Position numbers and translations under genes: made by a program. A stretch of 64,000 nt of DNA from Kineosporia sp. R_H_3 (GTDB lineage: Bacteria > Actinomycetota > Actinomycetes > Actinomycetales > Kineosporiaceae), in assembly GCF_002198675.1 (NCBI RefSeq), contig NZ_MWLL01000160.1:30730-94729 (forward strand), in the 5' to 3' direction. Position 1 is the stretch's first letter. Each line of letters opens with the position of its first letter. This document shows positions 1 through 64,000 of the stretch, one piece after another. Below the pieces are notes generated by a model. It searched no databases, had not been told where the DNA came from, and worked only from the letters and a program-made list of their open reading frames with translations.

Positions 1-329
1 TGGACCGGCTCGACCCGTCCCGCGCGAGCAGCCTCGCGGGGGCGGGCGGGCGCTGCCGCCGCACCGGGCCGGGCCGCCCCGGAGGCGTGCGGGGCCGTCG
101 GTCGAGAGGCCGTCACGGCGCTGCCGGCGTAGGCCGCGAGGAGGTCGCCGCCGGCGTCGAGGGCGGTGTCGCAGCGCGTCGCGAGCTCGAGCGAGCCGGG
201 CTTCTCGCCTCGTTCGACCTGCCCGAGGTAGGTGAAGTCGTACGCCACCAGGGCCTGCAGCCCGCGCAGCGAGACGCCGTGCGCCGTGCGCGCCGCGCGC
301 AGCGCCGCGCCCCAGTCCGCCTCGCCCAC
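1..329 (-). CDS. XRE-family helix-turn-helix regulator (C-terminus beyond left edge)
   Basis: An open frame with no stop runs on the minus strand from a GTG at 329 to the edge; GGAGG lies 8-12 bases upstream of the GTG. The first ~65 residues form an XRE/Cro-type DNA-binding domain: an ALRAARTAHGVSLRGLQ helix-turn-helix start followed by YLGQVERGEKPGSLELA, the usual recognition-helix and ERG signature. After this comes an Ala/Pro-rich stretch that reaches the edge. Many actinobacterial proteins with this N-terminus continue into a larger sensor or unknown domain, which cannot be judged here. It is divergent from the acetyltransferase at 575. Targets are unknown. Confidence 0.75.
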   Translation of the reverse strand, partial: MGEADWGAALRAARTAHGVSLRGLQALVAYDFTYLGQVERGEKPGSLELATRCDTALDAGGDLLAAYAGSAVTASRPTAPHASGAARPGAAAAPARPREAARAGRVEPV

Positions 330-455
330 CTGTCGCCTCCCGGGTCCCGGTCCGCACCGCAGAGGCGCGGAGCACCTCAGAGGCTCAACGGTGGAGCCGG
401 GGACCGCCGGTTGCCGGGACCAAGGTCCGTGGACCCGCCCGGTGTGCTGGCGGCC

Positions 456-485
456 GGTGGGCCTACGGCCGCCCGTAGGCCCACC
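456..485. other. 13-bp perfect hairpin in a divergent intergenic region
   Basis: GGTGGGCCTACGG (456-468) pairs perfectly with 473-485 around the 4-base loop CCGC. It lies between two divergent genes (starts at 329 and 575), so it is not at the 3' end of either. It could be a leader attenuator, an antisense terminator or a protein-binding dyad. The rest of 330-574 shows no other clear signal. Confidence 0.5.
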
Positions 486-574
486 CGCAACAGGGGGCCG
501 ACCAGGCGGCCTGGACGAGCAGGCTGTCTCTTCGTGACTCTGCGAACACATCCCGTTGCATCCTGGCGGCGGCC

Positions 575-1165
575 GTGACGGCTGGGGCGATCCGCTGCGC
601 GGCCGTGGACGACGCCGAGCGGGTCGGCTGGTTCGTCTCCCGGGCCGTCCTGGACGACCCCGTCGCCGGCTGGGTCGTCCCGGTGCCGCTGCACCGCCGC
701 GAGATCCTGCCGCGCTACGTCGCGGCGGCGGCGCAGGCGGCCGTCGGGGCGGGCGCGGTCCACGTCGTCGGATCCTTCGAGGGCGTCGCGGTGTGGGTCG
801 GCACGGCCGCCCCGGCGGCGCCCGGCCGGGGCGGCCCGGCGGCCGCCGGACCCTACGCGGACCGCTTCGAGGCCTGGGAGGCCGTCGTCCGCGCCGCCCG
901 CCCGGTCGACCGGCCGCACCACCGCCTGGCGTTCCTCGCCGTCCGGGACGCCCTGCGCGGCCAGGGGATCGGCAGCGCCCTGCTCGAGGCGCAGCACACG
1001 CACCTGGACCGGCAGGGGCTCGGCGCCTACGCCTCGCCGACGACGGCCGAGGCCCGCCGGACGCTGCAGCGGTACGGCTACCACGACGTCGCCCCGCCGG
1101 TGCGCCCCACGGACGACGCGCCGCCGACCTGGCCGATGTGGCGGCCGCCGGGCGGCCTCGCGTGA
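575..1165 (+). CDS. GNAT-family N-acetyltransferase
   Basis: A 196-residue protein with the GCN5-related acetyltransferase fold. The C-terminal half shows beta strand HRLAFLAV followed by the acetyl-CoA pyrophosphate loop RGQGIG (about residues 127-132) and helix SALLEAQ. The later strand/helix LGAYASPTTAEARRTLQRYGY ends in the typical GYxxV position. The first ~80 residues hold the acceptor-binding part, so the substrate cannot be read from sequence. The start is a GTG without a convincing Shine-Dalgarno. The gene converges on the signalling protein at 1170 with four bases between the stops. Confidence 0.8.
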   Translation: MTAGAIRCAAVDDAERVGWFVSRAVLDDPVAGWVVPVPLHRREILPRYVAAAAQAAVGAGAVHVVGSFEGVAVWVGTAAPAAPGRGGPAAAGPYADRFEAWEAVVRAARPVDRPHHRLAFLAVRDALRGQGIGSALLEAQHTHLDRQGLGAYASPTTAEARRTLQRYGYHDVAPPVRPTDDAPPTWPMWRPPGGLA

Positions 1166-1169
1166 CCGG

Positions 1170-3611
1170 CTACCGGACGGCGTCCGCGGCGCGCGGTTCC
1201 GCGCCGTCCGGGCGGGCGAGCCGGAACCACACGTCCTTGCCGGAGTCCGGCCGCGGTGCCCAGCCCCAGGCGTCGGCGAGCGCCTCGACGAGCAGCAGCC
1301 CGCGGCCCGACTCGGCCAGGTCGAGGATGTCGTCGAGGTCCTCGCTCGGGCCGCCCTGGGCCGGGATGCGCTGCCCCGCAACGGGTTCGGCGGGCGATGC
1401 GTCGCCGATCCGGACGACGAGACCGTCCGCCCCGACCTGCAGCGCGAGGTCGATCGGCCCGTGCCCGTGGCGGACGGCGTTCGCGACGAGCTCGCTGACG
1501 AGCAGTGCTGCCGTCTCGAGGCAGTCCTCGTAGCCCCAGCGGGCCAGCGCGCCCGCGACGTGCCGGCGGGCGGCAGCCGCGGACTGCGGCCGGGCGCTGA
1601 GCCGCACGTGCACCGCGTCCGGCCCGTCGTCGTCCGGGCCGGAGCCCGCCGCGCACGGCGCGGTCACCCGCACGGCGAGCACCGCGATGTCGTCGTCGTG
1701 GGCGCCGTCCCGGCCCATGACCCGCAGCGCTGCGGCGCACGCGGCGTCGGCGGTGGCCGGACGGCTGCCGCGCAGCCCGGCCGAGAGCCGGTCGAGCCCG
1801 TCCTCGGCGGCGACGTCCCGGTCCTCGACGAGGCCGTCGGTGAACAGCAGGAGGCAGTCGCCGGCGCCGAGCCGGACCGTCGTGTCGGAGTACGCGGCCG
1901 GGTGCCCGACGCCGAGCGGCGGTCCCGGCACGACGTCCACGGCGACGGCGTCCTCCGGCCGGCCGCTGCCCGGGCCGCCGTTCGAGCGCACGAGCAGGGG
2001 TGGCGGGTGCCCGGCGCTCGCGACGACGGTCACCCCGGCGGCCGGGTCGTGGACGGCGTACAGGCACGTCGCGAAGCGGTCGTCGTCGAGGGCCGCCATG
2101 AAGCCCGCGAGGCGGCCGAGCACCTCGCGGGGCGGGTAGCCCTCGGTCGCGTAGGCGCGCAGCGCCGCCCGGAGCTGGCCCATGAGCGCGGCGGCGGTGG
2201 CGCCGCGGCCCATGACGTCGCCGACGCAGAGCCCGAGGCGGCCGTCGGGCAGCGGGACGACGTCGTACCAGTCACCGCCGACGAGCGTCCCGGCGCCGCC
2301 GGCGAGGTAGCGCCCGGCGACCTGGAGCCCGGGGACGACCGGCAGCGCCCGGGGCAGCAGGGCCCGCTGCAGGTCCGCGGCGAGGTCGCGCTGGCGCTCG
2401 TACGCGTCGGCGTTGGCGAGGGCGAGGGCGGCCCGGCGGCCGAGCTCGGTGAGGAACCGGGCCTCCCCGTCGCTGAAGGCGGTGCCGGTGAGCCGGTTGA
2501 GGGAGAGCACGCCGAGGAAGGCCCCGCCGGCGACGAGCGGGACGTGCACGCTCGACCGGGTCCCGAGGGCGCGGACGGCGTAGGTGGCGTCCGGGCGCCC
2601 CGCGAGGACCGTCTCGGTGAACGCGGCGTCGATGTTGCGGTGCACCTGCGTGCGGCCGGTCGCCCACGCCGTCCCCGGCCCCGGCCGGCCGCGCCGGACG
2701 TCGAGCCGGGCCAGGAGCGCGTCGAGCCGGGCCTGCGCCGCCGGGTCGCCGTGCCGTGCGGCCGCCGGCCGCAGGGCGTCCGCGGGCTCGGCCACCGGGG
2801 CCAGCACGAAGGCGAGGTCGGCGACGTCCGGCACGACGAGCCCGAGCAGCACGTCGAGCACGTCCTGGCGGCGCAACGACTCCGACAACGTGATCCCGGC
2901 CTCGGCGAGCGTCGCGGCCCGCCGCCGCTCGGCGGCCTCGGCGGCGAAGAGCCGGGCGTTGTCGACGGCGAGCGCGGCGCGGGCGGCGAGGATCTCGACG
3001 ACGGCCAGCTCGCGGCGGCCGAAGGGCCGGCCGGACGCACCGGTCATGCTCACGGTGAGGGCGCCGATGACGTGGCCGCGGGCGACGAGCGGCACGACCG
3101 CCCCGGCCCGGTTGTCGAGGGCGGCGAAGAGGGCGGCGAGCTCGGGGTCCCCGGCGGCGCGCGCGGCCTCGAGCTCCGGGGTGAGCCGCTCGAGGAGGAG
3201 CGAGGCCCCGGCGGCGATGGCACGCGGGACGACGGAGGCTCCCGGCCGGCGTGCGTCGAGCTCGCTCATCCGCCAGAGCAGGTGCTGCTGGTCCGGGTCG
3301 CGGTGCGCGACGGCGGTCCGCACCCGGCGGCGCTCGATCTCGCCGAGCACGTCGGGGGCGTCGGCGACGTCCTGCTCGGCCGCGAACCGGTCGGGGTCGT
3401 CGCCGGGCCGGGCGACGAGCGGGCCGTCACCGTCGACGAGGTCCAGGGCGCACCAGTCGGCGAGCGCCGGGACGACCGCCGCGACGACCCGGCGCAGCGC
3501 CTCGTCGATGTCGAGGCTCGTCGACAGGTCCTCGCCGACCCGTTCGAGCACGGCGAGCGCCGCCAGTGCGTGGGCGCCGTCGTCGGGTGCGGGGGGAGGC
3601 TCTGCGGGCAT
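1170..3611 (-). CDS. GAF-GAF-PP2C (SpoIIE) phosphatase fused to RsbW-like ATPase
   Basis: An 813-residue soluble signalling protein. Order of domains: two GAF-type sensor regions (about 15-200 and 225-400), a SpoIIE/RsbU-type PP2C phosphatase (about 425-650; metal motifs VGGDWYDVVPL, GDVMGRG, SAGHPPPLL and FTDGLVEDR), and a C-terminal GHKL ATPase (about 680-800; N-box LLVSELVANAVRHG and G-box ESGRGLLLVEAL). PP2C proteins of this kind dephosphorylate anti-anti-sigma factors; RsbW-type ATPases phosphorylate them or bind sigma factors. Having both in one chain suggests a self-contained partner-switching module. The start chosen is ATG 3611, preceded by GGAGAG at 7 bases; an upstream in-frame ATG at 3677 lacks a ribosome site. 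No sigma or STAS gene is nearby. Confidence 0.88.
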   Translation of the reverse strand: MPAEPPPAPDDGAHALAALAVLERVGEDLSTSLDIDEALRRVVAAVVPALADWCALDLVDGDGPLVARPGDDPDRFAAEQDVADAPDVLGEIERRRVRTAVAHRDPDQQHLLWRMSELDARRPGASVVPRAIAAGASLLLERLTPELEAARAAGDPELAALFAALDNRAGAVVPLVARGHVIGALTVSMTGASGRPFGRRELAVVEILAARAALAVDNARLFAAEAAERRRAATLAEAGITLSESLRRQDVLDVLLGLVVPDVADLAFVLAPVAEPADALRPAAARHGDPAAQARLDALLARLDVRRGRPGPGTAWATGRTQVHRNIDAAFTETVLAGRPDATYAVRALGTRSSVHVPLVAGGAFLGVLSLNRLTGTAFSDGEARFLTELGRRAALALANADAYERQRDLAADLQRALLPRALPVVPGLQVAGRYLAGGAGTLVGGDWYDVVPLPDGRLGLCVGDVMGRGATAAALMGQLRAALRAYATEGYPPREVLGRLAGFMAALDDDRFATCLYAVHDPAAGVTVVASAGHPPPLLVRSNGGPGSGRPEDAVAVDVVPGPPLGVGHPAAYSDTTVRLGAGDCLLLFTDGLVEDRDVAAEDGLDRLSAGLRGSRPATADAACAAALRVMGRDGAHDDDIAVLAVRVTAPCAAGSGPDDDGPDAVHVRLSARPQSAAAARRHVAGALARWGYEDCLETAALLVSELVANAVRHGHGPIDLALQVGADGLVVRIGDASPAEPVAGQRIPAQGGPSEDLDDILDLAESGRGLLLVEALADAWGWAPRPDSGKDVWFRLARPDGAEPRAADAVR

Positions 3612-3741
3612 GACTCTCCATCGCCGGCCCCCGAGGCTGGACGTGTCACCGCCTCGCGGCAATGACACTCCGAGCATGGATGAACACCACAGGTGACAGC
3701 AAGGACATCCCCGGAGAATGGCCCGAAGGGCCCACCTCGTA

Positions 3742-3779
3742 CCGACGCCCCCGGACGGTCGGGCGTCCGGGGGCGTCGG
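3742..3779 (-). terminator. 16-bp perfect hairpin after etfA
   Basis: CCGACGCCCCCGGACG (3742-3757) pairs perfectly with 3764-3779 around a 6-base loop. It lies 47 bases past the etfA stop in the direction of transcription and has no U-tract, as is common for actinobacterial terminators. It probably ends the dehydrogenase-etfBA operon. Confidence 0.75.
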
Positions 3780-3825
3780 CCAGGGTGTCGGCCAGCTGTT
3801 CGGCCAGGTGCTCGTCCGGGCGGGT

Positions 3826-4812
3826 TCAGCCCTTGCGCTTGCGGATCTCCGCGTTGACCGCCGGGACGATCTCGTGCAGGTCGCCGATGACGGCGTAGTG
3901 CGCCTTGGTCACCATCGGCGCCTCGTCGTCGGTGTTGATCGCGATGATCGTCTTCGCCGACGACATGCCCGCCCAGTGCTGGATCGCACCGCTGATGCCG
4001 CACGCGAGGTAGAGGTCCGGCGACACCCGGCTGCCGGTCTGGCCGACCTGCTCGTGGTGCGGGCGCCAGCCGAGGCTCGTGACGACGCGGGAGACGCCGA
4101 GCGCACCGCCGAGCAGCTCGGTGAGCTCGAGCAGGTCGCCGAACTGGTCGGCGCCGCCGACCCCGCGGCCCGCGCCGACGACGACGCGCGACGTCGTGAG
4201 CGCCCCGCTCTCGTTGACGACGGGCTCGGAGCGGACGACCCGGGCCACGAGGTCGGCGTCGGTGAGCGCGGGCGCGAACGTCGACACGGACGGCGAGGAC
4301 GGCGCCGCGGCCGGCGCCGGGTCGACGGCGTGCCCGGCCATCGTCACGAGGGCGGGCGCCCCGGCCGCTCCGGACAGGTGCACCTCCTCGAGCGCCGCGC
4401 CGCCCATGACCTGCCGCCGGACGACGAGGGTCCCGGCCGTCCCGGCGTCGGCCGTCACCGCGTTCGCGGCCATCGACAGGTCGAGGCGGGCCGCGACGTG
4501 CGCGAGCACCTCGTTGCCGCGCGGGCTCGCGGCGGCGAGCAGCGTGGTCGCGCCGGTGGCCTTCGCCGCGTCGACCGCGGCCGCGGCCCAGGCCGCCGCC
4601 GAGTACGCCGCGAGGCGGTCGTCGTCGGCGTGGTGCACGGCCGAGACGCCGTGCGCCGCAAGGCCTTCGAGGGTCACCGCCGGGTGCGGCCCGACGACGA
4701 GCGCCTGGACGTCGCCGTCACCGGACGCCGCGATCCCGCGGGCGAAGGTGAGGGCCTCCGCGGACAGCAGCTCGACGCCGTCCGCCTGGGTCTCCACGAG
4801 GACGAGGATCAT
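3826..4812 (-). CDS. etfA: Electron transfer flavoprotein subunit alpha
   Basis: A 328-residue ETF alpha subunit. The N-terminal half (MILVLVETQADGVEL onward) is the alpha/beta domain shared with the beta subunit. The C-terminal half carries the FAD-binding signature: VVGAGRGVGG near residue 215, then SRVSPDLYLACGISGAIQH near 260-285 and TDDEAPM. The ATG overlaps the etfB stop by four bases (ATGA), so the two subunits are probably translationally coupled. ETF is a soluble FAD heterodimer that takes electrons from flavin dehydrogenases and hands them to the respiratory chain. The dehydrogenase just upstream is the likely donor. Confidence 0.96.
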   Translation of the reverse strand: MILVLVETQADGVELLSAEALTFARGIAASGDGDVQALVVGPHPAVTLEGLAAHGVSAVHHADDDRLAAYSAAAWAAAAVDAAKATGATTLLAAASPRGNEVLAHVAARLDLSMAANAVTADAGTAGTLVVRRQVMGGAALEEVHLSGAAGAPALVTMAGHAVDPAPAAAPSSPSVSTFAPALTDADLVARVVRSEPVVNESGALTTSRVVVGAGRGVGGADQFGDLLELTELLGGALGVSRVVTSLGWRPHHEQVGQTGSRVSPDLYLACGISGAIQHWAGMSSAKTIIAINTDDEAPMVTKAHYAVIGDLHEIVPAVNAEIRKRKG

Positions 4813-5579
4813 CGCCCGACCACCCCGATCTGCTCGAGCACGTCGACGAGGGCCGGCGCGGCGTCCGCGCCCTCGCCGAGGATCTGCACCTGGCTCGGCT
4901 GCTCCGGCGGCAGGTGCAGCCGCACCCGCCCGGAGCCGGCCGGTTCGAACCCCGGCGTGACGTTCTCGACCGGGGCCTTCTTCGCCTTGATCCGGCCCGG
5001 CAGCGACGGGTAGCGCGGCGTGATGCCGCCCTCCTTGACCGTCAGCACGGCGGGCAGCGGCACGTCGAAGTGCTCGACGCCGTCCGGTCCGTCGCCGAGC
5101 GCGGCCACCCGGCCGCCCTCGACGCTGAACGACCGGACGCCGGTGACGACGGGCCAGCCGAGCCGGTACGCCAGCCGGATCCCGACCTGGAAGTCGCCGG
5201 TGTCGGCAGCGTCGTTGCCGAGGAGCACGAGGTCGACGGCGTCGTCCGAGCCGGCCCGCGCCCCGACGACGTCCGCGACCGCCCGGGCGACGTCCGCCGG
5301 ACCGAACGCGTCGCTGTCGGCGACGACGTGCACGGCGCTCTTCACGCCCATCGCGAGGGCGTCGCGGAGCTGCTCGAGCGCGTCCTCCGGGCCGACGGTG
5401 AGCACGGCGGCGGTGCCGCCGTGCGTCTCGACGAGCTGGACCGCCGCCTCGACGGCGCACTCCTCGTGCGGGCTCGTCGTGTAGCCGACGTGCCGGGTGT
5501 CGACGCCCATGGCGTCGTCGGTCAGCGTCACGGCCGACGACGCGGCCGGGACGCGCTTGATGCAGACGAGGGTGTTCAT
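4809..5579 (-). CDS. etfB: Electron transfer flavoprotein subunit beta
   Basis: A 256-residue ETF beta subunit starting MNTLVCIKRVPA, the usual family start. It has the TSPHEECAVEAAVQL helix and the LLGNDAADTGDFQVGIRLA AMP-binding region near residues 115-135, and LPAVLTVKEGGITPRYPSLPG near 175-195. It sits four bases downstream of the dehydrogenase stop and overlaps etfA by four bases, forming a tight three-gene operon. Residues around 205-212 are encoded by DNA that resembles a tRNA T-arm, but this is coincidental (see rejected items). Confidence 0.96.
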   Translation of the reverse strand: MNTLVCIKRVPAASSAVTLTDDAMGVDTRHVGYTTSPHEECAVEAAVQLVETHGGTAAVLTVGPEDALEQLRDALAMGVKSAVHVVADSDAFGPADVARAVADVVGARAGSDDAVDLVLLGNDAADTGDFQVGIRLAYRLGWPVVTGVRSFSVEGGRVAALGDGPDGVEHFDVPLPAVLTVKEGGITPRYPSLPGRIKAKKAPVENVTPGFEPAGSGRVRLHLPPEQPSQVQILGEGADAAPALVDVLEQIGVVGR

Positions 5580-5583
5580 GCGC

Positions 5584-8100
5584 TCAGCCCCTGATCCGTG
5601 CGTTCTCGGGGTCGAACAGCGGCGTCGCGTCGGTGGCCGCGACGGTCACCGGGTACTGCTCGCCGAGGTACTCGACCTTGTACGAGGCGCCCACCACCGC
5701 GTGCGACGGCGGCAGGAACGCCATGAGGACGTGCTTGCCGAGGCTCGGTGCCGAGCCCGCCGACGTCACGTACGTGGGGCGGCCGTGCGCGTCCCGGATC
5801 AGGCTGCCGTCGGCCGCGAGGATCGGCTCGCCGCCGAGCATGTAGCGCTTCACGCCCGTGGACGACGTGTGGTCGTCGACCGTGAGCGAGCAGAGCACGG
5901 TGACCGGCTCGGCGTCGCGCTGCTTCAGGTAGGCCGCCTTGCCGACGAACTCCGCGTCCTTGACCTTCGGCCGCTGCATGCCGACCTCGATGATGTTCCG
6001 CTCGGTGTCGAGCTCGGTGCCGTAGGCCCGGTAGCCCTTCTCCAGGCGGCCCGTCGTCCCGTAGACGCCGATGCCGACGGGCACCGCACCGTGCGGCGCG
6101 CCGGCCTCCAGGAGCAGCGACCACAGCCGGGCGCCGGTCTCGAAGGGCACGTAGAGCTCCCAGCCGAGCTCGCCGACGTACGAGATCCGCGAGGCGAGCA
6201 CGAGCAGCGAGCGCACCTCGATCGTCCGGCAGTCGCCGAACTTGAAGGCGGCGTTCGACAGGTCGTCGCGGGTCAGCGACTGGAGGATCTCGCGGGCCTT
6301 CGGGCCCCAGATCCCGATCGTCGTGAACGCCGAGGTCTGGTCGACGACGTACGCGCCGCCGTCCGCCGGCATGTGGTCCTCGAACCACTTGCGGTCGGCG
6401 TTGCCGTGCGCGCCGCCGGTGACGACGCGGAACTGGTTGCGGCCCAGGCGCATCACGGTGAGGTCGGCCTTGAAGCCGCCGTTCGGCGTGAGCACCGGGG
6501 TGTAGACGACGCGGCCGTCGGCGACGTCGACGTTGAGGACGACGATGCTCTGCACCGCCTCGCACGCCTTCGGCCCGACGACGTCGAACATGCTGAAGGC
6601 CGTGAGGTCGACGATGCCGGCCGCGTCGCGCATCGCGAGGTGCTCGGCGTTGATGATCGGCGACCACCAGCGGGAGTCCCACTCCGCCTCGCGCGGCATG
6701 ACGGCGTCGCCGTACTTCTCGACGAGCGGCGCGTTGCTCTCGTACCACCACGGCCGCTCCCAGCCGGCGGTCTCGTGGAAGACCGCGCCGAGCGCCTTCT
6801 CCTGCTCGTGCATCGGCGACAGCCGCACGTCGCGGTTGCTCGACCACTGCTCGCCCGGGTGGACGATGCCGTACGTCTTGTTGAACGCCTCGGAGGTGCG
6901 CGCCCTGACGTGCTCGCGGGTGCGCTGGTGCGGGTAGAACCGGGCGATGTCGCTGTGGTGGAGGTCGATCTCGCTCTCGCCCTCGACGATCCACTCGGCG
7001 ACGGCCCGCGCGGTGCCGGGGCCCTCCTTGACCCAGACGGCGGCGGCCGACCACAGGCCCTTGACCTCGGGGGTCTCGCCGAGGATCGGGAAGCCGTCGG
7101 GGGTCAGCGAGAGCAGACCGTTGATCGCGTAACGGATCCCGGCGTTCTCGTCGCCGAGCAGCTCCGGCATGAGCTCGAGCGCCTGCTCGAGCTGCGGGTC
7201 GAAGTCGTCGCTCGTGAAGGGCAGCTCGGTCGGGGAGAGCGCGGACTGCTCGATCGACGGGATGTCCTCCGGGTCCCAGAGGATCGGCCGGTGCGCGTAG
7301 GAGCCGACCTCCATGTCGCCGCCGTGCTGGCGCTCGTAGCAGAAGGTGTCCATGTCCCGGATGATCGGGAAGTTGATCTCGCCGGGCAGGCCCTGGAACG
7401 CGGCGATCGGGCCGACCGAGATCATCTGGTGGACGGCGGGCGTCAGCGGGATGTGTGCGCCGGCCATCCGGGCGATCTTCGGGCTCCACACGCCGCAGGC
7501 GATGACGAGCACCTCGCACTCGATGTCGCCCTGCGACGTCCGGACGCCCTTGACCCGGCCGTCCACGACGTCGACGCCGAGCACCTCGGTGTTCGGGACG
7601 CTGACGAGCGCGCCCATCTCCACGGCCTTCTCACGCATGAGGGTACCGAAGCGGACCGACTCGACGACCCCGACGGACGGCGTCCAGAAGCCGCCGACGA
7701 TCACCTCGGGGTCGAGGAACGGGACCTTCTCCTGGACCTCCTTCGGGGTGACGATCTCGGACTCGATGCCCCAGGCCTTGGAGCTCGTGATGCGCCGGGC
7801 GAGCTCCTGCATGCGGGCCTCGGAGCGGGCCACCTCGTAGCCGCCGGACTGCGTGAAGCAGCCGTACTCGGTGTACTGCTTCACCGAGTCGCGGGTGATG
7901 TCGGTCATCTCCCGGGAGTGGTCGACCGGGAAGATGAAGTTGCTCGCGTGACCGGTGGAGCCGCCGGGGTTCGGCAGCGGGCCCTTGTCGATCTGCACGA
8001 TGTCGCGCCAGCCCAGGCGTGCCAGGTGGTAGGCGAGGCTGTTGCCGACGATTCCGGCGCCGACGACGACCGCTCGGGCGCGGGCGGGCAGGGCACTCAT
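5584..8100 (-). CDS. FAD-dependent dimethylglycine/sarcosine dehydrogenase-like protein (DAO plus GcvT domains)
   Basis: An 838-residue fusion of an N-terminal FAD oxidoreductase of the DAO type (VVVGAGIVGNSLAYHLARLG at 10-29) and a C-terminal GcvT/aminomethyltransferase-like domain (about 430-830). This is the layout of dimethylglycine and sarcosine dehydrogenases, which demethylate N-methylglycines and pass the one-carbon unit to tetrahydrofolate. GGSTGHASN near residue 50 matches the region where the family binds FAD covalently through His. Directly followed by etfBA, it probably gives electrons to ETF as the mitochondrial enzymes do, rather than to oxygen. The start is ATG 8100 with AAGGA 6-10 bases upstream. 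Another methylated amine as substrate cannot be excluded. Confidence 0.88.
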   Translation of the reverse strand: MSALPARARAVVVGAGIVGNSLAYHLARLGWRDIVQIDKGPLPNPGGSTGHASNFIFPVDHSREMTDITRDSVKQYTEYGCFTQSGGYEVARSEARMQELARRITSSKAWGIESEIVTPKEVQEKVPFLDPEVIVGGFWTPSVGVVESVRFGTLMREKAVEMGALVSVPNTEVLGVDVVDGRVKGVRTSQGDIECEVLVIACGVWSPKIARMAGAHIPLTPAVHQMISVGPIAAFQGLPGEINFPIIRDMDTFCYERQHGGDMEVGSYAHRPILWDPEDIPSIEQSALSPTELPFTSDDFDPQLEQALELMPELLGDENAGIRYAINGLLSLTPDGFPILGETPEVKGLWSAAAVWVKEGPGTARAVAEWIVEGESEIDLHHSDIARFYPHQRTREHVRARTSEAFNKTYGIVHPGEQWSSNRDVRLSPMHEQEKALGAVFHETAGWERPWWYESNAPLVEKYGDAVMPREAEWDSRWWSPIINAEHLAMRDAAGIVDLTAFSMFDVVGPKACEAVQSIVVLNVDVADGRVVYTPVLTPNGGFKADLTVMRLGRNQFRVVTGGAHGNADRKWFEDHMPADGGAYVVDQTSAFTTIGIWGPKAREILQSLTRDDLSNAAFKFGDCRTIEVRSLLVLASRISYVGELGWELYVPFETGARLWSLLLEAGAPHGAVPVGIGVYGTTGRLEKGYRAYGTELDTERNIIEVGMQRPKVKDAEFVGKAAYLKQRDAEPVTVLCSLTVDDHTSSTGVKRYMLGGEPILAADGSLIRDAHGRPTYVTSAGSAPSLGKHVLMAFLPPSHAVVGASYKVEYLGEQYPVTVAATDATPLFDPENARIRG

Positions 8101-8172
8101 GTCAGGTCCTTCCGCGGTGGGTCCCGCTGTTCTCGGCGCCGGGGCGGCGCTGCTGGCATCACGTGCTGGGTG

Positions 8173-8180
8173 TTGCGCAA
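8173..8180. promoter_or_regulatory. TTGCGCAA palindrome upstream of the dehydrogenase-ETF operon
   Basis: A perfect 8-base palindrome lies 73 bases upstream of the dehydrogenase start, in a less GC-rich stretch (8150-8270). On the minus strand TTGGCA followed 18 bases later by TATGGC is a possible promoter just upstream of it. It could be an operator for a substrate-responsive regulator. The regulator is not in the window. Confidence 0.35.
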
Positions 8181-8283
8181 TAAGAAACGGCAAGCGCCAT
8201 ACGGAACGACTACCAAGGATGCCAAGTCCACGCCGTGCGTCAAGCCTGAGTCCGGTCACAGTGTGCGGACGGGGCAAAACAGG

Positions 8284-8350
8284 GGCGTCCTCCCATGGGG
8301 GCGTCCCGCCGACACCGAGGTTCGGCGGGGCGCCCCCATGGGAGGACGCC
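8284..8350 (-). terminator. 29-bp near-perfect hairpin
   Basis: Arms 8284-8312 and 8322-8350 pair over 29 bases with a single G-U-type mismatch (8304) around a 9-base loop; each arm also contains CCCATGGG. It follows the stop of the small gene at 8391 by 40 bases, so it is best read as its terminator. It also insulates the dehydrogenase promoter downstream. Confidence 0.75.
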
Positions 8351-8390
8351 GGCGGGCCGGGGCCCGCGGTGGTGCTGCGTGCTGTGCGCG

Positions 8391-8846
8391 TCAGTCCCGG
8401 GGGGCGCGCTGCGCGGGGGTCCGCACGGTGACCGACGGGTCGGACGACGCCCGCCGCACCTGGGACAGCGCGAGGGTGTCGGCCGCGGCGGGCTTGCGCT
8501 CCCGGCCGGCCCGCTCGACGGTGTCGACGAGCCCGGCGAGGGTGGTGAGCACCTGGTGCGGGGAGACGTCCGGCGGCAGGGTCACCCGGGTCTCGAGCCC
8601 CGGGCCCTCGACGACGAGGCGGGTCGTGGCGGTCGGCGGCCGCCGGAAGACGCAGAGGCAGATGGCCTGCGCCAGCGTCGGGAGCTGGTCCTTGAGGTCC
8701 CTCGTCGACGAGACGCCGGTGACGACGTCGAGGCCGTCGATGCTCACCGTCAGGGTCACGCTGTCGCTCGGGACGGCGGGGACCAGGTCCTCCTCGCGGA
8801 GCGCTGCGAGAACGTCGGATGGAACGTGGAGCTCAACTGAGGTCAC
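8391..8846 (-). CDS. Small protein of unknown function
   Basis: A 151-residue protein that I do not recognise with confidence. It begins TSVELHVPSDVLAAL, then alternates strands and helices (SVTLTVSIDGLDVVTGV, a helix DLKDQLPTLAQAICLCVF, strand TTRLVVEGPG) and ends in a charged Ala/Arg-rich tail. The strand-helix-strand core faintly resembles small actinobacterial effector-associated constant components, but no effector gene is adjacent. There is no signal peptide or membrane segment. The start is a GTG with GGAG 8 bases upstream. A strong hairpin follows it, so it is probably monocistronic. Confidence 0.7.
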   Translation of the reverse strand: MTSVELHVPSDVLAALREEDLVPAVPSDSVTLTVSIDGLDVVTGVSSTRDLKDQLPTLAQAICLCVFRRPPTATTRLVVEGPGLETRVTLPPDVSPHQVLTTLAGLVDTVERAGRERKPAAADTLALSQVRRASSDPSVTVRTPAQRAPRD

Positions 8847-9145
8847 GACACGACTCCGTCGTCATGGGGCTAATTGCCAGCGAAATGGGCTGACCGGAAG
8901 ATAACGACGGACACTACAAGTAGTTGGCGGGTATTTACCCTCAGTAACACGGTGAGATCCCCCGAACACCTGAGGTCGTGTGCGCAATCCGACACGCCGC
9001 ACTGTCGGCGACGAGTCTTCTGAGTCTCTCGGGACTGTCGGGGCGCTTGTGGTGAAAGGGGCTGCTGCGGCGACAGAGCGTGAGACCGGGGCGGTCGGTC
9101 GATCCCCGACGGGTCGCGGCGTCCCTCGCGCGGGTGCGGGCAGCC
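8847..9145. other. Intergenic region, promoter of the small gene
   Basis: About 300 bases without a gene. The part nearest the small gene (8870-8960) is less GC-rich and probably holds its promoter: reading the minus strand, TTATCT at 8895-8900 and TAAATA at 8931-8936 are possible -10 boxes. No strong hairpin, repeat or RNA gene was seen. Confidence 0.3.
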
Positions 9146-9730
9146 CTAGCGGGAGTCCTGGACGCGGTCGTCCGACCGCGGCGCGAACCACTCGTCCCGC
9201 AGCTCGACGGCCTCGGCCGGTGCGGCGTCCCACGGCCCCGGCATGGCCACGGCGGTCCCGCCGGACGCCAGCTCGACCCCGGTCCCGCCGTCCGGCCGGC
9301 CGCACACGCACGCGGCGGCGTACGCCCAGCCCGGTGCCAGCTCCCAGCGGGCCCAGATCCCGGCGCGGCCGGCGTCGTAGGACGCGCCCCAGGAGTCGGC
9401 GACGGCCGCGACGATCTGCAGGCCCCGGCCGCCGGAGCGTTCCCACTCGTCCGGCCCGGCCGCCGTCGCCGCCCGCAGCGCGCGGCGGGGCGGACCGGTC
9501 CCGGCGTCGCTGACGAGGATCTCGAGGGTCCCCGAGTCCACCGTGATCCGGCACGCGGCGTCGCCCGGGGAGTGCACGAGCGCGTTCGTCACGAGCTCGT
9601 TGAGCACGAGCAGCGCCCTGTCCAGCTCGCCGTCGAGATCCCATCGGCGGAGCACCTCGGCGGCCCACCGCCGGGTCAGGCGCGGCGACTGCGGATCGGC
9701 GACGAGGTCGCGTCGTGCCACGCGGCACAC
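9146..9730 (-). CDS. ATP-binding protein, RsbW-like GHKL anti-sigma kinase type
   Basis: A 194-residue single-domain GHKL ATPase. It shows the N-box ALLVLNELVTNALVHSPG (about 40-57), the Asp of VSDAGTGPP (about 74-82) and the G-box SGGRGLQIVAAVADSWG (about 98-114). This class (HATPase_c_2) includes the anti-sigma factors RsbW and SpoIIAB and many uncharacterised actinobacterial regulators. The C-terminal ~70 residues, with an AACVCG cysteine pair, are variable. The start is a GTG with GAGGA 12 bases upstream. Together with the two PP2C phosphatases in the window it points to partner-switching signalling, but no partner is adjacent. Confidence 0.82.
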   Translation of the reverse strand: MCRVARRDLVADPQSPRLTRRWAAEVLRRWDLDGELDRALLVLNELVTNALVHSPGDAACRITVDSGTLEILVSDAGTGPPRRALRAATAAGPDEWERSGGRGLQIVAAVADSWGASYDAGRAGIWARWELAPGWAYAAACVCGRPDGGTGVELASGGTAVAMPGPWDAAPAEAVELRDEWFAPRSDDRVQDSR

Positions 9731-9851
9731 GGCCGCATCACATCCTCTCGGGCCGGCCTGTCGGTCGTTCGGTCGTGCCGGACCAATGCACCCCGGAACG
9801 GTCCTTCGCGCATCTCGGGCGGTCCCCCCGGGCGCCCGGGCAGCGACCGGG

Positions 9852-10529
9852 TCAGGGGACGAACCGGTACCCGAGCCCCGGGTCGGTCACGAGGTGCCGC
9901 GGGTTCGACGGGTCGTCCTCGAGCCGGTCGCGCAGCTGCTTCATGTACTGGCGCAGGTAGTGCGTCTGCTTCTCGTACGTCGGCCCCCAGACCTCGCGGA
10001 GCAGCGTCCGCTGGCCGACGAGACGGCCGGGGCTGCGCACGAGCATCTCCAGCAGCCCCCACTGGGTCGGTGTGAGGTGGACGGTGGTCCCGTCGTCCGC
10101 GCGGGCGGTCCGGTCCTCGACGTCGACGGTGAACCGGCCGAGCCGCACCGGATCGGCCGGCAGGCTCGGTGCGTGCCGCCGGGCGACGGCCCGCAGCCGG
10201 GCGAGCAGCTCCTCGACGTCGAACGGCTTGGTCACGTAGTCGTCGGCCCCGGCGTCGAGCGCCGCGACCTTCTGCCGGGCGTCGAGCCGGCCGGACAGCA
10301 CGAGGATCGGCACCGGTGACCAGCCGCGCAGCGAGCGGACGACGTCGACGCCGTCGACGTCCGGGAGCCCGAGGTCGAGGACGACGACGTCCGGGTGCTC
10401 CGCGGGGACGGCGGCCAGCCCGCCCCGGCCGTCCGCGGCGGAGACGACCTCGTAGCCGCGCGCCCGCAGCAGGATCGCCAGCGTGCGCCGCAGGGCCGGC
10501 TCGTCGTCGACGACGAGCACCTTCGTCAT
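9852..10529 (-). CDS. kdpE: KdpE-type OmpR-family response regulator
   Basis: A 225-residue response regulator: receiver domain 1-115 with acidic pocket D8/D9, phosphoacceptor D52 ([10 protein letters not shown]) and Lys of DDYVTKPF. A winged-helix OmpR/PhoB DNA-binding domain follows (about 130-225; [20 protein letters not shown] and [17 protein letters not shown]). The [11 protein letters not shown] run and pairing with a KdpD identify it as KdpE. Its ATG overlaps the kdpD stop by four bases. KdpE classically activates kdpFABC under potassium limitation, but no kdpFABC is in the window. The divergent permease at 13208 is a possible target. Confidence 0.94.
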
Positions 10530-13093
10530 GCCGGGCTCCCGGTGGTCGTGATGGCGTCGGCGGCCGGGAGCGGCTCCCGGACGGCGGGCAGGGTCACGGT
10601 CATCGTCAGCCCGCCGCCCGGGGTGTGCTCCGGGGTCAGGCTGCCACCGAACGCCTCGACGAGCCCGCGGGACAGGGCCAGCCCGAGGCCCACGCCGGTG
10701 CCCGCGTCGGTGTCGCCGAGCCGCTGGAACGGCAGGAAGATCCGGTCCCACTCGGTGCTCGGGACCCCGGGCCCGGAGTCGACGACGCGGATCTGCACCT
10801 CGCCGCCGTGCTCGCTCGCGCGCACGACGGGCGGCGCCCCCGGCGGGCTGTGCCGCAGGGCGTTGGCGAGGAGGTTCACGAGGACCCGCTCGAGGAGCGC
10901 GGGGTCGACCGTGACCGCCGGGACCCCGTCGGCCACCCGGACGGCGACCTCGCGACCGGCCGGTCCGAGGTCGTCGAGCACCTGCGGCAGCACGTCGGCG
11001 AGGTCGACGACCTCGAGGGTCATCGCGAGCGCCCCGGCCTGGAGCCGGCTCATGTCGAGGAGGTTCTCGACGAGCCGGCCGAGCCGCGCGAGGGAGGAGC
11101 CGGCGTCGTCGAGCAGCGTCGTCCGGTCGGCGTCGTCGAGCATGCCGCCGTGCGTCCGCAGCGTCTCGACCGCGGTCGTCGCCGTCGCGAGCGGGGTGCG
11201 CAGGTCGTGGCTCACGGCGTCGAGCAGGGCGGTGCGCAGCCGGTCGATCTCGGCGAGCGGCCCGGCCTGCGCCGCCCGGGCGGCGAGCCGTTCCTGGGTC
11301 AGCGCGACGGCGGCCTGCGCGGCGAACGCCTCGACGAGCCGGCGGTCCGCGGCGTCGAGCGGGCGCCCGGTGAGCGCGAGCGAGAGGTCGGCGTCGGGGC
11401 CGGGGACGGTCACCTCGACGTCGCCGTCCGCGGGCCGGGTCGCGGGCCGGTCGCCGACGGCCGTGACGACCTGCCAGGCGTCGGGGTCGGCGGCGCCGCG
11501 GCCGACCCGCTCGAGGAGCGTCACGCCGGTGAGCCCGAACGTCTCCCGGAGCTGGTCGAGCAGCGCCGGCAGCGGCCGGCTGCCGCGCAGCACGCTGCCC
11601 GCGAGGGTGGACAGGGTCTCGGCCTCGGCCCGCGCCCGGGCCGCCTCGGTCGTCCGCCGGGCGGCGAGGTCGACGACGGTCGCCACGGCGAGCGCCACGA
11701 CGAGGAAGACCGACAGGGCGAGGACGTTCTCCCGCTCCGCGATGGTGAACAGCCCCACCGGCGGGGTGAAGAAGAAGTTGAGCAGGCCGAAGGCGCCCAG
11801 CGCCGCGAGCACGGCGGGGCGCCGTCCGCCGACGAGCGCGACGGCGACGACGGCCGCCAGCATGACGAGGATGTCGCTCGGCAGCGACAACGTGCCGCCG
11901 AGCGCGAGCAGCCCGGCCGTCAGCAGCGGCAGCCCGAGCAGGGTGAGCGCGTACCCGGCGGCCCGGCGGCGCCCGGAGAGGGCGCTGCGCCGTCCCGGGT
12001 CCGGCCGGGCGCCGGACGTCGCCTCGTGGGTCACGAGGTGGACGTCGATCGTGCCCGAGCGGGCGGTCGTCGTCGCGACCGTCCCGGGCGAGAGCAGGTG
12101 CGCGAGGCGGCCGCGGCGGCTGGCCCCGAGGACGAGCTGGGTCGCGTTGACGCCGCGGGCGAAGTCGAGCAGGGCGGTCGGCACGTCCCCGCCGACGACC
12201 TGGTGGTACGTCCCCCCGACGGCCTCGACGAGCAGGCGCTGCCGGGCGAGGTGCGCCGGGTCTGCGCCGGCCAGGCCGTCGTTGCGGGCGACGTGGACGG
12301 CGAGCAGGTCCGCCCCCTTGCTCCGGTCGGCGATCCGGGCCGCCCGCCGCACGAGGGTCTCGCCCTCGGGGCCGCCCGTCAGGGCGACGACGACCCGTTC
12401 CCTGGCTTCCCAGGTGGTGTCGATGGAGTGCGCCGCGCGGTACCGGTCGAGCTCGTCGTCGACCTTGTCGGCGACCCAGAGCAGGGCGAGCTCGCGCAGC
12501 GCGGCGAGGTTCCCCACCCGGAAGTACGTGCCGAGCGCGGCGTCGACCCGGTCGGCCGGGTACACGTTGCCGTGCGCCATCCGGCGGCGCAGCGCCTCGG
12601 GCGTGGAGTCGACGAGCTCGATCTGCTCGGCGGCCCGGACGACGGCGTCCGGGACCGTCTCGCGCTGGGTGGTGCCGGTGATCTGCCGGACGACGTCGTT
12701 GAGCGACTCCAGGTGCTGCACGTTGAGCGTCGTGATGACGGTGATCCCGGCGTCGAGGAGCAGCTCGACGTCCTGCCATCGCTTGGCGTTGCGCGAGCCG
12801 GGCACGTTCGTGTGCGCGAGCTCGTCGACGAGCGCGACCTGCGGGCGCCGGGCGAGGACGGCGTCGACGTCCATCTCGGTGAACGTCACCCCGCGGTGCA
12901 CGAGGGTGCGCCGCGGCACGAGGTCGAGCCCGTCGACGAGCGCCGCGGTCTGCGCCCGGCCGTGGGTCTCGACGAGGGCGACGACGACGTCGGTGCCGCG
13001 TTCCGCCCGCCGGTGCCCCTCCTCGAGCATGCGGTACGTCTTGCCGACGCCAGGCGCGGCGCCGAGGTAGACGCGCAGCTCTCCGCTGGTCAT
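10526..13093 (-). CDS. kdpD: KdpD-type sensor histidine kinase
   Basis: An 855-residue membrane sensor kinase. The N-terminal KdpD domain has Walker [10 protein letters not shown] (about 9-17) and [12 protein letters not shown] universal-stress-like domain follows (about 240-365). Four membrane helices of the DUF4118 type lie near 385-490, then a GAF-like linker, HisKA with H629 in [12 protein letters not shown], and a HATPase domain ([37 protein letters not shown]). It senses potassium limitation or ionic stress and phosphorylates KdpE. I prefer ATG 13093; a GTG five codons upstream is possible. It is divergent from the permease, with 114 bases between starts. Confidence 0.94.
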
Positions 13094-13195
13094 GGCAGCA
13101 GTCTCCACCCCTGCGATCGCGCCGCCTCCGCGATTTCTACGCGATCCCTACGCCGGACGTCACCCCGGTCACAGCGCCGGCTGACCCCGCGTGCC

Positions 13196-13207
13196 TACCG
13201 TCGGGAC

Positions 13208-13208
<1 letters not shown>
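13196..13208 (+). promoter_or_regulatory. -10 box of a leaderless start, permease gene
   Basis: TACCGT (13196-13201) is followed by exactly six bases and the GTG at 13208. A transcript starting about 7 bases after the -10 would begin at the start codon. There is no Shine-Dalgarno. The same spacing recurs at 22819, 25079 and 29130. Confidence 0.55.
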
Positions 13209-15142
<1,934 letters not shown>

Positions 15143-15191
15143 GCGCGAGGACCAGGGGCACCTGCCCGGCGGGTGTGCTAGTCAGTCTGTC

Positions 15192-15226
15192 TTGCTACCG
15201 GACCTCTAGGTAGGTAGCCTGCCTAG
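15192..15226 (+). promoter_or_regulatory. padR promoter with overlapping operator dyads
   Basis: TTGCTA (15192-15197), a 17-base spacer and TAGCCT (15215-15220) form a good promoter, with the ATG only 8 bases later. The 9-3-9 dyad CTAGGTAGG/CCTGCCTAG (15206-15214, 15218-15226; one mismatch) covers the -10 and the leader. A second dyad, GCTACC (15194-15199)/GGTAGC (15213-15218), interlocks with it. This is the usual position for autorepression by PadR. Confidence 0.7.
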
Positions 15227-15228
15227 CC

Positions 15229-15594
15229 ATGTCGGACGTGACGAAGGGCTTCCCCGGCCCGCTGCTCCACGGCTTCCTCGACCTGTGCCTGCTCGGGCTG
15301 CTCGTCGCGGAGCGGGACTACGGGTACGGGCTCGGCCAACGGCTCGGTGCCGCGGGGTTCGGCGAGGTCCCCGGCGGCACCCTCTACCCGGCGCTCCTGC
15401 GGCTCGAGCGGGGCGGGCTCGTCGAGGTCGCCTGGGAGGCCTCCGACAGCGGTCCCCGGCGCAAGTACTACGCCGTGACCCCGGCCGGGCGCGAGGCCTT
15501 CCAGGAGCAGGCCGACCGCTGGGCCGCGTTCAGCCGCAGCGTCGACACCGTTGTGGCACAGGCGGTCCCGGCCGCACCGGGGCGGTCCGCGTGA
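15229..15594 (+). CDS. PadR-family transcriptional regulator
   Basis: A 121-residue PadR regulator: winged helix with LHGFLDLCLLGLLVAERDYGYGL, the family signature VPGGTLYPALLRLERGGLVEV (about 45-65) and the wing PRRKYYAVTPAGREAF. A short dimerisation helix ends the protein, as in subfamily 1. It is the first gene of a cluster with the ABC exporter; the ATPase GTG overlaps its stop by four bases. PadR proteins usually repress an adjacent transporter and are released by its substrate. The operator dyads in front fit this. Confidence 0.9.
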   Translation: MSDVTKGFPGPLLHGFLDLCLLGLLVAERDYGYGLGQRLGAAGFGEVPGGTLYPALLRLERGGLVEVAWEASDSGPRRKYYAVTPAGREAFQEQADRWAAFSRSVDTVVAQAVPAAPGRSA

Positions 15595-16433
15595 GCGCCG
15601 CGGTGCACTGGGAGACCGACCTCGCGCGGGCGCTCGTCGCGCTCGGCGTCGAGCCCGCGCAGGCCGCGCGGCTCGCGCAGGACAGCGTCGCCGAGGCCCG
15701 GGACGCCGCGGCGGCACCCCCGGACCTCTACGGCCCGGCGACGGTCTACGCGCGCACCCTGGCCGGTGCGCTGCGCGGTCCGGGCCCGGACGACGCGGCA
15801 ACGGCGGAGGCACCGGTCGCACCGCGGGGGCCGGTCGTCCTGAGGCTGCGCGGTGTCGGCAAGCGGTACCGGCGCCGCGTCGTCCTCGACGGGGTCGACC
15901 TCGAGCTGCGGGCCGGCGAGGTCGCCGCCGTCGTGGGCGCCAACGGCTCGGGCAAGTCGACGCTGCTGCGGATCTGCGCCGGCCTGACGCGGGCGTCGTC
16001 CGGCCGGGTCGAGCGCGTCGGCGCCGTCGGCTACGTGCCCCAGGAGGGCGGCGTCGTCGGTCAGCTCACCCCGGCCGAGCACTTCGAGCTGCTCGGGGCC
16101 GCGGCCGGGATCGGGGCCGGCCGGGCCCGGTCGACGGGCGGGCACCTCGCGACCCGGCTCTCGTGGCGGCCGGACCCCCGCCTCGTCGCGGAACGGCTCT
16201 CGGGCGGCACCCGGCAGAAGCTCAACCTCGTGCTCGGTGAGCTGCACGCGCCGGACCTGCTGCTCCTCGACGAGCCGTACCAGGGGTTCGACCAGGGCTC
16301 CTACGTCGACTTCTGGGAGCAGGTCTACACCTGGCGGGACGCCGGGAAGGCGGTGCTCGTCGTGACCCACCTGCTCCACGAGCTGGACCGGGTCGACCAC
16401 GTCGTCGACCTCGGCACCGGAGACCCGCGGTGA
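15591..16433 (+). CDS. ABC transporter ATPase with N-terminal HAAS-like helical domain
   Basis: A 280-residue ABC ATPase. Residues 1-62 form an all-helical domain (DLARALVALGVEPAQAARLAQ, ending LYGPATVYARTLAGAL). This resembles the HAAS-type helical domain often encoded beside PadR genes, usually attached to membrane segments. The nucleotide-binding domain follows: Walker A GANGSGKST near 120, a short alpha region, signature LSGGTRQK near 204 and Walker B LLLLDEPYQGFD near 222, with VVTHLLHEL. It pairs with the permease at 16430, which it overlaps by four bases. The exported substrate is unknown. Confidence 0.85.
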   Translation: MSAAVHWETDLARALVALGVEPAQAARLAQDSVAEARDAAAAPPDLYGPATVYARTLAGALRGPGPDDAATAEAPVAPRGPVVLRLRGVGKRYRRRVVLDGVDLELRAGEVAAVVGANGSGKSTLLRICAGLTRASSGRVERVGAVGYVPQEGGVVGQLTPAEHFELLGAAAGIGAGRARSTGGHLATRLSWRPDPRLVAERLSGGTRQKLNLVLGELHAPDLLLLDEPYQGFDQGSYVDFWEQVYTWRDAGKAVLVVTHLLHELDRVDHVVDLGTGDPR

Positions 16434-17158
16434 GCCGGCCGATCCGCGCGCTCGGCGTCGTCGCCCGGCTCACGGTCCGCGAGGTGCTGCGCCGCCGGAC
16501 GGTCGTGGCGCTCGTCGTCCTGCTCCCGCTGGCCTTCTACACGGCGCGCCGCGACCTCCAGGGGCAGTCGATCCGGATGCTCGCCCTGGGCCTGGGCTGG
16601 GCGGTGTCGACGCTGGCCCTCTTCACCGCCTCGGCGGCGCGGTCGTTCGACCTGCGGCTACGGCTCACCGGCATTGCCCGGCCGGTGCCGGGTCTCGGCC
16701 GACAGGTCGCGATGACCGGGTGCGGGCTCGTCCTCGCGGCCGGGTACGCCGTCCTCGTCGCCCTCGACCAGGACGTGCGGCGGCCCTGGGCGGTCGTCCT
16801 GCTGCTCGTGACGACGGTCCTCGTCGCGGCGCCGCTCGGTGCCGTCGTCGCGACCGTGCTGCCGCGCGAGCTCGAGGGCGCGCTCGCGCTGCTCATCGTG
16901 CTGGCGACGCAGATGCTCGCCGACCCGGCGGGGAACCTCGCGAAGGTGCTGCCGTTCTGGTCGACGCGGGAGATCGGCACGTACGCGATCGACGGCACCG
17001 ACGGCGGCTACCTCGCCCGCGGGCTCACCCACTTCGCCGTGACCTGGCTGCTGCTCACGGGTCTGGCCGTGCTGGCGGCGGGGGTCCGGCTGCGGCTCGT
17101 GCGGCTGCCCGCACCGGTCGCGGACGACGTCACGCGAGCGGGTGCAGGTCCGTGGTGA
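16430..17158 (+). CDS. ABC transporter permease, ABC-2 type
   Basis: A 242-residue integral membrane protein with about six helices (for example VVALVVLLPLAFYTA, MLALGLGWAVSTLALFTA, WAVVLLLVTTVLVAAPLGA and WLLLTGLAVLAAG). Its GTG overlaps the ATPase stop by four bases, so it is the membrane half of the exporter. The extracytoplasmic stretch WSTREIGTYAIDGTDGGYL is unremarkable. Its last 29 bases overlap the 3' end of the convergent gene at 17130. No family-specific substrate signal was found. Confidence 0.82.
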   Translation: MSRPIRALGVVARLTVREVLRRRTVVALVVLLPLAFYTARRDLQGQSIRMLALGLGWAVSTLALFTASAARSFDLRLRLTGIARPVPGLGRQVAMTGCGLVLAAGYAVLVALDQDVRRPWAVVLLLVTTVLVAAPLGAVVATVLPRELEGALALLIVLATQMLADPAGNLAKVLPFWSTREIGTYAIDGTDGGYLARGLTHFAVTWLLLTGLAVLAAGVRLRLVRLPAPVADDVTRAGAGPW

Positions 17159-19232
17159 AGCCGGTGCCGAACACCTGGCGCGACCGCAGTCCCGTCCCGG
17201 TGCCGGGGTAGCGCAGCAGCCGCCCGGTCGCGACGTCGACGGCCAGCAGGTCGTTCCGGCCGTCGCGGTCGACGTCGCCGGCCCCGACGAGGTCCCGCAT
17301 CGCGTCCCAGCCCGAGGCGCCGATCCGGACCCGCGGCCGGAACCCCGCGGTGGTCCCGGATCCCTTGCCGCGGTAGAGGAACAGCTCGCCCGTGGCGTTC
17401 TTCCGGGCCACCAGGTCCGGGTGCCCGTCCCGGTCGAGGTCGCCGACGCCGGCCAGCTCGCCCATCGACGCCCAGGTCAGGCCGACGAGCCGGCGCGCCC
17501 CGAGGGACGTCCCCCGGCCCGGCACGAGGTAGAGCCGCCCGGTGGCCTTCTCGATCGCCACGAGGTCGCGGTACCCGTCGCCGTCGAGGTCGCCGACCCC
17601 GGTGATCTCGCGCATCCCCGCCCAGCGCGGCCCGCCGATCTGCACCGGTGCGCGCAGCGCCGTCCCGGTGCCGCGGAACAGCAGGAGTCGGCCCGACGTC
17701 CGCGAGCGGGCGACGACGTCGTCGTAGCCGTCACGGTCGAGGTCGCCGACCCGGGTCGTCGCGTCGTAGCGGCCCCAGCCGGTCGCGAGCGTCCGCCGGA
17801 CGGCGGCGTGCAGGCCGTCGCCGCGCACGAGCAGGAGCCTGCCGGTGGACCGCTGCACGACGAGGACGTCGGCCTGCCCGTCCCGGTCGACGTCCCCCGT
17901 GGACGTCGGCGGTGCGAGCCGGTCGCGCACGTACAGCTCGCCCTCGATCGGCTCGTCGTCCCCGGGGGCCCACACCTTCTTCCACAGGCCCTCCGGGCTG
18001 AGGTTGGTCGAGAACGACGACTGGACCAGGGCCGTCCGGCCGTCGGCGCTGATCGAGCGGGACGTCCCGCCGTGGTTCGCGAGCTGCCCCGTCGAGGTCG
18101 CGGAGAGGAGGTCGAGGGCCCCGGTCCGCCGGTCCCGGACGAACGCATGGAAGTACCGGGCGGCTGGCTGTGACCCGGCCGGGCGCAGCGCCGTGTAGAT
18201 CGCGTCGAGGACGACGAACCGGCCGTCCGCGCTCATCGCGGTCGCCGAGCACTGCTGGGTGGGGTCGACGCGGCGGCAGACCTCGTCGGCGACCCCCGTG
18301 CGCCGGTCGACCACGGCGCCGCCGACGAGCACCAGCCTCCCGTCGGTGCTCAGCGCGACCGGTGGCCCGACGGCCGATCCGGAGGCCCCGCCGGTGGCCT
18401 CGACCCGCCGCGTCCGTGCCGCCGCCAGGTCGCGGACGTACACGCCGTTGGTGCTCGGGCCCGCCGGGTCGAGGTCCGTCCGGGCCGAGGTGAAGGCGAG
18501 CACGGACCCGTCGGGGCTGAGCACCGGGTGGTACGCGCCGTCGGCCAGCTGGGCGCCGTCGTCCGCCACGTCCGCGCGGACCGTCGTCCCCGCGGCGAGG
18601 TCCCGGACGAAGAGGTCGTGGCTGCCGTTCGTGTCGCCCGGCACGAGCGTGCTCGCCAGCGAGCGGAAGGCGACCCGGCGCCCGTCGGCGCTGACGGTGG
18701 CGTCCCCCGACCCCGCGTCCGCCTGCGCCCCGGACCCCGACACGCTCACCCGGGTCGTCGTCCTCGCGAGGACGTCGCGCAGGAACACGTCCCACGTGCC
18801 GTTCGTGTCGCCCGGGACGAGGTCGGCCGCCTCGGACTCGAAGGCGACGTACCGGCCGTCCGCGCTGATCGAGGGCCAGTAGGCGTGCCCGCGGGACGGC
18901 GTGCCCCGTGAGGTGCGGTTCACGAGGATCGTCCGGCCGGTGCGGCGGTCGAGCCGCAGGACGTCGAGCGTCCCGCTCGTGTCGCCGGGAGCGAGCACCG
19001 GGGACGCCGTCATGAACGCGACGTAGCGGCCGTCGCCGCTGATCGCGCCGCCGAGGCAGTCGGCGGTGGTGTGCACCCCGGTCGCGGACACGCACACGGG
19101 GACGGTCGACCCGACCGGGCCCGTCCAGGGCACTGCGACGGCGTCCGTCGCGGGCAGGGAACCGCCGGCGGCCGCCGCGACCGCGACGAGGAGGACGAAG
19201 GGGGCCCGGGCGCACCGGGACGGTCGGGACAT
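17130..19232 (-). CDS. Secreted protein with PD40-type propeller and FG-GAP/VCBS repeats
   Basis: A 700-residue exported protein with a signal peptide at 1-33 (ARAPFVLLVAVAAAAGG, cleavage near DAVA). Residues 60-430 hold repeated ISADGRYVAF/LSPDGSVLAF units typical of TolB/PD40-like propeller blades. Residues 450-695 hold five ~52-residue FG-GAP repeats, each with an EF-hand-like calcium motif: DVDRDGQADV, DLDRDGYDDV, DLDGDGYRDL, DLDRDGHPDL and DVDRDGRNDL. No catalytic residues or sortase motif are visible. It is probably an extracellular binding or structural protein. Its 3' end overlaps the convergent ABC permease by 29 bases. Confidence 0.85.
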   Translation of the reverse strand: MSRPSRCARAPFVLLVAVAAAAGGSLPATDAVAVPWTGPVGSTVPVCVSATGVHTTADCLGGAISGDGRYVAFMTASPVLAPGDTSGTLDVLRLDRRTGRTILVNRTSRGTPSRGHAYWPSISADGRYVAFESEAADLVPGDTNGTWDVFLRDVLARTTTRVSVSGSGAQADAGSGDATVSADGRRVAFRSLASTLVPGDTNGSHDLFVRDLAAGTTVRADVADDGAQLADGAYHPVLSPDGSVLAFTSARTDLDPAGPSTNGVYVRDLAAARTRRVEATGGASGSAVGPPVALSTDGRLVLVGGAVVDRRTGVADEVCRRVDPTQQCSATAMSADGRFVVLDAIYTALRPAGSQPAARYFHAFVRDRRTGALDLLSATSTGQLANHGGTSRSISADGRTALVQSSFSTNLSPEGLWKKVWAPGDDEPIEGELYVRDRLAPPTSTGDVDRDGQADVLVVQRSTGRLLLVRGDGLHAAVRRTLATGWGRYDATTRVGDLDRDGYDDVVARSRTSGRLLLFRGTGTALRAPVQIGGPRWAGMREITGVGDLDGDGYRDLVAIEKATGRLYLVPGRGTSLGARRLVGLTWASMGELAGVGDLDRDGHPDLVARKNATGELFLYRGKGSGTTAGFRPRVRIGASGWDAMRDLVGAGDVDRDGRNDLLAVDVATGRLLRYPGTGTGLRSRQVFGTGFTTDLHPLA

Positions 19233-19399
19233 GTCGAGCAGCTCCCCGTGCGACGAGCCGATCGAGCCCCCCGGCTCTCGTCACCAGGCATATCCCCGCC
19301 GCCGGGCGCCTCCCCGGGACCTTCCGCCCGCGAGCGGCTAGGGTCGCGAGCGCCCCGTCCCGTCCGCCCGCCCCGTCCGCGCCGTTGCTGAGGAGCCCC

Positions 19400-19714
19400 A
19401 TGTCCGTCGTCGTCGTCGCCACGATCACCCCGCAGCCCGGCCAGCACGAGGCGGTCCGGGCCGCCCTGCTCGAGGCGATCCCCGCGGTCCACGCCGAGGA
19501 CGGCTGCGAGCTCTACGCGTTGCACGAGAAGGACGACCGGCTCGTCATGATCGAGCAGTGGTCCAGCGCCGAGGCGCTCGCCGTCCACTCCAAGGGCGCC
19601 GCGCTCGCCGAGCTCGGCCCCAGGCTCGCCGGCAAGGTGACCGCCGCCCCGGAGGTCGTCGTCCTCACCGCCGTCCCGGCCGGCGACCCGGCCAAGGGCG
19701 TCGTCGTCTCCTGA
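19400..19714 (+). CDS. Antibiotic biosynthesis monooxygenase (ABM) domain protein
   Basis: A 104-residue protein with the dimeric alpha/beta-barrel ABM fold: [21 protein letters not shown], then [20 protein letters not shown], then an [12 protein letters not shown] helix. Family members include quinol monooxygenase YgiN, heme-degrading enzymes and many small stress proteins; the sequence does not fix a substrate. The start is ATG 19400 with AGGAG four bases upstream; an in-frame ATG 15 bases earlier has no ribosome site. TAGGGT at 19339-19344 is a possible -10. The sirtuin follows in the same direction. Confidence 0.88.
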
Positions 19715-19733
19715 GGCGCGGGCCGCCCCACCC

Positions 19734-20681
19734 ATGAGGCAGCATGGCCGCATGGGTGAGCCGGTCCGTCGCGTCCTGAGCCGCCCCGCGTACCTGCGCG
19801 AGCTCGACGCGTCGCAGGTCGTCGAGGTCGGGGACGTCGGCACGCTCGCCGGGCTCGTGGCGGCCGGCGGTGTCGTGGTGCTGTCCGGGGCGGGTCTGTC
19901 GACCGACTCCGGGATCCCTGACTACCGGGGCCCGCAGGGCGCCCTGCGCCGGCACGCCCCGATGACCTACCAGGACTTCACCGGCAGCCCGGGCGGCCGG
20001 CAGCGCTACTGGGCCCGCAGCTTCGTCGGCTGGCGGCACGTGAACAAGGCCGCGCCGAACGACGGCCACCGGGCCGTCGCGGCGCTCGAGCGGGCCGGGC
20101 TGCTCGACGGCATCGTCACGCAGAACGTCGACGGCCTCCACGAGGAGGCCGGGGCACGCACAGTCGTCGACCTGCACGGCAGTCTCGACCGCGTCGTGTG
20201 CCTGCAGTGTGGTGACGTCAGCGACCGCGGTGTCCTCGACGACCGGCTGCGGGCCGCCAACCCGGGCTTCGAGGAGGTCGCCCGCCGGGCGCTCGCGCTG
20301 CCCGGTGCGGACGGTGAGGTGAACCCGGACGGCGACGTCGCCCTGCCGGACGAGGCGGTCGACGGCTTCGTCGTCGTCGACTGCCTCGTCTGCGGCACCG
20401 GGGCCCTCAAGCCCGACGTCGTCTTCTTCGGCGAGACCGTGCCCCGCGACCGCGTGGAGCGCTGCCTGGCCCTCGTGGACGCCGCCCGGCTGCTGCTCGT
20501 CCTCGGGTCGTCCCTCACGGTGATGTCCGGCTACCGGTTCGTCCTGCGCGCGGGGGAGCGCGGCATCCCGGTGGCCATCGTCAACCAGGGACCGACCCGC
20601 GGCGACGCGCGGGCCGCCGTCCGGCTCGACGCCCCGCTCGGCCGGGTGCTCCCGGCCCTCGCGGAGCGGCTCCTGCCGTGA
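19734..20681 (+). CDS. Sir2-family NAD-dependent protein deacetylase
   Basis: A ~315-residue sirtuin with all core motifs: [15 protein letters not shown] (NAD binding), [12 protein letters not shown], catalytic His in DLHGSLD, zinc-ligand pairs CLQC and CLVC on either side of a ~55-residue insertion, and [13 protein letters not shown]. It removes acyl groups from lysines using NAD. The insertion between the cysteine pairs makes it slightly longer than minimal bacterial CobB. The start is uncertain: ATG 19734, or ATG 19752 which has GAGG upstream. It lies 19 bases after the ABM gene and converges on the ABC permease at 20697. Confidence 0.93.
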
Positions 20682-20696
20682 GGTGCCGGCCCGCCG

Positions 20697-21941
20697 TCAC
20701 TCCTCGGCGCGCCACGCCTGCCGCACCGTGACCCGACCGCCGCTCTGGAGCAGCGAGCGCCGGTAGAGCCGCTCGCCGATCCGGACGGTGACGCCGGCGG
20801 CCGCGAGCAGGATCGCGAGCGATGCCAGCGCCTCCGGCCACGACGCGTCGCCCTGGAGCAGCCGGATCGGCATGACGACGGCGGACAGCGGCGGCACGAA
20901 CGACCCGATCGCCTGCCACTGCCCCTCGAGGAGCAGCCCGCCGAAGAGCACGGCCATGACGAGGAACGTCAGCGGCGTCGTCGTCGACTGCAGGTCCTCG
21001 GTGCGGCTCGCGAGCGAGCCGGCGACCGCCCAGAGGCAGGCGAGCGAGATGAACCCCGCGAGGAAGAAGACGACGAACCACACGACCGGCCCGGAGACCG
21101 CCGTCACGAGGCTGCTGTAGTCGGTGAAGGCGAGGCCGACGAGACCGACGGCCACGAACAGGGTCAGCTGGGCGACGGCGAGCACGGTGTTCCCCAGCAC
21201 CTTCCCGGCGAGCAGGTGCCGGACCGGGATCGCCGTCGCGATGATCTCGACGACCCGGGACTGCTTCTCCTCGACGACGCTGTTCGCGAGGGTCACGCCG
21301 AACATCAGGGCCGCGATGTAGAAGAGGAAGGTGAAGGCGAACGCGACGGCGTCGACGAGCTCGGCGCGCTGGGCGTCACCGTCGAGGAACGCCGTGTCGA
21401 GGGTCGCCCCGCGCTCGAGCGCCTCGAGCGTCGTCCCGGCCGCGGAGGCGTTGGCGCGCAACGCTTCCGTCCGGACGACCTCCTGGACCACGGCCCGCAG
21501 GGAGTCGTTCGGCCCGGACTTCGTCGTGAGCACCCAGCGGTCGCCGTCGCGGTGCAGCCAGGCGTCGGCGGTCTCGTCGAGGACGGCGGCCCGGGCGGCG
21601 GCGTCGTCCGCCACCGGCATCGGGCGGACCACGACGTCCTCGTCGATCGCTGCCGCCCCGGCCTGCACCTGCGAGGCCAGCGACGTGGCCGACGGGGTGG
21701 CGGCGAGGTCGTACGTCGAGGTCCGCCCGGCGAGGACCACCTGGAGCACCATGATCCCCACGATGATCGCCAGGGTGACGAGCGTGCCGATGAGGAACGA
21801 GCGGTCGGTGGCCTTGACCATGATCTCGCGCCGGGTCACGAGCAGCCAGGCCGCCCCGGTGCCGGTGCGGCCGTCGTCGGCCGCCGCGGGCGTGGCCGCG
21901 GGGGTGCGGCCGCGGTGGTCGAGGTTCGTGGGCGCGGTCAT
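20697..21941 (-). CDS. ABC-2 type exporter permease, NatB-like
   Basis: A 414-residue permease. One membrane helix near residue 50 (FLIGTLVTLAIIVGIMVLQVVLA) is followed by a ~150-residue extracytoplasmic domain. Five or more helices at 205-400 include VEEKQSRVVEIIATAI between the first two, the signature of the ABC-2/NatB family. It exports sodium, drugs or peptides in characterised members; the substrate is unknown here. Its ATG overlaps the ATPase stop by four bases. It converges on the sirtuin gene with 15 bases between stops. Confidence 0.88.
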   Translation of the reverse strand: MTAPTNLDHRGRTPAATPAAADDGRTGTGAAWLLVTRREIMVKATDRSFLIGTLVTLAIIVGIMVLQVVLAGRTSTYDLAATPSATSLASQVQAGAAAIDEDVVVRPMPVADDAAARAAVLDETADAWLHRDGDRWVLTTKSGPNDSLRAVVQEVVRTEALRANASAAGTTLEALERGATLDTAFLDGDAQRAELVDAVAFAFTFLFYIAALMFGVTLANSVVEEKQSRVVEIIATAIPVRHLLAGKVLGNTVLAVAQLTLFVAVGLVGLAFTDYSSLVTAVSGPVVWFVVFFLAGFISLACLWAVAGSLASRTEDLQSTTTPLTFLVMAVLFGGLLLEGQWQAIGSFVPPLSAVVMPIRLLQGDASWPEALASLAILLAAAGVTVRIGERLYRRSLLQSGGRVTVRQAWRAEE

Positions 21942-22819
21942 GCCGCCACCTCCCGGTAGAGCTCGCTGAGGGCGGGGACGACGACCGCGAACTCGCGGAT
22001 CTCCCCTCGGGACAAGGCTTCTCGCAGCAGCGGCTGGACGGCGTCGGGGTCGGTCACCTCGAGCAGCGCGCTCGTGCCGTCGACGTCGACGACGTGCACG
22101 CCGGCCGCACCACGCACCCAGCCGGCGTCGCCGCCGAGCACGAGCCGGAAGCGGCGTGGGGAGCCGCCGCGCAGGTCGTCCGCGGTGCCCTGGGCGACGA
22201 CCCGGCCGCGGGCCATGATGACCAGCCGGTCGCAGAGCCGGTCCACGAGGTCGAGCTGGTGCGAGGAGAAGAGCACGGGGACGCCGCCGCGCGCCCGCTC
22301 CCGGAGCAGGTCGGCCATCGACTCGACCGCCGCCGGGTCGAGCCCGGAGAACGGCTCGTCGAGGACGAGCGCCACCGGGGACGTCATGACCGCGGCCGCG
22401 ACCTGGACCCGCTGCTGGTTGCCGAGGCTCAGCTTCTCGACGTGGTCCTTGGCCCGGTCGGCGAGCCCGAACCGCTCGAGCAGGTCCCGGGCCGAGGTCC
22501 GCGCCGCCCGCGCCTCCATCCCGGCGAGCCGGGCGAGGTAGACGAGCTGGTCGAGGACGGGCTGCCTCGGGTACAGGCCGCGTTCCTCGGGCATGTAGCC
22601 GAACCGGCGCCGGTCGGCCGCGGTGATGTCGCGCCCCTGCCACAGGACCCGGCCGGCGTGGATGCCGAGAACGCCGGTGATCATCCGCATCGTCGTCGTC
22701 TTGCCGGCGCCGTTGCCGCCCACGAAGCCGGTGAGCAGGCCGTCCGGGACGGTGATGCTCACGGCGTCGACGGCGGTCACGTCACCGAAGCGTCGGGTGA
22801 GGTCGATGGTCTCGAGCAT
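21938..22819 (-). CDS. ABC transporter ATPase, NatA-like
   Basis: A 293-residue ATPase with Walker A GGNGAGKTTT near 35-44, LSLGNQQRVQ signature near 130, Walker B LVLDEPFSGLDP near 150 and switch SSHQLDLVDRL. A ~75-residue C-terminal extension of the DUF4162 type follows (RFRLVLGGDAGWVRGAAG), typical of NatA/YhaQ subfamily exporters. It works with the permease just downstream. It has a leaderless start with its own -10 box, 101 bases after the response-regulator gene, so it may be that regulator's target. Confidence 0.92.
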   Translation of the reverse strand: MLETIDLTRRFGDVTAVDAVSITVPDGLLTGFVGGNGAGKTTTMRMITGVLGIHAGRVLWQGRDITAADRRRFGYMPEERGLYPRQPVLDQLVYLARLAGMEARAARTSARDLLERFGLADRAKDHVEKLSLGNQQRVQVAAAVMTSPVALVLDEPFSGLDPAAVESMADLLRERARGGVPVLFSSHQLDLVDRLCDRLVIMARGRVVAQGTADDLRGGSPRRFRLVLGGDAGWVRGAAGVHVVDVDGTSALLEVTDPDAVQPLLREALSRGEIREFAVVVPALSELYREVAA

Positions 22820-22831
22820 GGCCCCACCGTA
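22817..22831 (-). promoter_or_regulatory. -10 box of a leaderless start, NatA-like gene
   Basis: On the minus strand TACGGT (22831-22826), six bases, then ATG 22819. There is no Shine-Dalgarno. The geometry is the same as at 13208, 25079 and 29130. Confidence 0.55.
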
Positions 22832-22920
22832 GGCAGCGCGGGCCGGGCGGCGGATCCGTCGCCGGGCTGAGCCGTGGCCGGTGCGGTGCGCCGGGGCTCC
22901 GCCGTGCGGCGGACGGGATC

Positions 22921-23670
22921 TCAGCCGGCGGCGCGGAGCAGGCCGGACTCGTGCGCCACGACGACCGCCTGGACCCGGTCGCGGACGCCGAGCTTGGCGA
23001 GGACGTTCGAGACGTGCGTCTTCACCGTCGCCTCGCCCAGGTAGAGCTCACCGGCGATCTCGGCGTTCGACCGGCCGCGGCCGAGCAGCACGAGCACCTG
23101 CCGCTCGCGGTCCGTGAGCCGGTCGAGCCCGGGGTGCGCCGGGGCCGCCGTGCTCGCGGTGAGGGGGGCCGCTGCACCGGCGCCCGGGGCGGTCGCGTGC
23201 GCCGCGCCGTCCGCCGACGAGGACGCGGGGGACAGGGCCGTCATCCGCTCGATGACCCGCAGGGTCACCTCGGGTGCGAGCAGGGCCTGACCGTGGCCGG
23301 CCGCGCGGACGGCGTCGACGAGCTGCTCGGGGTCGGCGTTCTTGAGCAGGAACCCGCTGGCACCGGCGCGGAGCGCGTCGAACAGGTAGTCGTCGCGGTC
23401 GAACGTCGTGAGGATGACGACCCGGCCGAGGTTCTCGGCGACGATCCGCCGGGTGGCCTCGATCCCGTCCATGACGGGCATCTGGACGTCCATGAGGATG
23501 ACGTCCGGCGACGTCTGCCGGGCCCGCTCCACCGCCTGCGCGCCGTCCGCGGCCTCGCCGACCACCTCGAGGTCGTCCTCGACGGAGAGCATGAGCGCGA
23601 ACCCGGACCGGACGAGCTGCTGGTCGTCGACGAGGAGCACCCGCAGCGTGGGCCCCGCACCGACGCTCAC
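22921..23670 (-). CDS. NarL/FixJ-family response regulator (LuxR HTH)
   Basis: A 249-residue response regulator: receiver 9-125 with D15/D16, phosphoacceptor D61 (ILMDVQMPVMDG), T of ILTTFD and K of FLLKNA. An Ala/Pro-rich linker (about 148-180) leads to a LuxR-type HTH (LTDREREV-like LDRLTDRERQVLVLLG, then NAEIAGELYLGEATVKTHVS). The GTG overlaps the kinase stop by four bases (GTGA). The pair belongs to the family of cell-envelope or antibiotic-sensing systems linked to ABC exporters. The downstream NatAB-like transporter is the likely target. Confidence 0.93.
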   Translation of the reverse strand: MSVGAGPTLRVLLVDDQQLVRSGFALMLSVEDDLEVVGEAADGAQAVERARQTSPDVILMDVQMPVMDGIEATRRIVAENLGRVVILTTFDRDDYLFDALRAGASGFLLKNADPEQLVDAVRAAGHGQALLAPEVTLRVIERMTALSPASSSADGAAHATAPGAGAAAPLTASTAAPAHPGLDRLTDRERQVLVLLGRGRSNAEIAGELYLGEATVKTHVSNVLAKLGVRDRVQAVVVAHESGLLRAAG

Positions 23671-25079
23671 GAGCGGGCCTGCGCGGGGACGGCGTCCGGC
23701 GTGGTCCGCGGGCCCCCGTCGGCGAACGACAGGGGCAGCCGCACCCGGACCCGGTACCCGCCGGTGACCCGCGGCCCGATCTCGGCCTGCCCCCGGTGCG
23801 ACGCGACCCGTTCGCGGATCCCCAGCTGCCCCAGCCCGCTGCCCGACGTCCCGGCCCGGGGCCGTCCGTCGTCGGTGACCTCGACCTCGACGTGCCCGCC
23901 GCCCGCCCCCGCCTCGGCGACCCGGACGACGACGTTCGCGGTCTGCGCCGTCGAGTGCCGCCGGACGTTCGCGAGCGCCTCCTGCGTCGTCCGGTAGATC
24001 GACAGCGCGACCGGTGCGGGGACGCGCGCCGATGCTCCGACGGGCTCCTCGACGAGCCGGTAGGACGCCGTGAGGCCGTCACCGTCGAAGGTCGTGACCA
24101 GCTCGGCGAGGTCCGTCAGGCCCGGCTCGGGTGCGCGCCGGCCGTCCGTGCCCGTCGTCGCGCCGTCGTCCGGTTCGTCGGCGGAGCGCAGCGTGCCGAG
24201 CAGCCCGCGCATCTGTGAGACCGCCTCCCGCGACGACTCCTCGACCTGGCCCAGCGCGCGGCCGGCGGCCTCGACGTCCCGCCCGATGACCCGCCGGCCC
24301 GCGGCGGCGTGGATCCCGATGACGGAGACGTGGTGCGCGACGACGTCGTGGAGCTCACGGGCGATCCGCAGCCGCTCCTCGAGCACGGCCCGGCGGCGCA
24401 GGGTCTCGCCCTGCGTCTCGAGCAGGGCCGCCTGCTCGGCTAGCCGGGCCCGCTGCCGGGCGCTGCGCCAGCTGACCTGCCCGACGAGGACGGCGCCGCC
24501 GAAGTAGACGACGTTGACGAGCGTCGTGATGAGCACGGCGGCCGCGACCGGGGAGACGAGCCCGAACTGCTTCGTGGCGTCCTCCTCGAGAGCCTCGACG
24601 ATGTCGTCCACGCCGCTGCCGAACGCGAAACCCCAGGCGAGCCAGGCGAACATGAACGTCACGACGAGCGTCACGACGACGAGCATCTCGCGCCGGCTGC
24701 GGGCCCAGGCGACGCCGGAGAAGATCGCGCAGAAGTAGACGACCTGCATGCTCAGCTGGCCCATGACCTCCGGCATCGTCACGCCGACGACGAACATGTG
24801 CACCGCGGCCAGCACGAGCACCGTGAGCGGCCGACGCCGCCGCCAGACGAGGATCGCGGCGCCCCCGACGACGGCCGCCCACTGCACCCATCCCGGCGCC
24901 GTGACGCTCTCCGTCAGCCCCGCGCTGCGCATGAGCTCGAAGGTGACCGCGGAGAACAGCAGGGTGCCGAGCCCGACGACGACGTCCCAGCCGTCGAGCG
25001 CACCGGGCCGCTCCCAGTCGTCGTCGAGCGCGAAGAAGCGCGTCAGGCGCTCGCGGAGGGCGACGGAGGGCGCGGGCAT
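23667..25079 (-). CDS. Sensor histidine kinase, HisKA_3 (NarX/DesK-like) type
   Basis: A 470-residue membrane kinase. About five membrane helices (30-225) include WDVVVGLGTLLFSAVTF, WVQWAAVVGGAAILVW and VVTLVVTFMFAWLAWGFAF. HisKA_3 follows with the H-box RELHDVVAHHVSVIG near 255, then a GHKL ATPase domain (IYRTTQEALANVRRHS near 365, VTDDGRP, GSGLGQLGIRERV). The intramembrane-sensing layout with no large external domain suits sensing of envelope stress. The start is a leaderless ATG. A 17-bp hairpin just upstream separates it from the secreted-protein gene. Confidence 0.93.
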   Translation of the reverse strand: MPAPSVALRERLTRFFALDDDWERPGALDGWDVVVGLGTLLFSAVTFELMRSAGLTESVTAPGWVQWAAVVGGAAILVWRRRRPLTVLVLAAVHMFVVGVTMPEVMGQLSMQVVYFCAIFSGVAWARSRREMLVVVTLVVTFMFAWLAWGFAFGSGVDDIVEALEEDATKQFGLVSPVAAAVLITTLVNVVYFGGAVLVGQVSWRSARQRARLAEQAALLETQGETLRRRAVLEERLRIARELHDVVAHHVSVIGIHAAAGRRVIGRDVEAAGRALGQVEESSREAVSQMRGLLGTLRSADEPDDGATTGTDGRRAPEPGLTDLAELVTTFDGDGLTASYRLVEEPVGASARVPAPVALSIYRTTQEALANVRRHSTAQTANVVVRVAEAGAGGGHVEVEVTDDGRPRAGTSGSGLGQLGIRERVASHRGQAEIGPRVTGGYRVRVRLPLSFADGGPRTTPDAVPAQARS

Positions 25080-25091
25080 GCGTCCAGCCTA
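25077..25091 (-). promoter_or_regulatory. -10 box of a leaderless start, histidine kinase gene
   Basis: On the minus strand TAGGCT (25091-25086), six bases, then ATG 25079, without a Shine-Dalgarno. It shows the same geometry as the other leaderless starts in this window. Confidence 0.55.
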
Positions 25092-25140
25092 CGAACTACC
25101 GGGCGGCCGGACCTCCGTCGTGGGGCGGAGACGACCTTCG

Positions 25141-25184
25141 GCCGGTGGCCGGGCTCCGTCGTGCGGGGGAGCCCGGCCACCGGC
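25141..25184 (-). terminator. 17-bp perfect hairpin ending the large secreted-protein gene
   Basis: Arms 25141-25157 and 25168-25184 pair perfectly over 17 bases around a 10-base loop. The hairpin touches the stop codon of the gene at 25185 and precedes the kinase promoter, so it separates the two units. There is no U-tract. Confidence 0.85.
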
Positions 25185-28100
25185 TCAGAACAGGTCGCCG
25201 ATGACGAAGAAGATCCTCGCCGACCCGGTCCCGCCGTCCCTCGGGTCGACGACGAGGCGCCATGGGCCGCTCATCTGGGGATCCACCTGGAAGACACCCG
25301 TCGTGGTCCCCGGACCGGCGAGCATCACACCGCCCGGGTTCCCGTTGGGGTCGACCAGCCAGATGTACGTCGACGCGATCGTGGACTCCGAGAGCTTCCA
25401 GCTGACGAACTGCACCTCGGCGCCGGTCGGCACCCCGGTGAAGGGTAGGGCGACGTCCTGGGTCACGGCCTTGACGTCGATCTTCGTCGTCTTGCCGATC
25501 CGCCCGGTGACGACCGTGTCCTTGGCGCTGTACAGCCGCAGCGAGGTCGTCCCCGCCGTGCGCCCGGCGGGGTCGATCTGGACCGTCCACCGGCCGGCGA
25601 CGTCGGCGACCTCCGTCATCTCCACCCACTGGCCGCTCTCGTTGAAGGCATTGCTCTCGGCGACGGATCCGTCCGGACGGACGAAGTTCACCCGCATGTC
25701 CGCGCCGAGAGGCGTGAGTGCTCTGACGTCGACCGCGATGTGTGCGCCGCGCTCGATGTCGACCCGCAGCCGCGGGTTCTGCCCTGCTGTGAACGGAACG
25801 GTTGTCGTGACCCCGGTCCGCACCGTTCGCGCCGGGTCCGTCACCAGGTCGAGGAGTACACCGACGGAGCCGGTCTCGCGTTCGAACGGGTCCAGCTCCA
25901 GAGTCCAGGTGCCGGGAGTCGTCACGTCGGGCAGCTCGAAGTAGTCGGAGACGTCGAAGGACGCGATGTCGGCCGTCACGAGCCCGCCGGGGCCGATGAG
26001 ACGCATCCGGGTGAAGACCGTGCGGTCGCTGATCGAGAGCACAGGCCGCTGCCCTGCCTTCGCCGTGAAGGTCAACCGGCGGACGTCGCCCGCCCGGTCG
26101 AATGTCGCGGTGGTCGCGGTGCCCGGCGTGATCGCGGACGTCAGCACCCTGGCCGCCCTGCGGGTGATCGTCAGAGACCCCGTCATGGAGTTGGAGGGGT
26201 CGACGACCACGGTCCATGTGCCGTCCGCGTCCAGCACGTCGGCGGGTTCGATCCACGTCTGCTCGCCCGGGCGCGCCGAGCCGGCCGAGAAGAAGGAGCC
26301 GTCGGGGCGCAGAACGGTGACCCCGAAGAACTGGAAGTCACCGCCGGCCGTCTGTGTCACGTCCGCGACGTCGAGAATGAGCGGATCGCCGGCTCTCGCG
26401 TCGAAGGTGTACCTCGCGAGTCCGCCCGGCTCCGGGACGGCGACCGTGGTGGGGCGGTCGACCGCGCCAAGGACGCCCGTCACGAGGGGCGGGGCGTAGA
26501 CGTGCACCCGGACGTCACCGGTCGTCGTGCCGAGGCCGTCGAGCCCGACGCGCCAGACACCCGCCTGCTCGGACGCACCGGACTCCAGGAAGACGGTGCC
26601 GCCTGCGAAGAGTGCCGGCCCACCGGGGCTGAAGCCGTCGGGGCGCGTCAGGGTCACCGTGACGCCTTCGTCCGCCCCGAGCGAGACGTCGGAGGCGGTC
26701 ACGAGGAGCGTCTCGCCCGTTGTGCCGGGGACGACGAGCTCGATGTTCTGCCCGGGCTCGCCGATCGTCACGACCTCATCGAAACCGGTTGCGACGTCCC
26801 GGATCACGGTCGACGTCCGGACGGCGAGGAGGCTGCCGGTCAGTCCGGCCGACCGGTCGACCGTCAGAGCCAGTGTGTACGTCCCCGCGCTCGGTGCGAC
26901 GAAGGTCGCAGAACCGTTGGCAGGGAACAGCTGGCTGTCCCAGTAGACCCCGCCGATCTCGTCCTCGATCCGGATGCCGGCGAAGGCGACCAGGTCGGGC
27001 ACCGTGAAGGACAGGTCCCGTAGGTACAGCTCGATCTGGTCTCCGGCCCCGGCCTCGAACGAGAAGCGCCCTGTCGCCGAGTCGGTGGGCACGGTGATCG
27101 GTGTCGTCGCACCGATCGGGACCGCTGTGGCCGGCCCTGGGTCGAGGTACACACGCAGGCCGAGAGCCCCGGTCGTGTCGCCGTCCCCGACGAGCCGTAG
27201 CCGTGCCAGCGCACCCGGGTCGAGCGGTGCGGACGTCGTGAACGCAACGGTCCGGTCGGACACGGTGCCGAGGGTCACGGGGGCCGCGCCGGGGACGTCG
27301 AGCACGAGCGACGCCGTTCCCCGGGAGCCGTCGGCGTGCGTGAGCGACGGCCCGACGGCCTGGATCACCGTGGCCGCGCCGCCACGGGTGACGAAGGTGA
27401 AGAGCGGGGCGGTGTCCGCGGCGCCGAGTGTCGCCGAAGTGGGGCCTGCACCGTACGACAGGGGTGTCGATCCCGCCGGCACGAGCGATACCCGGACCGT
27501 GATCGATCCCGTGAGGTCGAAGGCGGGGTCGACGACCAGGGTGTGCGGCCCGTCCGTGAGAACCGTCTCCGTGGAGTACACGCCCGGAGTGAACTCGAGG
27601 AAGCCGAATCCCTCCGGGAGCAACCGGAGGTTGAGCCGGCCGAAGCCGTCCCGCGGAGTGGGTGCGCTCAGATCGTCGGCCGCGAGGGTCACCATGACCC
27701 CGTCGCCGGCCGCCGCGTCGAAGGTGAGCCGCGCCTGCTGACCCAGGTCGCCGAAGGTCAGCGGCGTCGGTGTCCCGGGCGTCACCGCCACCTCCGTGTC
27801 CACGACGTAGTGGACGCTGAAGGTCGCACTGCCGCTGACCGCACCGGCGATCCGAAGGGTTGCGGCGTGGCCCGTAGCCCGGTCACCGTGCGGTGCGAAC
27901 TCGACGAAGGCCGTGTCCGGCTCGGCGGTGAAGTAGCCGCCGCCACCGCCGGAGGATCCATCGGCGTAGGTCAGGCGTGCCGAGACCTCGTTCGGGGTCG
28001 TCGCCGGCGTGAAGGTCAGTGTGGGCCGGGCCCCGGCGGGGACGGTCAGGGAGTACGTCGTCGCGTCGGAGCCGGCCGCGAAGGTGGTGGTCACCGTCTG

Positions 28101-28214
28101 GTCGGCCGCCAGCGGACCACCGTCCCTCACCACCGCCTGCGCACCGCTCGGGATGAGCGCCACCGAGGTCGCGGCGAGGACCGCGCCGAGGAGCAGGGCA
28201 AGACGACGGCGCAC
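25185..28214 (-). CDS. Large secreted beta-sandwich repeat protein
   Basis: A 1009-residue exported protein of unknown function. The signal peptide spans 1-27 (RRRLALLLGAVLAATSVAL, cleavage after AQA). The mature part is nearly all beta: about eight ~110-residue repeats. Each begins around a T-P-x-T/V-F stretch with RLTFDAAAGD, RYTFDARAGDPL or RRLTFTAKAGQRP and ends WTLELDPFERETGSV, WTVQIDPAGRTAGT or WRLVVDPRDGGTGSA. This is the pattern of pre-peptidase C-terminal (PPC-like) domains. There is no catalytic module, sortase motif or C-terminal anchor. The start is GTG 28214 with GGGGGA upstream; a longer reading to 28301 would bury the signal peptide. G+C is lower than in neighbouring genes. Confidence 0.85.
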   Translation of the reverse strand: MRRRLALLLGAVLAATSVALIPSGAQAVVRDGGPLAADQTVTTTFAAGSDATTYSLTVPAGARPTLTFTPATTPNEVSARLTYADGSSGGGGGYFTAEPDTAFVEFAPHGDRATGHAATLRIAGAVSGSATFSVHYVVDTEVAVTPGTPTPLTFGDLGQQARLTFDAAAGDGVMVTLAADDLSAPTPRDGFGRLNLRLLPEGFGFLEFTPGVYSTETVLTDGPHTLVVDPAFDLTGSITVRVSLVPAGSTPLSYGAGPTSATLGAADTAPLFTFVTRGGAATVIQAVGPSLTHADGSRGTASLVLDVPGAAPVTLGTVSDRTVAFTTSAPLDPGALARLRLVGDGDTTGALGLRVYLDPGPATAVPIGATTPITVPTDSATGRFSFEAGAGDQIELYLRDLSFTVPDLVAFAGIRIEDEIGGVYWDSQLFPANGSATFVAPSAGTYTLALTVDRSAGLTGSLLAVRTSTVIRDVATGFDEVVTIGEPGQNIELVVPGTTGETLLVTASDVSLGADEGVTVTLTRPDGFSPGGPALFAGGTVFLESGASEQAGVWRVGLDGLGTTTGDVRVHVYAPPLVTGVLGAVDRPTTVAVPEPGGLARYTFDARAGDPLILDVADVTQTAGGDFQFFGVTVLRPDGSFFSAGSARPGEQTWIEPADVLDADGTWTVVVDPSNSMTGSLTITRRAARVLTSAITPGTATTATFDRAGDVRRLTFTAKAGQRPVLSISDRTVFTRMRLIGPGGLVTADIASFDVSDYFELPDVTTPGTWTLELDPFERETGSVGVLLDLVTDPARTVRTGVTTTVPFTAGQNPRLRVDIERGAHIAVDVRALTPLGADMRVNFVRPDGSVAESNAFNESGQWVEMTEVADVAGRWTVQIDPAGRTAGTTSLRLYSAKDTVVTGRIGKTTKIDVKAVTQDVALPFTGVPTGAEVQFVSWKLSESTIASTYIWLVDPNGNPGGVMLAGPGTTTGVFQVDPQMSGPWRLVVDPRDGGTGSARIFFVIGDLF

Positions 28215-28566
28215 GTGTCCCCCATCCGTCCGCGGCGGCGTCGCTGCGGAGCGTTCGGCGACGCCGGCGCGTCGCGTGACCGCGCATCTTCCGGCAGTCA
28301 TGGCTCCGCTGACAACAGAACCGCGGATCGCCTAACGCGGCGCAGCCAGCGGTGGCGGCGTGTGCCCGACGGATCGGACCATCCTGGGGCACAAGGGGCC
28401 GATCGTGGTCACTGTGCGCGGGAGACGCCTTCTTGCGCGTCGGGTTCCGGGCCTATCCTGGAAGTCCCACCCCCGTCGACGGTCCGGGCGCACCGCGAAG
28501 CGTTCTTCACATGACGGCACCGCTCCAGAGACCCACTTCCCGGGACGGAGACACCGTCCGGTCCCG
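28215..28566. other. Divergent intergenic region
   Basis: About 350 bases between the divergent secreted-protein and methyltransferase genes. Reading minus, TTGTCA near 28310 could be a -35 for the secreted protein. Reading plus, TATCCT at 28454-28459 is a possible -10 for the methyltransferase. No gene, RNA or strong hairpin was seen. Confidence 0.3.
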
Positions 28567-29079
28567 ATGACGGCCACGGCCCGCACCCGCAAGGAGCTCA
28601 GGTACCGGCGGGGCCGCGCCCACGGCTGCTGGGACCACCTGTTCGCCGCGGCCCTCTGGCCGCTGCACGGGGCCAACCTCGGCACGCTGCTGCGCACGTG
28701 CGACGCGGTGGGCGCCTGCCTCGTCGTCCCGCGGCGCCCGTGGGTCGAGGAGGCCGTCGCCCGGGGGAACACGCTGCGGCAGCCGTCCTGCGTCCACTGG
28801 TTGCGCGGCGACCCGGTCGGATGGCTCGCCGCGCAACGGCTCTCGGGCTCGCGGGTGGTCGGTGTCGAGCTCGCCGTGCCGGCTGTCCGGCTCGCGGACC
28901 TGCCGCCGGCGCGGGAGCGGACGGTGATGGTGCTGGGCCACGAGCGCACCGGCATCCCTCAGGACGGGCTCGACCTGCTCGACGTCGCGGTCGAGATCCC
29001 CATGCTGGGGACCGGTCACAGCCTCAACGTCGCCGTCGCCGGTTCGCTCGTGCTGTACCGCCTCGCCGGGCTCGTGTGA
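28567..29079 (+). CDS. SpoU/TrmH-family RNA 2'-O-methyltransferase
   Basis: A 170-residue SPOUT methyltransferase with the three family motifs: HGANLGTLLRTCDAVG (about 34-49), LGHERTGIP (about 124-132) and GTGHSLNVAVAGSLVLYR (about 148-165), which form the trefoil-knot SAM site. It probably methylates a ribose in tRNA or rRNA. It lacks the N-terminal substrate-binding domain of 23S rRNA enzymes and is close to minimal TrmH/TrmL length. The ATG at 28567 has no strong ribosome site; GTCCGG lies just upstream. Confidence 0.9.
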   Translation: MTATARTRKELRYRRGRAHGCWDHLFAAALWPLHGANLGTLLRTCDAVGACLVVPRRPWVEEAVARGNTLRQPSCVHWLRGDPVGWLAAQRLSGSRVVGVELAVPAVRLADLPPARERTVMVLGHERTGIPQDGLDLLDVAVEIPMLGTGHSLNVAVAGSLVLYRLAGLV

Positions 29080-29117
29080 GCGGGACCGAAGGCCGCGGTC
29101 GGCCCGCGCTCCTTGGC

Positions 29118-29130
29118 TACCGTTGGGCAA
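29118..29130 (+). promoter_or_regulatory. -10 box of a leaderless start, carbonic anhydrase gene
   Basis: TACCGT (29118-29123), six bases, then ATG 29130. The stretch CTACCGTTGGGCA closely resembles CTACCGTCGGGAC before the permease start at 13208. There is no Shine-Dalgarno. Confidence 0.55.
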
Positions 29131-29807
29131 TGCCCGATCGAGACGACAGCGTCCGCCTCGGCCCGGACGAGGCGCTCCTGCGGCTCGTCGAGGGCAACCG
29201 ACGGTTCGTGGCCGACGAGGCCGAGCACCCCGACCAGACCGTGTCCCGACGGGCCTTCCTCGGGGGCAGCCAGCACCCGTTCGCGGCCGTCTTCTCCTGC
29301 GCCGACTCCCGGGTCCCGCCGGAGATCGTCTTCGACGCCGGCCTCGGCGACCTGTTCGTCGTCCGGTCCGCCGGTCACGTCCTCGACCACGCGATCCTCG
29401 GCACGCTCGAGTTCGGCGTCGACCAGCTCGGCTGCCCGCTGCTCGTCGTGCTGGGGCACACCGGGTGCGGTGCGGTCCGGGCGACGTTCCAGGCCGTCTC
29501 CCGGCACGCCGGCGCGTCCGGCACGGACATCGACACGCTCGTCGAGGCGATCACCCCCGCCGTCGTCGACGCCGGGCGGGACGGCGTGGACGACACGCAC
29601 CTCGTGGACGCCGCGGTGCGGCACAACGTCGAGCGCGTCGTGGCCGCCGTCGTCGCCGCCCCGCTCGTGGCGCCCGCCGTGGCGCGCGGCGCCGTGCTCG
29701 TCGTCGGTGCCGTCTACGACCTGTCGACCGGCGCCGTCGAGCTCGTGGTCACGCCCGGCGGTGTCCCGCTGCCGGCCACGGGGCAGGGGCGCCGGGTCGA
29801 CGCCTGA
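29130..29807 (+). CDS. Beta-class carbonic anhydrase
   Basis: A 225-residue beta carbonic anhydrase. The zinc ligands are C57 (FSCADSRVPPE, with the D59-R61 dyad), H110 and C113 (VLGHTGCGAV). The N-terminal helix LLRLVEGNRRFV and motif GDLFVVRSAGHVLD are typical. It interconverts CO2 and bicarbonate in the cytoplasm. The gene follows the methyltransferase by 51 bases and has its own leaderless promoter. Confidence 0.95.
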   Translation: MPDRDDSVRLGPDEALLRLVEGNRRFVADEAEHPDQTVSRRAFLGGSQHPFAAVFSCADSRVPPEIVFDAGLGDLFVVRSAGHVLDHAILGTLEFGVDQLGCPLLVVLGHTGCGAVRATFQAVSRHAGASGTDIDTLVEAITPAVVDAGRDGVDDTHLVDAAVRHNVERVVAAVVAAPLVAPAVARGAVLVVGAVYDLSTGAVELVVTPGGVPLPATGQGRRVDA

Positions 29808-29937
29808 GCGCCGGACGGCGCACGTGCGGTCGGGCACGTCGCCGCTGGTCAGCCCGCGGGTGGCCACCTAGAACTGCTGGCTCCCGGATCCGTTGCCACC
29901 ATTGACGGGTGTGCGGCCCCGGACCAGGAGGAGCGTG

Positions 29938-32121
29938 GTGAGCAGCACGGTCGACGGCACGAGGACGGTGCCCGCGGGTGCGGCGGACGGTCCCCCTCTG
30001 GTCGAGCTCGACGCCCCGGCGGCGGTGCTGCTCGTCGAGCTCGCGTCCCGCAGCGTCGTCCACGCCAACGACGTCGCGGAGCAGCTCGCGCCCGGGGTCG
30101 GGCTGCCGGCCGGCATCGACGCCTGGGGAGACGCCGCCGACCTGCGGGACCTCGACGGCGCGGAGCTCGCCGACACGGCCCACCCGCTCTCGCTCCTCAC
30201 CGGCGGCCGTCCCGTCGCCGGCCAGGCCGTCACCGCCGCCCGGCTGTCGAAGCTCGGACGGCGTCGCGCCCCGCTGTGGGTCGTCGGCCTGCCGCTCAGC
30301 GGCGACCGGCTCGCCGGCTTCGGCCTCGTGGTCCTCCTGCCGCTGCGCCGTCGCGAGCAGGCCGCCGAGGTCGCCCGCGCGCTGCAGCCGGGCCCGACCG
30401 ACGCCGACCCGCTCCAGGCGCAGGCCCTGCAGGCCGAGATCCACCTGCGCGAGCGCGCCCTCGTCGCGACCGGGGTCACGTTCACCATCGCCGACGCCCA
30501 GGCGCCCGACAACCCGCTGCTGTGGGTGAACCCGGCCTTCACGACCGTCACCGGCTACGCCTCCGAGGAGGTCGTCGGCCGCAACTGCCGCTTCCTCCAG
30601 GGCCCGGACACCGACCCGGCGGCCCGCGCGCAGCTGCGCGAGGCGCTCACGACCGGGCAGTCGGTCACGACGACGATCCTCAACTACCGCAAGGACGGCA
30701 GCGCCTTCTGGAACCTCGTCGCGATCAACCCCGTGCACGACGACTCCGGCACGCTCACGCACTTCGTCGGCATCCAGTCCGACGTCACGGCCCGCGTCAC
30801 GGCGGACGTCGAGCGGGACAGGGCGCTCGCCGCGGAGCAGGCCGCCCGGGCGGACGCCGTCCGGGCCCAGGAGCAGCTCGCGCTCCTCGCGGGTGCGAGC
30901 GCCCGGCTCGCGTCGACCCTCGACGAGCGGACGTCGCTCGAGCACCTGCTGGCGCTCGCCGTCCCCGGCCTGGCGGACTGGGCCATGGTGACGACCTTCG
31001 ACGACGCGGGCGGCATCGGTGAGCTCGTCGCTCGGCACCGCGACGGCCGCGAGGACGACGTCGCCGAGCTGACGAAGCGCGCCCGGCACGGCCTCACCGA
31101 CCGGGCGCCGATGTTCCAGCAGTACCGGGGGGCCCGCGCGTGGCGGGTGGACCGGTACGCCACGAGCCCGCAGCGGGCCGGCTACGCCGACGACCCCGAG
31201 CTGCTCACGCTCAGCGAGAGCCTCGGCCTGCAGTCGGTGATGTTCGTGCCGCTGCCCGGGCGCCGGTCGGTCCTGGGGTCGATGGTGTTCGCCCGCGGCG
31301 AGGGCCGGGAGCCGTTCACCGACACCGAGCTGGCCGTCGCCGAGGACCTCGGGCGCCGGGCCGGTCTCAGCCTCGACAACGTCCGGCTCTACGAGGCCGA
31401 GCACCACATCGCGGAGACCCTCCAGCGCAGCCTGCTGCCCGAGCTGCCCGTCGTCGACGGGCTGGAGTTCGTCGGCCGCTACCGGGCCGGCGCCGAGATC
31501 GCCGAGGTCGGCGGGGACTTCTACGACGTCGTCCCGCTCACCGACGGGACCGTCGGCGTCTGCGTCGGCGACGTCGTCGGGCACGACCTCGCGGCCGCGG
31601 CGGCGATGGGGCACCTGCGCGGGCTGCTCCGCGCGTGCGCCTGGGACGCCGCGGACGCCGGCCGGGACTGCGCCGACGTCGTCGCGCGCGTCGACCGGAT
31701 GGTGCAGGGCCTGCACACGGTGCCGATGGCGACGCTCGTCTACGCCACGCTCGCGCCGCCGGCACCCGGGGCCGACGGCGCGTGGACGCTCGCGTACTCC
31801 AGTGCCGGGCACCCACCGATGCTGCTGCGGCACCCCGACGGCCGGGTCGAGACGCTGGACGCCGCGAACGGGCTGCTGCTCGGGGTCGAGGCGTGGAAGC
31901 GTTCGGCCGCAACGGTTGCGGTGCCGACCGGGTCGCTGCTGCTGGCCTACACCGACGGGCTCGTCGAGCGGCGGGACCGGGACATCACGCACGGCCTCGA
32001 CCGGGTCCGCGACGTCCTCGCGGCCGCCCGGCCGGAAGAGCCCGGGCGGCTGTGCGACCGGTTGCTCGCGGAGAACCCGACGGACGACGACACCGCGGTG
32101 CTGGCGATCCACGTCGGCTGA
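29938..32121 (+). CDS. LOV-GAF-PP2C (SpoIIE) phosphatase, blue-light photoreceptor
   Basis: A 727-residue soluble protein. After a PAS-like N-terminus (1-150) comes a canonical LOV domain (about 178-285): GRNCRFLQGPDTD with the photoactive C217, LNYRKDGSAFWN and FVGIQSDVT, so the flavin-binding Asn and Gln positions are intact. A coiled linker and a GAF domain (about 305-470) precede a PP2C phosphatase (about 490-727; EVGGDFYDVVPL, GDVVGHD, SSAGHPPMLL, AYTDGLVERRD, DDDTAVLAI). Blue light should form a cysteinyl-flavin adduct and change phosphatase activity towards a STAS-type anti-anti-sigma factor. The start is GTG 29938 with AGGAGGAG 4 bases upstream. No sigma factor or STAS gene is adjacent. 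Confidence 0.92.
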   Translation: MSSTVDGTRTVPAGAADGPPLVELDAPAAVLLVELASRSVVHANDVAEQLAPGVGLPAGIDAWGDAADLRDLDGAELADTAHPLSLLTGGRPVAGQAVTAARLSKLGRRRAPLWVVGLPLSGDRLAGFGLVVLLPLRRREQAAEVARALQPGPTDADPLQAQALQAEIHLRERALVATGVTFTIADAQAPDNPLLWVNPAFTTVTGYASEEVVGRNCRFLQGPDTDPAARAQLREALTTGQSVTTTILNYRKDGSAFWNLVAINPVHDDSGTLTHFVGIQSDVTARVTADVERDRALAAEQAARADAVRAQEQLALLAGASARLASTLDERTSLEHLLALAVPGLADWAMVTTFDDAGGIGELVARHRDGREDDVAELTKRARHGLTDRAPMFQQYRGARAWRVDRYATSPQRAGYADDPELLTLSESLGLQSVMFVPLPGRRSVLGSMVFARGEGREPFTDTELAVAEDLGRRAGLSLDNVRLYEAEHHIAETLQRSLLPELPVVDGLEFVGRYRAGAEIAEVGGDFYDVVPLTDGTVGVCVGDVVGHDLAAAAAMGHLRGLLRACAWDAADAGRDCADVVARVDRMVQGLHTVPMATLVYATLAPPAPGADGAWTLAYSSAGHPPMLLRHPDGRVETLDAANGLLLGVEAWKRSAATVAVPTGSLLLAYTDGLVERRDRDITHGLDRVRDVLAAARPEEPGRLCDRLLAENPTDDDTAVLAIHVG

Positions 32122-32193
32122 CGGGCATCACCGGGCCGGGTGCGGTCACCCGCAGGTCCTCATCCGGTGCTGGTCACCTGTGCGGACGCCGGG

Positions 32194-32406
32194 TCACTCG
32201 GCGGAGCCGCGCTGCTGCGGCATCCGGTTGAGCAGCTTGTGCACCTGGTCCGCGGGGTAGCGGCGGTGACCGCCCAGCGTGCGGACCGGCTGGAGAAGGC
32301 CGGTACGGGCCCAGCGGGTCACGGTCTTCGGGTCGACACCGAACATCGCCGCCACCTCGGCCGGGGTGAGGAGGGCGGGGGGTCGGTCCTGCTGCTGGCT
32401 CGCCAT
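32194..32406 (-). CDS. bldC: BldC-family MerR-like DNA-binding protein
   Basis: A 70-residue single-domain MerR-like winged helix: LLTPAEVAAMFGVDPKTVTRWA, then RTLGGHRRYPADQV. The GGHRRY wing and overall length match Streptomyces BldC, which controls the onset of development and binds arrays of direct repeats as head-to-tail oligomers. It has no effector domain. The start is ATG 32406, preceded by AGAGGA; a GTG seven codons upstream lacks a ribosome site. A repeat-rich AT-richer region lies directly upstream. Confidence 0.9.
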   Translation of the reverse strand: MASQQQDRPPALLTPAEVAAMFGVDPKTVTRWARTGLLQPVRTLGGHRRYPADQVHKLLNRMPQQRGSAE

Positions 32407-32464
32407 GACGTGGGTCCTCTCGTCCACCGGCCGTCGCGACGATGTCCGGCTGGGTATCTTGAGG

Positions 32465-32488
32465 TTAGATGACCTATTTGTGATCTAA
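32465..32488. promoter_or_regulatory. 9-6-9 dyad upstream of bldC
   Basis: TTAGATGAC (32465-32473) and GTGATCTAA (32480-32488) form an inverted repeat matching at 8 of 9 positions. It lies 59 bases upstream of the bldC start in the divergent region shared with the MFS gene. It is a likely operator. Confidence 0.5.
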
Positions 32489-32506
32489 ACGTGCTTAGCG
32501 GTGAAA

Positions 32507-32558
32507 GGTATATCACAACGGACGAACGGTCGAGATTCGGCGACAGGTGGTACATCAC
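32507..32558. repeat. Direct repeat GGTAyATCAC, 42 bp apart
   Basis: GGTATATCAC (32507-32516) and GGTACATCAC (32549-32558) match at 9 of 10 bases and are 42 bases apart, which is four helical turns. ATCAC also occurs inverted (GTGAT) at 32480. Same-face direct repeats fit the way BldC binds DNA, so autoregulation is plausible. Confidence 0.45.
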
Positions 32559-32656
32559 TGCCCAGCAGAGAGTAACTGACCTTGGCGCCACCGGTCAGCG
32601 GCCGACCCGAAAATGTGCAAGACAGCAGCCGCCGCCGCGCCTAGCGTCCAGACCTC

Positions 32657-33976
32657 GTGGAGCGGCTCACCGAGGTGCTGGTCCCGGCCCGGCTCGGGCC
32701 GGGCTTCCGGCGGCTGCTCGCCTCGTCGTGGACGAGCAACCTCGGGGACGGCGTCGCGGCCGCTGCCGGACCGCTGCTCGTCGCCTCGCTCGACGCCTCG
32801 CCGTCGGTCGTCGCGCTCGCGGCGACCCTGCGATGGACGCCGCCGCTGCTCTTCGGGCTCGGCGCGGGCGTGCTCTCCGACCGGCTCGACCGCCGCCGGC
32901 TGGCCGTCGCGGCGAACTGCGCCCGGCTCGCCGTGCTCGCCGGCCTCGTCGCGGCGCTCGCGACCGGCACCGCGACCGTCCCTCTCGTGCTCGGCGCGCT
33001 CGCCCTCGTCGCCACGGCCGAGGTCTTCGCCGACAGCGCGGCCCGCACGCTCACCCCGATGCTCGTGCGCCGCGAGGACCTGTCGCTGGCGAACGCCCGC
33101 CTCACGACCGGCTTCATCACCCTCGACCAGCTGGCCGGTCCCCCGATCGGGGCCGCGCTGTTCGCCGCCGGCCGGGTCTGGCCCTTCGTCGGGGAGGCCG
33201 TGCTCCTCACCGCCGCGATCGCGTTGCTCGCACGCGTCGTCGTCCCGCGGGTCCGGCCGGGCGGCGAGGAGCCGGACGGCGGCCCGCACGGCGGCCCGGA
33301 GAGCGGTCCGGACGGGGCGGCGCCCCCGGGGTCGGCGTCCGACGGCCGGCGCAGCGTCCGGCGCGACGTCGCCGAGGGGTTCGTGTGGACGTGGCGCCAT
33401 CCCGCCGTCCGCACTCTCGCCCTGACGATCCTCGTCTTCAACGTGACCTTCGGGGCCGCCTGGGCCGTGCTCGTCCTCTACGCCCACGAACGGCTCGGGC
33501 TCGGCGCCGTCGGCTTCGGGATCCTGTCGACGGTGTCGGCGGCCGGCGGGCTGCTCGGGACGAGCCTCTACGGCTGGATCACCCGGCACGTCAGCCTGGC
33601 GGACGTCATGCGCATCGGCCTCGTGCTGGAGACCCTGACCCATCTCGGGCTGGCACTGACCCGGTCCGCGGCCGTCGCGGGCACGATCCTCTTCGTCTTC
33701 GGTGCTCACGCGTTCGTCTGGGGCACGACGTCGACGGCGGTGCGGCAGGCGGCCGTGCCGCTGCGGCTGCAGGGCCGCGTCGACAGCGTCTACACCCTCG
33801 CCGTCTACGGCGGCCTCGTCGCGGGCTCGGCGGTGGGTGGTGCGCTCGGCGAGCGCTTCGGTGTCACGGCGCCGTTCTGGTTCGCGTTCGGCGGTTCCGC
33901 GGTCTTCCTCGTGCTGCTGTGGCGCGAGCTCGCGAGGATCGCCCTCAGGTCCGCGCCGGAGCTGCCGACAGGCTGA
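32657..33976 (+). CDS. MFS transporter, EntS-like (MFS_3)
   Basis: A 439-residue major facilitator with about 12 membrane helices and a hydrophilic, Gly/Pro-rich central loop (about 205-240). The N-terminal half begins FRRLLASSWTSNLGDGVAAAAGPLL and carries GAGVLSDRLDRRRLAVAAN, the A-motif between helices 2 and 3. This is the EntS-like group, which exports siderophores or drugs; the substrate is unknown. TAGCGT at 32641-32646 is a possible -10, ten bases before the GTG start. It is divergent from bldC and followed after two bases by the DUF2510 gene. Confidence 0.86.
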   Translation: MERLTEVLVPARLGPGFRRLLASSWTSNLGDGVAAAAGPLLVASLDASPSVVALAATLRWTPPLLFGLGAGVLSDRLDRRRLAVAANCARLAVLAGLVAALATGTATVPLVLGALALVATAEVFADSAARTLTPMLVRREDLSLANARLTTGFITLDQLAGPPIGAALFAAGRVWPFVGEAVLLTAAIALLARVVVPRVRPGGEEPDGGPHGGPESGPDGAAPPGSASDGRRSVRRDVAEGFVWTWRHPAVRTLALTILVFNVTFGAAWAVLVLYAHERLGLGAVGFGILSTVSAAGGLLGTSLYGWITRHVSLADVMRIGLVLETLTHLGLALTRSAAVAGTILFVFGAHAFVWGTTSTAVRQAAVPLRLQGRVDSVYTLAVYGGLVAGSAVGGALGERFGVTAPFWFAFGGSAVFLVLLWRELARIALRSAPELPTG

Positions 33977-33978
33977 CC

Positions 33979-34398
33979 ATGGACGCCGTGCCGCAGGCCC
34001 CCTCGCCGGGGTGGTACCCCGACCCGGTGGCGCCCGGGGCCGTGCGCTGGTTCGACGGCTCCGGCTGGACGCCGCACGTCTCGCCCGCGCCGCCCGTCGC
34101 GGGCGGGTACGCGCCACTGCTCACGGCGGCAGCGGCGGGGATCGGCGCGACCCCTGCCGACCCGGTGCACTGGCTGCTGCCCACCGGCCGGACCTGGCAG
34201 TCGATCGTCGCCGGCTACGTCGCCCTCGTCGCCGTGTTCGTGTGGTTCCTCGGACCGGTCGCCCTGCTCCTCGGTGTCGCCGCGCTGCGGGCGTCGGCGG
34301 CGGGCCGGGGGCACGGCCGCGGCCGGGCCTGGTTCGCCGTGGTCGTCGGGTCGGCCGCCACCCTCGCCGGGCTCGCGCTCGTGGCGTCCTGGCTCTGA
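33979..34398 (+). CDS. DUF2510-domain membrane protein
   Basis: A 139-residue protein. Residues 8-35 are a DUF2510 domain (PGWYPDPVAPGAVRWFDGSG), a short W/P-rich unit found at the N-terminus of many actinobacterial membrane proteins. Two hydrophobic segments near 78-100 (IVAGYVALVAVFVWFLGPVA) and 117-138 (FAVVVGSAATLAGLALV) make it a small membrane protein. Function is unknown. It begins two bases after the MFS stop, so the two are probably cotranscribed. Confidence 0.82.
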   Translation: MDAVPQAPSPGWYPDPVAPGAVRWFDGSGWTPHVSPAPPVAGGYAPLLTAAAAGIGATPADPVHWLLPTGRTWQSIVAGYVALVAVFVWFLGPVALLLGVAALRASAAGRGHGRGRAWFAVVVGSAATLAGLALVASWL

Positions 34399-34454
34399 CG
34401 ACTGGCATCCTGGCCCCGACGGCGCCGTCGACGGCGCCGCACGAGGAGGCGCAC

Positions 34455-34805
34455 GTGCTGGAGTCGCTGCAGGCCGGGATCACGGGGGACGCCACGATCA
34501 CGGTGACCCCCGAGATGTCGCCCCCGCACCTGCCGGAGAAGGTCCTCTCGACACCGACGATGGTCCGCCTCATCGAGGAGACCTGCCTGGAGAGCGTGCA
34601 GCCGCACCTCGACGAGAACGAGACCTCCGTCGGCACGCACGTGAACTTCAGCCACTCCGCGAAGGTCGTCGCCGGCGAGGCCGTCCGCATCGTCACCGAG
34701 GTCACCGAGGTCGACCGCCGCCGGATCGAGTTCGTCACCCGGGTCACCTGCGGCGACCGGGTCGTCTCCGAGGGCACCCACCAGCGTTTCGTCGTCCGCT
34801 ACTGA
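34455..34805 (+). CDS. Hotdog-fold thioesterase, FlK-like
   Basis: A 116-residue hotdog protein. TPTMVRLIEETCLESVQP and VGTHVNFSHSAKVVAGEAV hold a Thr, Glu and His arrangement like that of fluoroacetyl-CoA thioesterase FlK. The remaining strands (VRIVTEVTEVDRRRIEFVTRV, GDRVVSEGTHQRFVV) complete the fold. It probably hydrolyses an acyl-CoA or acts as a house-cleaning thioesterase. The start is GTG 34455 with AGGAGG five bases upstream. Confidence 0.88.
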   Translation: MLESLQAGITGDATITVTPEMSPPHLPEKVLSTPTMVRLIEETCLESVQPHLDENETSVGTHVNFSHSAKVVAGEAVRIVTEVTEVDRRRIEFVTRVTCGDRVVSEGTHQRFVVRY

Positions 34806-34887
34806 CCCGCGCGCCCGCCCCGGGCCGCACCGGCCGCCGGAGCGGGCCGCCGACCGGGGCCCGATGTCCGGCCGCCGGTGGCCCGGT

Positions 34888-34930
34888 GTTCACCTGGAGC
34901 CGCCGTCAGTTCACCACCCCCGCCTAGCGT
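34888..34930 (+). promoter_or_regulatory. PHO-box-like repeats and -10 box of the first polysaccharide operon
   Basis: GTTCACC occurs at 34888-34894 and again at 34909-34915, 21 bases apart, followed by TAGCGT (34925-34930) as a -10. GTTCACC is the conserved core of the 11-nt direct repeat unit of Streptomyces PhoP boxes. The second copy lies where the -35 box would be, as expected for an activator. Confidence 0.5.
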
Positions 34931-34985
34931 CGCGGCGCGGCCCGTCGGGCCGTCGGCAGCGGACGACCGGGCGGAGAGGGTGGGA

Positions 34986-36182
34986 GTGCGCGTCCTCATG
35001 CTCGTCGCGACCCCCGTCGCGAACGACACCCGGGTGCTGCGGGAGGCGACCTCCCTCGTCCGGGCGGGGCACGCGGTCCACGTGGTCGGGTTCGGGGTGC
35101 CGCCGGGGTTCGCCCCGCCGGACGGCGTCACGGTCTCCACCGCCGGCCGCCGTACGCGCCCGTCACGCCCGGAGAACCCCGGCGCCCCGGTCCCGACGAC
35201 GACCGCGCGCCGCGCCCGGCCCCTCTGGTGGCGCGCCGCCCGCTGGCTGCTGCTCCCCGAGCACCGTGCCCGTGCCTTCGGCCGCTGGGCCCGTGAGGCC
35301 AACGCCGACGCCAGGGACCGCACGTTCGACGTCGTCCACGCGCACGACTTCAACACCCTCGCGCTCGGCGACCGGCTCGCCCGTGAGCACGGCGTGCCGC
35401 TCGTCTACGACAGCCACGAGCTGTGGTTCGGCCGGCCCGTCGTCGGCCGGCCGACGCCGCTGCGCGACGCCCGCGGACGGCGCACCGAGGCCCGTCTCGG
35501 CGGCCGGGCCGACGCCGTGGTGACCGTCGGGGAGGGGGTCGCCGAGGCCCTCGAGGGGGCCTACGGCTGGCACGACGTCCGCGTCGTCCGCAACACCTTC
35601 GCGGCCCTGCCGCCGCCGACGGCGCCGCTCGTCCCGGCCGGGCTGCTCTACGCCGGGCGGCTGGCGCCCTACCGCGAGCTCGAGGTGGTCGCCGCGGCCA
35701 GCCGGGACCTCCCGCTGCCGGTCGACATCGTCGGGCCGGCGGACGAGACGTGGCTGCGGGACTTCGACCCCGGCGCCGCCCGGGTGCTCGACGCCGTCCC
35801 CGCGGACGAGGTCTCGTGGCTGCTGCGCGGGGCCGGGATCGCCCTCGTGACGCACTCCGACCGGTGGCCGAACCACCGGCTCGCCATGCCCAACAAGCTG
35901 TTCCAGGCCGTCGCCGCCGGCGTGCCCGTGGTCGCCACGGACGTCGGCGAGCTCGCGACGCTCGTGCGCGGGTACCGGCTCGGGGCCCTGTACCGCCCCG
36001 GCGACCCCGCCTCCCTCGTGGCGGCCGTCGCCGACGTGCTCGCGGGCTACGACCGGTACGCGGCCGCCGTCCGGGTCGCAGCGGCCTCGCTCACCTGGCC
36101 GGCCGACGAGCGGATGCTCCTCGACGTCTACGCCGGTCTGCGGACCGGACCGAACCACCTCACCAGGAGCCGCGTCCCATGA
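34986..36182 (+). CDS. Glycosyltransferase, family 4-like
   Basis: A 398-residue GT-B fold transferase. The N-terminal domain has VRVLMLVATPVANDTRVLREA (the D-TRV/RV motif seen in several GTs here) and FDVVHAHDFNTLALG, then VYDSHELW. The C-terminal nucleotide-sugar domain has LLYAGRLAPYRELEVVAAA and the MPNKLFQAVAAGVPVVATD helix with the conserved EX7E-like region degenerate. It works on the cytoplasmic face of the membrane, building the surface glycan. The start is GTG 34986 (GAGAGG 7 bases upstream); GTG 34980 is possible. It overlaps the next GT by four bases. First gene of a four-gene operon. Confidence 0.86.
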   Translation: MRVLMLVATPVANDTRVLREATSLVRAGHAVHVVGFGVPPGFAPPDGVTVSTAGRRTRPSRPENPGAPVPTTTARRARPLWWRAARWLLLPEHRARAFGRWAREANADARDRTFDVVHAHDFNTLALGDRLAREHGVPLVYDSHELWFGRPVVGRPTPLRDARGRRTEARLGGRADAVVTVGEGVAEALEGAYGWHDVRVVRNTFAALPPPTAPLVPAGLLYAGRLAPYRELEVVAAASRDLPLPVDIVGPADETWLRDFDPGAARVLDAVPADEVSWLLRGAGIALVTHSDRWPNHRLAMPNKLFQAVAAGVPVVATDVGELATLVRGYRLGALYRPGDPASLVAAVADVLAGYDRYAAAVRVAAASLTWPADERMLLDVYAGLRTGPNHLTRSRVP

Positions 36183-37774
36183 CCGACAACGACCCGACGA
36201 CCCGCCCCGCACCGCTGCTCGCCGTGATCGTCGACAACCACGTCGTCGGTGACTCGCGCGTGCAGAAGTGCGCCCTGGCCGCGGCCTCGGCCGGGTACCG
36301 GGTCGTCCTCGTCGGGCGGGCACCCGGCGCCGCCGACACGTTCACGATCGGCAGCGGGGACGTCACCGTCGAGGTGCGCCGGATCGAGGCCCCCTTCCAG
36401 CTCCTGGGGCTCGCCCGCCGCGTCCCGCGGGGCCGGTGGCGGTACCCGTTCGCGTACCCGTCGGTCGACCACAACGCCCGCCGGGGCCTGCGGCTCAAGG
36501 CCCTCACCGCCGACCTGCGGGCCCGCAAGCTCATCCTGCGCCAGAGCGGGGAGATCGCCGGCTGGCGCGGGCGGGCCAAGGACCTCGCGCTCAAGGCCGA
36601 GACCGTGCCGCTGCGGGCCGGGTGGTTGCTGCACCGGTTCCGGCAGCTCGGGTTCCGCGCGCTGAGCGAGCGGGTCAAGCGGGACGACGGCCTCGTGCTG
36701 CGGGCGGGGACGAGGCTGCGGACGGCGCTGCGCGGCCCGGGCGCCTGGCGCGCGCTCGACCCGGTGCTGCTCGACGTCGAGCTCGGGTTCGGCCCGGTCC
36801 TCGACGAGCTGGCGCCGGACCTGCTGCACGCCAACGACTTCCGGATGTGCGGCGTCGCTGCCCGGGCGGCTGCCCGGGCGGCGGCCCTCGGCCGCCGGGT
36901 GCCGGTGGTCTACGACGTCCACGAGTGGGTCGCCGGTGTCGCGTCGAAGACCCCGCGCTGGCGGGCCGCCAACACCGGCCACGAGGCCGAGTACATCGGC
37001 CGGGCCGACGCGGTCATCACCGTGTCCGACCGGCTCGCCGAGATGCTCCAGGAGCGCTACCGGCTGGTCGACCGGCCGAGGGTCGTCCTCAACGCCCCGC
37101 GGTTCGAGCCGGACGCGCCCGCGCCGGACGGCGGGCTCCGGGCGGCCTGCGGGCTGGCGGACGACGTCCCGCTCCTCGTGTACAGCGGCAGCGCCGCCCC
37201 GCAGCGCGGCATCGACACGGTCGTCGACGCCCTCGTCCACCTGCCGCCGGTGCACCTCGCGCTCGTCATCGCGCACCCCGCCAGGGCCGAGGAGATCACC
37301 GCTCGCGCCCGGCAGGCCGGGGTCGCGGACCGCGTGCACGTACTGCCCTACGTGGCGCCGCAGGACGTCGTGCCGTTCCTGCGCAGCGCCACCGCCGGCC
37401 TGATCCCGATCCACCACGTCCCCAACCACGAGATCGCGCTCATCACCAAGTACTTCGAGTACGCCCACGCGGGCCTGCCGATCATCTCCAGCGACACCGA
37501 CACGATGGGCACCACGACGAGGGCGCTCGGCAACGGAGAGGTCTTCGTCGCCGAGGACGTCGCGGACCTCGTGCGCGCCGTCGCGGCGGTGACGGCCGAC
37601 CCGCGGCGTTACCGCGCCGCGTACGACCGGCACGCCGACGTGCTGCGGTCGTGGTCCTGGCACGAGCAGGAGGCCGTCCTCCTCGACGTCTACGCCGACG
37701 TCCTCGCGGCCGCGGGGACCCCTGCACCGCAACGGGTCCGTGACGACCTCGTGGTCCGGGCGGGTGCCCGATGA
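36179..37774 (+). CDS. Glycosyltransferase, family 4-like
   Basis: A 531-residue GT with the N-terminal motif LAVIVDNHVVGDSRVQKCALA, a ~130-residue basic helical insertion (about 75-205), then LLHANDFRMCGVAAR and VYDVHEWV. The C-terminal GT-B domain reads LLVYSGSAAPQRGIDTVVDAL and ITKYFEYAHAGLPIISSD. It resembles the protein at 44499 in layout (insertion, D-SRVQK start, TKYF[ED]YA motif), so they are probably paralogues. Its ATG overlaps the preceding stop (ATGA), and its own stop overlaps the exporter permease start by four bases. Confidence 0.87.
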   Translation: MTDNDPTTRPAPLLAVIVDNHVVGDSRVQKCALAAASAGYRVVLVGRAPGAADTFTIGSGDVTVEVRRIEAPFQLLGLARRVPRGRWRYPFAYPSVDHNARRGLRLKALTADLRARKLILRQSGEIAGWRGRAKDLALKAETVPLRAGWLLHRFRQLGFRALSERVKRDDGLVLRAGTRLRTALRGPGAWRALDPVLLDVELGFGPVLDELAPDLLHANDFRMCGVAARAAARAAALGRRVPVVYDVHEWVAGVASKTPRWRAANTGHEAEYIGRADAVITVSDRLAEMLQERYRLVDRPRVVLNAPRFEPDAPAPDGGLRAACGLADDVPLLVYSGSAAPQRGIDTVVDALVHLPPVHLALVIAHPARAEEITARARQAGVADRVHVLPYVAPQDVVPFLRSATAGLIPIHHVPNHEIALITKYFEYAHAGLPIISSDTDTMGTTTRALGNGEVFVAEDVADLVRAVAAVTADPRRYRAAYDRHADVLRSWSWHEQEAVLLDVYADVLAAAGTPAPQRVRDDLVVRAGAR

Positions 37775-38598
37775 GCGACGTCCAGGTCTACACGCCGTTC
37801 CGGGGCGGGCTGCCCCGCCTGGGGCCGTACGCCCGCGAGCTCTGGGCACGCCGGCAGTTCGCCCTCGAGCTCGCGCGCACCGAGATCCGCACCGAGAACA
37901 CCGGCACCGGGCTCGGCCAGCTGTGGCTCGTGCTCAACCCGCTGCTGCTGGCGTTCGTCTACTACGTCCTCACGTCGATCCTGTCCGGCAAGCCCGGCGG
38001 CGGCGCGCGGCTGGCGCACATCATGGCCGGCCTGTTCGTCTTCTACTTCTTCTCCAGCGCGGTCGTCGGCGGCGCGATGTCGATCCTGTCGAGCAGCCGG
38101 CTCATCCTCAACACGGCGTTCCCGAAGATGCTGCTGCCGATCTCCGTCGTCCTCGTGAGCTTCATGCGGTTCCTGCCCTCGCTGGGGATCTACGCCGTCG
38201 TGCACGTCGTGACCGGGCAGCCCGTCAGGTGGCAGATGCTCTGGGGGATCGTGCCGCTCGTGCTCGTGCTCGTCTTCGCGACCGGCCTGGCGATGCTCCT
38301 GGCGACGGTGAACCTCTACTTCCGCGACACGAAGTCGTTCCTGCCGTACACGATGCGGGTCTGGCTCTACCTCAGCCCCGTGCTCTGGCTGCCCGAGCAG
38401 GTGCGCGGAAGCCTCGCGTTCCTGCGGTGGGCCAACCCGCTGTTCCCGCTGCTCGGCTCCTGGTCCGAAGCCGTGGTCGAGGGCCGCGCCCCGCAGGCGT
38501 GGATGCTCGGCGCCGGTGCGGCCTGGGCCGTCGTGGCCCTCCTCGTCGGCGCCTGGGCGCTGCTGTCCCGGGAGCGTGAGTTCGCTGTCCGCCTCTGA
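37771..38598 (+). CDS. wzm: Polysaccharide ABC transporter permease (Wzm/TagG-like)
   Basis: A 275-residue ABC-2 permease with six membrane helices. It opens LARTEIRTENTGTGLGQLWLVLNPLLLAFVYY, the amphipathic interface helix plus W-x-x-L-x-P entry typical of Wzm, TagG and RfbD, and contains TAFPKMLLPIS and VNLYFRDTKSFLPY. With the ATPase at 38576 it exports a lipid-linked glycan across the membrane. ABC-dependent export means the polymer is completed in the cytoplasm, which agrees with the many glycosyltransferases and the lack of a Wzx/Wzy pair. Confidence 0.93.
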   Translation: MSDVQVYTPFRGGLPRLGPYARELWARRQFALELARTEIRTENTGTGLGQLWLVLNPLLLAFVYYVLTSILSGKPGGGARLAHIMAGLFVFYFFSSAVVGGAMSILSSSRLILNTAFPKMLLPISVVLVSFMRFLPSLGIYAVVHVVTGQPVRWQMLWGIVPLVLVLVFATGLAMLLATVNLYFRDTKSFLPYTMRVWLYLSPVLWLPEQVRGSLAFLRWANPLFPLLGSWSEAVVEGRAPQAWMLGAGAAWAVVALLVGAWALLSREREFAVRL

Positions 38599-39403
38599 GG
38601 CCTTCCTCGGCGTCCCGCCGGTCGAGATCCCCGCGCCGCTCAGCGTCCGCGTCGAGGACCTCCACGTCACGTACCGCGCGAGCCTCGAGCGCCGGCCGAC
38701 CGTCGCCCGCCGGCTGCGCCGGCTCGGTCGCGGCGAGCGGGTCGTCCGCGAGGTGCACGCCCTGCGCGGGGTGAGCTTCGACGTCCTGCAGGGGCAGGTC
38801 GTCGGCGTCGTCGGGGCGAACGGGGCCGGCAAGTCGACCCTGATGCGGGCGCTCGCCGGCATCCTGCCGCCGACGCAGGGCCGGATCGAGGTCCACGGCC
38901 GGGTCAGCACGCTGCTGGCCCTGGGCGTCGGCTTCAACGCCAAGCTCACCGGCCGGCAGAACGTCACCCTCGGCGGGCTCGCGGCGGGCCTCGACCGGGA
39001 GGAGATCGCCCGCCGGTACGCCGAGATCGCGGACTTCGCCGAGCTCGGCGAGGACTTCATGGACATGCCCATGCTCACGTACTCCTCGGGGATGTACGCG
39101 CGGCTCGCCTTCTCCGTCGCCGTCCACATGGAGCCCGACATCCTCATCGTCGACGAGGCGCTGTCGACCGGCGACGCCCGGTTCAAGGAGAAGTCGTTCG
39201 CCCGCATGCAGGAGCTCTGCGCCCAGGCCCGGACGATCTTCCTCGTGAGCCACGGCCTGAGCACGATCACGCAGCTGTGCACCGAGGCGATGTGGATCGA
39301 CAAGGGAGCCCTCGTCGAGCGCGGCGACCCGGCGAAGGTCGTGTCGGCGTACCGGCGCTTCCTCAAGGTCGGCGCCACCGCCGTGACGCAGGAGGACGTC
39401 TGA
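38576..39403 (+). CDS. wzt: Polysaccharide ABC transporter ATPase (Wzt/TagH-like, short form)
   Basis: A 275-residue ATPase. A ~50-residue N-terminal extension (LSVRVEDLHVTYRASLERRP) is typical of Wzt/TagH. It is followed by Walker A GANGAGKST, the family-specific GFNAKLTGRQNV stretch, signature YSSGMYARLAF and Walker B ILIVDEALSTGD, then SHGLSTI. It lacks the C-terminal carbohydrate-binding domain of O-antigen Wzt proteins, so export probably does not depend on a capped chain end. The GTG start overlaps wzm by 23 bases; last gene of this operon. Confidence 0.93.
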   Translation: MSSLSASEAFLGVPPVEIPAPLSVRVEDLHVTYRASLERRPTVARRLRRLGRGERVVREVHALRGVSFDVLQGQVVGVVGANGAGKSTLMRALAGILPPTQGRIEVHGRVSTLLALGVGFNAKLTGRQNVTLGGLAAGLDREEIARRYAEIADFAELGEDFMDMPMLTYSSGMYARLAFSVAVHMEPDILIVDEALSTGDARFKEKSFARMQELCAQARTIFLVSHGLSTITQLCTEAMWIDKGALVERGDPAKVVSAYRRFLKVGATAVTQEDV

Positions 39404-39439
39404 GCCAGGCCGGTCCACGACGGCCCCGGTCGGACAGGC

Positions 39440-39457
39440 GCTGACCGTCAGGTGAAC
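39440..39457 (-). promoter_or_regulatory. PHO-box-like 11-nt direct repeat pair
   Basis: On the minus strand GTTCACC-TGAC-GGTCAGC, two units with an exact 11-base period, fits the Streptomyces PhoP box unit. It lies in the 206-base gap between wzt and the next glycosyltransferase. The orientation is opposite to that gene. A small CGTTG/CAACG dyad at 39496-39510 is also in this gap. Confidence 0.45.
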
Positions 39458-39609
39458 GGACGATCTCTCACGGGAGACCTCCGGTCGGCGGAGAGCGTTG
39501 CGCCACAACGTGTTCGACTCCTGCTCACCTTCGGTCCGTCTGCGCAGCGCCTGGCTCTGGTCGACTGGGGCACGTCGCGGGCGCCAGGCCCGCGCACGAG
39601 GCGGAGGCC

Positions 39610-40773
39610 ATGTCCAGTCCGGGGTCGGTCATGAACGCAGCCCTCGCGCGGCCGCGCCCGCGGGCCCTGGTCCCGGACCTCTCCCTGGTCACCTCGGGGC
39701 ACGACGTCGCGGACGCCCGGCTGCACCGCGAGGTGGGCGGCGCCCTCGCCCGCGGCCTGCGCGTCGAGGTGCTCGGGCTCGGGTCCGCCGGGGACGCCCC
39801 GCACGGCGTGCACGTACGCACCTGGGACCGCCCGCGCGGGCTGGTCCGGCGGCTGCTCCACGCGACTGTGCTGCCGTGGCGCGCCGGCGGACGGGTGCTG
39901 CTCGTCGTCGACCCCGAGCTCGTCCTGCCCGCCCTCGTCCGGGCCCGGCTCACCGGCCGCCGGCTCGTCGTCGACCTCCACGAGGACTACGCCGCGCTCC
40001 TGCGCGACCGGGCCTGGGCCGCAGGCGGTCTCGGCCGCCTCGTCCGGCTCGGCGTCGGCCTCGTCGTGCGGGCCGCCGGTCGCGCCGACCTCGTCGTCGT
40101 CGCCGACGACCACGTGCCGCCGCTGCACGTCCCCGACGCGCGCGACGGTGCCGGCCGGCGCGTCGTCGTCCGCAACCTGCCCACCGCCCTCCACCTGCCG
40201 CACCCGGCGCCGATGGCCGCGTCCCCGCGCCTGGTGTACGTCGGGGACGTCCGGGCGAGCCGCGGGCTGCACACGATGCTCGAGGCCGTCGAGCAGGCGC
40301 CCGGCTGGGCCCTCGACGTCGTCGGGCCGGTCGCCCGCGAGGACCACGACCGCCTCGAGGCCTGGCGCGCGACGTCCTCCGCGGCCGGCCGGGTGCGCTG
40401 GCACGGCCGCCGCCCGCCGCGCGAGGCCTGGCAGCCCGTGGCCGACGCGTGGGCCGGCCTGTGCCTGCTGGACGACACCCCCGCCTTCCGGGACGCCCTG
40501 CCGAGCAAGGTCTACGAGTACCTGTGCTCCGGGCTGCCGGTCATCGTCACCCCCCGCCCACGGATGGTCGAGATCGTCGCGCGCAGCGGTGCCGGGGTCG
40601 TCGTCGCCGACGCCGCCGAGGCGGCCGCCGTGCTCCGCCGGTGGACGGCGGACCCCGCCGAGCCGCAGCGGCTGCGGGAGGCGGCGCGCGCCTTCGCCCG
40701 CACCCTCGGCGACGGCACCGACCACTACGCCGACCTCGCCGGGCGGGTGGCGGCCCTCGGCCGTCGCTCCTGA
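39610..40773 (+). CDS. Glycosyltransferase, family 4-like
   Basis: A 387-residue GT-B protein. The N-terminal domain includes SLVTSGHDVADARLHREVGG and VVDLHEDYAAL; the C-terminal domain includes RLVYVGDVRASRGLHTMLEAV, WAGLCLLDDTPAFRDALPSK and VYEYLCSGLPVIVTPR. It resembles transferases adding sugars to lipid-linked glycans on the cytoplasmic side. The start is ATG 39610 with GGAGG upstream. It heads a second operon with the aminotransferase (44 bases on) and the oxidoreductase, linking a transferase to synthesis of its likely amino-uronic donor. Confidence 0.87.
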   Translation: MSSPGSVMNAALARPRPRALVPDLSLVTSGHDVADARLHREVGGALARGLRVEVLGLGSAGDAPHGVHVRTWDRPRGLVRRLLHATVLPWRAGGRVLLVVDPELVLPALVRARLTGRRLVVDLHEDYAALLRDRAWAAGGLGRLVRLGVGLVVRAAGRADLVVVADDHVPPLHVPDARDGAGRRVVVRNLPTALHLPHPAPMAASPRLVYVGDVRASRGLHTMLEAVEQAPGWALDVVGPVAREDHDRLEAWRATSSAAGRVRWHGRRPPREAWQPVADAWAGLCLLDDTPAFRDALPSKVYEYLCSGLPVIVTPRPRMVEIVARSGAGVVVADAAEAAAVLRRWTADPAEPQRLREAARAFARTLGDGTDHYADLAGRVAALGRRS

Positions 40774-40817
40774 CCCGAACACCTCTGCAGCAACGAACCG
40801 AAAGGACCACATCCCCG

Positions 40818-41903
40818 ATGTCCCCGATGATCCCGGTCGGCAAGCCCCTCCTCGGTGAGGAGGAGCGGGCGGCCGTCGACCGTGTCCTGCGCAGCGGGAT
40901 GATCGCGCAGGGCCCGGAGGTCGCCGCCTTCGAGACCGAGTTCGCCGAGGCGCTCGTCGCCGGGCGCCGTTGCGTCGCCGTCGGTTCGGGGACCGCCGGC
41001 CTGCACCTCGGGCTGCTCGCCGCCGGCGTCGGCCCCGGCGACGAGGTCGTCGTCCCGTCGTTCACGTTCGCGGCCACCGCGAACGCCGTCGCGCTCACCG
41101 GGGCCACCCCGGTCTTCGCCGACATCGACCCGGTGACGTACTGCCTCGACCCGGCCGCTGCCGAGGCCGCGGTCACGCCGCGCACCGTCGGCATCATGCC
41201 GGTGCACCTCTACGGCCACCCGGCCGACATGACGGCGCTCGGCGCCGTCGCGCAGCGGCACGGCCTCGCGCTCTTCGAGGACGCCGCCCAGGCGCACGGC
41301 GCGACCTGGCGGGGCAGCCCCGTCGGCTCCTTCGGCCGCTTCGGGATGTTCAGCCTCTACCCGACGAAGAACATGACGGCCGGCGAGGGCGGCATGGTGT
41401 CGGCCGCGGACGAGGACCTGGCCCGTGCCGTGCGGCTGCTGCGCAACCAGGGCATGGAGCGCCGCTACGAGAACGAGGTCGTCGGCTTCAACTGCCGGAT
41501 GACCGACCTGCACGCCGCGATCGGCCGGGTCCAGCTCGGCCGGCTCCCGGAGTGGACGGAGCGCCGCCAGAAGAACGCCGCGTTCCTCGACGACAACCTG
41601 CACGGTGTCGTCACCCCGACCGTCGTCGACGGCGCGACGCACGTCTACCACCAGTACACCGTCCGGGTCCCGGGCGACCGCGACGCGTTCGTCGCGGCCC
41701 TCGCCGAGCACGGTGTCGGCAGCGGCGTCTACTACCCGGTGCCGGTGCACCGGCTCGCGTCGTTCGGGCTCGACCTCGACCTGCCCGTCACCGAGAGGGC
41801 CGCGCGCGAGGTGGTCTCGCTGCCCGTCCATCCGGGGCTCACAGAGGCCGAGCTCGAGCAGGTCGTCTCCGCCGTGAACGCCGTCGCCGGGGCGGGTGCC
41901 TGA
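40818..41903 (+). CDS. wbpE: DegT/DnrJ/EryC1 aminotransferase, WbpE/WlbC-like
   Basis: A 361-residue PLP-dependent sugar aminotransferase: GSGTAGLHLGLLAAGVGPGD, SFTFAATANAVALTGATPVF, DAAQAHGA and the PLP lysine K184 in LYPTKNMTAGEGGM. In the Wbp/Wlb route it transaminates UDP-3-keto-GlcNAcA to the 3-amino sugar with glutamate. It overlaps by one base the Gfo/Idh/MocA oxidoreductase that would make its keto substrate, which supports this over other DegT roles. AAAGGA lies 12 bases upstream of the ATG; a second ATG at 40827 is possible. Confidence 0.9.
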   Translation: MSPMIPVGKPLLGEEERAAVDRVLRSGMIAQGPEVAAFETEFAEALVAGRRCVAVGSGTAGLHLGLLAAGVGPGDEVVVPSFTFAATANAVALTGATPVFADIDPVTYCLDPAAAEAAVTPRTVGIMPVHLYGHPADMTALGAVAQRHGLALFEDAAQAHGATWRGSPVGSFGRFGMFSLYPTKNMTAGEGGMVSAADEDLARAVRLLRNQGMERRYENEVVGFNCRMTDLHAAIGRVQLGRLPEWTERRQKNAAFLDDNLHGVVTPTVVDGATHVYHQYTVRVPGDRDAFVAALAEHGVGSGVYYPVPVHRLASFGLDLDLPVTERAAREVVSLPVHPGLTEAELEQVVSAVNAVAGAGA

Positions 41904-42955
41904 TGGCCGCGCTGCGTGCCGGGCTCGTCGGCCTCGGGATGATGGGGCGTCACCACGCCCGCGTGCTCCGCTCGCTGGACGGCGTCGAGCTCGTCGCCGT
42001 CGCGGACCCCGGCGGCGACCCGCACCAGGCCGCGACGGGAGTCCCGCTCCACGCCGGCGTCCAAGGGATCATCGACGCCGGGGTGGACTACTGCGTCGTC
42101 GCCGTCCCGACGGCCTTCCACGAGGAGACCGCACTCGTCCTCGCCGAGGCCGGCGTCCACGTCCTCGTCGAGAAGCCGCTCGCCCCGGACGTCGCGTCCG
42201 GCCTGCGGATCGTCGAGGCGTTCGAGTCCCGCGGGCTCGTCGGCGCGGTCGGGCACATCGAGCGGTTCAACCCCGCGCTGCAGAGCCTGCGGCGCCGGCT
42301 CGAGGCCGGTGAGCTCGGCGACGTCTACCAGGTCGTCACCCGCCGGCAGGGCCCGTTCCCGGCCCGGATCTCCGACGTCGGCGTCGTCAAGGACCTCGCG
42401 ACGCACGACATCGACCTCACCGCCTGGGTGACCCGCTCCCGGTTCACCTCGGTCGCGGCCCGGACGCTGCACAAGAGCGGCCGCGCCCACGAGGACCTCG
42501 TCGCCGTCGTCGGCCAGCTCGAGAACGGTGCGGTGACCAGCCACCTCGTGAACTGGCTGTCCCCGCTCAAGGAGCGGGTCACGGTCGTCACCGGGGAGCG
42601 CGGCGCGTTCGTCGCGGACACCCTCACGGCCGACCTGACCTTCCACGCCAACGGCGTCATCCCGACCCAGTGGGACGACCTCGCGACGTTCCGCGGCGTC
42701 GCCGAGGGCGACATGGTCCGCTACGCGATCCCCAAGCCCGAGCCGCTGCGGACCGAGCACGAGGCCTTCCGGGACGCCGTCCTGGGCCTCGGCGCGGACG
42801 TCGTCACGCTGCGCCAGGGCCTCACGACCGTGGCCGTCGCCGAGGCCTGCCTCGAGTCGGCGCTCACCGGCCGGCCGTCCGCGCTCGGGGCGGACGGCCC
42901 GCTGCTCGCAGGGCCGGTCCCCGGTCCCGCGGTGGCACCGGCGCTCGCCGTCTGA
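41903..42955 (+). CDS. wbpB: Gfo/Idh/MocA oxidoreductase, WbpB/WlbA-like UDP-sugar 3-dehydrogenase
   Basis: A 350-residue NAD(P) enzyme. It has a Rossmann start (AGLVGLGMMGRHHARVL), the EKPLA motif near residue 93, GHIERFNPALQSL near 118 and the C-terminal Gfo/Idh beta-sheet domain with DLATHDIDL. In the Wbp/Wlb route it oxidises C3 of UDP-GlcNAc uronic acid. Its ATG overlaps the aminotransferase stop, so the two consecutive steps are coupled. Gfo/Idh enzymes act on many sugars; the assignment rests on the neighbours. Confidence 0.87.
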   Translation: MAALRAGLVGLGMMGRHHARVLRSLDGVELVAVADPGGDPHQAATGVPLHAGVQGIIDAGVDYCVVAVPTAFHEETALVLAEAGVHVLVEKPLAPDVASGLRIVEAFESRGLVGAVGHIERFNPALQSLRRRLEAGELGDVYQVVTRRQGPFPARISDVGVVKDLATHDIDLTAWVTRSRFTSVAARTLHKSGRAHEDLVAVVGQLENGAVTSHLVNWLSPLKERVTVVTGERGAFVADTLTADLTFHANGVIPTQWDDLATFRGVAEGDMVRYAIPKPEPLRTEHEAFRDAVLGLGADVVTLRQGLTTVAVAEACLESALTGRPSALGADGPLLAGPVPGPAVAPALAV

Positions 42956-42997
42956 CCGCACCCGGACGGACGGACGCCGCTGCCGCGACCGGCCCCG

Positions 42998-44497
42998 CTA
43001 CCGACCCAGCAGGAGGTCGTCGTAGCGGGGCTGCGTCGTCCGGGCGTCGTACCGGTCGCGGACCCACCCGGCGGCCGCGGCCCCCGCGGCGCGCCACGTG
43101 GCGACGTCCGCGGTGCACGCGAGCACCCGGGCGGCGGCCGCCGCCGGCTCCGGGGTGACCCAGTCCGACGGGAAGAGGTCGTGCGGGCCGCCGACGGCGG
43201 CGAACAGCGGCCAGTCCCGGACGACGGGCACCGCACCGGACGCCACCCCCTCGACGAGGCCGAGGTGGAACGACTCGCGCACGCTCGAGGAGACGACGAC
43301 ACCGACCCGGCGCAGCAGGTCCGGCACGTCGGGCGTGAACGGCACCCGCTCCACCGCACCGGCGACGTCGGGTGCGGCGAGCCGCTCCTCGAGCCGCTGC
43401 CGGTAGCCGGCCGCGCCGGCGGGACCGGCCGGGTCGAGGTCGTCCCCGACGAGGAGCAGCCGGTAGCGCGGGTCCTGCCGGCGCAGGAGGGCGAGCGTCT
43501 CGACCGCCCACAGCGGGTCCTTCGCGACGACGCCGTAGCCGACGACGGCGAGCGTGAAGCGGGCGTCGTCCGGCTTCGGGCGGTCGAACCGGTGCAGGTC
43601 GACCAGGTTCGCCAGGACGTGGCGGCGCGGGGCGGCGGCGTCCGGCACGAGGTGGTCGAGCAGCCGGCCCAGGTGCGGGCCGACGACGACGAGGTCGTCG
43701 ACCCGGTCGTACCCGACGAGGTGCGGGAACACGGTGAACGTCTCGAAGCTGTGCAGCCGTACGACGACCCGTGCCCGACCCGGGTCCAGGGCGGTCAGGA
43801 GGACGGCGCCGCGCTGCAGCCAGTCGAGGAAGACCGTGTCGGCACCGTCGACGGCCTCCGCGAGCGGCCGCGCCCAGGGCAGCGACCGGGCGTCGTCGGG
43901 ACCGCTCAGCCGCAGGCGCAGCTGCTGCAGCGGTGAGAGCGGCAGGCCCGGCAGGTCGGCGAGGTCGAGCCGGCGCACCTCGACGCCGGGGCGGCCCGTG
44001 TAGTGCGCCGCGACCGGTTCGAGGAACTTCCAGTTCTTGAGCGTCACCAGGAGCAGCCGGTGCGGCCGGTCCGTCGGGACGGCGGCGGGCGGCTGCCGGC
44101 GCCGCGGCCGCGGCCGGGTCGCCCGCACCCAGGCGGTGCTGTCGAGCAACGGTTGCATGAAGGCATTGGAGGAGTCGACGAGCGGCGAGGAGGTCCCGTC
44201 GAAGTGCAGCGTCCGGTGGAAGGCGATCGCGGCGGCCCGCGCGAGCGGTTCGGCCGCCGAGGCCGGCCCGGACCGGGCGAGCGCGGCGTCGGCCTCCGCG
44301 GCGCAGGCGGCGACCGCCGCGGTGACGTCGTCCGGGCCGGGCGGCAGCAGGCCGGCGTCGAGGGCCGCGAGGACCGCCTCCGCCCGCGAGCCGCCGGCGC
44401 CGGGGCGCAGACCGACGGCACGGGTCAGCGCCCGCCGGGCGCCGCCCGCCCGCCGCCGCAGGGCGCGCAGCGCTTCCGCCCCGGGCGAGGAGGTCAC
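42998..44497 (-). CDS. Glycosyltransferase, family 4-like, with helical N-terminal region
   Basis: A 499-residue protein. Residues 1-140 are mainly helical and Ala-rich; the GT-B part starts at HRLLLVTLKNWKFLEPVAAHY. The acceptor domain contains TVFLDWLQRGAVLLT and ARVVVRLHSFETFTVFPHLV. The donor domain contains LAVVGYGVVAKDPLWAVETL, RLLLVGDDLD and SSSVRESFHLGLVEGVASGAVPVV (E-x7-E). It is clearly related to the N-terminal GT unit of the two-domain protein at 46447 (V-D-W-type, LHSxExFxVxPHLV, KDPLWALEVL). Last gene of the long minus-strand operon; one base separates it from the gene before. Confidence 0.86.
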   Translation of the reverse strand: MTSSPGAEALRALRRRAGGARRALTRAVGLRPGAGGSRAEAVLAALDAGLLPPGPDDVTAAVAACAAEADAALARSGPASAAEPLARAAAIAFHRTLHFDGTSSPLVDSSNAFMQPLLDSTAWVRATRPRPRRRQPPAAVPTDRPHRLLLVTLKNWKFLEPVAAHYTGRPGVEVRRLDLADLPGLPLSPLQQLRLRLSGPDDARSLPWARPLAEAVDGADTVFLDWLQRGAVLLTALDPGRARVVVRLHSFETFTVFPHLVGYDRVDDLVVVGPHLGRLLDHLVPDAAAPRRHVLANLVDLHRFDRPKPDDARFTLAVVGYGVVAKDPLWAVETLALLRRQDPRYRLLLVGDDLDPAGPAGAAGYRQRLEERLAAPDVAGAVERVPFTPDVPDLLRRVGVVVSSSVRESFHLGLVEGVASGAVPVVRDWPLFAAVGGPHDLFPSDWVTPEPAAAAARVLACTADVATWRAAGAAAAGWVRDRYDARTTQPRYDDLLLGR

Positions 44498-44498
44498 G

Positions 44499-45902
44499 TC
44501 ACCGACCGATCGTGGGGACCGGCTGGACCGGGGTCCCGGGTCGCGTCGCGAGGACCCGGCGGTACACCTCGGCGAGGACCTCGGACTGCCGCTCCCAGGT
44601 CCAGTCGTCGAGCAGGCCGGGCCGGTCGTAGGCCGCCCGGTAGCGCGGCAGGTCCGCGAGCACCGTGCGGGTCGCCGCCACGAAGGAGTCCCGGTCCTCG
44701 GCGACGAAGACCTCCCCGTTCCCGAGCCCGCGGGTCAGTGCGGCCATCGCCCGGACGTCGCTCTGGACGACGGGGAGCCTGGCCCGGGCGTAGTCGAAGT
44801 ACTTCGTCGCGATCGTCACGTCGTAGTTCTCCACGTGGACCATCGACTGGACGCCGACGGACGCGGTGCTCACGAACGGGACGACGTCCTCGACCGGCAC
44901 GTAGCCGAGCACGTGGAGCCGGTCCGCCACGCCGAGGCCGGCCGCGGTCTTCTCCAGCAGGTCCACGTAGTCGTTCCGGCGCGTCAGGAGGGCCAGGTGC
45001 ACCCCGGGCAGCTCGGCGAGGGCCTCGACCGTCGGCAGCAGCCCGCGCTTGGCCGCGCTGACGCCGATGTAGACGAGCAACGGCACGTCGTCGGCGAGGC
45101 CGAGGGTGCTGCGCACGTCGCCCGAGCCGGACGCGGAGCCGCTCGCGGGCGGGGCGTTCATGACGACGCTCGGCAGCACCGGGAGGCGGTGGTGCCCGGC
45201 GATCCGCTCGGCCATCTCGGGGGAGACGGCGACGACGGCGTCGGCCTCGTGGATGTGCGCGGACTCGTAGGCCTCGTAGGCGATCCGCCAGCGCAGCGTC
45301 GGGCCGCCGACCCCGGGGAGGAACTCGTGGGAGTCGAAGACGACCCGGACGTCCACCCCCTTGGCGCGCAGCCGGCGGGCCGACCGCACGGCCACCCCGA
45401 GCATCCGGTAGTCGTGCGCGTGGAGGATCTGCGGCCGGATCCGGTCGACGACCGGCCAGTACGCGCGCTCGTAGTCGAGCAGCCGGGGCTCGAGCCGCGC
45501 CCAGCAGCGGTCCCCGCGCAGGGCGCGCCAGAACCGCGCGCGGGCGGCGTCCAGCACCGTGTCGTCGAGCGCGCGCGGTGCCCGCGCACCGGTGCCGGGC
45601 GGCGTGTCACCGGCCGCGCGGCCGCGCAGGGCCCCGGCGGCGCGGGACAGCCGGCGGGCGATGCGCCGGTACCGGTCCAGGGCGCGCCGCTGCGCCTGCT
45701 CCCTGGTGAACCGCACGGGCACGCGTCGGACCGTGGCGGCGCCGAGCGGCCGCTCGTCGCCGGGGCCGACGGCCTTGCCCAGCAGGGTGACCCGGTGCCC
45801 CGCGTCCGCCATGGCGCGGGCCGCCTTCTGCACCCGCCCGTCCCCGTCGATCGAGTTGTCGACCATCATGAGGACGACGACGCCGTCCTGCTGCTCGCTC
45901 AT
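44499..45902 (-). CDS. Glycosyltransferase, family 4-like
   Basis: A 467-residue GT-B protein with N-terminal LMMVDNSIDGDGRVQKAARAMADAG, a basic helical insertion (about 65-140), ILHAHDYRMLGVAVRSA and VFDSHEFLPG. Its C-terminal domain has LLVYIGVSAAKRGLLPTVEAL and IATKYFDYARARLPVVQSD. Layout and motifs match the GT at 36179, so these are probable paralogues adding similar residues. The start overlaps the preceding small gene by four bases. It is co-directional with the other minus-strand genes. Confidence 0.87.
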   Translation of the reverse strand: MSEQQDGVVVLMMVDNSIDGDGRVQKAARAMADAGHRVTLLGKAVGPGDERPLGAATVRRVPVRFTREQAQRRALDRYRRIARRLSRAAGALRGRAAGDTPPGTGARAPRALDDTVLDAARARFWRALRGDRCWARLEPRLLDYERAYWPVVDRIRPQILHAHDYRMLGVAVRSARRLRAKGVDVRVVFDSHEFLPGVGGPTLRWRIAYEAYESAHIHEADAVVAVSPEMAERIAGHHRLPVLPSVVMNAPPASGSASGSGDVRSTLGLADDVPLLVYIGVSAAKRGLLPTVEALAELPGVHLALLTRRNDYVDLLEKTAAGLGVADRLHVLGYVPVEDVVPFVSTASVGVQSMVHVENYDVTIATKYFDYARARLPVVQSDVRAMAALTRGLGNGEVFVAEDRDSFVAATRTVLADLPRYRAAYDRPGLLDDWTWERQSEVLAEVYRRVLATRPGTPVQPVPTIGR

Positions 45903-46450
45903 CCCGAGACTCCCTGCCCGGCCTCACGGCCTGTCGTGCGGCGTGCCCCGGCCGCGAGCGGGCCTGCCGGCGCTGCTGTGTCGAGGTGGCGCAGGGCCGC
46001 CGGGACCCCGTAGAACGCAGGCGTCCGGCGGACCCGCGCGAGGCGCCACACCGGGTAGACCGCGACCCGGTCCAGCGCGACGAGGACGTCCGCGTCACGC
46101 AGGATCGCGCGGGACCGGGGATCCCGCCGGGCCGCCCGGAAGGCCCGCACGCCCGTCGACGAGCGCCGGTCGAGCAGCCGCAGCACCCGGTACGACACGG
46201 CGTCGAGGACGCGGCGGACCGGCAGGCGGGTCTGCTCCGCGCGGGAGGACCGGGTGAGGACGAGGCGGCGGTGCCCGTGCAGGCCCAGGCCCTCGAGGAC
46301 CCGGGCCTCGGGGAGCGTGTGCAGCAGGGCCCGGACCTCGGCGCCGCGGGCGACGAGCGCCGCCACCGGGATCTCCAGCGCCGTGCGGGTCGGTGCGACG
46401 ACCCCGACGAGGACGACGCGGACGGGTCGGGGCGTCACCCGAGGGCTCAC
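45899..46450 (-). CDS. Small protein of unknown function in the polysaccharide operon
   Basis: A 183-residue protein that I do not recognise. It begins with a Rossmann-like strand (VRVVLVGVVAPTRTALEIPVAALVARG), has a basic middle (RVLDAVSYRVLRLLDRRSS) and a conserved-looking ILRDADVLVALDRVAVYPVWRLAR segment near residues 120-145. It could be a reduced glycosyltransferase acceptor domain that has lost its donor domain, or a scaffold for the neighbouring GTs. It overlaps both neighbours by four bases (start within the stop of 46447, stop within the start of 45902), so it is firmly embedded in the operon. Confidence 0.75.
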   Translation of the reverse strand: MSPRVTPRPVRVVLVGVVAPTRTALEIPVAALVARGAEVRALLHTLPEARVLEGLGLHGHRRLVLTRSSRAEQTRLPVRRVLDAVSYRVLRLLDRRSSTGVRAFRAARRDPRSRAILRDADVLVALDRVAVYPVWRLARVRRTPAFYGVPAALRHLDTAAPAGPLAAGARRTTGREAGQGVSG

Positions 46451-49400
46451 CGGACCGCTCCGAACCGGTCGTCGAGCATCGCGACGACCGGGTCGAGCTG
46501 CAGGCTGCGCTCGAACCGGCTCGCGTGGTCGCGGGCCGCGGCCCGGTCGTCCTCGGACGCCGACAGGACCCGCCGCGCGGTCTCGACGAACCCGTCGCGC
46601 AGCGCCTCCACCGTGAGCGCCGGCGGCCGGACCCACAGCGGGTACCCCTCGAGGACGTCCTGCGCGGCGTGCGGCATCTCGTGCGCCGAGAGCACCGGCA
46701 GGCCCGTCGCCATGTACTCGTACACCTTTCCCGAGGTCACGAACCGGCCTCCGGCCAGGGCGAGGAGGAGCGCGTCCCACCGGCCGTAGGTCGCCGCGAC
46801 GTCGGCCTTCGCCACCGGCCCGCCGTACGTGACGCCGTGCACGCCGGCCCGGGCGATGACCGCGGCGTTGCCGTTGGCGCCGGCCGCCCAACCGGCCCCG
46901 ACGTGCCCGCGGAAGGTCAGCGTCGAGCGGGCGAGCACCTCGTCCTGCTCCCGGGCGGCCGCCCAGGCGTCGACGACGAGCGACAGGTGGGCCGGCGTGA
47001 GGTTGACCGTGCCGAGGTAGCCGAACGCGAGGCCGGCCGCCGGGTCCGGGCGCCGCGCGACCGCGAGGTCCGTGCCGAGGTCGGCGTCGAACCCGTTGCG
47101 GGCCACGTGCACCCGCGACGCGAGCTCCGGGTACCGCTCGCGGTAGAACGCCGCGATCGGCTCGTTGACCGTGCAGACCGCCTCGGCCCCCGCGAGGACG
47201 CGCCGCTCCCAGCGCCCCCGCCGGGTGCGCGGGCCGAAGGCCTCGCCCTCGCCGAGGACGTCCACCGACCAGCCGTCGCGGAAGTCGACGACGTACGGCG
47301 TCCCGGTCCTGCGCCGGACGTGCCGGGCGACGGCGAGTGTCGTGTACGGGGCGGGGGAGACCAGGAGCAGGTCCGCCGGGCGGTCCCGGACGACGGCCTC
47401 GGTCCCGCGCTCGAGGGTGCGCCGCCAGGGCCCGAAGACCTTCTCCGGGAAGGGGATCGTGTCGAGCCGGTGGCGCAGGCGGACCCAGCGGGTCGGGTGC
47501 TTGGCCCGGAACCAGGAGTACGCGCGCACGTCGGGGTCGAGGTCCGCGCGGCGCAGCGGGAGCTCGACGATGCGGACCCGCGGGTCGACGAGGTCGAGGA
47601 GGCTGAGGTCGAGCCCGTACTCGAGGTCCCACGCGTGCCGGTCGATCGTCACGACGGTGACGTCCCAGCCGCGGTCGACGAAGAGGTTGGCCGTGGCCCG
47701 CATCCGGTACGCGCTGCTCTTCGCCGCCGGCGGGAAGCCGATGGCGACGTAGACGAGGTGCGGCCGCGCGTCGTCCCCGGGCCGGACGCCGTCCGCCGCG
47801 CTGCGTGCGGCCGGTACGAGGACGTCGAGCAGCCGCGGCAGGACGGCGGTCGTGCCGTAGCGCGCCCGGACGACCGCTGCCGCCTCCGCCGCGGTCCGCG
47901 CGCGGACGTCGTCCGGTTCCGCGGCGAGGGCGAGGACCCGGGCGGCCGCCTCCTGCGGCGACCGGACCACCCACTCGGCCGGGAAGACCGCGGCCGCGCC
48001 GCCGAACTCCGCGACGTCCGGCCAGTCCCGCGTCACGGGCAGGCAGCCCGCGGCGACGGCCTCGCAGAACGCCACTCCGTGCGACTCGCGCCGGCTCGAC
48101 GACAGCACGTACCCGGCGTCCCGCAGCACCTCCGGCAGGTCCGCGGTCCATCCCGTGCGGACCACGGCGTCCCCGGCCGCCGCGATCCGGCGCAGCACCT
48201 CGGCCCGGTACCGGCGCCCGGGCGGCAGCTGCGGCTCGGTCCAGTCCGCTCCGACGAGGAGCAGCCGCCACCGGGGGTCGTGCCGCCGCAGCTCGTCGAG
48301 CACCTCGAGGGCCCACAGCGGGTCCTTGACGGGCTGCGCCCAGCCCACGACCGCCACCGTGCGCGCGGCGTCCGGCCCCGCGGCGGAGGGGACGCGCCCG
48401 TCCGGGGGCGGGCCGTCGAGGGCGACGGGGTTCGGGACGACGTGCACCCGGGGTCCGCCCCGCCGTGTCCTCGCCGGTGCCAGGGCCGGGACGACGTGCC
48501 GGACGAGCGACTCGAGCTGGCCGCCGACGAGGACGACGTCGTCCACACGCGACCAGTCGACGAGATGCGGCTCGACGGAGAACGCCTCGACGCTGTGCAG
48601 CCGGACGACGAGGCGGGCGCCCGGCCGGACGACGAGACTCGCCCACACCGCTGCTGCCGTGCACCAGTCCACGACGACGGTGTCCGCCTCGTCCAGGAGG
48701 GCGGCGACCTCGGGGGCGGCGGCGGACACGCCCACCGCGGCCCGCGCCGCCGGGTCCCCCAACCGGGCCCGGGCCAGGACCGCGGGCGCCGGGACGACCC
48801 CGTCGGCGCGCGGCCCGGAGAGGTCGAGGCGGGTCACGCTGGCACCCGCCCCGACGAGCCCCTTCTCGACCTCCCCGAGGAAGTGCGCGTTGCCGTCCGT
48901 CAGGAGCAGCACCCGCGGCCGGTCGCGGGCGTCCGGCGTGCCCGTGGCGCGCGGCGTGCGCAGGTGCAGCCTGGTGTAGGCGGCGGACCGGGTCACCGGG
49001 TCGAGCCAGCCGGACTCCTTGCGGGAGAGCGGGGACGGAGCGTCGAGGGTGTGCAGGCTCCGGTGCAGGAGCACGTGGAGGGCTTGGAGCAGGTGGTCCG
49101 CGGCGGCCGCCGTGCGCCCGACGGCGAGGGCCCGGTCGGCGGCGTCCGCGAGCGTCCGGGCGGCCGCGCGGACCGCTGCCCGGTCGGGATCCTCGGCGGC
49201 CCCGGCGTCCGCGGCAGCGCCGCCGGACGTGTCGGTGAGGTCGAGGTCGAGCAGGACCTGCTGGCCTCCGAGCCGGGCCAGCAGGTCGGCGCCGCGGGCC
49301 TGGCGCAGGGCCCGGGCGACGACGTCGAGGGCCTGCGCGTGCCGGCCCTCGCGGCGCAGCCCGTCGACGAGCGACGGTGCCTGCCGCAGGGCCGCCGTCC

Positions 49401-49533
49401 GGGTCCTGTCGTCGTCCACCGCGCGCAGCCAGGCGCCGGCGGACATCTCGGTGCGCACGTCGGCGTGCGTGTCGGTGTGCGTGTCGGTGTGCGTGTCGGT
49501 GTGCACGTCGGCGTGCATGTCGCTGGTCGTCAC
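46447..49533 (-). CDS. Two-domain (tandem) glycosyltransferase
   Basis: A 1028-residue protein with two GT-B units. Unit 1 (about 200-610): PRVLLLTDGNAHFLGEVEKGL, VVRLHSVEAFSVEPHLV, AVVGWAQPVKDPLWALEVL and SSRRESHGVAFCEAVAAG. Unit 2 (about 620-1020): LVYVAIGFPPAAKSSAYRMRA, YVVDFRDGWSVD, FGYLGTVNLTPAHLSLVVDA and VYEYMATGLPVLSAHE. It could add two successive sugars or alternate two linkages of a repeat. A His/Asp-rich tandem repeat lies at the N-terminus. The GTG start at 49533 overlaps the epimerase stop (GTGA). Unit 1 resembles the GT at 42998. Confidence 0.88.
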   Translation of the reverse strand: MTTSDMHADVHTDTHTDTHTDTHADVRTEMSAGAWLRAVDDDRTRTAALRQAPSLVDGLRREGRHAQALDVVARALRQARGADLLARLGGQQVLLDLDLTDTSGGAAADAGAAEDPDRAAVRAAARTLADAADRALAVGRTAAAADHLLQALHVLLHRSLHTLDAPSPLSRKESGWLDPVTRSAAYTRLHLRTPRATGTPDARDRPRVLLLTDGNAHFLGEVEKGLVGAGASVTRLDLSGPRADGVVPAPAVLARARLGDPAARAAVGVSAAAPEVAALLDEADTVVVDWCTAAAVWASLVVRPGARLVVRLHSVEAFSVEPHLVDWSRVDDVVLVGGQLESLVRHVVPALAPARTRRGGPRVHVVPNPVALDGPPPDGRVPSAAGPDAARTVAVVGWAQPVKDPLWALEVLDELRRHDPRWRLLLVGADWTEPQLPPGRRYRAEVLRRIAAAGDAVVRTGWTADLPEVLRDAGYVLSSSRRESHGVAFCEAVAAGCLPVTRDWPDVAEFGGAAAVFPAEWVVRSPQEAAARVLALAAEPDDVRARTAAEAAAVVRARYGTTAVLPRLLDVLVPAARSAADGVRPGDDARPHLVYVAIGFPPAAKSSAYRMRATANLFVDRGWDVTVVTIDRHAWDLEYGLDLSLLDLVDPRVRIVELPLRRADLDPDVRAYSWFRAKHPTRWVRLRHRLDTIPFPEKVFGPWRRTLERGTEAVVRDRPADLLLVSPAPYTTLAVARHVRRRTGTPYVVDFRDGWSVDVLGEGEAFGPRTRRGRWERRVLAGAEAVCTVNEPIAAFYRERYPELASRVHVARNGFDADLGTDLAVARRPDPAAGLAFGYLGTVNLTPAHLSLVVDAWAAAREQDEVLARSTLTFRGHVGAGWAAGANGNAAVIARAGVHGVTYGGPVAKADVAATYGRWDALLLALAGGRFVTSGKVYEYMATGLPVLSAHEMPHAAQDVLEGYPLWVRPPALTVEALRDGFVETARRVLSASEDDRAAARDHASRFERSLQLDPVVAMLDDRFGAVR
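49444..49515 (-). repeat. 12-bp tandem repeat encoding HTDT units
   Basis: Three perfect copies of CACACCGACACG (49468-49503) are flanked by two CACGCCGACGTG units (49456-49467, 49504-49515) and a decayed sixth unit. They encode HADV-HTDT-HTDT-HTDT-HADV-RTEM at the N-terminus of the two-domain glycosyltransferase. Changes in copy number would stay in frame. Confidence 0.85.
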
Positions 49534-50600
49534 ACCCGGGCCGTGACCCGTCGTGCGGCGAGCGCCGTGGCCACGGCCGACGCGGCGTCGCCGGCGCCGT
49601 ACGGGGTCGCGTCCGTCGGGGCGGGGTCGAGGCCGGCCAGCGCCCGCGGCAGGTCCGCCGGCTCGGCGAGGACGTTCCAGCCGAGGTCGACCGTCTCGGT
49701 CCACTCGGTCTCGGTCCGCAGGGTGACGCACGGGGTCCGCAGCAGGAACGCCTCCTTCTGCAGGCCGCCGGAGTCGGTGACGACGGCGCGGGCCCCGACG
49801 AGGGCGGCCACGGTCTGCGGGTACGGCAGCGGCGGGCTGACCCTGACCCGGCCGCGGTCCAGCGGGACGCCGTGCTCGCGGGCGCGGGCGACGAGCCGCG
49901 GGTGGGCGAGCAGGAGGACCGGCACGGGCAGCTGCGCGAGGGCCTCGCAGACGGCGGCGAGCCGCTGCGGGTCGTCGGTGTTCTCCGCACGGTGCACCGT
50001 CGCGACGACGTACCCGGACTCCCGCAGGTCCTCGGGCACCGGCGACGGCCGGTCGGCGACCTGGTCGCGCGTCCGCAGGCAGACGTCGGTCATGACGTCG
50101 CCGACGAGCACGCTGCGCGCCGACAGGCCCTCGGACGCGAGGTGCGCCATCGCCGTCCCGGTCGGGGCGAGCAGGAGGTCCGCGGCGTGGTCGGTGAGGA
50201 CCCGGTTGTGCTCCTCGGGCATCCTGCGGTTGAACGAGCGCAGGCCGGCCTCGAGGTGCGCCACCGGCAGATGCAGCTTCACGGCGGCGACCGCGGCGGC
50301 GAGCGTCGAGTTCGTGTCCCCGTAGACGAGCACCCAGTCGGCGTCGCTGCCGGCGAGCACGGGTTCGAGGGCCGCGAGCATCGCACCGGTCTGGGCGCCG
50401 TGCCGCAGCGAACCCACCCCGAGGTGGACGTCCGGCACCGGGATGGCGAGGTCGTCGAAGAAGACGTCGGACATCGCCGCGTCGTAGTGCTGACCGGTGT
50501 GGACGATGACGTGCTCCGCCCCTGCCGCGTCGAGCGCCCGTGCGACGGGGGCGAGCTTGACGAACTGGGGCCGTGCTCCGACCACGCTGACGATCTTCAT
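49530..50600 (-). CDS. wecB: UDP-N-acetylglucosamine 2-epimerase family protein (WecB/WbpI-like)
   Basis: A 356-residue non-hydrolysing epimerase: KIVSVVGARPQFVKLAPVARA at the start, HTGQHYD, YGDTNSTLAAA, HLEAGLRSFNRRMPEEHNR, TVHRAENTDD and the substrate loop TDSGGLQKEAFLL. WecB converts UDP-GlcNAc to UDP-ManNAc. The WbpI/WlbD relatives act on UDP-2,3-diacetamido-glucuronic acid, and the presence of the other four Wbp-type enzymes favours that last step here. Sequence alone does not separate the two. First gene of the long minus-strand GT operon, divergent from the dehydrogenase at 50898. Confidence 0.94.
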   Translation of the reverse strand: MKIVSVVGARPQFVKLAPVARALDAAGAEHVIVHTGQHYDAAMSDVFFDDLAIPVPDVHLGVGSLRHGAQTGAMLAALEPVLAGSDADWVLVYGDTNSTLAAAVAAVKLHLPVAHLEAGLRSFNRRMPEEHNRVLTDHAADLLLAPTGTAMAHLASEGLSARSVLVGDVMTDVCLRTRDQVADRPSPVPEDLRESGYVVATVHRAENTDDPQRLAAVCEALAQLPVPVLLLAHPRLVARAREHGVPLDRGRVRVSPPLPYPQTVAALVGARAVVTDSGGLQKEAFLLRTPCVTLRTETEWTETVDLGWNVLAEPADLPRALAGLDPAPTDATPYGAGDAASAVATALAARRVTARV

Positions 50601-50897
50601 CGGGATGGGCACCTTCGGGGGTCTTCCGGGGCGCGCCCGGCCGGTTCCAGCGTAGGCAGCGCGGCGGGGCCGTCCTGCTCCGGAAGGGTTGCGTCGACAG
50701 GTGTTCCCCCGTACGTCGTCCGCTGTTCCCCGGGGAGTCGGGCACGTCCCCGAGGCGTCGGCCGCCATTGCCCGCGGCGTCGGTTCCCGTTCATCTGCGA
50801 CGGGTCCGGGCGCACTACGGTGACCCACCGTCCGGGCACGTGGTCCGGGCGCACGCGGACGCCGGCCCGTACCGGCGCACCGACCCGAAGGGGCCCC
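50601..50897. promoter_or_regulatory. Divergent promoter region of wecB and wbpA with repeats
   Basis: GTTCCCC occurs at 50703-50709 and 50725-50731, exactly 22 bases (two 11-nt units) apart, one mismatch from the PHO-box core. A dyad ACGGTG/CACCGT (50817-50822, 50826-50831) overlaps TACGGT, a possible -10 for the dehydrogenase gene. No gene was seen in these 297 bases. Confidence 0.4.
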
Positions 50898-52190
50898 GTG
50901 AGGATCGCCGTCGTCGCACTCGGCAAGATCGGCCTGCCGCTCGCCGTCCAGTTCGCCACGAAGGGCCACGACGTCGTCGGCGTCGACGTCGACCCCCGCG
51001 TCGTCGACCTCGTCAACGCCGGCACCGAGCCCTTCCCGGGCGAGCACGACCTCGCGCGTCTGCTCGCGGAGAACGTCGCGGCCGGCCGGCTGCGGGCGAC
51101 GACCGAGTACAAGGACGCCGTCCCCGGCAGCGACGCCGTCGTCCTCGTCGTGCCGCTGTTCGTCGACGAGCGGACGGCGGAGCCCGACTTCGGCTGGATG
51201 GACGCCGCGACGGCCTCGCTCGCCGAGTGCCTGACCCCTGGCACGCTCGTCGCGTACGAGACGACGCTGCCCGTCGGGACCACGCGGACCCGTTGGAAGC
51301 CCATGCTGGAGAACGGGTCCGGCCTCGTCGAGGGGCGGGACTTCCACCTGGTGTTCAGCCCGGAGCGGGTGCTCACCGGTCGGGTCTTCGCCGACCTGCG
51401 CAAGTACCCCAAGCTCGTCGGCGGGCTGACGCCCGAGGGCGCCGCCCGGGCGACCGCGTTCTACGAGGCGGTGCTCGACTTCGACCCGCGCCCTGACCTG
51501 GCGCGCGGCAACGGCGTCTGGGACCTCGGCAGCGCCGAGGCGGCCGAGATGGCCAAGCTCGCCGAGACGACGTACCGGGACGTGAACATCGGGCTCGCCA
51601 ACCAGTTCGCCCGGTTCGCGGGCGCGCACGGGATCGACGTCATGCAGGTCGTCGAGGCGAGCAACAGCCAGCCGTACAGCCACATCCACACCCCGGGCAT
51701 CGCGGTCGGCGGCCACTGCATCCCGGTCTACCCGCGCCTGTACCTGTGGAACGACCCGGACGCGACCGTCGTCCGGGCCGCCCGGCGGGCCAACGCCGAG
51801 ATGCCCGACCATGCGGTCGACCTGCTCGAGGCGGCGCACGGGGACCTCGCCGGCCAGCGGGTCGTCGTCCTCGGCGCGGCCTACCGCGGCGGGGTCAAGG
51901 AGACCGCGTTCTCCGGCGTCTTCCCCACGGTCGAGGCGCTCGCCGGTCGCGGTGCCGAACCGGTCGTCCACGACCCGCTCTACTCCGACGACGAGCTGGA
52001 GCGGCTGGGGCTGACGCCGTACGCGCTCGGCACACCCGTCGACGCGGCCGTGGTCCAGGCCGACCACGCCGGCTACCGGGCGCTGACCCCGGCGGACCTG
52101 CCGGGCGTGCGGACCCTCGTCGACGGCCGCCGGGTCACCGACCCCGCGCTGTGGGGCGGCGTGACGCGGCGGGTCATCGGCGCCCCCTGA
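50898..52190 (+). CDS. wbpA: UDP-N-acetylhexosamine 6-dehydrogenase (WbpA/WecC-like)
   Basis: A 430-residue UDP-glucose/GDP-mannose dehydrogenase family enzyme. The N-terminal NAD domain starts RIAVVALGKIGLPLAVQFA; the linker helix has ETTYRDVNIGLANQFARFA; catalytic C274 lies in GGHCIPVYP; the C-terminal UDP-binding domain follows (VVVLGAAYRGGVKETAFSG). It oxidises C6 of a UDP-N-acetylhexosamine to the uronic acid. NS(Q)PYSHIHTPGIAVGGHC is closer to WecC/WbpA than to Ugd. As WbpA it would make UDP-GlcNAcA, the first step. The start is GTG 50898 with GAAGGGG upstream. It converges on the acetyltransferase gene. Confidence 0.93.
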   Translation: MRIAVVALGKIGLPLAVQFATKGHDVVGVDVDPRVVDLVNAGTEPFPGEHDLARLLAENVAAGRLRATTEYKDAVPGSDAVVLVVPLFVDERTAEPDFGWMDAATASLAECLTPGTLVAYETTLPVGTTRTRWKPMLENGSGLVEGRDFHLVFSPERVLTGRVFADLRKYPKLVGGLTPEGAARATAFYEAVLDFDPRPDLARGNGVWDLGSAEAAEMAKLAETTYRDVNIGLANQFARFAGAHGIDVMQVVEASNSQPYSHIHTPGIAVGGHCIPVYPRLYLWNDPDATVVRAARRANAEMPDHAVDLLEAAHGDLAGQRVVVLGAAYRGGVKETAFSGVFPTVEALAGRGAEPVVHDPLYSDDELERLGLTPYALGTPVDAAVVQADHAGYRALTPADLPGVRTLVDGRRVTDPALWGGVTRRVIGAP

Positions 52191-52206
52191 CCGCGGTGCC
52201 CGCGCG

Positions 52207-52833
52207 TCACCCGTCGACGCGCGCGAGACCGTCCGGACCCTCGACGTAGCGCTCGGCCGTCTGCGGGCAGACCCAGCGCTGCCCGTCGTCCGTCGTGCCG
52301 TCGGCGACGAGCCGGACGCCGGCCCGGCCCACCCAGCCGATCCGGCGGGCGGGCACGCCCACGACGAGCGCGTGGTCCGGCACGTCCTCGACGACGACGG
52401 CGCCGGCCGCGACGAGCGCCCAGCGGCCGACGGTCACCGGTGCGACGCACACGGCACGGGCGCCGATCGACGCGCCCTCGCGCACCGTGACGCCGACGGC
52501 GTCCCAGTCGGACGCCGACTTGAGGGCGCCGTCCGGGGTCACCGCCCGTGGGTTGTGGTCGTTCGTGAAGACGACCGCCGGGCCGACGAAGACGCCGTCC
52601 TCGAGGACGGCCGGCTCGTAGACGAGCGCGTAGTTCTGGATCTTGCAGCGCGACCCCACCCGGACACCGGTGCCGACGTACACACCTCGCCCGACCACGA
52701 CGTCCTCGCCGAGGACGGCGTCCTCGCGGACCTGTGCCAGGTGCCACACCGAGGTGCCGTCCCCGATCCTGGCGGAGGGGTGGACCTCGGCCGAGGCGTG
52801 GATCCGGGTGCGGGCGGTCGCGGGGGCGGTCAT
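52207..52833 (-). CDS. wbpD: UDP-amino-sugar N-acetyltransferase, WbpD/WlbB-like
   Basis: A 208-residue left-handed beta-helix transferase. Hexapeptide repeats run from IHASAEVHPSARIGDGTSV to ASIGARAVCVAPVTVG. The core carries RCKIQNYALVY, GPAVVFTNDHNPRAV and LVVGVPARRIGWVGRAG, the signatures of WbpD/WlbB, which acetylate the 3-amino group of UDP-2-acetamido-3-amino-glucuronic acid. The His of NDHNPR and the Asn of KIQN are key positions in that family. The start is ATG 52833 with AGAGGG upstream; longer in-frame starts lack this. PHO-box-like repeats lie 115-150 bases upstream in its direction. Confidence 0.93.
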   Translation of the reverse strand: MTAPATARTRIHASAEVHPSARIGDGTSVWHLAQVREDAVLGEDVVVGRGVYVGTGVRVGSRCKIQNYALVYEPAVLEDGVFVGPAVVFTNDHNPRAVTPDGALKSASDWDAVGVTVREGASIGARAVCVAPVTVGRWALVAAGAVVVEDVPDHALVVGVPARRIGWVGRAGVRLVADGTTDDGQRWVCPQTAERYVEGPDGLARVDG

Positions 52834-52946
52834 GCGTCCCTCTTCCTCGGGAAGTTCCCGGGCTTCTCCGGGCAGGTCGGACCGCTCATGAGAGCGGGAC
52901 GCCCCGACCGCGCGGCGTGCTGTGTCCGGCGCCACGCCGTCGTCCT

Positions 52947-52982
52947 GGTGAACGTTCGCTGAACGCCCTGCCGACGGTGAAC
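52947..52982 (-). promoter_or_regulatory. PHO-box-like repeats upstream of the acetyltransferase gene
   Basis: Reading minus: GTTCACC (52982-52976), GTTCAGC (52964-52958) and GTTCACC (52953-52947). The last two have an exact 11-base period. TAGACT (52993-52998) on the plus strand is the likely -10 of the divergent small gene, so a protein bound here could affect both genes. Confidence 0.5.
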
Positions 52983-53037
52983 GGCACGTGCCTAGACTGC
53001 AAACGGTTCCATGTCACAGCCGCCCGGAGGTCGCACC

Positions 53038-53298
53038 ATGGACGTCGACCAGGAGATCCGCCGTCTCTCGGCCACCCTCGCGGTGCGCCACCCGCTCTTC
53101 GCGCCGCAGACGGTCGAGCGTCTCGTCGCCCGGCTGTTCGAGAGCTACGCGGACGCCAGGGTGCGGACGTACCTGCCCGTCCTCGTCGAGCGCGCCGCGG
53201 ACGCGCAGCTGCGCGACCTCGACCGCGACTACGCCGGCGACCGGGCGTCGCACACGGTCTCGCTGCGCGGCGCCGACGAGGCAGCGCTCAGCGCCTGA
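53038..53298 (+). CDS. Small three-helix-bundle protein
   Basis: An 86-residue all-helical protein: DQEIRRLSATLAVRHPLF, QTVERLVARLFESYADARV, then RTYLPVLVERAADAQLRDLD. This matches small actinobacterial proteins annotated as three-helix-bundle dimerisation domains, whose role is unknown. The start is ATG 53038 with GGAGG eight bases upstream. An in-frame ATG at 53011 would give a nearly leaderless transcript from TAGACT (52993-52998), so a nine-residue longer form is possible. It is divergent from the acetyltransferase. Confidence 0.78.
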   Translation: MDVDQEIRRLSATLAVRHPLFAPQTVERLVARLFESYADARVRTYLPVLVERAADAQLRDLDRDYAGDRASHTVSLRGADEAALSA

Positions 53299-53396
53299 GG
53301 CGCAGGTCGCGCCGCCGTCGCGGTGAACGGTCGGCGACGGGGCGGTGAAACCGGGATGCACGCCTCGCTGTCGGGTTCCGCCCGATCCGGACGGGC

Positions 53397-54383
53397 GTGA
53401 CGATGGGGGACGGGGGCGCCGCGACGGCGGCCCCGGGGCGAGCGGAGGACCACCCGGTGGGCGTGCGGCGCAGGTCGTGGAGCGGTGTCACGGGGTCGCG
53501 ACCCGGTGAGCCGGTCGAGATCTCGGCGTTCGTCCGGGCGCTGCCGGACGTCGTCGCCGCGGAACGGCTCGCAGCGGTCCTGCTCGCCGGCTCCCCGGAG
53601 CGCCTGCGCCACCTGCGGACCGCGGCGGCCGTCGCGCTGACCGCCTCCGAGACGGTGGCCCCGGACCGGCTCGAGGTCCTGCTCAGTGCGACCGTGCTGC
53701 ACGACATCGGTTACGCCGACGTGGTCCGCAGCACCGGCTTCCACCCCCTGGACGGTGCGGAGTGGCTGCGTGCCCACGGTGCACCGGCGGACGTCGCCGG
53801 GGTGGTCGCCCACCATTCCGAGGCCGTCCTGCTGCCCGGCGCCGACGCCTACCTGACCCGGCTGGGCCGGCTGCCCCGCCCCGAGCCGACGCTCGCCGAC
53901 GTCGTCACGTACGCAGACCAGACGACGACCCCCGACGGCCGCCGGACGGCGCTGCTCGACCGGCTGCGCGAGCGGCGCCTGCGACGGCCCGCCACCGGTC
54001 CGGCCGCCTGCGAGACGCAGCGCCGCCGCGCGGAACGGCTCGTCCACGCCGTCACCCGGGTCACCGCCCGGCTCGACCGGATCGGCGCCGCCGACGTCTC
54101 GCTGCACGCCGTCGACCCGTACCTGGCGCCGAGCCGGCCGCTGCCGGACGACGAGGTCGTGGCGCAGGTCCTCGAGGCGGTCCCCCTGCTCGGTGCCGCC
54201 GACGGGCTGGACCGTGCCGAACGCGTCCGGGCCGCCGTCCATGCCGCGCGGTTGCTGCTCGCAGCCGACTGCGACCCGGCGTGGGACGACCTGATCGCGA
54301 CGGCCTGCCGGCTGCTCGGCCGGGACGCGCCGTCCGTCCCCGGGTCTCTCGCCGAGCCGCCCCGGGTTACGCTCCGCCGGTGA
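53397..54383 (+). CDS. HD-domain protein
   Basis: A 328-residue protein with an HD metal-binding phosphohydrolase-like domain near residues 75-185: LRHLRTAAAVAL, the HD pair in SATVLHDIGYAD, FHPLDGAEWLRAHG and VVAHHSEA, then VTYADQTTTPDG. The C-terminal ~140 residues are helical and not recognised. It may hydrolyse a nucleotide or phosphate ester; the substrate is unknown. The start is GTG 53397 or ATG 53403, neither with a strong ribosome site. Its stop overlaps the start of the next gene (GTGA), so they are coupled. Confidence 0.82.
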   Translation: MTMGDGGAATAAPGRAEDHPVGVRRRSWSGVTGSRPGEPVEISAFVRALPDVVAAERLAAVLLAGSPERLRHLRTAAAVALTASETVAPDRLEVLLSATVLHDIGYADVVRSTGFHPLDGAEWLRAHGAPADVAGVVAHHSEAVLLPGADAYLTRLGRLPRPEPTLADVVTYADQTTTPDGRRTALLDRLRERRLRRPATGPAACETQRRRAERLVHAVTRVTARLDRIGAADVSLHAVDPYLAPSRPLPDDEVVAQVLEAVPLLGAADGLDRAERVRAAVHAARLLLAADCDPAWDDLIATACRLLGRDAPSVPGSLAEPPRVTLRR

Positions 54384-55315
54384 GCCTTCGACTCGGATAC
54401 CAGATCCCCAACTTCTCCTACGGGACGGGCGTCGACGCCCTCTTCCCGACGGTCGTCGCGCAGGCCCGAGAGGCCGAGGCGGCAGGTTTCGACACCGTCC
54501 TCGTGATGGACCACTTCTACCAGCTGCCCGGGATCGGGACGCCGGACCAGCCGATGCTCGAGTGCTACACGGCGCTCGGCGCGCTCGCGGGTGCGACGTC
54601 GACGATCCAGCTGTCGTCGCTCGTCACGGGCAACACGTACCGCAACCCCGCGGTCCTCGCGAAGACCGTGACGACGCTCGACGTCGTCTCGGGCGGTCGC
54701 GCCGTCCTCGGGATCGGGGCCGGCTGGTTCGAGCGCGAGCACCTCGACTACGGCATCGAGTTCGGCACCTTCACCGACCGCTTCGTGCGTCTCGAGGAGG
54801 CGCTGAACATCATCACGCCGATGCTGCGCGGGGAGAACCCGACGTACGACGGCCAGTGGTACCACGTGCAGAACGCGATGAACGAGCCGCGGCTGCGCCC
54901 GACGATCCCCGTCATGCTCGGCGGATCGGGCGAGCAGAAGACGTTCCGGCTGGCCGCGCTCTTCGCGGACCACATGAACATCATCTGCGACAAGCAGGAC
55001 ATCCCCCGCAAGCTCGCGGCTCTCGCGCAGCGGTGCGAGGAGGCGGGCCGTGACCCGGGCACGATCGAGACGAGCTACCTCGCGTTCGTCTTCATCACCG
55101 AGAACGCGGCGCAGGCCGAGGGCTTCCTCGCCCAGGTGCCGCCGGAGCGGCGCGCGCGGATCTTCGCCGGGACCGCGGACCAGGTCGCCGACCAGCTGAA
55201 GACCGATGTCATCGACGCCGGGATCGGCGGCCTCACGGTGAACATGGTCGTCAACGGTCACGTGCCCGGTGTGGTCACCCTCGCCGGTGAGACGCTTCGT
55301 CCGCTCGTGGGCTGA
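54380..55315 (+). CDS. LLM-class F420-dependent oxidoreductase
   Basis: A 311-residue luciferase-like TIM-barrel enzyme: LRLGYQIPNFSYGTG, REAEAAGFDTVLVMDHFYQL, a barrel core with LSSLVTGNTYRNPAVLAKTV and GGRAVLGIGAGWFEREH, then RPTIPVMLGGSGEQKTFRL. These match the F420-dependent group common in actinobacteria; the substrate cannot be assigned. The GTG overlaps the HD-protein stop by four bases. Its last 41 bases overlap the convergent CoA-transferase gene, an unusually long antisense overlap. Confidence 0.9.
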   Translation: MSLRLGYQIPNFSYGTGVDALFPTVVAQAREAEAAGFDTVLVMDHFYQLPGIGTPDQPMLECYTALGALAGATSTIQLSSLVTGNTYRNPAVLAKTVTTLDVVSGGRAVLGIGAGWFEREHLDYGIEFGTFTDRFVRLEEALNIITPMLRGENPTYDGQWYHVQNAMNEPRLRPTIPVMLGGSGEQKTFRLAALFADHMNIICDKQDIPRKLAALAQRCEEAGRDPGTIETSYLAFVFITENAAQAEGFLAQVPPERRARIFAGTADQVADQLKTDVIDAGIGGLTVNMVVNGHVPGVVTLAGETLRPLVG

Positions 55316-56441
55316 GCAGGGCCTGGTGCTCGCCGAGGGCGGGCACCGGGTCCATCCGGGGGACGAGCCCCGTGAGGCCGATCGCCGGCAGCACGGCGTC
55401 CACCGGCCCTCCGGGGGTCCGGACGACGCGCCACCGGTCGCGCTGGGCGAGCTGCGGGTGGGTGCGCAGGTCCTCGACGCCGCGCACGCGTGAGTGCGCG
55501 ATCCGCCCTGCCTGCAGGCGCCCCTCGAGCCCGGGACCGTCGAGCGTGCGCAGGACCGCGTCGATCGTGACGTGCAGGGCGTCCCGGTGCGCGACCCGGG
55601 CGGCCACGCCGGCGAACCGGGGGTCGGTCGCGACGGAGCCGGGTGCCGCCGGGTCGTCCGCGAGGACGTGGGTGCAGAAGTCCGCCCACTCGCGTTCGTT
55701 CTGGACCGACAGCATGAACGCCGTCCCGTCGCCGGCGGCGAAGATCCCGTACGGCGCGATCGCCGCGTGGCTGGTCCCGGCCCGCGGCGGCGGCGTGCCG
55801 CTGTAGAGCGCGTAGTACATCGGGTGGCCCATCCACTCCACGAGGGCGTCGAACAGGCTCACGGCGACGTGCGTGCCGACGCCGGTCCGCTCGCGGTGCA
55901 GCAGGGCGGCGAGGATGCCGGAGAACGCCGCCGTCCCACCGGCGATGTCGGCGACCGGGATGCCGGCCTTTGCGGGCTCGGCGGGCGTCCCCGTCACGGA
56001 GATCGTCCCGGCCTCGGCCTGGATGAGCGCGTCGTACGCCTTCGCCTGCTCGAGGTCGCCGCCCGTGCCGTACCCGCTCACGGAGCACGTGACGAGCCGG
56101 GGCCGGGTCTCCCGGAGGGCCTCGCCGAGCCCGAGCCGGGCGGCCGCGCCCGGGGCGAGGTTCTCCACGAAGACGTCGGCCGTGTCGACGAGCCCGAGCA
56201 GGCGGGCCCGGTCGGCGTCGTCCTTGAGGTCGAGGACGACGGACTCCTTGCTCCGGTTCAGCCAGACGAAGTGGCTCGACTGGCCGTGGACCGTGGCGTC
56301 GTAGTCGCGCGCGAAGTCCCCGCGCCCGGGGCGTTCCACCTTGATGACCCGTGCTCCGAGGTCGGCGAGCTGGCGGGTCGCGAACGGCGCCGCGACGGCC
56401 TGCTCGCACGCGACGACGGTGATCCCGGCGAGCGGCTGCAT
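55275..56441 (-). CDS. CaiB/BaiF-family (family III) CoA-transferase
   Basis: A 388-residue CoA-transferase: PLAGITVVACEQAVAAPFATR, DLGARVIKVERPGRGDFAR, FVWLNRSKESVVLDLKD, ENLAPGAAARLGL, then the catalytic Asp in KAYDALIQAEAG and GIPVADIAGGTAAFSGILAAL. Family members move CoA between carboxylic acids (formyl-, carnitinyl-, mesaconyl-CoA); the substrate here is unknown. I prefer ATG 56441. GTG 56459 has GGAGG only two bases upstream. It is divergent from the ArsR gene and convergent with the F420 enzyme. Confidence 0.9.
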   Translation of the reverse strand: MQPLAGITVVACEQAVAAPFATRQLADLGARVIKVERPGRGDFARDYDATVHGQSSHFVWLNRSKESVVLDLKDDADRARLLGLVDTADVFVENLAPGAAARLGLGEALRETRPRLVTCSVSGYGTGGDLEQAKAYDALIQAEAGTISVTGTPAEPAKAGIPVADIAGGTAAFSGILAALLHRERTGVGTHVAVSLFDALVEWMGHPMYYALYSGTPPPRAGTSHAAIAPYGIFAAGDGTAFMLSVQNEREWADFCTHVLADDPAAPGSVATDPRFAGVAARVAHRDALHVTIDAVLRTLDGPGLEGRLQAGRIAHSRVRGVEDLRTHPQLAQRDRWRVVRTPGGPVDAVLPAIGLTGLVPRMDPVPALGEHQALLSPRADEASHRRG

Positions 56442-56498
56442 GCCGCCAGTCAACCTCACGTCCTCCCGGGCCCGAGAGGTGCCGAGGGCCGGACGTAA

Positions 56499-56516
56499 CT
56501 TGAAGAAGTGTTCAAG
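56499..56516. promoter_or_regulatory. ArsR-type operator dyad
   Basis: CTTGAA (56499-56504) and TTCAAG (56511-56516) form a perfect 6-6-6 dyad that ends five bases before the ArsR ATG. There is no Shine-Dalgarno, so the transcript is short-leadered or leaderless and the operator should cover the promoter. This fits autorepression by the downstream ArsR protein. Confidence 0.7.
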
Positions 56517-56521
56517 TGCTA

Positions 56522-56866
56522 ATGTCTGCGATCGTGCCCGTCCCGCTGTACCAGGCCAAGGCCGAGTTCTTCCGGACCCTCGGCCACCCCGCCCGCATCC
56601 GGGTGCTCGAGCTCCTCAGCGAGCGCGACCACGCCGTCCACGAGCTGCTCGACGCGATCGAGATCGAGCAGAGCAACCTGTCCCAGCAGCTCGCCGTGCT
56701 GCGCAGGGCCGGTCTCGTCGTCCAGCGCCGCGAGGCCGGGTCGGTCGTGTACGCGATCAGCGTCACCGAGGTCCGGGACCTGCTGCTGGCCGCGCGGGCG
56801 ATCCTCGCGGCGGTCCTCGCGGGCCAGGAGCAGCTGCGCAGCGAGCTCGGCGGGGGTGCCCCGTGA
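56522..56866 (+). CDS. ArsR/SmtB-family regulator, Rv0081-like
   Basis: A 114-residue winged-helix regulator: YQAKAEFFRTLGHPARIRVLE, HAVHELLDAIEIEQSNLSQQLAVL (recognition helix), then VVQRREAGSVVYAIS. There is no cysteine, so the classical ArsR and SmtB cysteine metal sites are absent, as in M. tuberculosis Rv0081. It heads the membrane-complex operon in the same order as Rv0081-Rv0087. In M. tuberculosis this regulator belongs to the hypoxia network. The start is ATG 56522; GTG 56516 in the same frame is possible. Its stop overlaps the next start (GTGA). Confidence 0.9.
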   Translation: MSAIVPVPLYQAKAEFFRTLGHPARIRVLELLSERDHAVHELLDAIEIEQSNLSQQLAVLRRAGLVVQRREAGSVVYAISVTEVRDLLLAARAILAAVLAGQEQLRSELGGGAP

Positions 56867-57363
56867 GCCTGCGCGGCTGGCTCGCCCTCGCGCGCCGCAC
56901 CGGCCGGATCGCGGAGCCCGCGGCCCCGCGGCCGGCCGGCCCTGCCGGTGAGGCGCGGGCGGACACCGGGATCCTCGCCGGGTCCGTGCAGGTCCGGCAC
57001 GTCGACGCGGGGTCCTGCAACGGGTGCGAGATCGAGGTCGCGGCGGCTTTCGGGCCGGTCCACGACGGGGAGCGCTACGGCGCCCGGCTCGTCGCCTCGC
57101 CCCGGCACGCGGACGTCGTCCTCGTCACCGGGGTCGTCACCCGCAACATGGCCGAGCCGTTGCGCCGCACGGTCGACGCGACGCCGCGGCCGCGTCTCGT
57201 CGTCGCGATGGGCGACTGCGCGCGCGACTGCGGCGCCTTCGCCGGCGGGTACGGCGTCGTCGGTGCGGTGAAGGACGTCGTCGACGTCGACCTCGAGATC
57301 CCCGGGTGCCCGCCGCGCCCGGAGGCGGTCGTCGAGGCCCTGCGCACGGTCACGCGGCGATGA
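56863..57363 (+). CDS. NuoB/HycG-like iron-sulfur small subunit
   Basis: A 166-residue small subunit of the hydrogenase-4/complex I family. The proximal [4Fe-4S] ligands are present: CNGCE near residue 48, the Cys of MGDCARDCGAF near 112-115 and GCPPRPE near 148. It corresponds to Rv0082 and to HyfI/HycG. It passes electrons between the catalytic large subunit and the membrane arm. Unlike the large subunit, its cluster motif is complete. It overlaps neighbours by four bases on both sides. Confidence 0.9.
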   Translation: MSLRGWLALARRTGRIAEPAAPRPAGPAGEARADTGILAGSVQVRHVDAGSCNGCEIEVAAAFGPVHDGERYGARLVASPRHADVVLVTGVVTRNMAEPLRRTVDATPRPRLVVAMGDCARDCGAFAGGYGVVGAVKDVVDVDLEIPGCPPRPEAVVEALRTVTRR

Positions 57364-59411
57364 GCCTGCGCCTCGGGCTGCTCGCGGTCCTGTCGCTGGC
57401 CCTCGTCGCGGCCTGCGCCGGTGGTGCGCTGGGAACCGCTGCCCGGCAACGGGTCTCGCCGTTGCTCGGTGCGCTCGTCGGGGCGGCCGCGGTGTGGACC
57501 GGAGCGCTCGCCTGGTCGGGTGGCACCGGGGGTCTCGTCGTGGGCACCGTCCTGCCCGGCGTCGGTGCGCGCTACGCACCGGACCGGCTCGGCGGTGCGT
57601 TCCTCGTGCTCGTCGGCGCGGTCACGGTGCTCGCCTCGGTCTGGGCACTCGACGGTGCCCGCGGCACCGCCGCCTCCCGGACGGCCTGGGTCGCCTACCC
57701 GCTCTTCGTCCTCGGGCTGCTCGGCGTGATGGCCGCGGCGGACGTCGTCGCGTTCCTCCTCGCCTGGGAGGTCATGGCCGTCGCCTCCGCCGTCCTCGTC
57801 CTCGCCGACCACGCCCACCGCCCCGAGGTCGTCGGTGCCGGCCTCTGGTACGCCGGGATGACCCAACTGTCGTTCCTGCTCGTCCTCGGCGGGTTCGCCG
57901 TCCTCGCGTCGGCCGCGGGCGGCACCGCGTGGGCGGACCTCGCCCGGCTCGCCCCGGACGCCGGGGCCACCGGGCTCGGGGTCGGCCTGCTGCTGCTCGG
58001 GTTCGTCACCAAGGCGGGCGCGGTGCCGGTGCACGTCTGGCTGCCCCGCGCGCACCCCGAGGCGCCGAGCCACGTGAGTGCGCTCATGAGCGCGGCGATG
58101 GTCAAGGCGGGCGTCTACGGGGTGCTGCTCGTCGTCGTCCGGCTGTTCCCCGCCGGTCCGTCGTGGTGGGGGCTCGTGCTGCTCGTCGTCGGGTCGGTGT
58201 CCGCCGTCTTCGGGATCCTCCAGGCGGGTGTCGCCGCCGACCTCAAGCGGCTGCTCGCGTACTCGACGACCGAGAACGTCGGCCTCATCCTCGTCGCCGT
58301 CGGCGCCGCGCAGGTGACGACGGCCCGCGGGGACGTCGCGACCGGCCACGTGCTGCTCGTCGCCGCGCTGCTGCTCACGTCCGGGCACGCCGCGGCGAAG
58401 TCCGTCCTCTTCCTCACCGCGGGATCGGTGCTGCACGCCACGGGTCTGCGGGACCTCGACCGGCTCGGCGGCCTCGGCCGCACGATGCCCTGGACGTGCG
58501 GTGCGTTCGGCGTCGCCGCCCTCGGCGCCGCGGGTCTGCCCGTGACCGCCGGGTTCGTCGCGGAGTGGACGCTGCTCCAGGCGCTCGTCCACGCCGGCGG
58601 CCCCGCCGACCCCCGGCTCGGACTCGTCTCCGCGCTCGCGGTCACGGTCGTCGCGCTCACCGCCGGGCTGGCGCTCATGACCTTCACCAAGGCGTTCGGG
58701 ATCGCGTTCCTCGGCCGGCCGCGCAGCGACGGGGCGGCGGCCGCGCACGAGGTCGGTCGCGCCGAGCGGGTCGCCGCCGCACTCGGCGCCCTCGCCGTCC
58801 TCGGTCTCGGGCTCGTCCCCGGGCCGATGGCCACGGCGGCCGTCCGGGCGCTCGGCGTGGACGGCGTCACCGCCGCGGGCACGACGCTCGCCGCAGGCGT
58901 CCGGCTGGGTGGCGTCGCCGCCGCCCCCGGTGCCGTGGGCGGTGCCGCGGCCGGTGCTGACGGGCTCGTCCCGGTCCTCGACCCGCTCGCTCTGAGCCTG
59001 GCGACCCTGGCCGCGCTCGTCGTCGTCGCCGGCGTCGTGGCCCGGCTGCGCCGCCGCGCCGCGCGCCGGGCGGTCGAGCTGGGCTGGGGGTGCGGCGGTG
59101 CCCGGGTCAGCCCTCGGATGCAGTACACGGCGACCTCCTACGCCGAACCGCTCGTGCGCATCTTCGACGCGCCGCTGGGGGTGAGCCGCTCGGTCGCGAC
59201 GACGACCGCGGACGCGCCCTATGTCGTCCGTGCGATGTCGTTCCGGCAGCGGGTCCGGGACGTGTTCGAGGAGCACGGGTACCGCCCGCTGCTGCGTGCC
59301 GCGGCCCGGGTCGGCGACGCCGGCCGCGCGCTGCACAACGGCAGCGTGCACCGCTACCTCGCCTGGTCGTTCGCGACGTTCGTCGTCGTCCTCGGGCTGG
59401 CGGCCCGGTGA
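57360..59411 (+). CDS. HyfB/HycC-like proton-pumping membrane subunit (NuoL/M/N family)
   Basis: A 683-residue membrane protein with about 16 helices. It has the Nuo antiporter-type core: LLAWEVMAVASAVLVL, FVTKAGAVPVHVWLPRAHPEA with the key Lys, HVSALMSAAMVKAGVYG, DLKRLLAYSTTENVGLIL and GHAAAKSVLFL. A hydrophilic region near 570-655 (WGCGGARVSPRMQYTATSYAEPLVRIF) is typical of HyfB/HycC. It probably moves protons or cations, and corresponds to Rv0083. The ATG overlaps the small-subunit stop by four bases. Confidence 0.91.
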   Translation: MSLRLGLLAVLSLALVAACAGGALGTAARQRVSPLLGALVGAAAVWTGALAWSGGTGGLVVGTVLPGVGARYAPDRLGGAFLVLVGAVTVLASVWALDGARGTAASRTAWVAYPLFVLGLLGVMAAADVVAFLLAWEVMAVASAVLVLADHAHRPEVVGAGLWYAGMTQLSFLLVLGGFAVLASAAGGTAWADLARLAPDAGATGLGVGLLLLGFVTKAGAVPVHVWLPRAHPEAPSHVSALMSAAMVKAGVYGVLLVVVRLFPAGPSWWGLVLLVVGSVSAVFGILQAGVAADLKRLLAYSTTENVGLILVAVGAAQVTTARGDVATGHVLLVAALLLTSGHAAAKSVLFLTAGSVLHATGLRDLDRLGGLGRTMPWTCGAFGVAALGAAGLPVTAGFVAEWTLLQALVHAGGPADPRLGLVSALAVTVVALTAGLALMTFTKAFGIAFLGRPRSDGAAAAHEVGRAERVAAALGALAVLGLGLVPGPMATAAVRALGVDGVTAAGTTLAAGVRLGGVAAAPGAVGGAAAGADGLVPVLDPLALSLATLAALVVVAGVVARLRRRAARRAVELGWGCGGARVSPRMQYTATSYAEPLVRIFDAPLGVSRSVATTTADAPYVVRAMSFRQRVRDVFEEHGYRPLLRAAARVGDAGRALHNGSVHRYLAWSFATFVVVLGLAAR

Positions 59412-60370
59412 GCGGCGAGGTGCGCGTGGTGGTCGCCGTCGTGCTCCAGACGGTCGTCGTCGTCGTGGCCGCGCCGTTCCTCGTCGGGGTGCTGCGCCAG
59501 GTGCGCGCCCGCTGGGAGGGCCGGGTCGGCCAAGGGCTGCTCCAGCCCTGGCGCGACCTCGTCAAGCTCGCGCGCAAGGAGCCGTTGCAGGCGAACGGCT
59601 CCACGGTCGTCGCCTGGGTGGCGCCCGTCGTCGTCCTCGGTTCCGGGCTGCTGCTCGCCGCCCTCGTGCCGACGGTCACCACCGCGGGGCCGGCCCGGCT
59701 GCCCGCGGACCTGTTCGTCGTCGTGTCCGTGCTCCTCGTCGGGACCGTCGCCCTCGGCCTGCTCGGCCTCGACGCGGGCTCCGCCTTCGGCGGCATGGGG
59801 TCGAGCCGGCACCTGACGATCGCCGCCCTCGTCGAGCCGACGGTGCTGCTGGCCGTGTACGCGCTGTCCGTGCCGGTCGGCTCGACGGCGCTCGGGCCGA
59901 TCGTCGAGGGCCGGCTCGCCGACCCGGGCCGCGTCGTCGCCCCCGCCGGGGTGCTCGCCGTCGTCGCGCTCGCGATCGCCGTCGTCGCGGAGACCGCGCG
60001 GATCCCCGTCGACAACCCCTCGACGCACCTCGAGCTGACCATGGTCCACGAGGCGATGGTGCTCGAGTCGTCGGGCCGCGACCTCGCCGCCGTCGAGCTC
60101 GGCTCCTGGCTGCGGCTGTCCGTGCTCCTCGCGCTCGTCGCGAACCTCGTCGTCCCGTGGGGCGTCGCGACGGCGGGCGACGGCCCGGGTCTGCCGGCCC
60201 TCGCCGTCGGCGTCGTCGCGGTCGTCGTCAAGACCGCGGTGTCCGGCGTCCTGCTCGCCACCGCAGAGGTGTTCATGGCCAAGCTCAGGCTGTTCCGGGT
60301 GCCGGAGCTGCTCACCGGGTCGTTCGTGCTCGCCTTCCTCGCCGTGACGGGTTCCTATGTCATCGGGTGA
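59408..60370 (+). CDS. HyfC/HycD-like membrane subunit (NuoH family)
   Basis: A 320-residue membrane protein of the NuoH/HycD family with about eight helices: RVGQGLLQPWRDLVKLARKE after helix 1, GGMGSSRHLTIAALVEPTVLL, ETARIPVDNPSTHLELTMVHEAM with the conserved Glu residues, and AEVFMAKLRLFRVPELL. It joins the soluble arm to the pump subunits. It corresponds to Rv0084. The GTG overlaps the preceding stop by four bases. Confidence 0.92.
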   Translation: MSGEVRVVVAVVLQTVVVVVAAPFLVGVLRQVRARWEGRVGQGLLQPWRDLVKLARKEPLQANGSTVVAWVAPVVVLGSGLLLAALVPTVTTAGPARLPADLFVVVSVLLVGTVALGLLGLDAGSAFGGMGSSRHLTIAALVEPTVLLAVYALSVPVGSTALGPIVEGRLADPGRVVAPAGVLAVVALAIAVVAETARIPVDNPSTHLELTMVHEAMVLESSGRDLAAVELGSWLRLSVLLALVANLVVPWGVATAGDGPGLPALAVGVVAVVVKTAVSGVLLATAEVFMAKLRLFRVPELLTGSFVLAFLAVTGSYVIG

Positions 60371-61070
60371 CGCGAGCCAGGCGGTGGCGGTCCTCGCCGG
60401 CCTGGAGCTGCTCACGGCCGTGCTCCTCGCCTGGCGCGGTCCGGCGAGCTCGCCGCGCGGGCCGCTCGCGGTGCAGGGGTTCGCGCTCGCCGGGCTCGTC
60501 GCCGTCATCGGGGTCGCGGAGGGCGAACCCGTGCTGTGGCTCGTGGCGCTGCTCGTCGCCGTGCTCAAGGGGGTCGTGCTGCCGACGCTCGTCGTCCGGC
60601 GTCCGGGGCGGACGGCCCGGCCCGATCCTGCCCGAGCGGCCGTCGCCCGGCCCGTCGTCCGTCCCGCCGTCGTCCGTGGCCGCAGCCGGGTGCCGCTCCT
60701 GCTCGGCGCGGCCGGGCTCGTCGTCGTCGCGTACCTCGCCGCCCGGCCGGTGGCCCGGGTCGTCACCGGGGCGACCGGGCAGGCCCTCCCCGTCGGGTTC
60801 GCGCTCGTCCTCGTCGGCTTCGCGCTCCTCGCGACAGGCCGGCGCTCGCAGTCGCAGCTCGTCGGGTTCCTCGTGCTGGACAACGGGATCGCGACGACGG
60901 CCTTCCTCGCGACGGGCGGCGTCCCGCTCGTCGTCGAGCTCGGCGTCTCCCTCGACGTCCTCCTCGTCGTCCTCGTCCTCCAGGTCCTCGGGTCGAGGAT
61001 CGACACGGCGTTCGGTGCGGGCGCCCCGGGCGGCACGGACCTCGACCAGCTGAGGGAGCTGCACGACTGA
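60357..61070 (+). CDS. HyfE-like membrane subunit (NuoK family)
   Basis: A 237-residue membrane protein with about six helices, similar to HyfE: LAGLELLTAVLLAW, AGLVAVIGVAEGEPVLWLVALL, LKGVVLPTLVVRR and GRRSQSQLVGFLVLDNGIATTAFL, with VELGVSLDVLLVVLVLQVLG. A basic hydrophilic loop (about 82-108) sits between the halves. It corresponds to Rv0085. It starts 14 bases inside the preceding gene, and its stop overlaps the next ATG by one base. Confidence 0.87.
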   Translation: MSSGDASQAVAVLAGLELLTAVLLAWRGPASSPRGPLAVQGFALAGLVAVIGVAEGEPVLWLVALLVAVLKGVVLPTLVVRRPGRTARPDPARAAVARPVVRPAVVRGRSRVPLLLGAAGLVVVAYLAARPVARVVTGATGQALPVGFALVLVGFALLATGRRSQSQLVGFLVLDNGIATTAFLATGGVPLVVELGVSLDVLLVVLVLQVLGSRIDTAFGAGAPGGTDLDQLRELHD

Positions 61071-62572
61071 TGGCCGCCGTCCTCGCCTCTCCGCTCACTG
61101 CCCCGCTCGGTGTCGCGCTCGTCTGGGTCGCGCTCCTCGGGCCCGCGCTGTGCGCGCTCGCCGTGCTCCTGCTGCGCCGCCGGGCGGTCGTGCTGGTCGC
61201 GGACGTCGTCGCGTCGTCCGTCGTGCTGCTCTGCGGGGTCGCGCTCCTGGCCGGGGTCGCGGACGGCGGCGCCGCGGTGGTCACCGCCGGCGGCCTGCTC
61301 CGCGTCGACCCGCTCGCCGGGTACCTGCTCGTCGTCGTCGGGGCGGTCGCCCTCACGGCGACGTGGGGCGGGCTCAGCCCCGCGCGGGCCCGCTCGCGCC
61401 GCGGCGGCCGGTACACCGCGCTCGTCTGCCTGTTCCTCGCGGCGATGGTCCTCGCGGTCGTCGCCGACGACCTCGGCGTCACGTGGGTCGCCGTCGAGGG
61501 CACGACCATCACGACGGCCTTCCTCGTCGGCTTCGCCGGTGGCCGGCGGGCCGTCGAGGCGGCCTGGAAGTACGTCGTCCTCGCCTCGGTCGGCGTCGGC
61601 ATCGCGTTCCTGGGCCTCGTGCTCCTCTACGCGGCGACCCGGGCCGCCGGCGACCCCACGCTGTCGTGGGTCCGGCTCGTCACCGACCGCCCGGCGGTCG
61701 ACCCGACGGTCGCACGGATGGGGCTGCTGCTCGCGGCGCTCGGCTTCGCCACGAAGGCCGGCCTCGCCCCGATGCACGCCTGGCTCCCCGACGCGCACAG
61801 CCAGGCACCCGCGCCGGTCTCCGGGCTCATGTCCGGCGTCCTCCTCGCGGTCGCGTTCGGCGCCGTGCTCCGGATCCAGCGGCTCGACGCGGTGCTCCTC
61901 GACGGCACCGCCGTCCGGACACTGCTGCTCGTCGGCGGGCTGCTCTCGCTGCTCGTCGCGGCGGTGCTCGTCGTCACCCAGCGGGACGTCAAACGGATGC
62001 TCGCCTACTCGAGCATCGAGCACATGGGGCTCGTCGCGGTCGCCGCGGCGGTCGGTGGCCGGCTCGCCCTCGCGGCGATGCTCGTCCACCTGCTCGTGCA
62101 CGGCCTGGCCAAGGCGAGCACGTTCGTCATGGCAGGCCGGGTGCTCGCCGTCGAGCGGACGACGACGATCGCCGACGTCCACGGCCTGGTGCGCAGCGCC
62201 CCCCGGGTCGGCATCCCGTTCCTCGCCGGTGCCGTCACGCTCCTGGGCCTGCCGCCGTCCGGGCTGTTCCTCACCGAGGCGGCGCTCGTCGTCGCGGGTC
62301 TGCGCGCCGGGTACGGCTGGGCGATGGCGATCGTCCTCGTGCTGCTCCTCGTCGTGTTCGTCGGCATGGGGCGTGCCGTCATGGCCATGACCCTCGGGGC
62401 GCGCCCGGAGCCCGCCGGCCCGCCCGAAGCCGTTGCTGCGGCGACGGAGGCGTTGACGGCACCGCTGGTGCCCGTCGTGCTCGCACTGACCGCCGCGTGC
62501 CTGCTGGTCATGGCGACCCCGCTGGCCGGCACGCTGGACTCCGTCGTCGCCGTCCTCGGAGGTGCCCCGTGA
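61070..62572 (+). CDS. HyfF-like proton-pumping membrane subunit (NuoL/M/N family)
   Basis: A 500-residue membrane protein with about 14 helices and antiporter-type motifs: WVAVEGTTITTAFLVGF, AAWKYVVLASVGVGIAFLG, GFATKAGLAPMHAWLPDAHSQ, DVKRMLAYSSIEHMGLV and HGLAKASTFVMAG. Two such subunits (this one and 57360) give two potential ion-translocating units. It corresponds to HyfF and Rv0086. The large-subunit GTG overlaps its stop by four bases. Confidence 0.91.
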   Translation: MAAVLASPLTAPLGVALVWVALLGPALCALAVLLLRRRAVVLVADVVASSVVLLCGVALLAGVADGGAAVVTAGGLLRVDPLAGYLLVVVGAVALTATWGGLSPARARSRRGGRYTALVCLFLAAMVLAVVADDLGVTWVAVEGTTITTAFLVGFAGGRRAVEAAWKYVVLASVGVGIAFLGLVLLYAATRAAGDPTLSWVRLVTDRPAVDPTVARMGLLLAALGFATKAGLAPMHAWLPDAHSQAPAPVSGLMSGVLLAVAFGAVLRIQRLDAVLLDGTAVRTLLLVGGLLSLLVAAVLVVTQRDVKRMLAYSSIEHMGLVAVAAAVGGRLALAAMLVHLLVHGLAKASTFVMAGRVLAVERTTTIADVHGLVRSAPRVGIPFLAGAVTLLGLPPSGLFLTEAALVVAGLRAGYGWAMAIVLVLLLVVFVGMGRAVMAMTLGARPEPAGPPEAVAAATEALTAPLVPVVLALTAACLLVMATPLAGTLDSVVAVLGGAP

Positions 62573-64000
62573 GCGCGACACCCACCGGACCTCTTCTCCC
62601 GCAGCCGGTCATGACCCGCCCGACGACGCGGGCGACGCTCCGGGCCGACGTCGCGGCCCTGCTCGCGGACGGGCACCGGATGCTCATGGTGGTCGCGGAG
62701 AACGCGCCGGGAGCCGTCCGGCTGGGGTACGTGCTCGCCCGCCCCGCCGGCGGTCCGGACCACGGTGCGCAGGAGAGCCGGGTCGAGCTGACGCTCGAGG
62801 TGTCGACGGACGACGCCTGGGTACCGACGATCGCCGACCAGTCGTACCCGGGGGGCCGGTTCGAGCGCGAGATCCGCGACCTGTTCGGGGTCGAACCGCG
62901 CGACCACCCGCTGCCGCGACGGCTCGTGCGGCACGCGCACTGGCCGAGGGCGTGGCACCCGCTCCTCGGGGAGCGCTCGGCGCAGACGGACGTCGTCCCG
63001 GACTTCGGTGAGGACCTCAGCGCGTTCCCGTTCCTCGAGGTCGGCGGCGACGGGGTCTACGAGATCCCGGTCGGGCCGGTGCACGCCGGGCTCATCGAGC
63101 CGGGGCACTTCCGGTTCTCGGTCGTCGGGGAGACGATCGTCCGGATGAAGGCGCGCCTGTGGTACCTCCACCGGGGGGTCGAGAGGCTCTTCGAGGGCCG
63201 GACGCCGGACGACGGGGTCGTTCTCGCCGAACGGATCAGCGGTGACACGGCCGTCGGTCACACCCTGGCGTACGCGCTCGCGTGCGAGGAAGCGCTCGGG
63301 CTCGTCGTGCCGCCGCGGGACAGGCTCGTGCGCGCCCTGCTCCTCGAGCTCGAGCGCATGCACAACCATGCCGCGGACCTCGGGATGATCCTCAACGACG
63401 TCGCCTTCGGACTGGCCAACGTGCACCTCCAGCGGGTCCGGGAGAACCTGTTGCGGCTCAACGACTCCGTGACCGGCCACCGGCTGCTGCGCGGCGGCGT
63501 CCGGGTCGGCGGGGCGGACGTCGTCGCGCTGCCCGACGCGGGACTCGTGCGGGCTGCGGCGGCGGACGTCGCCGACGTGGTCCGGCTCGCCCTCGAGCAC
63601 CCCATGGTGCTCGACCGCCTCGTCGGCACCGCGGTGCTCGGGCGTGAGGACGCGGTGCGGATGGGAGTGCTCGGCTACGTCGCCCGCGCCAGCGGCGTCG
63701 ACGTCGACGCCCGGCGGGACCACCCGTTCGTCGACCCGGCCGTGCTGCCCGGCGGTGCGCCCGACGCGGTCGTCGACGCCGAGGGGGACGTGCTCGCGCG
63801 GTTCACGGTGCGGGCCCGGGAGGTCGAGGCGTCCGCGCGGTTCGTCGTCGCGGCCACCGAGGTGCTCGCGGGCGGCGGCCCCGGGGCGTCGGCCGGTCCG
63901 AGACCCGCTGCACCGCAACGCGTCACGCGGGGTCTGGGGGTGGTCGAGGCCTGGCGGGGACTGCTCTGCCACCGTGTGACGGTGGGCGCCGACGGTCGCC
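62569..64000 (+). CDS. HyfG/HycE-like large subunit lacking the first NiFe cysteine pair (C-terminus beyond right edge)
   Basis: 477 residues are visible, with no stop before the edge. An N-terminal NuoC-like part (about 15-130; GGRFEREIRDLFGVEPRDHPLPRR) is fused to a NuoD/HycE-like part (GPVHAGLIEPGHFRFSVVGE, LWYLHRGVERLFEGR, LLELERMHNHAADLGMILND). In NiFe group 4 large subunits this region continues with RxCGxC. Here it reads ERISGDTAVGHT (residues 221-232), with Ser and Thr at the cysteine positions, so nickel cannot be bound as in hydrogenases. It corresponds to Rv0087. The catalytic reaction is unknown. Confidence 0.9.
   Translation, partial: MSATPTGPLLPQPVMTRPTTRATLRADVAALLADGHRMLMVVAENAPGAVRLGYVLARPAGGPDHGAQESRVELTLEVSTDDAWVPTIADQSYPGGRFEREIRDLFGVEPRDHPLPRRLVRHAHWPRAWHPLLGERSAQTDVVPDFGEDLSAFPFLEVGGDGVYEIPVGPVHAGLIEPGHFRFSVVGETIVRMKARLWYLHRGVERLFEGRTPDDGVVLAERISGDTAVGHTLAYALACEEALGLVVPPRDRLVRALLLELERMHNHAADLGMILNDVAFGLANVHLQRVRENLLRLNDSVTGHRLLRGGVRVGGADVVALPDAGLVRAAAADVADVVRLALEHPMVLDRLVGTAVLGREDAVRMGVLGYVARASGVDVDARRDHPFVDPAVLPGGAPDAVVDAEGDVLARFTVRAREVEASARFVVAATEVLAGGGPGASAGPRPAAPQRVTRGLGVVEAWRGLLCHRVTVGADGR

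Follow-up and report, generated by a model that had tools for sequence, protein, structure and literature searches.

The window, that is the whole stretch of 64,000 nucleotides that was analysed (G000:C69:30730-94729), belongs to a 7.26 Mb actinobacterial draft genome and ends within an operon whose genes all lie on the same (+) strand, mostly overlap and are headed by an Rv0081-like ArsR-family regulator gene (56516..56866; Pfam HTH_5, E 3.9e-12). Next come six subunit genes of a membrane complex, all with intact frames. They encode a NuoB/HycG-like small subunit (56863..57363; Pfam Oxidored_q6, E 2.5e-29), a HyfB-like antiporter subunit (57360..59411; NCBIfam hydrogenase 4 subunit B, E 2e-139, under the curated cut-off), a NuoH/HycD-like membrane anchor with acidic residues of the E-channel type (59408..60370; Pfam NADHdh, E 9.9e-35), a HyfE/HycP-like membrane subunit (60357..61070; NCBIfam hydrogenase 4 membrane subunit, E 3.9e-9), a HyfF/HycQ-like antiporter subunit (61070..62572; NCBIfam hydrogenase 4 subunit F, E 1.2e-90, again under the curated cut-off) and a NuoCD/HycE-like large subunit devoid of Ni-Fe ligands (62569..64000). 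The latter gene starts with GTG at 62569 and leaves the window, but since the contig extends 1,146 bases past the window end, its product could be completed to 522 aa (L005:7569-9137, stop at window-equivalent 64137). The following gene is convergent on the opposite strand, so the operon ends at the large subunit. The downstream search for formate dehydrogenase or ferredoxin partners that a preliminary description of this DNA had proposed thus reached the convergent gene and then the contig end; no such partner was found in the operon or downstream of it up to that point.

Alignment of the large subunit to E. coli HycE (PDB 7z0s, E 1.8e-56) places S224 and T227 at the positions of C241 and C244, and S516 and G519 at those of C531 and C534. 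That is, RISGDT (residues 222-227; 63232..63249, + strand) replaces RVCGIC, the N-terminal RxCGxC motif, and NQSYAG replaces DPCYSC; the C-terminal counterpart of RISGDT, NKSFNQSYAGNDL (residues 510-522), lies past the window on the + strand (L005:9096-9134). Because both CxxC pairs are substituted at the HycE-aligned positions, all four Ni-Fe ligands are, as judged by this alignment, absent from the large subunit. The preliminary description had claimed the lack of the NiFe CxxC site and had recognised RISGDT, which it placed at residues 223-227; the claim holds for both pairs, while the motif begins one residue earlier. Reading the gene to its end, as suggested there, revealed no C-terminal CxxC pair, which disposes of an intact C-terminal NiFe motif beyond the window, and nickel maturation genes adjoining such a motif were likewise not found. 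A sequencing error or frameshift hiding a CGxC motif had also been considered as a possible objection. The frame is open and contains no CGxC, the copies in two other genomes of the same genus (93-94% identical) carry the same RISGDT motif, and a motif of this type is common to ten sequences with identities down to 37%; an error is excluded because same-genus copies and distant relatives share the motif. The AlphaFold2 model of the large subunit (pLDDT 88) has 7z0s_E as its best PDB match (TM 0.84); the pocket was assessed via the alignment to HycE rather than from model coordinates.

A pattern scan of genome contigs matched at least 580 encoded relatives, of which 80 were kept for comparison. 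The signature R[IV]SGD[TS] ... NKSFNxSY[AS]GND hardly varies among these about 80 relatives, which come from many phyla. Of the 81 large-subunit sequences, 75 have S224, all have G225 and 79 have D226, and N510 and K511 are kept in 81/81, S516 in 79/81 and G519 in 79/81, whereby the counts for the stretches matching G[LI]IEPGHF and NKSFN[LQ]SY are partly selected, because both were scan patterns. SGD was no search pattern, and loci retrieved through the small subunit alone also show both large-subunit motifs. One kept relative, from Thermincola (L094), still has RICGAC and ELCYSC. A further four-Cys relative with RAC[GA]AC and ELCY[SA]C, and with Asn rather than His after the first motif, was met in Actinobacteria (L022, L024, L029, L030), in two cases (L029, L030) in the same family as the window's genome; this type may be an uncharacterised group 4 hydrogenase. 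Another Cys-less large-subunit type (L018, L019, L020, L021, L023), with SGT[DS] and a C-terminus such as SFAMSQAACDG, branches just outside the SGD family. The window's genome also encodes a second NuoD paralogue (L007; G000:C92, ORF 8549-10228, - strand), which has NRHDWLSAF, VVGDVDK at the C-terminus as compared to DPVMGGVDR, and neighbours that are not complex I-like. The missing C-terminal extension cannot serve as a sign of lost maturation, since those four-Cys relatives that stand closest (L094, L022, L024, L029, L030) likewise lack it.

HypD of the window's genome is encoded on contig C19, adjoining a genuine hydrogenase with RICGIC and SFDSCLVC, and contig C221 carries part of another hydrogenase. 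Two sets of genomes carrying the complex contain HypD in 16/32 and 9/20 cases, respectively. HypD was not found in 27/51 carrier genomes, a count that omits L094, where the Ni-Fe ligands are kept, and that covers some incomplete assemblies; isolates (Cryobacterium, Lentzea albidocapillata, Actinopolymorpha) are among the carriers without it. An annotated FHL-2 locus (L123), which served as contrast case, contains formate dehydrogenase, ferredoxin subunits, HycH and HycI. None of these is present in the plasmid loci of annotated relatives in Rhodococcus, Burkholderia and Methylocalor, which comprise the six core genes. With four Ni-Fe ligands absent and HypD residing beside another hydrogenase, the earlier proposal that hydrogen chemistry looks lost is upheld.

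The small subunit keeps C52, C55, C119 and C149, as seen in the alignment to NuoB and HycG, and is predicted to hold one [4Fe-4S] site, the proximal cluster; it contains no ferredoxin domain. The preliminary description had noted these iron-sulfur ligands correctly and concluded that electron transfer looks intact. This conclusion goes too far: a single [4Fe-4S] site is left, the window operon encodes no ferredoxin-type subunit (NuoI/HycB/HycF) and neither an NADH module nor the NuoI cluster wire, and relatives lose the site as well. A motif scan of reading frames in the family operons and their surroundings detected two-cluster ferredoxin domains on just two small subunits, those of L094 and L082; a further gene with such a domain, at L104, lies on the opposite strand beyond the operon, and the single matches in L055 and L087 fall in short, overlapping frames. 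In L086, L087, L092, L093, L098, L107 and L110, the small subunit carries an N-terminal extension that resembles this domain but is short of cysteines, and the domain is absent from most small subunits of the family. In the first set, which includes L094, 60 out of 68 small subunits keep all four cluster ligands.

As to the membrane arm, the HyfB-like subunit keeps E137, K218, K347 and E402, and the HyfF-like subunit keeps E143, K229 and E403. The preliminary description had stated that two pump subunits retain their key lysines; in the HyfF-like one, the second (TM8-type) lysine is missing. E143, E195, D202, E209, E215 and E220 of the NuoH/HycD-like anchor are conserved across the family. Of the features that mark the ion translocation arm of the complex I superfamily, the antiporter residues (Glu in TM5, Lys in TM7, Lys/Glu in TM12) and the acidic NuoH E-channel are present. 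Within the large subunit, H172 in the beta1-beta2 loop and the canopy arginine R463 are invariant in the family and E177 is mostly kept. The position of the NuoCD quinone-site histidine is occupied by Ile (I176) in the whole family, and Asn (N514) stands at the position of the canopy aspartate, which is strictly conserved in complex I (PMC9474812, the FHL structure paper, also for the roles of the loop and canopy residues). With this residue pattern, neither hydrogen chemistry nor quinone reduction of the complex I type is supported.

By gene content and sequence motifs, the window complex belongs to the published Ehr family, group 4-related complexes without CxxC whose function is not known; they have been described from Sulfobacillus (PMC4378227), comammox Nitrospira (PMC10284858), ammonia-oxidising archaea (PMC10432482) and Patescibacteria (PMC7304191). 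It combines a group 4-type large subunit devoid of RxCGxC and DPCxxC with a NuoB-like small subunit and membrane subunits of the HyfB/HyfE/HyfF/NuoH types, all encoded together, and thereby resembles published Ehr complexes, which lack either CxxC pair and have NuoH/HyfB/HyfE-type neighbours. HydDB handles Ehr as a class for exclusion (PMC5037454). Nitrospira and archaeal loci are among our relatives (L076-L081, L087, L088); compared at the level of lineages, those of Nitrospira and of ammonia-oxidising archaea group in one tree set that is separate from FHL and complex I. What the published work reports is the missing Ni-Fe ligands; repeated cluster loss, decay of ferredoxin domains and the SGD/NKSFN signature are not described in the open-access Ehr papers, supplements apart, and a prior description of cluster loss outside the open-access main texts is possible. 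Two further papers, one dealing with R. equi (PMC13332983), the other with continuous cultures of Nitrospira (PMC6606698), contain nothing on the complex.

Among characterised systems, E. coli Hyf/Hyc provides the best structural and sequence match and shares H188/H172 and the canopy arginine R478/R463. In contrast to it, the window complex lacks the Ni-Fe cysteines, has the canopy Asp replaced by Asn and is devoid of ferredoxin subunits, formate dehydrogenase, HycH, HycI and the 32-residue C-terminal extension. Neither the four Cys ligands and dedicated maturation genes of group 4 [NiFe] hydrogenases nor the formate dehydrogenase and ferredoxin-type linker subunits of a formate hydrogenlyase are found. 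Respiratory complex I has comparable NuoB, NuoCD, NuoH and NuoL/M/N-like parts with the key Lys and Glu residues kept, whereas the window complex lacks the NADH module and NuoI, and the NuoD quinone-site histidine and the canopy aspartate are changed. Mrp antiporters and the Pyrococcus MBS and Mbx complexes share antiporter-type subunits and are used here for a works-like comparison only; Mrp has no NuoB/NuoCD/NuoH cap, and MBS and Mbx are redox enzymes.

The regulator of the window operon finds its best PDB match in Rv0081 (6jmi, E 1.1e-29 versus 1.1e-10 for the next), and an ArsR match is present in 33/81 loci. The regulator family as well as the order of genes, i.e. ArsR followed by the small subunit, HyfB-like, HycD, HycP, HycQ and HycE-like genes, agree with M. 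tuberculosis Rv0081-Rv0087 (gene order tabulated in PMC6901956), which differs in carrying a hydrogenase ('formate hydrogenlyase') annotation. Because Mycobacterium relatives (L043, L048, L051) carry the SGD signature, this label is probably wrong for M. tuberculosis, judging from the sequences of these relatives.

In some relatives, even the last cluster appears to be lost. Ten of the 11 Microbacteriaceae genomes with a small subunit have lost cluster ligands and one keeps all four. The ligand states are CCCS and CCCN with one loss, which alone does not rule out a cluster, and GCAS and ACAS with three losses, for which the case is much firmer. In ten Patescibacteria genomes, the four positions read TCDD, DCDN, TEDD, SEGD, TEGD or DADN and thus contain at most one Cys; the same search also yielded two genuine hydrogenases, in which none of the eight cysteines is missing. 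All six genes are present in eight Patescibacteria and eight Microbacteriaceae operons, the remainder being cut at contig ends or at the ends of the retrieved stretches. In the large-subunit tree, the losses correspond to two changes in two separate clades, and a single joint clade is rejected (p-AU 1.7e-117); L166 from Patescibacteria and other long branches, whose tree position is unsure, were excluded from this count. By these sequence data, at least two lineages, the Microbacteriaceae and the Patescibacteria, have separately lost cluster ligands. The window copy falls into an 11-row branch together with Microbacteriaceae sequences and L031 (SH-aLRT 99). Between cluster-poor or cluster-less small subunits, dN/dS amounts to 0.06-0.39 where not saturated, and judged by this measure the operons are under purifying selection. 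They retain the large-subunit signature, and 18 of them keep the antiporter and E-channel residues with few exceptions; the ArsR regulator is still located beside the cluster-poor Microbacteriaceae operons. Although MAGs make up many of the cluster-less genomes, the pattern is seen repeatedly in different species and also in Cryobacterium isolates. In the small subunits of L158-L165 (Patescibacteria), mostly Thr, Asp and Glu stand in place of the cluster cysteines, and these residues could provide a putative divalent-cation site. One operon on a contig of a Thermoleophilia MAG (L104) is placed inside the Patescibacteria clade, reflecting either a mis-binned contig or horizontal transfer.

What is said here about cofactors is predicted from the ligand residues. 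The missing Ni-Fe ligands, the retained membrane residues and the repeated loss of cluster ligands in relatives are read from the sequences; assembly, ion translocation, ligand and driving force of the complex are what we infer. The data suggest that the family moves ions rather than hydrogen or electrons. Our favoured reading, which we hold tentatively, is that of an H+/cation translocator of the complex I/Mrp type, with a conserved function that does not require redox turnover. A NuoB/NuoCD-like cap would be joined to a membrane part made of two antiporter-like subunits, a NuoH-like anchor and a HyfE-like subunit. Hydrogen chemistry would be lost from the cap, and its electron path would be disappearing across the family, with the proton path retained. 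A conserved polar cap pocket formed by S224, D226, T227, N514, S516 and Y517, near H172, E177 and R463, may accept a proton or small ligand, and the cap may then gate or couple the membrane arm via the E-channel without net redox turnover; the remaining [4Fe-4S] cluster of the window copy could have a structural role, act as a redox switch or be a leftover. A redox-independent translocator appears to be the simplest explanation because the family conserves the arm, the cap link and the polar pocket and repeatedly sheds redox centres. The kept antiporter and E-channel residues, the nearly invariant signature, the cluster loss in two clades, the low dN/dS of the small subunits concerned, the decay of the ferredoxin domain and the full cysteine set of the genuine hydrogenases in the Patescibacteria search argue in favour. 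Conversely, the window copy and the 60 small subunits mentioned above keep four ligands, so that a redox role may be possible there, and loss in derived lineages need not mirror function in the rest of the family. Viewed as a history, a widespread branch of the complex I/hydrogenase superfamily may have shed redox chemistry stepwise, from the Ni-Fe site via the ferredoxin clusters to the proximal cluster, arriving at a redox-free, cap-gated ion translocator, a scenario that is plausible though by no means assured. With the same reservation, complexes of Patescibacteria and some Microbacteriaceae would be without any predicted redox centre, and the window copy would stand one step earlier.

The strongest competitor is a redox-driven pump with a new acceptor, which for four-Cys members such as the window copy is conceivable, if rather unlikely. 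A soluble low-potential donor such as ferredoxin, a flavoprotein or an untethered dehydrogenase would dock on the small subunit and feed the single cluster, the SGD/NKSFN pocket would house a quinone or another small molecule that accepts the electron, ions would be pumped, and the cluster-less relatives would be secondary derivatives. The HycE/NuoCD fold and the conservation of all four cluster ligands in most members, the window's included, fit this idea, as does the increase of Geobacter Ehr subunits on formate (PMC7894505). However, the operons contain no donor gene or ferredoxin subunit, I176 and N514 occupy the quinone-site and canopy positions, and cluster ligands were lost at least twice with everything else retained. 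Non-redox chemistry in the old Ni-Fe pocket, acting on CO2/bicarbonate or another small anion and driven by or driving ion flow, seems improbable: conserved Ser, Asp and Asn residues abound in the pocket and a SulP gene lies directly upstream in L089, L091, L096, L102 and L098, but SulP is missing from most loci including the window's, no Zn-type Cys/His set takes the place of the Ni-Fe ligands, and no carbonic anhydrase neighbour was noticed by inspection. That the operon is a decaying, functionless remnant is very improbable, as the lost cofactor ligands are set against six intact frames, strong conservation across phyla, dN/dS values well below 1 even in cluster-less members and the regulator retained in Microbacteriaceae. 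Least credible, and hardly to be entertained, is that the mycobacterial annotation is right and the complex is a [NiFe] hydrogenase or formate hydrogenlyase. Homology to hydrogenases 4 and 3 and the presence of HypD in the window's genome speak for it, but all four Ni-Fe ligands are missing, HypD resides beside another hydrogenase and is not found in over half of the carriers (27/51, see above), and formate dehydrogenase, HycH and HycI are lacking, unlike in the real FHL-2 locus.

Carriers of Ehr complexes range from nitrifiers and methanotrophs to mycobacteria, soil actinobacteria and Patescibacteria, and the literature still asks which electrons they carry. Natural complexes with an intact ion-moving arm and no predicted redox cofactor would offer direct test objects for cap-to-ion coupling in the complex I superfamily. 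The labels 'hydrogenase' and 'formate hydrogenlyase' on these operons appear misleading, probably also in M. tuberculosis.

Besides ArsR, no conserved partner gene was found in the neighbourhood of the operons; SulP is confined to methanotrophs and one Terriglobia locus and other neighbours vary. The SulP (sulfate/bicarbonate-type) genes are located 0-158 bp upstream on the same strand, in the methanotrophs L089, L091, L096 and L102 and in Terriglobia L098. Near the operons, transhydrogenase genes, two-component genes and genes resembling PEP carboxykinase turn up sporadically. Downstream of those in Pseudonocardiaceae (L034, L035, L042), a PEP carboxykinase-like gene and extra ArsR copies close to the operon were recognised by eye.
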